Below, piece by piece: positions 1 to 25,139 of a stretch of DNA of 25,139 nucleotides; within the stretch, counting starts at the first letter, position 1, and every line of letters begins with the position of its first letter. Source of the DNA: a virus. The stretch spans positions 1 to 25,139 of IMG/VR virus record IMGVR_UViG_3300022925_000166. One strand, 5' to 3'. A program made the position numbers and the translations under genes. The notes beneath the pieces are model-generated. The model worked only from the letters and a program-made list of their open reading frames with translations. It had not been told where the DNA came from and did not search any database.

Positions 1-1221
1 GCTAAGAATACCATCAACGTCTATTTTTACCGCAGCATCATCACTGCTATCATACAGACCAACACCATCACTGTTTGCGCCGATATAACCTTCAAGTGTT
101 CCACTGCGTCTGATTTCTATAAAGCCATCAGCGCCTGTTGTATTAAACGCAATACCACCATTCCTTTGGATAAAGCTATCACCGCCAGACCATGTGCCAC
201 TAATATAATCTGATGATATTGCTTCACTTGTTACGACATCATAGAAAGTATATGCATTTCCTGAAGCATAATCAGATCGAATAGTAATGTTTTCCCAAGT
301 AACATTGTAAGATGCGTATCCACCTGAATAATCTAATCGAATAAAACTGTCTGGATTATTTGGATCTTCACCAAAGAAAACGCCATTCTTAATGGATACA
401 CCAGCAGCCCGACTGCCAGCAGCCTTACCCTTTAAGACTACACCGTAAGGAGAAGTAAGACTTGTTGTCGGCTCAACACCATAGCGACCAGTTGTTCCAC
501 CACCTTCAATGTAGATGTTGTTAATTTCAATCTGACGTTCAGAACCAAGGCGACCAATATACATACCACCAAGGCGGTTATATTCGAGTGTAATGTGATT
601 GATGCTTGTTGCACCAATAATTACGCCATCATTTGTTTCAAATCCGTATCTGCCATTCTCTCGTGATACCACATTCTGCACACGAAAGTTCCACAGCTTT
701 GCCCCAGCAGTATAAATACCAGAGCCTTTCCAATACCGAATGAACAAATCTTCAAAGATTACTGTGCCCGCAAAATCAGGCTGGTCTGCACTGTCTGGAT
801 CATCTACATGGATGCCATGAGTTTCCGCTGTAGAAACACTATCAGGACCAATTAGCATAAACCCTTTAAACAAAATCGAAGATATATTGTCATCAGCACT
901 ACCTTGCAGATCAAAAAGAATGCCATCTTTTTCTGATGCATCGATCTGCTTTAGTATCGTCCCGCCCATTGTAGAATTGCTCGGCAATGTTCCCCTAGAG
1001 CCATCGCCAATCAATGAAAAGTTACGAGGGACTTTGATTTGACTAAACATGTAAGTGCCTGATGGCATATAGACAGGTTTAGCAGGGTTTGTTTTTTGTG
1101 CATCGATTGCCGCTTGGATTGCAGCCGTATCGTCTGTAACACCGTCACCCTTAGCCCCATAATCACGCACGTTTGTGACTGCGCCCTCGATCATTCGATT
1201 GTGTGCTTTAGTCAAAGCCAT
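1..1221 (-). CDS. Tailspike-like beta-helix protein (C-terminus beyond window)
   Basis: Open from an ATG at 1221 to the left edge (407 codons), so the C-terminus is missing. Near the N-terminus (about residues 18-42) it carries NVRDYGAKGDGVTDDTAAIQ, the hallmark start of the pectate-lyase-3-type right-handed beta-helix found in phage tailspikes. This is followed by a PVYMPSGTYMFSQIKVP strand pattern and many Asn/Gly/Ile-rich beta rungs. The head before the helix is only about 17 residues, too short for a T7-type tail anchor, so it probably attaches through another fibre protein. A Shine-Dalgarno (AAGGA) lies just upstream, overlapping the end of the preceding 302-residue gene. Likely role: recognition or degradation of host surface polysaccharide. 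The fold is clear; enzymatic activity and substrate cannot be read from the sequence. Confidence 0.8.
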   Translation of the reverse strand, partial: MALTKAHNRMIEGAVTNVRDYGAKGDGVTDDTAAIQAAIDAQKTNPAKPVYMPSGTYMFSQIKVPRNFSLIGDGSRGTLPSNSTMGGTILKQIDASEKDGILFDLQGSADDNISSILFKGFMLIGPDSVSTAETHGIHVDDPDSADQPDFAGTVIFEDLFIRYWKGSGIYTAGAKLWNFRVQNVVSRENGRYGFETNDGVIIGATSINHITLEYNRLGGMYIGRLGSERQIEINNIYIEGGGTTGRYGVEPTTSLTSPYGVVLKGKAAGSRAAGVSIKNGVFFGEDPNNPDSFIRLDYSGGYASYNVTWENITIRSDYASGNAYTFYDVVTSEAISSDYISGTWSGGDSFIQRNGGIAFNTTGADGFIEIRRSGTLEGYIGANSDGVGLYDSSDDAAVKIDVDGILS

Positions 1222-1232
1222 TGTTTTTTCCT

Positions 1233-2141
1233 TTATGAAACGTAGTACACGCCTGACAATTCAAACGCCGCAGAAGCACCATATCCAGAATAGCTAAGGT
1301 CAGCAGCAGAGCTATTCTTAAACTCAATATTGCTACCTGAAATCTCAACAGTGCATGTAGCACCAGTATTAACTGCAAATGAAAGGCCGCATGAATTAGC
1401 AGAGCTAAACGGTACGTTTTGAATACGAAGAGTGCTTCCATCAACAGTCCCATCAAATGTTGCTGATAAGTGAATAAAAACTGTATCACCAATCTTTGTA
1501 TACTTGCCACTTACATTTGTTGGTGTGCCACCATATGATTGAAAAGTCGGCGTCCACGTCCCCTCTTCATAGTCATCGAACAGTTCACTTGTGCCAGCGC
1601 CAGAGGTGGCAGAGAAGTCGATGCCGTTGCCTGATGCAACAACAAGATTGCCAGCTGGAGTTAGATTCCCACTAGAATCAATAGTTAAAGCAAGATTAGC
1701 AACATTAAATCCAAGCTCAGTGTAGACCTTAAATCCAGTGAGATTAGTTGATTGCTTATATGCAGCAATATTTGCAGCACCATGATTTGACCAACCAAAT
1801 CTAATCTTACTTTCACCAGAAGAGTTAGTGCTATTATATTTGGTATTGCCTACATCAATCATAACTTCAGACGCAGGAGAATCTACAGCCATTGACAAAG
1901 GGAATGCAGGAGTGGCTGTTCCAATCCCTATCGTATCAGCACTAGCATCAACAAAAAATGTACCAGAATCAAAGTTCACATCATCACTTGCTGTTAATGT
2001 TGTGAAACTTCCTGACCCTGCACTTGAGCTGCCGATAGTTACGCCATCAATACTACCGCCATTAATATCTACACTCTCAGCAGATACTTCATTAAAAGAT
2101 GGATTTCTGCCAAATATCCCACCAGTTTGTTTGATAGTCAT
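1233..2141 (-). CDS. Putative tail fibre / host-recognition protein
   Basis: 302 residues, rich in Ser, Thr, Gly and Asn and low in charge, as is typical of trimeric fibre proteins. The N-terminal part has repeated short SVDINGGSIDGVTIG-like beta turns. At about residues 190-225 it has DDYEEGTWTPTF followed by GKYTKIGDTVFIHL, a pattern I associate with C-terminal domains of marine phage fibre proteins. The end (FELSGVYYVS) is strongly beta. The start is fixed by an excellent Shine-Dalgarno (AGGAGGT) 6 bases before the ATG. It lies between a 57-residue gene and a second beta-helix tailspike, inside the receptor-binding block. The structural role is inferred from context and composition; the receptor is unknown. 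Confidence 0.65.
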   Translation of the reverse strand: MTIKQTGGIFGRNPSFNEVSAESVDINGGSIDGVTIGSSSAGSGSFTTLTASDDVNFDSGTFFVDASADTIGIGTATPAFPLSMAVDSPASEVMIDVGNTKYNSTNSSGESKIRFGWSNHGAANIAAYKQSTNLTGFKVYTELGFNVANLALTIDSSGNLTPAGNLVVASGNGIDFSATSGAGTSELFDDYEEGTWTPTFQSYGGTPTNVSGKYTKIGDTVFIHLSATFDGTVDGSTLRIQNVPFSSANSCGLSFAVNTGATCTVEISGSNIEFKNSSAADLSYSGYGASAAFELSGVYYVS

Positions 2142-2154
2142 TGTGACCTCCTAA

Positions 2155-2328
2155 TTATATTTCGCTAAGCGACTGAAGATAAGTATAAGCACTTTCCATC
2201 GACCCATACTCTTCTGGTGGAAATTTAATCTTTACGATCTTATCATCTTCACCAGATGTGCGAACAATAGCAAATTGCAAACAACGAATTGCTACGATTT
2301 CATATTGCTTTCCGTTCTTTTCAATCAT
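2155..2328 (-). CDS. Small protein in tail-fibre block, unknown function
   Basis: 57 residues from an ATG at 2328 to a TAA at 2155. It starts 10 bases after the stop of the upstream beta-helix fibre gene, and a GAGGA ribosome site overlaps that stop. The predicted protein begins MIEKNGKQYEIVAIRCLQFA and ends SAYTYLQSLSEI, with a beta-rich first half and a short helical end. It has no signal peptide or transmembrane segment. The next gene starts 14 bases downstream with its own strong Shine-Dalgarno. Position and spacing support translation. It could be a fibre chaperone or a small structural part, but nothing in the sequence decides this. Confidence 0.6.
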   Translation of the reverse strand: MIEKNGKQYEIVAIRCLQFAIVRTSGEDDKIVKIKFPPEEYGSMESAYTYLQSLSEI

Positions 2329-2337
2329 TATCAGTCC

Positions 2338-4548
2338 TCAATCTGGTGTCTTGCCTTCTGCAAGTCTGAAATTGTAAATCTTTACTGCCGATCCTGAACC
2401 GCCAGTATTATCAAGTGAAATCGTAATCACTGGATTGGTGAATGTGTCTGTGTAAAAGCTGCTGCAAATAACACGTTTTTGCACAGCGGGCCAAACAGCA
2501 ACAGTGCCACAATCACCAGAGGTTCCAGAATCAAAGTCAAATGTTGCTTGTCCACTTGCATTACTTGCGAGGGTTGTCATGGAAGCCATTAAGTCTGTGT
2601 ATGTGCCTGTCAAAGTTTTTGCAATATTACACGCCCCAGACCCAGTAGATGTAATTGTGTAACCACCATTCCCAAGAGATGTTACAGTGCAATTAGTTGC
2701 TGTCCATGTGGTCAAGTCAGACGAAACCAACTCATCCGTATTTACTTCAACCATATCACCAAGTTTATTGTTTTGCATTGAGCCTTTGGTTTTGATGATA
2801 TTGCTTGGCTCGGCAACTTCTTCATCATAAATTACCGACCCCCCAGAAATAAGACTTTCAAACTTGCTAATCTCTGTTTCATTGTTTGTGGCCCCGTCAT
2901 TCATAAATACTGCCGTGCCGCCATTGCTATTTTGTAGCTTTAGTTTGTTGTTGCTACCTTCTACATCATAAAAGGGAGTAAACTGCGTACTTCCATCCGC
3001 ATGGGCCTCGAAGTCCAATTCATTATTACTTAAAACTGTAATAGCTGGTTGCCCATTGGAGACATTTCTTTCAAAACGGCAATCAATTACTTTTAGTCCA
3101 TTTGCAATAATTACTGGGCTAACATTTTCTGGTTCAAAATCACCAGAAACAATAATGTTTCCAGCAGAATTTGTTGCATCAAATGCTGTGCCACTGTGAT
3201 AACGCCACTGACAATTATAGAAATTATTATGGCTTGCTACTCCAGCAGTGCTTTTGTAACCAGTAACATTCCCTCGCCACTGGCAAAGATCAAATGTATT
3301 GAGATTGCTATCATCACCCATATCCACGGCAATGTTCAAATACTCAAAGTCACATTTTGTAAATCTTGAGCCAATTACTCTTTTTGTACGCAAGCCATTT
3401 TTTACATTTCGGGGGTCAGCTAAATCAGCAATACCAATGTTTGTCATATTAAAAGATGGAAAGTTTGCAGTACCACCAGTTGAATAATCAACATCAATCG
3501 CAAAGCCCCCATCAGGAACATCAACGGATATTGTAGCTTTAGTGTCCGAATAAAGTGTTAGTGATGATGTTGATAAGTCAATATCAATAGTGCTTGTAAT
3601 TTTGTAAATTCCAGCAGGAAAATAAATCCCTTTTGAATTTTCAAATGAATTGCTGGCCAATGCTGCGACAGCAGCCTGAATAGCCGCAGTGTCATCCGTC
3701 ACGCCATCCCCGACAGCACCAAAGTCTTTGACCGATACAGTGTCTTGCAGCTTGCTCGTCAGTGTACGATCCTGTGCGCCAGTGCCGCCTTGGTTGTAAG
3801 TAATCGCAGAAGCATCGCCGGTTATTGTTGTAACCGACTCACCCATCATAAACTCAATAGCAGCATTCAAGGGCGGGGCTTCCGTAAATGTTACTGTAGA
3901 GCCGCTAAGAGAAAACGTAGACTTATTCTGATAAACACCATCTATGTGGATCTGTATGTTTGTCTTAATGCCAGGTGCAACAGTCAGACCAAACGCAGTC
4001 TGAGATCCATTGCCGGTTGCCGTGTTCACGATAAAGTTACCGCCAAGAACCGCATTGCCAAAGAAGTCAGACGGCGCTGCCGCTGTTACGTTTCCGCTCT
4101 CATCAAACAAGATGATCTTATCAGCTCGATCAGCCGCAAGAGGAAGATCCAGAGTTTTATCTTCATCGCCAGGTGGTACAGCGAGAGTACGGCCAAAGCG
4201 CTCATCAAGCTGCTGAGACATGATAACATTGCTATCGAGCTGCTCATTCAGCGAAGAAGCCAGCAAGTCACCGGCAGTAACAAAGTCAGTTGTGCGTGAT
4301 AACTCACGGCCACCGATGATTGTCAGAATGTCCGTAAGCACCAGAGCAACAACCATCGTGATGTTGCCCGTACCATTCGCAGCAATCGATACAGTGTAAT
4401 CAGTTGTTTCCGTCAGCAGCACGTTGTTCTTGTAAACAACGATATCACTTGACTGCAAAACATTGAAGTTAAAGGCATACGGGCCGGTTCCAGTATTGCC
4501 TGTGAACTGAACTCTGCGCGTAACAGGGTTAATTGCGATATCGGACAT
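2338..4548 (-). CDS. Tail fibre/tailspike: T7-type anchor domain fused to beta-helix
   Basis: 736 residues. The first ~150 resemble the T7 gp17 N-terminal tail-attachment domain: YAFNFNVLQSSDIVVYKNN, DYTV, then a helical region with QLDERFGRTL and PPGDED. A linker domain follows (VDGVYQ-like IHIDGVYQNKSTFSL). At about residues 270-295 comes VSVKDFGAVGDGVTDDTAAI, the start of a pectate-lyase-3-type beta-helix that runs to about residue 590. The last ~140 residues (DLTTWTATNCTV ... YNFRLAEGKTPD) look like a separate beta-sandwich, possibly carbohydrate-binding. It probably anchors the receptor-binding complex to the tail and contacts surface glycan. It lies directly after the internal virion genes, the same place as gene 17 in T7. 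A possible promoter sits just upstream. The domain reading is by eye. Confidence 0.82.
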   Translation of the reverse strand: MSDIAINPVTRRVQFTGNTGTGPYAFNFNVLQSSDIVVYKNNVLLTETTDYTVSIAANGTGNITMVVALVLTDILTIIGGRELSRTTDFVTAGDLLASSLNEQLDSNVIMSQQLDERFGRTLAVPPGDEDKTLDLPLAADRADKIILFDESGNVTAAAPSDFFGNAVLGGNFIVNTATGNGSQTAFGLTVAPGIKTNIQIHIDGVYQNKSTFSLSGSTVTFTEAPPLNAAIEFMMGESVTTITGDASAITYNQGGTGAQDRTLTSKLQDTVSVKDFGAVGDGVTDDTAAIQAAVAALASNSFENSKGIYFPAGIYKITSTIDIDLSTSSLTLYSDTKATISVDVPDGGFAIDVDYSTGGTANFPSFNMTNIGIADLADPRNVKNGLRTKRVIGSRFTKCDFEYLNIAVDMGDDSNLNTFDLCQWRGNVTGYKSTAGVASHNNFYNCQWRYHSGTAFDATNSAGNIIVSGDFEPENVSPVIIANGLKVIDCRFERNVSNGQPAITVLSNNELDFEAHADGSTQFTPFYDVEGSNNKLKLQNSNGGTAVFMNDGATNNETEISKFESLISGGSVIYDEEVAEPSNIIKTKGSMQNNKLGDMVEVNTDELVSSDLTTWTATNCTVTSLGNGGYTITSTGSGACNIAKTLTGTYTDLMASMTTLASNASGQATFDFDSGTSGDCGTVAVWPAVQKRVICSSFYTDTFTNPVITISLDNTGGSGSAVKIYNFRLAEGKTPD

Positions 4549-4569
4549 GATGTTTTCCCGTTCCTTTGC

Positions 4570-4595
4570 TTACTCTATAGCAGATTTTTGCAGAT
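4570..4595 (-). repeat. Copy 1 of a gapped shared motif
   Basis: The plus strand reads TTACTCT, ATA, GCAGATTTT, T, GCAGAT. The same 22 bases recur at 25109-25130 without the ATA and with one T fewer. The element includes a direct repeat of GCAGAT. This copy is intergenic and overlaps the possible promoter of the tail-fibre gene. Confidence 0.5.
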
Positions 4596-4602
4596 GATCC
4601 AA
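4574..4602 (-). promoter_or_regulatory. Possible sigma70-like promoter before tail-fibre gene
   Basis: In the 61-base gap before the fibre gene, the minus strand reads TTGGAT, 17 bases, TATAGA, with optimal spacing but only 3/6 and 4/6 consensus matches. A start about 7 bases downstream would leave a leader of roughly 20 bases carrying the AGGAACGGGA ribosome-site region. The spacer holds part of a motif that recurs at the right end of the window. The match is weak by itself. Confidence 0.35.
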
Positions 4603-4609
4603 TAATTCC

Positions 4610-7087
4610 TTATCGGAAACCGCCTCCTGTTTGAATGATACTGGTTGGTGGTATGAAAAATGTTTGATCGTTTTCGCGCTCAACGCGGCGCTCCATGCGA
4701 CGAAGATAGCCAGGATTGATAGTTTCTTGTAGCTGATACCAAATCAAATAATCTAGAACTGGCTTGGTGTAAAACACGTTCCCAAATGGAAGATTGCTTT
4801 TAAAGAACCTAACCCAATCTAACCTTGCATCTACATCACCACCCAAAACAACATCTCTAGTCTTTGCTAGGTTATCTGCAAAATCAAATATTGTTGTAGC
4901 GCCTGGCCCAGCAACGGTAGCCAACATGCCTCCACCGTATCTATTAGCTTCACCGAATAAGAAGTCACCGTATATACCAGCACCACCGCCTTGAAGCATC
5001 GCCGCTAATAATGTTTCTTTTGAGGGCGGCCTAAGATCCCTTCCTTTGACAAGCTCCTTAAGCTGCATAACAAAATAACCAAGAACAGTCGTGCCAACGA
5101 TTGTATTTATTAAACCCATATTCGCGCCAATGCCGCGCTGTAGTTGTTCGCGCTTAGTCTTGGCTCCATAACCATACATATGACGTCCGTAAACCTTACT
5201 AACAGCAGTAACTCCAAACGACTTAAACTGCCCCATGGTCCTGATTGCTTCGCCAGCTGCGGTGCCAGGTCTGTATCCACGCCGCACCATTGCCCTCTCT
5301 CTTGCGCCTGGAGAAATGACTGAGTTATCTACCTCAGAAACCAAAAGAGTAAACAGGCTTTCCTTTATTCGTGGATCTTCAATGTTATCTGGCATTAGAT
5401 ACATTCTGCCATCTGGCCCTTTTTCAGTAGCCTTTCTGGCAATATCCCATTGCTCTTTTCCTATGCCATATATTCCAAGAATCCTTTTTAAATCCTCTTG
5501 AACCTTATCAAACTTGTTTGCCGCCTCTACGCCAAGATCGTTTGAAATCATTAGGGCAACGCCACGTTTATTGCTATCTGTCCATGGGCCTAAGAGGTTT
5601 AGTTTGAAAAACTGCCTCATCAACTTGTTGGTGGCCCCAGGAAAGTCATCAGCAGCATTGAAACGGCCATAAAAATTGCCTAATTGACCTTCTAGACCAG
5701 CCCCTAATCTGTCAGCATATTCTCTTAGTTTGCCTTTTGGGGCACCTTTGACTACAGCGGAAAAGCCATCTGCCCACGCATCTAGCAAAGATCTGCCTTG
5801 ATATATTCTTGCTGAGGAAATGAAGGCAGTATCAGCTAAAGATGCTAAGAATACACCACCCAGCTTTGACATCGTTTGAACGTCTCTTAATCCCTTCATA
5901 ATACTAGCAGAGGTAATATTGAAGGGATCGTTAATTTCCCCAGTAACCTCTTTTAGAGCACTTTCAAAGTTTACAGCATAAGGAATGCGGCTATCTCTTC
6001 TTTGTATATCTTTAAGTTTTTGCGGGTCTGGATCGTCTCTGTATTTAACCTCTAATCTATCAATAATCTTATCCATCATCGCTTCTGGATTTGTGCCAAA
6101 TACCTCCAAAAGAGCTGTAGCCCTAGCGGCTGATTGAAGATCTTCCGTAAATGCTTCTCTGAGAGAGGCCCGACCAAACTCTTGGTCATAATTGTACCAA
6201 GCCTCAGCATCATTAAAGATAAATAAACTGCCCTCACTTTCTTGTCTGGCTAGGTTTTTTGTACCCTTGAAGGATCTACTTACTTCTGTTCGATGGGTTG
6301 TTTTTCTTACGCCCGTTGTGAGGGTGGCGTATGCACTATCTAAAAAGCCCTCAATTCGCTCTGGAGCAATTTCCATATTTTCATAATCAAGCTTATCACG
6401 AATAGTATTCTTCCAGCTGTCTTTGGTTGCTTTGAGCATCTTTGCCCTATCGTGAACCGTTCCGACAACGCGACCTTGCTTTAGTCTTATGTATGCGCCA
6501 GCTTGATTTTCTCTTTGGAGGGCAGCGCGCTGATACTTAAACATTATCTCAGCTATAGCTTTTGCATCGGCAGAAGCGCCTGGCACACCTTTTGGCTTCT
6601 TGAGGTTTAAATCACCTAGAACCAGAACCACCGACTTTTCAAACTCACCCTTCATATTATCATACTTTGTAAGCAAGCCCTTAGCTTTTAGATCGCTAAT
6701 AAGCCCCCCAAAGTAAGAGCTTTCTAACGCTTGACCAATAGCGGCAACAGATCGACCCGATTCAAAAAACGGCGAGTTTACACCAACAAGCGCGGCCTCT
6801 AAGCCAAGAGATGGATTACCAACCGCCTCATCGGCACGCTCAGCAAGAGCCATTATTCTTTGCTCTTTTAAAATATTCATGTAGCGATTTCGCTTTTCAA
6901 TTTTGCGAGCTAAATCGGTATCCCTCTTCATTGTTTCGCCGCGAATAAAGATAGCTGATTCCGCATCGGATAAAGGGAATAATTTGGACTTCTTAACGGC
7001 CTCTAAGTCTTGCAGGATTTCATCAATCTGCTCATCACTTAGCCTGTTTCTACTTGCTCTTTTTGCAACATCCCTACAATCGACCAT
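4610..7087 (-). CDS. Large internal virion / DNA-ejection protein (T7 gp16 C-terminal-like position)
   Basis: 825 residues from the ATG at 7087. The reading frame also opens at a TTG six codons earlier, but the ATG forms TAATG with the upstream stop and has GAGG 6 bases before it, so coupled reinitiation is likely. The first half is a charged helical region (DEQIDEILQDLEAVKKSK; ARKIEKRNRYMN). The second half holds hydrophobic stretches, for example at about residues 654-673 (GLINTIVGTTVLGYFVMQL), and a Gly-rich AAMLQGGGAGIYGDFLFG. The protein ends with FFIPPTSII, an aromatic-proline tail like that of large podovirus ejection proteins. I saw no lytic transglycosylase motif. Together with the 623-residue gene it approximates the size of T7 gp16. 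The proposed role is forming the channel that carries DNA through the cell envelope. Confidence 0.65.
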   Translation of the reverse strand: MVDCRDVAKRASRNRLSDEQIDEILQDLEAVKKSKLFPLSDAESAIFIRGETMKRDTDLARKIEKRNRYMNILKEQRIMALAERADEAVGNPSLGLEAALVGVNSPFFESGRSVAAIGQALESSYFGGLISDLKAKGLLTKYDNMKGEFEKSVVLVLGDLNLKKPKGVPGASADAKAIAEIMFKYQRAALQRENQAGAYIRLKQGRVVGTVHDRAKMLKATKDSWKNTIRDKLDYENMEIAPERIEGFLDSAYATLTTGVRKTTHRTEVSRSFKGTKNLARQESEGSLFIFNDAEAWYNYDQEFGRASLREAFTEDLQSAARATALLEVFGTNPEAMMDKIIDRLEVKYRDDPDPQKLKDIQRRDSRIPYAVNFESALKEVTGEINDPFNITSASIMKGLRDVQTMSKLGGVFLASLADTAFISSARIYQGRSLLDAWADGFSAVVKGAPKGKLREYADRLGAGLEGQLGNFYGRFNAADDFPGATNKLMRQFFKLNLLGPWTDSNKRGVALMISNDLGVEAANKFDKVQEDLKRILGIYGIGKEQWDIARKATEKGPDGRMYLMPDNIEDPRIKESLFTLLVSEVDNSVISPGARERAMVRRGYRPGTAAGEAIRTMGQFKSFGVTAVSKVYGRHMYGYGAKTKREQLQRGIGANMGLINTIVGTTVLGYFVMQLKELVKGRDLRPPSKETLLAAMLQGGGAGIYGDFLFGEANRYGGGMLATVAGPGATTIFDFADNLAKTRDVVLGGDVDARLDWVRFFKSNLPFGNVFYTKPVLDYLIWYQLQETINPGYLRRMERRVERENDQTFFIPPTSIIQTGGGFR

Positions 7088-8958
7088 TATGACCTCATCA
7101 CACAAACAGTTGTTTCTTCAATGGTCTCGATATAAGCGCGAGCCTCTAATTCTATTGCCTTTATGGCATCAAGTTCTTTTATTTGCTCAGAAGTAAGTTC
7201 ATCGGCATCCCTGGCCGCCTTAATTAAAACCTCTTCACGAGCGATAATATCATCAATGTCTTGATTTTCTGTGAACTGGGTTGCCCATTCGTCAAACTTT
7301 GCAGAAGCATCTGGATCTGCCGTGGGGTCGCTTCTTGGATCAATCGCATGACGCGCCAATAAATCGGCCTGATACTCTTCTATATCTCTTGCGACATCAA
7401 TTCTAGCATCCATAAGGTTTTTGTTATTTCTGGCCATTTCATCAGAAATAAGAACGATTTCATCGTCAGTAACGTTTTTAACGCCTTTTTCTTTTAGCTC
7501 ATCTTTTATATCTTGGCGCCTTGCTTCTTCTGCGTCAAAATCATTCTGCGCATCAAATGATTTCCTCCAATCCTCAGCAGCCTCTGCGTCTTGCCGTGCA
7601 AATACAAAGTTTCCTCTCTTCTGTTCGGTCAATGCCTCAACTAATTCATTCGTATTTCTGCTTGAAATATATCCAGCCTCAAATGCAAATTCTGCCATAT
7701 CATCAAGATCAAACTCAGAATTTGGGTTGTTAATGCCATTAACGGTTTTTCCGGTTTTGCCTCTATGTTCTCTTTTTGACGCGTATCCAATATTACTTAA
7801 CTCACCCCTAAACGCAGGGGCATCATCATTTATACCGCCAACATCTCTTACAAACTGCCCTAAATCAACAGGCTTACCAGTTACTTTGGGTCTTATCATT
7901 TGCACATTTATATCGTGGTCTGTGACGTACTGCCTAATAGCAATTTCAAACGGCAGTTGCCCACCAGTGTACTGATACATGGATCTAGCTTGCTTGGCGG
8001 CTTGCGGCGCCTTTGCGGCAATCTCCTCAGCAGCCTTTGGCGCTGGGGGTGTAAATCCAGAAACATCTTCTCTAGGTGTTATTGTAGGATCAACAGACGC
8101 AATAACTTCTTTTACGTCTACATCCGACCTACTAAACATGCCAGCAACAGTGCCAATGGCTCCACCTAAGAAGAACCCAGCGCCAACATTAAACAACGCA
8201 TCGGTCATTGTGTAGTCAAGTTGTTGATCTGCTGAGAGACCATAATATAGCGGCTCAGTGAGCAAAGCACCGGCAGTACCCTCTATGGCCCCGACCCTTG
8301 CTCTGCCACCCACACGGCCAAATCTAGCAATTGACGCAGCCTTTCCAGCTTGGCCAACGACAGGAATAAACATTGTTGCAACTTCAACCGGATCAGCGGC
8401 CATTGCCAACATCCCGCCGCCAAACTTAGCGACACCAGGTAAGAAACCTTCTGGACTTCTATTAATGATAGCGTTGCGAATAATCTCTTCTTTTTTACCT
8501 TCAGCAATCAACCTTGCTTCTTCAGCAGATGTTCGCTCTGTAAATGTTACAACACCATCGTACATTTCGTTAAGCTCTTCTGGCTCAACCATCCTGCCTT
8601 CATCTATGCTTTGCTGGTGAATAACGCTTCTTTGAGTTTGATCTTGCTCATAAATGTCCTTGAGCTGAGATTGTAAGCTCTCTCGCAGTATTGGATCTGT
8701 AGTTGTTTCAAGATCATATTCTATTTGGTATTGGCGCTGCTGTAACTCCAAGTCTAACTCGGCCAGTCTATCGCGCTGAGATGTCGTAAGCGCGCTTATG
8801 GAGGCTTGAGCTTGCTCAAACTTACGGCTTAACAACGTGCCAGTCATCGGTGTTTTTGCCATCTCAGAAACAGCACGACCCAAAGAGACTTGCATAGTTT
8901 CGGAAAGCCCAGCTCTCAAGAACCTATTATCTGTTTTTAATGGCCTTGGTTGCAGCAT
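7087..8958 (-). CDS. Internal virion protein, membrane-active segments
   Basis: 623 residues. The N-terminal 150 are strongly helical and Gln/Glu-rich (LDLELQQRQYQIEYDLE), likely coiled coil. Two hydrophobic Gly/Ala stretches follow, at about residues 173-206 (FGGGMLAMAADPVEVATMF) and 253-274 (ALFNVGAGFFLGGAIGTVAG), suited to membrane insertion. The C-terminal third is very acidic and helical (DELTSEQIKELDAIKAIELE). It starts at an ATG overlapping the upstream stop by one base (TAATG) and ends the same way into the next gene. Position between the gp15-like and large ejection proteins points to a component ejected into the host envelope. No catalytic motif was recognised; function is from context. 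Confidence 0.6.
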   Translation of the reverse strand: MLQPRPLKTDNRFLRAGLSETMQVSLGRAVSEMAKTPMTGTLLSRKFEQAQASISALTTSQRDRLAELDLELQQRQYQIEYDLETTTDPILRESLQSQLKDIYEQDQTQRSVIHQQSIDEGRMVEPEELNEMYDGVVTFTERTSAEEARLIAEGKKEEIIRNAIINRSPEGFLPGVAKFGGGMLAMAADPVEVATMFIPVVGQAGKAASIARFGRVGGRARVGAIEGTAGALLTEPLYYGLSADQQLDYTMTDALFNVGAGFFLGGAIGTVAGMFSRSDVDVKEVIASVDPTITPREDVSGFTPPAPKAAEEIAAKAPQAAKQARSMYQYTGGQLPFEIAIRQYVTDHDINVQMIRPKVTGKPVDLGQFVRDVGGINDDAPAFRGELSNIGYASKREHRGKTGKTVNGINNPNSEFDLDDMAEFAFEAGYISSRNTNELVEALTEQKRGNFVFARQDAEAAEDWRKSFDAQNDFDAEEARRQDIKDELKEKGVKNVTDDEIVLISDEMARNNKNLMDARIDVARDIEEYQADLLARHAIDPRSDPTADPDASAKFDEWATQFTENQDIDDIIAREEVLIKAARDADELTSEQIKELDAIKAIELEARAYIETIEETTVCVMRS

Positions 8959-11288
8959 TATTTTCTGCCTTCTCTGCGGCTAACCTTTGGCTCTTCTACT
9001 GGTGTAACCAGCTCTACTTCTACTTGCGGAGCTGGCCCCGTTCTGGCCTCACGGCGCTCTTCTGCGCTAATCCTTGGAAACACCTGCTTGGCAATTATAT
9101 TTACGTCTTTAAACAAAACATCGACGTTTGATCCATCAGCCTTTTTAACCACAACAAATCTGTCATTTATGTTGTAGTGCAAGCGCAAGCCGTCACCCGT
9201 TTCATTGTTAAGCCATATCCCATTCGATGAGATACCAGCCAATGTAACAGGCTCATCTGCAAATTCTGGCAGATCTGGAAAGTCTATTGTTTCAACCTCA
9301 AGAAATCTAAGTGCGTCTTCTGTAAGTAAGCGCTGCATGTTTCTATCAATGGTGCTTGGATTAAGTGTTGGGTCTACGGGAACAATGTATAGCCCCTGCT
9401 TTCTATTAACAATTTGCTTGGGATCGGCTTCTGGCAATAATTCAGCTACAGAATTTTTAACTGCCTCTTGAAGAGTAATATTACCTTCTTGAAATTTATA
9501 ACCAGCAAGTTTAACGACAGTTTCATATTGCTGTAGATATATTGATCTAGCCTCACCAGCACTGCCGCCAAGAAATGCTTCTGTGTAATCAGATCCCTCT
9601 AAAATTAATCTAACTTCTGCTTTGATATCATTCTTATCAGTTGGAGCCATAGTTCCAAAAATATCTTTTTCGCTTAGAGCGGCTATTTCCGCAAGATCCT
9701 GGCGAGTCTCTGCGTTGTCAGTATATAACGCCTGAACATATTCCGGCTTTAATCCTGCCCTTCTTAGCTCTTCTGTAAATCCAGCAGAATAATCACCAAG
9801 GCTTATGCGCAAGGCCTCAAATGTGGTTGCGGCTGTCTCTGTGGGTTGAGACTGAATAAGGTTTACTACCGCACCAGCAAACGGCTTCGGCATTACGTTC
9901 CTAAAGCCCATCGGGGTATTCATGTCATCGTATTGAGATTGCGCAATTTCACGCATCTGCAACAAACCTTGAGCAGCGCCAGCAAGATCACCGACATTTA
10001 ATTTGTCCTGCATATCTTCATAAACACCCTGCGCTGCATCATTTGTTGTAAGCACATATAGTGCTCCATCCTGAGCTATCGCATTATCCCGCTGCTCTAA
10101 AGACTGCTGCCAAGCCAGCAAGGCGGCATCCGCTTTAAGTATTTCATCTGGAGTTTTTGCATTATTAGCAGCAGTCTCATAATCAAGAGAAATCTCATCA
10201 ATTAAATCTGGAGATAAAAAACCAACCGCACCAGTGTTTAGCACATTTTCCTGAGTTTGCGCCCAATCCGAAAAGATTTCTTCAGCGCCCTCATCGCCAA
10301 AAAGATCACGAATATATTGCTCATCAATTTCAAAGCCTGGAGGTGGAGTGCCTCTTTGCCTTAAAGCTGCTTCAGCATTGCTTAAATCAGTTACAAATTG
10401 GTTTTGCCCTTTGTTAATTTCTCTATCTAGATCACCCTGAAGCCTGGCAACAAATGACCTATTTTGCTTAAAATCAAAGCCAGGAAGAGGGTTTTTTTCG
10501 TATTCCTCAAGCAAAATTCTTTTCTGCCCAATGGGGGCTTCGTCAAAACGAAAGATGCGATTAAACTCAAGAGCCTTTGATAGCGTTGCGTCTGTGTAAT
10601 TTATAGACTTTTCTTCACTGGCCCCAATGTCCTGCAAATCAGCAGCTAAAGAATCTCCCAATTTTTGAAGATCTTCTTGAGTTACACCAGGTTGTGTTGC
10701 GGCATCAATTATTTCTTGGCTTCTGATTTTAGCCACTTTACTTACATTTTCAGCCGCAGCAGCTTGAGCTTTTTTAAATGCAATATCAGAATAGCGACCC
10801 TGATAGGTCATTGCGCTATCGCCTAGACGGGCAGACAGCACACCGGCAGCAACCGGATCAACCGCTTGCATAGAAGCAGCATATCCATCTTGAATATCTG
10901 CCATAGATGCTTGGAACGCAGACATAGACATATTGTTTTTATCAGCGTCACGAACAAGGTTCTGCATGTCCTGCTTTGCCAAGCTCTCGATCTCAACAAC
11001 AGCAATCCGATTAGCAGCATCAGATGCAGCACGTTCTGCTATTGTAGTAGGCCCACCGGCCTCACGTAGCGCCTCCAGAGTAGGCAAGGCACCCTCTTCG
11101 CGCACACGCTCTTGTCCACGCAGTTCCGCTGCTTGAGCGGCCTGTTTGAAGGCAAAGTCTGACATACGATCTACTTGCTGAGAAATAGTCTGGCCGAGCC
11201 TTGCCTGTTCACGCGTAGCCGCAAAGTCCATCTGTTGTGGCTGTCTGGTTTGTAAACCAATGCGCTGATATCTGGGAAGGATAGCCAT
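8958..11288 (-). CDS. Internal virion protein (T7 gp15-like position)
   Basis: 776 residues, almost entirely helical and rich in Ala, Gln, Asp and Glu. The N-terminus (QTRQPQQMDFAATREQAR; QTISQQVDRMSDFAFKQ) and long amphipathic repeats such as FKKAQAAAAENVSKVAKIRS are typical of internal core proteins. The C-terminus turns beta-like (GISSNGIWLNNETGDGLRL) and ends in a charged SRREGRK tail. The order tail tubular B, small Ala-rich protein, this protein, large proteins matches T7 genes 12, 14, 15, 16. Its ATG follows the previous stop by 8 bases with a weak ribosome site. It is assigned to the virion core or ejection apparatus by size, composition and order; no family motif was seen. Confidence 0.65.
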   Translation of the reverse strand: MAILPRYQRIGLQTRQPQQMDFAATREQARLGQTISQQVDRMSDFAFKQAAQAAELRGQERVREEGALPTLEALREAGGPTTIAERAASDAANRIAVVEIESLAKQDMQNLVRDADKNNMSMSAFQASMADIQDGYAASMQAVDPVAAGVLSARLGDSAMTYQGRYSDIAFKKAQAAAAENVSKVAKIRSQEIIDAATQPGVTQEDLQKLGDSLAADLQDIGASEEKSINYTDATLSKALEFNRIFRFDEAPIGQKRILLEEYEKNPLPGFDFKQNRSFVARLQGDLDREINKGQNQFVTDLSNAEAALRQRGTPPPGFEIDEQYIRDLFGDEGAEEIFSDWAQTQENVLNTGAVGFLSPDLIDEISLDYETAANNAKTPDEILKADAALLAWQQSLEQRDNAIAQDGALYVLTTNDAAQGVYEDMQDKLNVGDLAGAAQGLLQMREIAQSQYDDMNTPMGFRNVMPKPFAGAVVNLIQSQPTETAATTFEALRISLGDYSAGFTEELRRAGLKPEYVQALYTDNAETRQDLAEIAALSEKDIFGTMAPTDKNDIKAEVRLILEGSDYTEAFLGGSAGEARSIYLQQYETVVKLAGYKFQEGNITLQEAVKNSVAELLPEADPKQIVNRKQGLYIVPVDPTLNPSTIDRNMQRLLTEDALRFLEVETIDFPDLPEFADEPVTLAGISSNGIWLNNETGDGLRLHYNINDRFVVVKKADGSNVDVLFKDVNIIAKQVFPRISAEERREARTGPAPQVEVELVTPVEEPKVSRREGRK

Positions 11289-11296
11289 GTCTTAAC

Positions 11297-11797
11297 CTAT
11301 GCTATTGCCGTTGGTTGTAATTGTCCGTATCTGTATGCGCCCTGTCCGAGTGTACCGGCAGCGCCAACGAAAGAGCTTAACTGTGCAGCTTGACCCGCTT
11401 GCTTGTAAATACCAGCCTGTGTGCTTGCTTGGCCGAGAGCCATAACCGCATTGTCAGCAGCAACATTAAACTCTCTTACGCCCTCACCCATTGCGAAGCC
11501 TTGCAGTGTTGCAGCAGATCCAGATGTGGGATCAATGCCACCGGCAGCACCGCGAGAGATAATTGCAGCAAGCGTTTCGTTTAGATTGCGTAGAGCGTCA
11601 GCGCCTTTTTGCTTATATGCAATAGCCTCAGATCTGCCACGAAGCTCTGCTTGTCTTGCTTGCGCCTCATATTGTCTGCGCTGGGCAGCACCCGCTGCCA
11701 TTTGACCAACAGCAGAAACCCCAGCCATAGCAAGCTGGAACCCACTACTGGCCGCTACTGCACCCGCTGATGCTGCTAATGGAGCTAAAACAGCCAT
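11297..11797 (-). CDS. Small internal virion protein (T7 gp14-like position)
   Basis: 166 residues from the ATG at 11797; a GTG five codons earlier also keeps the frame open, but GGGGA lies about 6 bases before the ATG. Ala, Gly and Gln make up much of the protein. Residues 1-40 are hydrophobic (MAVLAPLAASAGAVAASSGF), followed by an amphipathic helix with RRQYEAQARQAELRGRSEA. This layout, a hydrophobic N-terminus then a Gln/Ala helix, resembles T7 gp14 and its analogues, which enter the outer membrane during DNA ejection. It sits immediately after tail tubular protein B. Assignment rests on order, size and composition. Confidence 0.62.
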   Translation of the reverse strand: MAVLAPLAASAGAVAASSGFQLAMAGVSAVGQMAAGAAQRRQYEAQARQAELRGRSEAIAYKQKGADALRNLNETLAAIISRGAAGGIDPTSGSAATLQGFAMGEGVREFNVAADNAVMALGQASTQAGIYKQAGQAAQLSSFVGAAGTLGQGAYRYGQLQPTAIA

Positions 11798-11798
11798 A

Positions 11799-13997
11799 TC
11801 AATTCCCCACACTTAAACGATATTCAAGACCCAGAACGGTCATGGCCAATGGCACAGATTGGCTTATCGTTATTTGTCCAGTGCCAGTATATCCCAGCAA
11901 GCCGTGAGCAGTCTTAGTGCCGGTAAACGGTTGCACCGCTGTATCCAGCACATCCTCACCAAAGTTCCTAAAGGAAACTTGCTTGCCGTTGATAGTCATA
12001 TCTTGCGTATCATTAATGATAGCATCAACCTGAATGATCCGCTTCTTAAATCCCTGCACCGAGCCAGAAGATAGCACCGGCTCCGCTGGCATTGTCCGAG
12101 CTGTTACAGTGTAGTCTAGGCCTACCTGATAGCTAGTCGTTGCCGCTGTTGCGAAGGTAATCGTGTAAGGCGATGCTGGCACGACCTGAGTAGGCTCAAT
12201 AACGCCATCACGAATGATTGATACAGTCTCACCCTCTAGCTGGTTCATGTTCACTGAGGCAGCAGCGCCGCCGCTCTTAGCGCTATCCAGCGTTAGATCT
12301 GGATTAAACTTCTCCAGCATATAATTATCAGAGCCATTGATGGTGCGCTTTACGATCACATAAACGTCAGCAATCTCCACGCCAACCGCAATAAACTCAC
12401 CGTCAGTTGTAAACCGACTAGGCGCAATTACGTTCTGACCAACCAGAATAGAGTACACCGCCATAGATCCATCTGTGGCATTTACCACAAACAAACGATC
12501 TGACTCATCCGTTGACGCCGCTCGACGCGCAGCCATATCAACAGGATCTTTTAGCAAGTGAGAGCTGAGAGCAGAGATATTTTGGATCTGGTACGATGCA
12601 GTCGTATCGCCAAACTGGAACGCATTGATAGATTTACCCTGACGCTGAATAAACACAGACGCACCGTTAAGATCTTCAATCGGAATGCCAGCCTTTGCAC
12701 CCAGCCGCGTTTGTGGCCGAACAAAAAACGATGCCGGTGTAATAGGATTATCACCAGTCTGGAGAACAACAAACTCACCGCCGGTTGTAAAGATGCGGAA
12801 GTCATTGCCTGAGAAGAGATTAACAATCGTGTTAAGCTGATTGGTGTTGATCGTTGCCTCTACCGCCTCATCATCGAGGCCAGTGCCAGGATTAAAATCA
12901 AAGTAGTTAATAACGCCAGAACCCCATACGGTATTGGGCCGCGACTTAGATCCACCGAAATATAACCGACCCTCATGGAATGCGGCAGACTTTGGCCACC
13001 CGCGAGTGTTTGACCATACATCCTCATAGCCATGCTCGCTTTCCCAATTACCGGCAGTGATTGCGCTGGTATCAAAGAAATTGACCTCAACAACGGCTTT
13101 CATTTCTGTGGCAGAAACAAACTCTACATATCGAGCGCGACCAAAGGTGCTGAGAACCTGAGCATACTCACCAACGGCAGCAGGAGCAAATGCCTCTACC
13201 TTATAGCCCGTTGTCGCATCTGGAGCCGTATCCCACGCGGGATAAACCGTAAGAACCTTTGTGGAAGCAACATAGTCTTCAACATGGCGCGTTTGGCCAG
13301 AGCCAGTGCCAGATGTTAAGGTTATGAACATTCCATTAGGCTCATCATCAACAGTATATGATGTTGCTGCTTTGAGCGTAATTGTATCTGCGCCTCCCGC
13401 CTGTGCTGTGCCAGTGTCAGTCGTTACAGCAGATGCAGTGATCGTAATATTGCCTGTCGATGCGCTGGGCGTAATCGTAAAGTTTGGCTGGTGAGTATCA
13501 AACGCATAAGGATATTGCGGCAGATTGATTAACGGCAAGTTCTCCAGTGTCCAAGACGTATCGCTGTTTCTCACCAGGCGCTTGGTTTGTAGATCTTCAT
13601 GACAAAGAATGAGCGTATCAACTGCTTGCGTGTAATTGATTTCATCGAGCATGGCAGTCGTTATATCTGTGGCCGTGATGTAATCATTGCCAGAGCCGTT
13701 TATGTTTGTTTGCAGCGTACCATCTTTAAATACATAGATACGCTGATTAACGAACACCAACAGATAGCTGTCCGTTACGCTAAACTCAAAGGGAATAACC
13801 TTGAAGTCTGTAAAGGTAGAGCCAAAGTCATAAATGAACTCAAGACCATCACGGCGTTTAAATCCACCCTGGGGCTGAATGATAACATTCGTCGCTTCTT
13901 CCAAAGCGTTCTGATATTGCTGTAGATCAGTACGAGCGCGAATAAGCGGATCAAGCTCGCCAACCGAGAAATTGGTTTGGAACTGGATGATCCGCAT
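11799..13997 (-). CDS. Tail tubular protein B (tail nozzle, T7 gp12-like)
   Basis: 732 residues, close to the roughly 800 of T7 gp12. The N-terminus MRIIQFQTNFSVGELDPLI followed by RTDLQQYQNALEEATNVI and QPQGGFKRRDGLEFI is characteristic of nozzle proteins of marine podoviruses. The rest is beta-rich (beta-propeller-like), with EGRLYFGGSKSRPNTVWGS and LFSGNDFRIFTTGGEFVVL, both typical of the family. It starts 1 base after the stop of the tail tubular A gene, so the two are probably coupled. It forms the tip of the short tail below the adaptor ring and carries the fibres. Confidence is high from N-terminal motifs, size and neighbours. Confidence 0.88.
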   Translation of the reverse strand: MRIIQFQTNFSVGELDPLIRARTDLQQYQNALEEATNVIIQPQGGFKRRDGLEFIYDFGSTFTDFKVIPFEFSVTDSYLLVFVNQRIYVFKDGTLQTNINGSGNDYITATDITTAMLDEINYTQAVDTLILCHEDLQTKRLVRNSDTSWTLENLPLINLPQYPYAFDTHQPNFTITPSASTGNITITASAVTTDTGTAQAGGADTITLKAATSYTVDDEPNGMFITLTSGTGSGQTRHVEDYVASTKVLTVYPAWDTAPDATTGYKVEAFAPAAVGEYAQVLSTFGRARYVEFVSATEMKAVVEVNFFDTSAITAGNWESEHGYEDVWSNTRGWPKSAAFHEGRLYFGGSKSRPNTVWGSGVINYFDFNPGTGLDDEAVEATINTNQLNTIVNLFSGNDFRIFTTGGEFVVLQTGDNPITPASFFVRPQTRLGAKAGIPIEDLNGASVFIQRQGKSINAFQFGDTTASYQIQNISALSSHLLKDPVDMAARRAASTDESDRLFVVNATDGSMAVYSILVGQNVIAPSRFTTDGEFIAVGVEIADVYVIVKRTINGSDNYMLEKFNPDLTLDSAKSGGAAASVNMNQLEGETVSIIRDGVIEPTQVVPASPYTITFATAATTSYQVGLDYTVTARTMPAEPVLSSGSVQGFKKRIIQVDAIINDTQDMTINGKQVSFRNFGEDVLDTAVQPFTGTKTAHGLLGYTGTGQITISQSVPLAMTVLGLEYRLSVGN

Positions 13998-13998
13998 T

Positions 13999-14616
13999 TT
14001 AGTATCTCACATCAATAAGTGAATAATCCTCGATGACTTGCGGCGGCTTGCCACGACTATCAACATTCATTGCTTCGCGCATCAGACCGCCACGGCCACT
14101 ATCAGCCGGTGAACCATATGTTAGAGCGCGGAAATAATCTGCCTTGGATATTTGATCGGTAATTACAAAGGCAAGCTCAGAGGCTAGTGCAGTACGAAGC
14201 AAGCGCACAAAGTAGTTTGGCATTTTGCTTTCTGCTACCGAGCCTTGGTAATCAATAAATACTTGCTCAAAGTTAGTATAGATCTGATCGCCATAGATCT
14301 CCCACCCATACCGGATTGGAAGCTGGCCAAGACCTGAGCTTCGGAATAACGCTATAACGCCTGAGAGCATATCGCCAGGAAGCTGATAAGCATACTTCCA
14401 CTCATCCACCGGCGTAGTAGATAAGCGGCCAAGCTGCTCTTTCTTTACGCTCCAGCTCCAAAGATAGTTTGATAAGAGTGCATCTCGTACATCTGGATAT
14501 AATCTGTCGCAAGCCTGTGCTGCATCAGTACCCTCTGTAAACGACGAAATGGGCGCTGCGCCCAACAGGATAAGAGCATCCGAGCATATTGAAAGTGAGG
14601 TATCACCAGCGGCCAT
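13999..14616 (-). CDS. Tail tubular protein A (head-tail adaptor, T7 gp11-like)
   Basis: 205 residues, near the 196 of T7 gp11. MAAGDTSLSICSDALILLGA, then AAQACDRLYPDVRDALLSNYL with WSWSVKKEQL, is the familiar helical start of podovirus adaptors. The middle has the YAYQLPGDML motif, and WEIYGDQIYTNFEQVFIDYQ forms the beta part. The C-terminus contains LLRTALASELAFVITDQI and ends DYSLIDVRY. It is preceded by an AGGAGG ribosome site that lies directly after a terminator-like hairpin, so it may be limited by read-through. It would form the ring between portal and nozzle. The order adaptor then nozzle is as in T7. Confidence 0.88.
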   Translation of the reverse strand: MAAGDTSLSICSDALILLGAAPISSFTEGTDAAQACDRLYPDVRDALLSNYLWSWSVKKEQLGRLSTTPVDEWKYAYQLPGDMLSGVIALFRSSGLGQLPIRYGWEIYGDQIYTNFEQVFIDYQGSVAESKMPNYFVRLLRTALASELAFVITDQISKADYFRALTYGSPADSGRGGLMREAMNVDSRGKPPQVIEDYSLIDVRY

Positions 14617-14639
14617 GTTGCCCTCCTGTTAGTGAGGAA

Positions 14640-14657
14640 GGGGCGGCGAACCGCCCC
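14640..14657 (-). terminator. GC-rich hairpin with TTCG loop (terminator/attenuator-like)
   Basis: Minus strand: GGGGCGG, TTCG, CCGCCCC, a perfect 7-bp stem with the very stable UUCG tetraloop in RNA. Only two T residues follow before CCTC, so it lacks a full U-tract and could be a partial terminator, an attenuator or an mRNA 3'-end stabiliser. It lies between the 81-residue gene and the tail adaptor gene. Confidence 0.7.
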
Positions 14658-14664
14658 AACCTTA

Positions 14665-14910
14665 TTAGGTAGTCAAATCAGTGACGGTTATAACGCCACT
14701 GGTATTGATTAATTTACACAGCGCTTGGCTATCACTAGCAACGACCCAAAGGGCGTCACCAGTTGTGATAAGTCCTTCAACCGTGTTGAAATAACCTGAG
14801 CCTTTAACAGTTGCCAAATTATCAGCAGATGAGCTGTAAGTGTACATCGCTGGAGCGTTTCCACTCTTGGATGCAGCAACGGTTGACCAGTTTGCAGATG
14901 CGAATGCCAT
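14665..14910 (-). CDS. Small capsid-associated (decoration-like) protein
   Basis: 81 residues, low charge, rich in Ser, Thr, Ala and Val. The centre reads VKGSGYFNTVEGLITTGDAL followed by WVV, close to the G-Y-F-N ... L-x-x-G-D-x-(I/L) pattern seen in small head-fibre or decoration modules of phages. The end (SGVITVTDLTT) is beta. It starts 12 bases after the major capsid stop with an AAGGAGAG ribosome site, and a stable hairpin follows its own stop. This places it in one expression unit with the capsid gene. A head decoration or fibre role is inferred from the motif and neighbourhood. Confidence 0.6.
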   Translation of the reverse strand: MAFASANWSTVAASKSGNAPAMYTYSSSADNLATVKGSGYFNTVEGLITTGDALWVVASDSQALCKLINTSGVITVTDLTT

Positions 14911-14922
14911 TGTCTACTCTCC

Positions 14923-15762
14923 TTATGCTTCAGTACAAGCGATTTTGACAATGCCTTCGCCGTCGATTGCAACAGAACCGGCAGAGAACATCGAGCTAAC
15001 CAAGAACGATGTCTTTTCTGGGACATAGTTTACTTCGGTTTTCTGCGACATTGACTCAGCGTAGCCCATTGAATCTTTGTGCCAGGCAAAACAGGTACGA
15101 GTTGAAGGCTTAGGAATACCACCTTCGTCACGATCGCCCATTGTCAAAATGTTAAAGCCCATGAACGTGTTGATCTCACCTTGCACAAGAGCCTTTACCG
15201 CAGCAAAGTCTTGGCTTGTGATCTCTTGTTCACCGAGCAATGAATCGAGCTGTGTTGCGTGCATCAACAAGTAACGACCTTCAGATGGTACGTTCTTCTC
15301 GTTAAGAGCTTTTGCTGTTGCGCGTAGCTTCTCGATGTTCATGTCAGTGTTACCACCTGGGCCAACTGTTGTAGCAACAGAAGATGTGCCGGTAGCAGCA
15401 TTCAAAGCATCAATCATAATCTGGTCCATGCGACGAGCGATAGACTTAGATACGACTTGAACCAGCTCAGAGCGCTCATCGAAGTTAATGTGCGATTGCT
15501 GGAAGATGTCTGAATATTCTGCCGCGATGTAATCTTCCATCGTTGCAGTTACCTGACCATAGGTCACGTTCAGTGGTGTGACATCAGTTTGTGGAACGCG
15601 AAGTGTAGCAACACCTTTCCCGATTGTGGGGAACTTTACAGTATTACCAGCTACTCCGCTGCGTGTCCGCATCGTGCCGCGAAGCAGCGATTCGGCTTGA
15701 TACGCTTGTTTGACCTCAGAGTCGAAAAGATCAACAAACGCCGTAGTGACGTTCTGCGCCAT
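14923..15762 (-). CDS. Major capsid protein
   Basis: 279 residues. The N-terminus MAQNVTTAFVDLFDSEVKQA leads to YQAESLLRGTMRTRSGVAGN and VKFPTIGKGVA, the N-arm and E-loop style start of podovirus HK97-fold capsids. It then has YIAAEYSDIFQQSHINFDER and RRMDQIMIDALNAATG, a spine helix. The C-terminal part holds LMHATQLDSLLGEQEITSQD and a P-domain-like FLVSSMFSAGSVAIDGEGIV. The gene follows the scaffold gene after a 168-base structured gap and has an ideal ribosome site (AGGAGGT, 7 bases before ATG), consistent with very high expression. The position after portal and scaffold and before the tail adaptor makes this confident. The specific capsid subfamily was not determined. Confidence 0.9.
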   Translation of the reverse strand: MAQNVTTAFVDLFDSEVKQAYQAESLLRGTMRTRSGVAGNTVKFPTIGKGVATLRVPQTDVTPLNVTYGQVTATMEDYIAAEYSDIFQQSHINFDERSELVQVVSKSIARRMDQIMIDALNAATGTSSVATTVGPGGNTDMNIEKLRATAKALNEKNVPSEGRYLLMHATQLDSLLGEQEITSQDFAAVKALVQGEINTFMGFNILTMGDRDEGGIPKPSTRTCFAWHKDSMGYAESMSQKTEVNYVPEKTSFLVSSMFSAGSVAIDGEGIVKIACTEA

Positions 15763-15930
15763 TGCAGATACCTCCTAATAGGTTTCAACAAAACGCTTCC
15801 GTTATCCGAGGTTCGGGCGGTCGCTTGCGCGTTATGGCCGCGCCAGCCAGTAGAATACTACATTCAACGGGCCGGTGCGCGGTTAGCCGTTAAGGGCAAA
15901 ATACACGCAAGCGATACTTATTGCAAGAGT
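15763..15930 (-). other. Structured leader region before major capsid gene
   Basis: This is a 168-base gap with no reading frame in an otherwise packed genome. On the sense (minus) strand UCGCUUGCGUGU (15914-15903) pairs with ACGCGCAAGCGA (15832-15821) over 12 bp with one G-U pair. Inside, CCGCG (15882-15878) pairs with CGCGG (15842-15838), CCGGCC (15875-15870) with GGCUGG (15848-15843), and GTAG (15861-15858) with CTAC (15853-15850). Two more hairpins follow (15816-15806 and 15803-15792) before the ribosome site at 15776-15770. An alternative AACGG/CCGTT pairing exists near 15868-15890. It is a candidate cis-regulatory RNA; no known family was recognised. Confidence 0.6.
15898..15926 (-). 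promoter_or_regulatory. Possible sigma70-like promoter for major capsid gene
   Basis: The minus strand has TTGCAA, exactly 17 bases, then TATTTT, each matching consensus at 4 of 6 positions. It lies just after the scaffold stop. Transcription from it would begin near 15890, inside the outer stem described for the leader. Such a transcript would lack one strand of that stem and could adopt the alternative AACGG/CCGTT pairing instead. Confidence 0.45.
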
Positions 15931-16701
15931 TTAGGCTCTTTGCTGTGATTGGAACCATTGACGTTCGATTTTTGTACGCCAACCCGCATCTGTTTTCCAG
16001 CGAGGATCTGCGATTGCCGACTCAAGATCTTCCCTAGTAAACTCTTGTTGTTCGACTACTGGCTTGATCGGAATATTTTCATTCGTAATGGCCTGGTGAT
16101 ACTTTAAGAACGCATTGATTGAGTCAGCATTATTCAGAGAGTACGCTATCGCTTCACGCTCAGAGTTGTTGAGAGGCGCTTTCATCAAGATGCGTTCAGT
16201 CATTTGGATCTTCTCAGAGGCGTTAGAGCCTAGCTTCTCCATCTCAGCGCGTTGATCGTATTGGATGCTCTCTTGCTCATCCTTCGCCATAGATAAGACG
16301 CGACCGGCAAGATCCTCGAAGGCATCCTGGCTAATCCCGTTTTCTTTAGCCCAGTCCTGATATACGGCGACAGTCGGATCGTCAGCGTCCAAACCCTGAT
16401 CCGCAAGTGAAGATATATCATACTGCTCCGGTGCTTTATGTTTGCCCGACTTAAACTTCTTTTCCAGCTCCGCGTAACTTTTCGCCAGCTTTTCAACATC
16501 AGGGCCATCCTCATCCCAAAACTTTGCAGGGTAATAGTCAGGGCGCTCTAGTGGCCCATCGTCATCATCAGATGACTGCATCTCCTCTTGTGGCTGTTCG
16601 TGAACCGGAATAGGCGCATCCTCCTGTGGAGCCTCCGGTTCTGCCACGTTAATCATCGGTGCATCTGCATCCGCTTCTATTGCTGCCGCTTCTTCAGCCA
16701 T
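15931..16701 (-). CDS. Capsid scaffolding protein
   Basis: 256 residues. The first ~60 are very acidic and Pro/Glu-rich (EPEAPQEDAPIPVHEQPQEE; SSDDDDG). RPDYYPAKFWDEDGPDVEKL, with KSYAELEKKFKSGKHKAPEQ, is the conserved core of podovirus scaffold proteins. A helical region (MAKDEQESIQYDQRAEMEKL) and a basic C-terminus (WRTKIERQWFQSQQRA) follow; the latter is the usual capsid-binding end. It lies between portal and capsid genes, as expected, and overlaps the upstream small gene by 8 bases. It directs procapsid assembly and is released before DNA packaging. Confidence is high from composition, motif and position. Confidence 0.87.
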   Translation of the reverse strand: MAEEAAAIEADADAPMINVAEPEAPQEDAPIPVHEQPQEEMQSSDDDDGPLERPDYYPAKFWDEDGPDVEKLAKSYAELEKKFKSGKHKAPEQYDISSLADQGLDADDPTVAVYQDWAKENGISQDAFEDLAGRVLSMAKDEQESIQYDQRAEMEKLGSNASEKIQMTERILMKAPLNNSEREAIAYSLNNADSINAFLKYHQAITNENIPIKPVVEQQEFTREDLESAIADPRWKTDAGWRTKIERQWFQSQQRA

Positions 16702-16951
16702 TGTTTGACCTTCCTATTCTTTTTTCAATCATACGAACAAGCTCTGCCATTCCCGTCCTAGCATAACCAAAACTCGCATCTTCTCCAGGGAACCAAGTCG
16801 GTTGCTCAATCGTAATGCTGCGCAAATGGCTTAGAACCTTCTGCCCCTCAGAACTCTTGAAAACCTTACCATACAGAATATCCATATCGTCGGCTCTTGG
16901 CGCTTCACTTACGGCTTGGGTTAATCCTTCCCAGCCTTCTGGTGAACTCAT
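16694..16951 (-). CDS. Bbp19-like small phage protein
   Basis: 85 residues. The pattern FKSSEGQKVLSHLRSIT, WFPGEDASFGYARTGMAELV and RMIEKRIGR matches what I recall of the Bbp19-type family of podoviruses: a helix ending in VL-x-x-L, an aromatic/Pro linker, then a G-x-x-x-(L/V)V-x-x-I helix. Members typically lie beside the portal gene. Here its ATG overlaps the portal stop by 4 bases (ATGA) and its end overlaps the scaffold start by 8, which suggests strict co-translation with head genes. The function is not known; a role in head assembly is inferred from context only. Confidence 0.6.
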   Translation of the reverse strand: MSSPEGWEGLTQAVSEAPRADDMDILYGKVFKSSEGQKVLSHLRSITIEQPTWFPGEDASFGYARTGMAELVRMIEKRIGRSNNG

Positions 16952-18510
16952 TGCATTGCCTCCATTGTGGCTCCACCATCAGTTGCAGCGGGTGGGCCTT
17001 GTTCTGCCATCATTGCTTGCTGCATCTGTTCCATCATCATTTGCTGCTCTTCCGGTGTGGTAAGCAGTTCTTGGTTTATGTTCATCTTTTCTGCGATGAA
17101 TTGTGTTATGCGCGGGATAGACAGAGCCGCTTGACCCTGTGGGCCGAGAGCATTGGCGATCTGCATAAATTGCACAATGTCATTTACATCTTGTAGCTTC
17201 TGAGCCTGAGCCAGAGGCGCAACCGGCGTAACCTTAACCTCAACGCCGTTCACCTTCAGAGGTAGATCGATGAAGCCTTGCTGATCCATGATAAATAGAA
17301 TGCGCGATACAATCGGAACCATTGTCTCATCTATCAACCGGCCAAAGGCAGATCCCAGATTAGTCGCAAGCTCACGCGATCTTTCTGCAATCTCTGTTGC
17401 TGATCGAGCAGACATATTATCAGGCGGCAACGTGTCATCCATCAGGATCTTCTTCACGTTCATGCGCAGATCATTCATCACGATCTGGCTGACATTAAAG
17501 TCACCGGCTCTAGGGAGGGGAGCCAGTGACGCACCCTGAGGGCCACCGTTGCGAGCGACACCGATGACCGAACCAGGCTGTATCTTGATATTCTGTGGAT
17601 TGAGAACACCATCATCTGCCGCTGTATATACACCAGCGATTGCCAGAGAAGCATTCTTGAGAACCAGCTCAACAGTTTTGTTAAGCGTTTTGATGTCAGA
17701 GATAGCTGTAACCAATGGGCCACGGCCATAGATCTCACCGGCCACCTTCATATATCGAGCAACAATGAACGGAGATGATTTCATTGTGCGATACACAAGC
17801 TCTTGCCGTTTGGCTGGCCAGATAACGTGATAGCAATAGATGCCAAGCTCATAGTCATAGATCACCGCATCCATTAGATCGATTTCTTTGGATGGTGATT
17901 GTGCTATCGCTTCGGCTAGCTCTGTGGTTATCTCAGCATCAGGAAACTCTTGTGGTATCGTTTCAGCTTTCATGCGCAGCTTACGATAGACGTTATCGAC
18001 GTTTCCGAATGTGCCTTCCTCGATAGCGACGAGATACTGAGGAATAGGCGTGAAGCGGATTGGTGTAACCTCATCACCAGGTGTCACCATCATCACGGCA
18101 GTACCTACGCAAAGATCCAGCAAGAACTCACCCATAGCCAGATCAAAGTTAGTCTGACGCATGATCTCAAACATACGGGTAGTATAAGCATCCAGAGCAG
18201 CCTGAGCCTGCGGTTGTTGCTGCTCTGGAATGCCGGTGCCTGCCTCAAGGCGACACCATTCCTTTTGCGGAGGAAACAAACCAGCTTGTATGCGATTAGC
18301 AAAGCGCTGGGTGGCGTGAATAGCTGTAGAGTCAAAGACCCTAGACATCTTGCCTTTGCCAGCTACACCGCCCTCATAATAGCCTGAGTATAAATTTCTC
18401 TGTGGTAGAGCGAACTCATAGCAATCTTCATAGATCGAGCGCCATTCATCTTTGCGAGCCTGAGCCTTGGCCTCACGTTCAATAATATCTCTTACATTCA
18501 GCCGAGCCAT
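16948..18510 (-). CDS. Portal protein (head-tail connector)
   Basis: 520 residues, the usual size for T7-like portals. The start, MARLNVRDIIEREAKAQARK then WRSIYEDCYEFALPQRN, and the following STAIHATQRFANRIQAGLFP with PQKEWCRLEAG define the head-to-tail connector family (the Pfam 'bacteriophage head to tail connecting protein' type). AIYCYHV-like beta segments and KTLNKTVELVLKNASLAI form the wing and stem. The C-terminus is Met/Gln-rich (QQMMMEQMQQAMMAEQ), common in these portals. It forms the dodecameric vertex through which the terminase pumps DNA. It is followed within 4 bases by the Bbp19-like gene and then the scaffold. Confidence 0.92.
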   Translation of the reverse strand: MARLNVRDIIEREAKAQARKDEWRSIYEDCYEFALPQRNLYSGYYEGGVAGKGKMSRVFDSTAIHATQRFANRIQAGLFPPQKEWCRLEAGTGIPEQQQPQAQAALDAYTTRMFEIMRQTNFDLAMGEFLLDLCVGTAVMMVTPGDEVTPIRFTPIPQYLVAIEEGTFGNVDNVYRKLRMKAETIPQEFPDAEITTELAEAIAQSPSKEIDLMDAVIYDYELGIYCYHVIWPAKRQELVYRTMKSSPFIVARYMKVAGEIYGRGPLVTAISDIKTLNKTVELVLKNASLAIAGVYTAADDGVLNPQNIKIQPGSVIGVARNGGPQGASLAPLPRAGDFNVSQIVMNDLRMNVKKILMDDTLPPDNMSARSATEIAERSRELATNLGSAFGRLIDETMVPIVSRILFIMDQQGFIDLPLKVNGVEVKVTPVAPLAQAQKLQDVNDIVQFMQIANALGPQGQAALSIPRITQFIAEKMNINQELLTTPEEQQMMMEQMQQAMMAEQGPPAATDGGATMEAMQ

Positions 18511-18521
18511 TTAATTATCCT

Positions 18522-18806
18522 TTACCATTTCACCTTATCTGCCCAATAAGCAGCGCTCATTTTGCCTTTGGCGATATTTTTCCTATGACGAGACTTGAAG
18601 CTGGCGCGCTTCTTCTTCATGCGTTCACTCTCACCGGCCTTAGGTTTGCCCGCTGTTTCCGCGCCTTGCTGCCCGAAACGTATAGTCTTTGTTTGTCCAC
18701 CAGAACTTGCCACCACGATATGTGACTTGGTGGGGTGGCCTGGGGTTCTCTTGGGCTGGTTTAACCGTTTAACCCCAGCTTTCTTTAATTTGGCGCTATC
18801 GTCCAT
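18522..18806 (-). CDS. Basic conserved small phage protein
   Basis: 94 residues, strongly basic. It contains LNQPKRTPGHPTKSHIVVAS, then TKTIRFGQQGAETAGKPKAG, and ends RHRKNIAKGKMSAAYWADKV followed by KW. The combination IRFGQQG ... (S/A)FK-x-RH ... YWADKVKW recurs in small phage proteins encoded beside portal or terminase genes. The charge suggests nucleic acid contact or a role in the head interior. It lies 11 bases before the portal start. The family is recognised only as conserved hypothetical; no function is claimed. Confidence 0.65.
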   Translation of the reverse strand: MDDSAKLKKAGVKRLNQPKRTPGHPTKSHIVVASSGGQTKTIRFGQQGAETAGKPKAGESERMKKKRASFKSRHRKNIAKGKMSAAYWADKVKW

Positions 18807-18811
18807 AACAC

Positions 18812-19117
18812 CTAACGGCCAATGCGAATATTTGCCGTTCCGCTTGTAAATTCACCAGTCTTGAAGCCAGCGCGATACAGTGCAACGCCAGATGGCTCAA
18901 AGCCATAGGTTTCAATCGGAGCAGTAAACGTATCAACATCACGCGCATCGGCATCTGGACTAGCTGTATCAAAAGCCCGTTGCACTGTGATCGTGCCTAC
19001 AAACGTGCCAGAAATTGAGAGATTGAACTCTTTTGTGGAGTAGATCCAATCGGTGAATGTGTTCTCAGCAGTCAGCGCCGCTGTAACCAAACCAGTATCT
19101 TTTGATAAAACAGCCAT
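18812..19117 (-). CDS. Small beta-rich putative virion protein
   Basis: 101 residues, acidic to neutral. It alternates beta strands: FNLSISGTFVGTITVQRAFD, TFTAPIETYGFEPSGVALYR, FTSGTANIRIGR. The pattern ISGTFVGTITVQRA plus EPSGVALYRAG resembles small beta-sandwich head or tail proteins in which noise is described as variation around a signal strand; no enzyme motif is present. It sits between the 42-residue histone-like gene and the basic 94-residue gene, ahead of the portal. A structural role is plausible but unproved. Confidence 0.6.
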   Translation of the reverse strand: MAVLSKDTGLVTAALTAENTFTDWIYSTKEFNLSISGTFVGTITVQRAFDTASPDADARDVDTFTAPIETYGFEPSGVALYRAGFKTGEFTSGTANIRIGR

Positions 19118-19246
19118 TTACTTCGCCTTCTTTTTTGCTGGAGCCTTCTTTGCTGGCTTTTCAGCAGCAGCCTTTTCTTCTTTGGCTGGAGCCTTAGCAG
19201 CTTTTTTTACGTCATAAACTTTTTGAAAATCTCTAATGCGTGTCAT
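19118..19246 (-). CDS. 42-residue Lys/Ala/Pro-rich (histone H1-tail-like) protein
   Basis: From an ATG at 19246 to a TAA at 19118. The ATG overlaps the previous stop as ATGA, and the stop abuts the next ATG, so it fills a gap that would otherwise be empty. The first 13 residues are MTRIRDFQKVYDV. The rest is KKAAKAPAKEEKAAAEKPAK followed by KAPAKKKAK, the same low-complexity style as histone H1 tails and bacterial H1-like DNA-binding proteins. About one third of the residues are Lys. A role in DNA condensation or internal packaging is inferred from composition only. Confidence 0.65.
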   Translation of the reverse strand: MTRIRDFQKVYDVKKAAKAPAKEEKAAAEKPAKKAPAKKKAK

Positions 19247-19470
19247 TGGCCACCACCTAACTTAGTTTGCGTACCTGGTCCTTCCTGGCGCGTTGGAGAG
19301 AACAGCAATCTCATTCCACCAGTACGGCGCAACCGGCGGCGAGCCTGAGCACCCTGCATCTCTGTACGTTCCTGAGCTGTTGCACGTTCTTCAGATCTTT
19401 TCTGAGCCGCCTCAGCATCTTTCTCCGCTTGTGTCTTGCCGCGTCTACCGCCGCCAAATAATCCCGCCAT
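19243..19470 (-). CDS. Small conserved phage protein near terminase
   Basis: 75 residues. It starts with a Gly-rich MAGLFGGGRRGKTQAEKDAE, then a Glu/Arg/Gln helix (AAQKRSEERATAQERTEMQG), then RTGGMRLLFSPTRQEGPGTQ and a TKLGGGQ end. The (G)-x-R-L-L-(F/L)-S-P-x-R ... T-x-L-G end is a pattern I recognise from small podovirus proteins encoded just after terminase and the acetyltransferase-like gene. It has no membrane segment. Its stop overlaps the next ATG by 4 bases (ATGA). It is probably virion-associated; the function is unknown. Confidence 0.62.
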   Translation of the reverse strand: MAGLFGGGRRGKTQAEKDAEAAQKRSEERATAQERTEMQGAQARRRLRRTGGMRLLFSPTRQEGPGTQTKLGGGQ

Positions 19471-19471
19471 G

Positions 19472-19951
19472 CTAAAACCTCGTCATCATGTAGTAGTCAG
19501 CCCCCTCTGGGCCAAACTTTCTCATAACACTTTCTACCTCAAAACGTAGTGCTTTGGCAAACTTAAATGCGGTATCATTTTCCACTTTTACGCAGATTTG
19601 TAGCCTTCTAACCCCATAATCTTGCAAAGCGGTATCGGTTACGGCCCTTGCTCCACGCACAAGTGATATCGCATGACTGCCAATGTCCTTGCTGGGAACA
19701 AGCCACATCTCTGCCAGGCCATGCCAGATGTGCCGAATGCCAAAAGCTATAACCACCTTGCCTCGACCAATACCCGCCCAGCTCCAGCCATCTTCAGAAT
19801 TATCCCAAATGTAATCTATGTAATTGGGAATATACTCCATGTATTCTTTGTTATCATCGGCCAATCGCATTCTGGCGACATGCTCATAGCGCAGAGGAAC
19901 AAGCTGCTCGTCTGGACTCATGCGAAACTCTGGAAGCTGAACCAATCCCAT
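19472..19951 (-). CDS. GNAT-fold putative internal virion protein (T7 gp13-like)
   Basis: 159 residues with the layout of a GNAT acetyltransferase fold. An N-terminal PLRYEHVARMRLADDNKEYM helix is followed by beta strands (KVVIAFGIRH; LAEMWLVPSK), a helix (LVRGARAVTDTALQDYGVRR), the strand LQICVKVEN, a helix TAFKFAKALRFEVE, and a final YYMMTRF strand. The usual acetyl-CoA P-loop (Q/R-x-x-G-x-G/A) is not visible, so it is probably non-enzymatic, as in the T7 gp13 group. Its ATG overlaps the terminase stop by one base (TGATG). It probably acts in internal core assembly. Confidence 0.65.
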   Translation of the reverse strand: MGLVQLPEFRMSPDEQLVPLRYEHVARMRLADDNKEYMEYIPNYIDYIWDNSEDGWSWAGIGRGKVVIAFGIRHIWHGLAEMWLVPSKDIGSHAISLVRGARAVTDTALQDYGVRRLQICVKVENDTAFKFAKALRFEVESVMRKFGPEGADYYMMTRF

Positions 19952-21474
19952 CAGAAGATCTCGAAGTCTGTTGCCGCGTTGAATGTTTGACCGCTGTTAA
20001 AGCTGCTGCCGTATGTACCGCGCCGCAATCGACGTTGCTCGCCACCACCCAGCATCAGATAACCAAACGCATCCCCGCAGTGAGAATGCTCATTCTTTAC
20101 CGGCATATCTTTGAACCGCTCTTGCCCAGCGCCGAGAGATTGACGCTTGAAGAAATAACCACCAGACAAAGACTTGCGAACCCGTAAGCATTTCTTGTTT
20201 ATCATCAGCCCAGGCTTACCGCCAACCAGTCTATTCATAGGCGCAGCAGCAGCCTCACGGCGCACGTTAAACGCGTTACTGTCAGTTGGAGATGCTTTGA
20301 AACCAATCGAGCGCAAGTGATCGAAGGCAGTAACCTCATAGATCTCGTCGCGCTTGTTACCGGCGGGATCGCCCCATATCACCACATCAGCCTTGTTAAA
20401 GCTCGCAGCGATCTTAGCCAGTAGCTCTTGCCCAAACCTCTCAAGGCCCATGTCAAACGTCACAAGCTCATCGAGAACCTTCCACGCGCCACCAGATGTA
20501 CGCTGCCCAAAAATAGCAGCCGGTGTCAAACCAAAGTCAACGCCGATCTGCAAAGGATATTGTGGATCATAAGTAACATCACCTGACATCATATCATCGT
20601 CATACTCAGGCCAGACCGGACGCCCCTCTTGCACAAACGTGTACTTGCCTTCAGCGTAGCATCTGATCCAATCAGCATTCTTACCGCCGAGAAGCTGCTC
20701 ATAGTACCCACTAGGCAGATGAACCTTGTTCTCAGCAGATGGATTAACCATCCACCACTTGCCACCAGAGAACACAAAGCCATTGGCCTCTGGGTTTTCT
20801 GGTAAATCCTTAGCGCTTACCTCCAGCACACCGCCAGGTTGCCGGTAGAACTTCCACGGAAACCGACCGCCGATAGGGTTCTTCTCTGCCAGTTCATGCC
20901 ACCAGTGATCTGCATCAGGCGGGTTGGTATCCATAATAATGCCATACCAAGACGCGCCACCGTCTGATTGCGTAGGATAACGGCCAACACGGTGCGTCAG
21001 CCCGTCGATCACAGCCTTCGGCAGCTCACGGGCCTCATTCACCCATGCCCCTGTTAGCTCCAGCGACAGCAGCTTTCTTACATCTTGCGGCGTAGAAAGA
21101 GCCATGAAGATAACTTCGCAGTCTATGCCAGGCGCACCTTCCCTCGAAGGCAGCTTCAGATGATGCGTGATAGGCGGTTGCCAGCGCATTGGCCCCCATA
21201 CATCCTCAGGGAATAGCTCTTGCCATGTCTTGATTGTTGTTGTTCTTAGCTCTGGATAGGTATTGCGCACGATCACAAACCGAGAATACCGAATGCCATC
21301 ACGCGGCGAGGGCTTTTGCTGAACAGCCTTGAGCATTATTTCAGCAGCGCAGCCGTATGACTTACCAGATCCAACCGGCCCCATCAGGCCGCGAACAAAA
21401 GATTTATCGTGTAGAAACTTCCAGACCGTTGCAGACTTGGAAAAATCCAAGTTCATGCTGGGAAGATCAGTCAT
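19951..21474 (-). CDS. terL: Terminase large subunit
   Basis: About 507 residues. The frame also has an ATG at 21486, but GAGG sits 6 bases before the ATG at 21474, giving an 8-base overlap with the small-subunit gene. Numbered from 21474, GPVGSGKS (about 32-39) is the Walker A motif, with the Walker B region at LTGAWVNEA (about 140-148). A coupling motif DTNPP lies at about 182-186. The C-terminal RNase H-like nuclease has IGVDFGLTPA (about 313), WGDPAGNKRDE (about 370) and HCGDAFGY (about 465), supplying the acidic metal-binding residues. It cleaves concatemers and pumps DNA into the procapsid at the portal. All key motifs are intact. Confidence 0.94.
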   Translation of the reverse strand: MTDLPSMNLDFSKSATVWKFLHDKSFVRGLMGPVGSGKSYGCAAEIMLKAVQQKPSPRDGIRYSRFVIVRNTYPELRTTTIKTWQELFPEDVWGPMRWQPPITHHLKLPSREGAPGIDCEVIFMALSTPQDVRKLLSLELTGAWVNEARELPKAVIDGLTHRVGRYPTQSDGGASWYGIIMDTNPPDADHWWHELAEKNPIGGRFPWKFYRQPGGVLEVSAKDLPENPEANGFVFSGGKWWMVNPSAENKVHLPSGYYEQLLGGKNADWIRCYAEGKYTFVQEGRPVWPEYDDDMMSGDVTYDPQYPLQIGVDFGLTPAAIFGQRTSGGAWKVLDELVTFDMGLERFGQELLAKIAASFNKADVVIWGDPAGNKRDEIYEVTAFDHLRSIGFKASPTDSNAFNVRREAAAAPMNRLVGGKPGLMINKKCLRVRKSLSGGYFFKRQSLGAGQERFKDMPVKNEHSHCGDAFGYLMLGGGEQRRLRRGTYGSSFNSGQTFNAATDFEIF

Positions 21475-21886
21475 CATCTGCCTCATACGTTGTGGTAATG
21501 TCTGGCCCCTTCATGTTGATCCCAACAATCGAAGGCTTGTCCACGTTCTTTTCTGCATCGAGCAAGCCACTAGCCTTAGCCAACACGCGCAGAACACTTA
21601 CCTTGTCAAACATCTCAATCGTCGTACCATGCTGACCCACAGTCACCTTCTTGATCGATGCCAAAGCCTCATCAGGAATATCCTCTAGTGGCTTTACAGC
21701 ACCAGTATGCAGATCAATGATGTCAGTAATACGGGCCGTACCCATTGCAATCAGCTCAGTAGCCACAGCCTCTTTGTTTTGAGCCAATGTCTCCGAGCGG
21801 CCAATTCGACGCTGCAACAAACGCGCACCGCCAAACCGACCAACCGGCGGGATAGGCTTTATCTTATCCTCTTTTTTGCGTGACAT
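21467..21886 (-). CDS. terS: Terminase small subunit (putative)
   Basis: 139 residues. The second half, AITELIAMG-like ATELIAMGTARITDIIDLHT, then IPDEALASIKKVTVGQHGTT and IEMFDKVSVLRVLAKASGLL, matches the C-terminal part of terminase_2-type small subunits: D-(I/L)-P-D-E ... I-x-x-V ... K-(V/L)-x-(A/V)-L-x-x-L-(A/G)-K-x-x-G. The usual N-terminal helix-turn-helix is not obvious; instead there is a basic, Arg-rich lead (MSRKKEDKIKPIPPVGRFGG; ARLLQRRIGRSE). It lies directly upstream of and overlaps terL. It should recognise viral DNA for packaging. Identification rests on the C-terminal pattern plus position. Confidence 0.72.
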   Translation of the reverse strand: MSRKKEDKIKPIPPVGRFGGARLLQRRIGRSETLAQNKEAVATELIAMGTARITDIIDLHTGAVKPLEDIPDEALASIKKVTVGQHGTTIEMFDKVSVLRVLAKASGLLDAEKNVDKPSIVGINMKGPDITTTYEADDD

Positions 21887-21888
21887 GA

Positions 21889-22128
21889 CTAAAACGGAAT
21901 AGAATCCCCGCCCAAATCCGTATCGGCGCGGGAAGATTGCTGAGAACGTGAACCATCATCTTCAAACAGCTTCAGCCAGACCTCACCCTCCTTATTCGGA
22001 AGCGGCAATCCCTCCAGCTTAATGCTGATGCCCTTGTCATTCTGAAAAGCAATGCCATGACGCAACCAAACCGGCTTATCCCGACCAGGTACTTCCTTGG
22101 CTTGCACAACACTAAAACGCTTAGACAT
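21889..22128 (-). CDS. Small protein with SSB-like C-terminal tip
   Basis: 79 residues. A compact beta domain (RFSVVQAKEVPGRDKPVWLR; IAFQNDKGISIKLEGLPLPN; GEVWLKLFEDDG) is followed by a disordered acidic tail ending DTDLGGDSIPF. The last five residues resemble the D-D-I-P-F tip by which bacterial single-strand DNA-binding protein recruits repair and replication enzymes. The start is certain: GGAGG lies 6 bases before ATG. It is placed just before the terminase genes. It might be a small OB-like or SSB-mimic protein; the beta domain is one I have seen in phage and plasmid hypothetical proteins. The functional suggestion is inference. Confidence 0.72.
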   Translation of the reverse strand: MSKRFSVVQAKEVPGRDKPVWLRHGIAFQNDKGISIKLEGLPLPNKEGEVWLKLFEDDGSRSQQSSRADTDLGGDSIPF

Positions 22129-22193
22129 TATTTCCTCCTATACAGCGTTGCAAGTTCAATAACGATATTACAAAGAAAGCAATACCACAATAG

Positions 22194-22352
22194 CTAGGAA
22201 TACATATCAGTGATATTACTACGAGATTTATCCAGCAAACCCTCAGCCAACTGCTTAATCAAATGCGGAAACACATCATGCTCTATTACAGCAATCAGTT
22301 CACCATCGCGCCATATACGCAACCCATCAGGATAAACGTGCCAGTTAATCAC
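22194..22352 (-). CDS. 52-residue protein with GTG start
   Basis: It begins at a GTG that overlaps the stop of the preceding 39-residue gene (GTGA) and ends with TAG at 22194. The product begins MINWHVYPDGLRIWRDGELI and continues AVIEHDVFPHLIKQLAEGLL, a two-strand plus helix layout. The Y-P-D-G-L-R-(I/V)-W ... D-G-E-L-I pattern looks like a small phage family rather than chance. The 65 bases after it, up to the 79-residue gene, contain only that gene's ribosome site. The coding call rests on a full-length frame, stop-start overlap and protein-like composition. Confidence 0.62.
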   Translation of the reverse strand: MINWHVYPDGLRIWRDGELIAVIEHDVFPHLIKQLAEGLLDKSRSNITDMYS

Positions 22353-22468
22353 TTCTTCTTTTTCTTGGCCATCTTCTTCATAGCCATCTTCTTCAGCATC
22401 GGATTAGCCTTGTCCTCCTTAGAAGGCCGACCAACCTTGCTACCATAAGTTCCCTTACCCATTGGCAT
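22349..22468 (-). CDS. 39-residue very basic protein
   Basis: ATG at 22468, TGA at 22349. The product starts MPMGKGTYGSKVGRPSKEDK and ends in a run of Lys/Met (ANPMLKKMAMKKMAKKKKK). The opening M-P-M-G-K-G-T-Y-G-S-K-x-G-R-P-x-K recurs in small proteins of environmental phages. The ribosome site AGGAAAGGA is about 8 bases upstream, inside the end of the overlapping 48-residue gene. The Lys-rich end suggests nucleic acid or membrane contact. No function is known. Confidence 0.65.
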   Translation of the reverse strand: MPMGKGTYGSKVGRPSKEDKANPMLKKMAMKKMAKKKKK

Positions 22469-22601
22469 TGCGAGATCCTTTCCTAATACGCTTCTTCGCC
22501 TTCTTACGAAGCGCCTTCAAATCACTAGCCTCAATCTTCTTCGGATCACCCGAAACCGCAGCTAACCTCTTCTGAGCAGCGCTGTACTTCCCATACGGCA
22601 T
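22455..22601 (-). CDS. 48-residue basic protein
   Basis: ATG at 22601, TAA at 22455; its last 14 bases overlap the start of the 39-residue gene in another frame. The product starts MPYGKYSAAQKRLAAVSGDP and continues KKIEASDLKALRKKAKKRIR. The K-Q/K-R-L-A-A-V ... K-I-x-x-x-D-(F/L)-K-x-L-R-x-K-x-K arrangement is a recurrent small phage protein that commonly neighbours the M-P-M-G-K-G type seen here. The GAAAGGAT ribosome site is close upstream. Function is unknown. Confidence 0.65.
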   Translation of the reverse strand: MPYGKYSAAQKRLAAVSGDPKKIEASDLKALRKKAKKRIRKGSRNANG

Positions 22602-22605
22602 ACCA

Positions 22606-22809
22606 CTATCCTTTCAATATATCAGCATCAGCCTTACGTGCACCACCCTTACCAGTAGCAGCACTCTTCAATCTACCCATCGCCCATTGATGCGCAGAAA
22701 CCTTCGGACGCGAACCAGAGCTATAATAAGCACCCAGCCCACGCTTATAAATCTTCTCAGCCTTCACCTGACCACCAACAGCCTTAACATACTTAGCAGG
22801 TAATTTCAT
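22606..22809 (-). CDS. 67-residue basic phage protein
   Basis: 67 residues with MKLPAKYVKAVGGQVKAEKI, YKRGLGAYYSSGSRPKVSAH and QWAMGRLKSAATGKGGARKA, ending DADILKG. The core S/P-x-x-Q-W-A-x-(A/G)-R-(V/L) ... (A/T)-x-x-D-x-x-(L)-(L)-K-G is a recurrent motif in short phage proteins near packaging genes. Its ATG overlaps the stop of the 61-residue gene by 4 bases, and it ends 4 bases before the 48-residue gene. It is recognised only as conserved hypothetical. Confidence 0.68.
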   Translation of the reverse strand: MKLPAKYVKAVGGQVKAEKIYKRGLGAYYSSGSRPKVSAHQWAMGRLKSAATGKGGARKADADILKG

Positions 22810-22991
22810 CGCTTAGACCTTTCCCTAGAAATCCTATCCATATCAGCCCTAGTCAACTTACCCATACGATATAACGCTCGAGTTCTCAATATTTCCTTGC
22901 GCGTACCTTCAACATCACCAGATCCAGTAACGTACTTCTTAGGAATGCCTGACTTACGATCCTTGGCAACAGACTTAAACTTGCGCTTCAT
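22806..22991 (-). CDS. 61-residue basic phage protein
   Basis: 61 residues: MKRKFKSVAKDRKSGIPKKY, VTGSGDVEGTRKEILRTRAL, YRMGKLTRADMDRISRERSK, R. The D-x-K-S-G-I/V-P-K-K-Y phrase is a recurring opening in small phage proteins of this gene neighbourhood, followed here by a helical Arg/Glu-rich part. It has ATGA overlaps at both ends with its neighbours, so it belongs to a tightly coupled set. The function is unknown; the basic charge may indicate nucleic acid binding. Confidence 0.68.
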   Translation of the reverse strand: MKRKFKSVAKDRKSGIPKKYVTGSGDVEGTRKEILRTRALYRMGKLTRADMDRISRERSKR

Positions 22992-23359
22992 TTCTTATCC
23001 TTTACGTTCAACAACCTCTTAGGGCGCGGCTTTGGACGCATACCAGTTATAGCCAACGGATTCTTAGATGCACCACCACCCTTGCTACGAGCCTTGGCAG
23101 CAGACACAGCCTCCTTAATCGTATCGTACCGAGGAAACTTGCGACCAGTAGACTTCTCATAATCCTCAGCAGCATTCCAAGCCCTATCACCGCTTAGAAA
23201 ACGAGCCTTCCCAGTCTTTTCCTCAAACCATATCTGAGGAATGTTCCAAGCCCTGCCCTCCGGTGAACGCTCACTGGCAAGATACTCAGTTGCCTTGGAG
23301 CCTCCAACAGTCTCAACAGGCTTATGCTTCTTCGGATCAAACGGAACTAGAGATGGCAT
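22988..23359 (-). CDS. Conserved hypothetical phage protein
   Basis: 123 residues. The centre has RAWNIPQIWFEEKTGKARFL, then AWNAAEDYEKSTGRKFPRYD and EAVSAAKARSKGGGA. The I-P-(T/Q)-(I)-W ... A-x-x-Y-E-x-x-T-G-x-x-F-P-R-(Y/F)-(D) ... A-x-x-R-(S) pattern is a widespread family in podoviruses with packaging or structural genes, often annotated as hypothetical. The C-terminus is basic (RPKPRPKRLLNVKDKK). It is the first gene after the 256-base gap and thus the likely head of the small-gene and terminase transcript. It may be virion-associated; no biochemical role is claimed. Confidence 0.75.
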   Translation of the reverse strand: MPSLVPFDPKKHKPVETVGGSKATEYLASERSPEGRAWNIPQIWFEEKTGKARFLSGDRAWNAAEDYEKSTGRKFPRYDTIKEAVSAAKARSKGGGASKNPLAITGMRPKPRPKRLLNVKDKK

Positions 23360-23615
23360 GGGAGCGGCCTTTCATGGTTTTTTGGAAAATATTTCTGTGG
23401 GGATATGCAGCCATAGCAGGCGGGGGCGGGGGGCAAGGGGTCGATTGCTGCAAATCCGAGCGATTGCATTTTGCAGGAGCCTCGATGTTTTGCCAGGCCA
23501 GTCTGGAAACGTATGCTGGCGGCTGTGCAGATTTATTTAACATAATGTGTATTATGCGACTTTGCATTTCCTGCTCGCTGAGTGTGGGTAACTGTCTTTC
23601 GGGTATGTCGGGTCA
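23360..23615 (-). promoter_or_regulatory. 256-base non-coding gap between replication and packaging blocks
   Basis: No convincing gene is present. The sense (minus) strand contains a perfect dyad, a C-rich run (23440-23418), an AT-rich stretch (TTAAATAAAT) next to the dyad, and an AAAGG ribosome site for the 123-residue gene. I found no well-spaced sigma70 promoter. It is the largest gap in the window and the obvious place for control of the late/packaging operon. Confidence 0.45.
23541..23556. promoter_or_regulatory. Inverted repeat, possible operator
   Basis: CATAAT-GTGT-ATTATG, a perfect 6-bp dyad with a 4-base centre and AT-rich flanks, about 60 bases after the winged-helix gene. Such a site would suit a dimeric regulator, conceivably that neighbour; this is unproved. 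Confidence 0.4.
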
Positions 23616-24221
23616 TCAAGCTGCCTCTTCGTCGCTGTGTGGCTCGCTCAGGAGCTCTACGGCTTGGTTTGCCAGCATTGCTGCGCCGCGTCTGAGCTTC
23701 TCCGGTTTGATTACCCAGCCATCAGATATTGCCCGTGTGAAAAACTCTGTCGTCAAACACTGAAATTCATCCACTAGCTTAGATAGGTCCAGTTCGACTG
23801 CCGTGTTAATACCAGTTAGGCGCATGTTACCTTCCTGTTTTAACATTGCTTCAGCTTCACCTAATTGGATTTGCTGTTTAGGCGTTAGCCTGGAGCGTAT
23901 GGTTTCCTCTAGTTTGACCTGTTGATCGTAGACGATGCGGTTGCTGGTGCTCTTCTGGTCTTTGTAGAACGGCTTACAGAACGTCATGTATCCAAACTTG
24001 CGCAGCCTTACTACGTGCCAGCTTACACCTGACTGTGACAGCCCTATGTCTTGCCCGATCCTTGTTTGGCTTACGAATGTTCTGCCCATATGGTCTGCGT
24101 AAGAACAAAACGCCGCGAGCACTCTGAATGCTGACGGCGTGATGCGTGGATCTTTTAGCGCCCTGATTGGCACGACTGCAAACGCTCGGAGATCTTTGGC
24201 TTTGAGCTGCTTTGGCCTCAT
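23616..24221 (-). CDS. Winged-helix DNA-binding protein (HTH_36-like)
   Basis: 201 residues. Residues about 20-95 form a winged helix-turn-helix: PIRALKDPRITPSAFRVLAA, FCSYADHMGRTFVSQTRIGQ, DIGLSQSGVSWHVVRLRKFG and YMTF. SQTRIGQDIGLSQSGVSWHV contains the recognition helix. This is the layout of HTH_36/RepA-like domains in phage replication or regulatory proteins. The C-terminal half is helical without known motifs and ends in an acidic SEPHSDEEAA. It starts at an ATG sharing one base with the previous stop (TGATG), so it is made together with the initiator block. It may be a replication accessory factor or a regulator of the downstream gap. Confidence 0.72.
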   Translation of the reverse strand: MRPKQLKAKDLRAFAVVPIRALKDPRITPSAFRVLAAFCSYADHMGRTFVSQTRIGQDIGLSQSGVSWHVVRLRKFGYMTFCKPFYKDQKSTSNRIVYDQQVKLEETIRSRLTPKQQIQLGEAEAMLKQEGNMRLTGINTAVELDLSKLVDEFQCLTTEFFTRAISDGWVIKPEKLRRGAAMLANQAVELLSEPHSDEEAA

Positions 24222-24769
24222 CAGTAGGGGTTCTCCATCAGTTCCTCGATCGGATCGTGCTCGGTGTATTGCACTGGCTCTGGTGCTGCATACATCTTCA
24301 TTTCTTCTTTGAGATAGTTTTTGTATGGCTCTAGCTGCTCTGGCTTTATCAGCTTCTTATCGATCAGCCTGGTTGCACCTGATCCGTTGATGTAGCTTTC
24401 GGCCACTGGTTCACCGGCGTTTATGCGTTTTGCTGCGATCTTGTCGCTGTCGAAGATGTGCGGCTGTCTTGGTCCTGTGATTGCTGTGGCTTGTGTTTCG
24501 CTGCATTTCTGCGCGGCTTTGGTGAGCGTGTAGATTGTTGGCCATGATCTGCTGCGTGTGTTTTTTCTGATGTCTTGCGACATTTTGCTGAGAATATGAT
24601 CTAGGCTAGATTGCTCGACGCTGCTTGGTATTTCGCTGTTGATGTCCTCGACCATTGCGTCCATCTCTTGGCGCGCTCGATCGGGCGTGTGGTTTGCCGG
24701 TACATCGTAGCGCTTGAGTTCTTCTTGGAGCCATGCGCCGATGGTGCGTGTTCTATCCTGGTACTTCAT
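24221..24769 (-). CDS. Replication-block protein of unknown function
   Basis: 182 residues, helical. It begins MKYQDRTRTIGAWLQEELKR; a central SSLDHILSKMSQDIRKNTRS with RSWPTIYTLTKAAQ is the most conserved-looking part. A short DKIAAKRINAGEPVAESYIN section and an acidic tail (YTEHDPIEELMENPY) follow. It is coupled to the initiator by an ATGA overlap and to the winged-helix gene by TGATG. In lambda the gene after O is P, a helicase loader, and the same slot is occupied here, but I see no recognisable P, DnaC or DnaT motif. It could be a loader or a partner; the function is open. Confidence 0.6.
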   Translation of the reverse strand: MKYQDRTRTIGAWLQEELKRYDVPANHTPDRARQEMDAMVEDINSEIPSSVEQSSLDHILSKMSQDIRKNTRSRSWPTIYTLTKAAQKCSETQATAITGPRQPHIFDSDKIAAKRINAGEPVAESYINGSGATRLIDKKLIKPEQLEPYKNYLKEEMKMYAAPEPVQYTEHDPIEELMENPY

Positions 24770-25139
24770 TGGATCAGCTTCCTGTCGGTTTGGTAGCTTC
24801 CGAGGATTGCTTGCATTTGCTGCTCGCTGGTCATGTCCTGCAGTGATTGCTCTTGCAGCTCGTCATCCCAGCGCTCGCCGTTTAGCCATGTTGAGAGATG
24901 CGGCAGATATTTCTTGTCCTTGCCGGTTGATGCTTTGACGTAATCGATCAGCGCTGCATGGATCTTGTCATAGTCAACCTTGCGCAGTGCTGCATTGAAT
25001 GCTTTGCGAGCTTGGCCCTTGCCTACCTTCTTTGGATAGATAGACCACAAATCATCAAAAATGACCGATATATTAAGGTTATTACTTACATGGTTATTAC
25101 TTACTAGGTTACTCTGCAGATTTTGCAGATCGGAAACTG
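24766..25139 (-). CDS. Lambda-O-like replication initiator, C-terminal part (5' end beyond window)
   Basis: The frame stays open to the right edge, so the apparent TTG start at 25050 is not the real start. The edge-proximal part reads SNLVSNNHVSNNLNISVIFD then DLWSIYPKKVGKGQARKAFN. The F-D-x-(L/F)-W-S-x-Y-P-(R/K)-K-V-G-K-G phrase with YLPHLSTWLNGERWDDE is the well-known C-terminal module of phage replication proteins that carry an N-terminal winged helix. It probably binds the origin and recruits the host helicase. The Asn/Ser-rich linker before it is encoded by 15-base DNA repeats. The N-terminal DNA-binding domain is not visible. Confidence 0.75.
   Translation of the reverse strand, partial: VSDLQNLQSNLVSNNHVSNNLNISVIFDDLWSIYPKKVGKGQARKAFNAALRKVDYDKIHAALIDYVKASTGKDKKYLPHLSTWLNGERWDDELQEQSLQDMTSEQQMQAILGSYQTDRKLIQ
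25077..25112. repeat. 15-base iteron-like direct repeats
   Basis: GGTTATTACTTAC occurs at 25077-25089 and again at 25092-25104, with a partial third copy GGTTAC at 25107-25112, a 15-base period. The repeats are AT-rich and in frame inside the initiator gene, encoding (V)SNN units. Further copies may lie beyond the window edge. Confidence 0.7.
25109..25130 (-). repeat. Copy 2 of a gapped shared motif
   Basis: The plus strand reads TTACTCT, GCAGATTTT, GCAGAT, the same 22 bases as at 4570-4595 except for a 3-base and a 1-base gap. It lies next to the iteron-like repeats in the initiator coding sequence and contains GCAGAT-TTT-GCAGAT. Confidence 0.5.

Follow-up and report, generated by a model that had tools for sequence, protein, structure and literature searches.

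A probable replication origin inside the initiator gene at the edge of a phage contig

The right end of the virus record IMGVR_UViG_3300022925_000166 raises the question of whether the DNA encoding a replication initiator may also be the origin on which this initiator acts. The window analysed here is the whole record (25,139 bp), which is itself probably a fragment of a phage genome and carries tailed-phage genes (terminase, head-tail adaptor and virion proteins) on the minus strand. According to the sequence comparisons described below, the window edge is very probably the edge of a replication origin that is embedded in the initiator gene and works as proposed here. The features concerned are:

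24221..24769, minus strand: gene of a 182-aa all-helical protein, possibly a helicase loader taking the position that P has in lambda; it directly follows the initiator gene
24766..25137, minus strand: 3' part of the replication-initiator gene, a 123-aa open frame that runs off the contig edge
25077..25111, minus strand: AACC element, the presumed DNA-unwinding region, composed of TAACC and then two AACC-ended repeats with a period of 15
25114..25128, minus strand: last iteron of three, CTGCAAAATCTGCAG, a 15-bp imperfect dyad CTGCA-AAATC-TGCAG with arms of 5 and a spacer of 5
25137..25139, minus strand: end (3 bases) of the middle iteron, the rest of which lies beyond the contig edge; recognized by comparison with loci L002-L004

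The initiator and its neighbours

The product of the truncated frame covers the end of the linker and the C-terminal domain, and in a profile search it matched phrog_270 (replication initiation protein) with E 5.3e-23. For the full-length initiator of locus L003 the same profile gave E 9.6e-50 over residues 1-245, that is, over both the N- and the C-domain. The L002 initiator is 98% identical to the window protein over 123 aa, and those of L003 and L004 are 100% identical to it over residues 1-114. The L003 protein also matched phrog_391 (E 5e-22), a family related to phrog_277; phrog_277 itself was not among the best 25 of the 26 families found for this protein and hence could reach at best E 0.06. 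HTH_36 was matched by all 32 aligned relatives, and Pfam RP-C, weakly, by three of them (best E 3.6e-4). Compared with L002 (L002:1764-2450), the L003 initiator (L003:5686-6504) has 44 additional residues near the C-terminus, between ILGS and DRKLIQ.

In the AlphaFold2 model of the initiator (mean pLDDT 80.6) a winged helix extends to approximately residue 86, a low-confidence or disordered stretch occupies residues 94-125, and helices follow from residue 128 on. Among solved structures Foldseek returned DnaD as the best matches, the only one under E 0.001 being a DnaD integrative model, while VIA-align ranked general winged helices first, and many repressors were present among the fold matches. 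Comparison with solved structures by sequence gave 25 weak matches for the initiator, many of them winged-helix regulators, and no match at E ≤1 for the profile of its C-domain.

Homologues of the 182-aa protein follow the initiator in many loci (70 rows of the comparison). This protein had no Pfam match, and its sole PHROG match was weak (phrog_5545, E 0.044); in alignment A4, composed of the window's protein and 23 others chosen among the matches listed (60 of 70), the 24 relatives gave scattered family matches with E from 0.0067 up. Its model (mean pLDDT 81.2) ranked the lambda P chain 9oa1_Z first, at a non-significant level (E 0.57, probability 0.60). The superposition with lambda P (Z 9.5, rmsd 3.0, 87 residues aligned) exceeded that with the next, unrelated chains (Z 8.4) by an amount that is within the noise of helical models, and the search of viral predicted structures gave one match, A0A516LL16 (E 8.5e-5). 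These models are no more than suggestive of a lambda-P-like loader, and the parallel with the lambda O-P gene order, drawn in the sequence-only reading of this DNA, appears plausible in that lambda P is the top-ranked fold match, although this match is non-significant and no family match is usable.

Two further genes of this region deserve mention. Two genes downstream of the initiator (23616-24221, minus strand) lies the gene of a second HTH_36 protein of 201 aa, matching PF13730 with E 1.6e-7 and the O-like phrog_391 with E 9.6e-6; possibly it is a second initiator-like or a regulatory protein. A 123-aa protein encoded at 22988-23359 (minus strand), adjoining the replication genes, matched part of phrog_938, which bears an endolysin label (E 4.4e-11).

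Dyads and the weakest duplex in the linker code

The window contains one whole dyad and the last 3 bases of another, so that the array is indeed cut by the window edge, as the sequence-only reading had assumed. Beyond the edge that reading would look for more copies of the repeat, and it named their absence upstream as an outcome speaking against an origin. This outcome did not occur: further copies are found there in L002-L004, but they are copies of the dyad and not of the 15-mer. CTGCAAAATCTGCAG is present in three exact copies in each of these loci, and in L003 the copies start at 5965, 5987 and 6010, i.e. with spacings of 22 and 23 bp. The middle dyad of L002-L004 sits in a different reading frame, and the protein therefore reads LQNLQ, AKSA and LQNLQ at the three sites. 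The dyad is imperfect, and its reverse strand fits the pattern at a cost of 3 mismatches. When up to that many were tolerated, the pattern had seven matches in L003, where 0.73 were expected; six of the seven are the three sites counted on each strand, and none of 200 shuffles reached this number. For the window alone the count was not above chance (4 matches, 1.73 expected, 4 reached in 11 of 100 shuffles), because only one copy falls inside it; likewise, the array was not in the five best repeats of the window repeat scan, because the edge leaves one iteron.

The hexamer GCAGAT, proposed earlier as a motif shared at this locus, occurs at 25116, within the dyad 25114-25128, and at 25125, on its edge. 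It does belong to the dyad iteron, but as a locus-specific motif it was rejected, having 45 matches over the whole record versus 20.7 expected, about twice the expected count.

The in-frame 15-base repeats are real: the 13-mer GTAAGTAATAACC occurs twice without mismatch on the minus strand, once at 25077-25089 and once at 25092-25104, with a period of 15. Taken alone, this repeat is weak evidence, as at least two matches to its pattern (up to 2 mismatches) were found in 5 of 100 shuffles of the record. The repeats belong to TAACCTAGTAAGTAATAACCATGTAAGTAATAACC (25077-25111), and when approximately 25,090 segments of 50 nt from the whole record were compared by nearest-neighbour energies, the duplex at positions 25067-25116 proved the least stable. 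The weakest duplex of the initiator gene coincides with the AACC element in L003, L002, L191 and L203 as well, and in L191 and L203 it is the weakest of the whole locus. As parts of an AACC element that is enclosed by the least stable 50 bp of the record, the 15-bp repeats probably belong to an unwinding region and are not initiator-binding sites; the latter are probably the dyads beside them.

By coordinates the iterons code for residues 94-113 of the initiator and the AACC element for residues ~114-126, so in the predicted structure the origin would lie where there is little protein fold to be disturbed. Of 636 positions compared between L002 and L003, 30 differ, and a run of 141 nt free of differences spans both the iterons and the 15-bp repeats (P 0.013 for such a run).

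Cumulative GC skew was set aside as evidence for an origin, since it is dominated by gene orientation. Its minimum is at 23,333 in the window, ~1.8 kb from the array, and at 4,864 in L003, at a coding-strand switch located upstream of the iterons by ~1.1 kb; the skew also tracks the coding strand in five longer phage contigs. The check proposed in the sequence-only reading says little, therefore, because skew follows the orientation of genes.

We infer that the region would be active as an origin in the following way. The N-terminal winged-helix domain would bind, probably as dimers, the three 15-bp dyad iterons, which lie in the code for the disordered linker of the initiator and whose spacing of 22 and 23 bp corresponds to about two turns of the helix. 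The resulting initiator-DNA assembly would strain the AACC element next to it, where the record has its weakest duplex, until that element opens, and the C-terminal domain and/or the 182-aa protein may then recruit the replicative helicase. One can assume instead that the HTH protein uses the dyads as operators, to autoregulate its operon or to block transcription through it, while replication starts elsewhere. An autorepressor would also use dyads beside a winged-helix protein, and many repressors were among the fold matches. The sites lie mid-gene, however, in threes spaced by helical turns and next to the weakest duplex of the record, and the families matched by the protein are those of replication initiators, which makes such an explanation improbable.

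Arrays across the family and their link to the N-domain

Linkers of the initiator family were surveyed in 129 genes, which remained after redundancy removal from 164 having at least 130 aa upstream of the C-domain, out of 198 ORFs with this domain. A three-copy repeat score was calculated over the 180 nt preceding the C-domain and compared with 60 synonymous shuffles per gene, the N-domain and C-domain segments of the same 129 genes serving as controls. The linker score exceeded all 60 shuffles in 50 of 129 genes, as compared with three N-domain and three C-domain controls, and scores of at least 22 were registered for 77 linkers, 5 N-domain segments and 1 C-domain segment. Most over-represented relative to the shuffles were the lags of 22 (46 genes versus 7.0; controls, 9 for the N-domain and 2 for the C-domain) and 23 (38 genes versus 6.8; controls, 5 and 2). 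Of the 129 initiator ORFs, 33 had triples with 22/23 spacing, compared with a single one of the 527 other ORFs in these loci. Maximal dyads with 8-9 of 9 pairs were present in 39 linkers, versus 8 and 5 in the controls. The same score recovered the lambda iterons at its floor p of 0.005, though two N-terminal windows of lambda O also reached p 0.03 and 0.02.

Absence of the repeats from relatives had been named beforehand as an outcome that would speak against an origin; the dyad arrays do recur in relatives. Strong arrays were found in loci from Corynebacterium, Nocardia, Rhodococcus, Variovorax, Rhodoferax and Erysipelatoclostridium and in many environmental viral contigs. Judging from the scores, the layout is missing from some members of the family or at times escapes detection, 52 of 129 linkers scoring below 22 and 79 not exceeding all of their shuffles. 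In L201 a weaker array is outside the top repeats of its locus, and in L214 other repeats score as high as the array. Near this initiator-type locus there is also a large tandem array (L214:8448-9271) with periods of 33, 66 and 246 bp.

It is very unlikely that the repeats merely mirror a repetitive disordered linker in the protein, the DNA itself having no function. In the model the linker is indeed disordered, and the distance is a multiple of 3 for 81 of 131 close repeats, a proportion above one third, and therefore repetition at the protein level contributes; some repeats are also retained by synonymous shuffles, as the 7.0 genes with lag 22 demonstrate. Yet neither 22 nor 23 is divisible by 3, and in L002-L004 the reading frame of the middle iteron differs from that of its neighbours; the excess of strong dyads over the controls and the 50 linkers beating all of their synonymous shuffles also speak against this explanation.

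An element of the general AACC form follows the arrays in many relatives with a different N-domain and different iterons. Pairs of AACC 11-17 bp apart were present in 41 of 129 linkers, versus 6 N-domain controls, 2 C-domain controls and 16.5 in synonymous shuffles. Enrichment over the shuffles was also registered for TAACC (39 linkers versus 20.0) and TAACCT (26 versus 6.0) and, mildly, for GTAAG (26 versus 17.7), and was absent for AACC as a lone word (97 of 129 linkers versus 89.4).

Co-variation between the iterons and the protein was estimated for 30 of the 32 initiators in alignment A3 (32 of 37 listed), giving 435 pairs; L200 and L048 were left out as their array scores were below the threshold of the test. 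The AACC part was cut off beforehand, and the test thus covers the dyads. With the C-domain controlled for, similarity of iterons correlated with identity of the N-domain (partial r 0.466, permutation p 0.0005); in the reverse test, with the N-domain controlled for, it showed no correlation with C-domain identity (partial r 0.012, p 0.40). Besides recognition, joint inheritance of adjoining DNA could account for part of this co-variation.

Natural exchanges in these sequences point the same way, agreeing with iterons that follow the N-domain. L005, L007 and L008 have the C-domain type of the window (91-93% identity) and other iterons; L007, the only one of the three that shows part of the N-domain, differs there from the window type. 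Conversely, the 13 loci L203-L215 have the N-domain type of the window, and 11 of them carry dyads and an AACC-type element, the array being absent from L210 and L211. In three of the 13 (L203, L208 and L214) a search of the whole record found no match to the C-domain. By eye, similar recognition helices give the impression of pairing with similar dyads. The phages BK5-T and phi31.1 (L232:603-684 and L233:576-786), which have related initiators, possess clearly different arrays and a near-identical stretch downstream, and this difference is likely another module swap.

A separate observation concerns the contigs themselves. A contig end falls inside the initiator gene or no more than ~230 nt from the matched stretch in six of nine close relatives (L002-L010) and in the window, the breaks being the right edge of the window (25139) and the contig starts of L005, L006, L007, L008, L009 and L010; the contig of L198 ends within its own array. 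Such assembly break points may be the sites where N-domain/iteron modules are swapped between co-occurring strains.

That the 15-bp AACC repeats are the iterons of the initiator, as the sequence-only reading had it, is scarcely to be believed: two exact tandem copies do lie beside the dyad, and related AACC repeats recur after the arrays, but the element keeps its general form while the N-domain and dyads change (L003, L007, L203-L209), the opposite of what is expected of a specific site, and it coincides with the weakest duplex, whereas it is the dyads that co-vary with the N-domain. What stood of that reading is the origin in a lambda-O-like initiator gene, now backed by dyad iterons, the weak duplex, the disordered linker and N-domain-linked recurrence; the wrong element had been named as iterons, and the 15-base repeats are placed in the presumed unwinding region.

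Known in-gene origins and the place of this one

Origins within initiator genes are already in print for lambda and Stx phages and for Tuc2009 and TP901-1, and as far as these published descriptions go the window offers a further case of that kind. Tandem iterons in the initiator's own coding sequence (three in L002-L004), imperfect inverted repeats and an adjacent weak duplex, which characterize in-gene phage origins, were all found. In lambda and Stx phages the established origin lies midway along gene O, its 19-bp iterons being imperfect inverted repeats next to an AT-rich region (PMC7466680). As in ori-lambda, the code for the N-domain, the iterons, the weak duplex and the code for the C-domain follow in the same order in the family of the window; annotated lambda iterons start 20, 24 and 23 bp apart, compared with 22 and 23 bp in relatives of the window, and the weakest lambda duplex starts at 724, 5 nt past the end of iteron 4 (719). 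The sequence of iterons is different, however, and in the description available their number is four in lambda and six in Stx phages, against three here; no AACC repeats were seen after the lambda iterons. The best family of lambda O is phrog_277, which is not one of the best 25 of the 26 families of the L003 initiator; the latter matches phrog_270 and, on these profiles, was not assigned to lambda O proper.

For the Lactococcus phages Tuc2009 (Rep2009) and TP901-1 (ORF13) the published description has the initiator binding repeat-rich regions in its own gene, which constitute ori (PMC8965321). By this description they resemble the window in having repeats within the initiator gene and differ in their iterons and hosts; their initiators were not among the matches listed in the initiator comparison (43 further records). 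The record of BK5-T has a repeat_region annotated inside the gene of the replication protein, with units 23, 22 and 23 bp apart, and its initiator is 65.7% identical to that of PLgT-1, which matches phrog_270. In repABC plasmids, according to the account consulted, oriV lies inside repC, at or near an AT-rich region, has no iterons and is inactivated by silent changes, which abolish replication (PMC3155836). RepC is thus similar to the window in having oriV in the initiator gene and, on that account, unlike its family, which has iterons. Assignment to the RepC type was rejected, given the presence of iterons and an RP-C match in just three of 32 relatives. In iteron plasmids such as RK2 the iterons recur at intervals of approximately two helical turns, next to an opening region that is AT-rich and carries its own short repeats; their origin is outside the initiator gene, unlike that of the window family.

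A search lying mostly outside subscription journals found no paper stating the family-wide 22-23 bp spacing or the co-variation with the N-domain. A broader reading, for which we see an even chance, is that very diverse phages and prophages share a portable origin-initiator cassette of one design, in which the winged helix and its cognate dyads, spaced by 22-23 bp in the linker code, are exchanged as a unit independently of the C-domain, while a large subset retains an opening element of the AACC type. If this were true, the initiator gene would be enough to read off the origins of many uncultured phages, and the recognition helix and the half-site of the iteron could be paired as a binding code. 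For a group of uncultured phages the locus supplies an origin that can be put to the test, and it makes a feature of lambda and lactococcal phages measurable across a family, with phasing of ~22.5 bp, dyads tracking the N-domain and an adjacent opening element. If upheld experimentally, it would make many phage and prophage origins predictable from the initiator gene alone.
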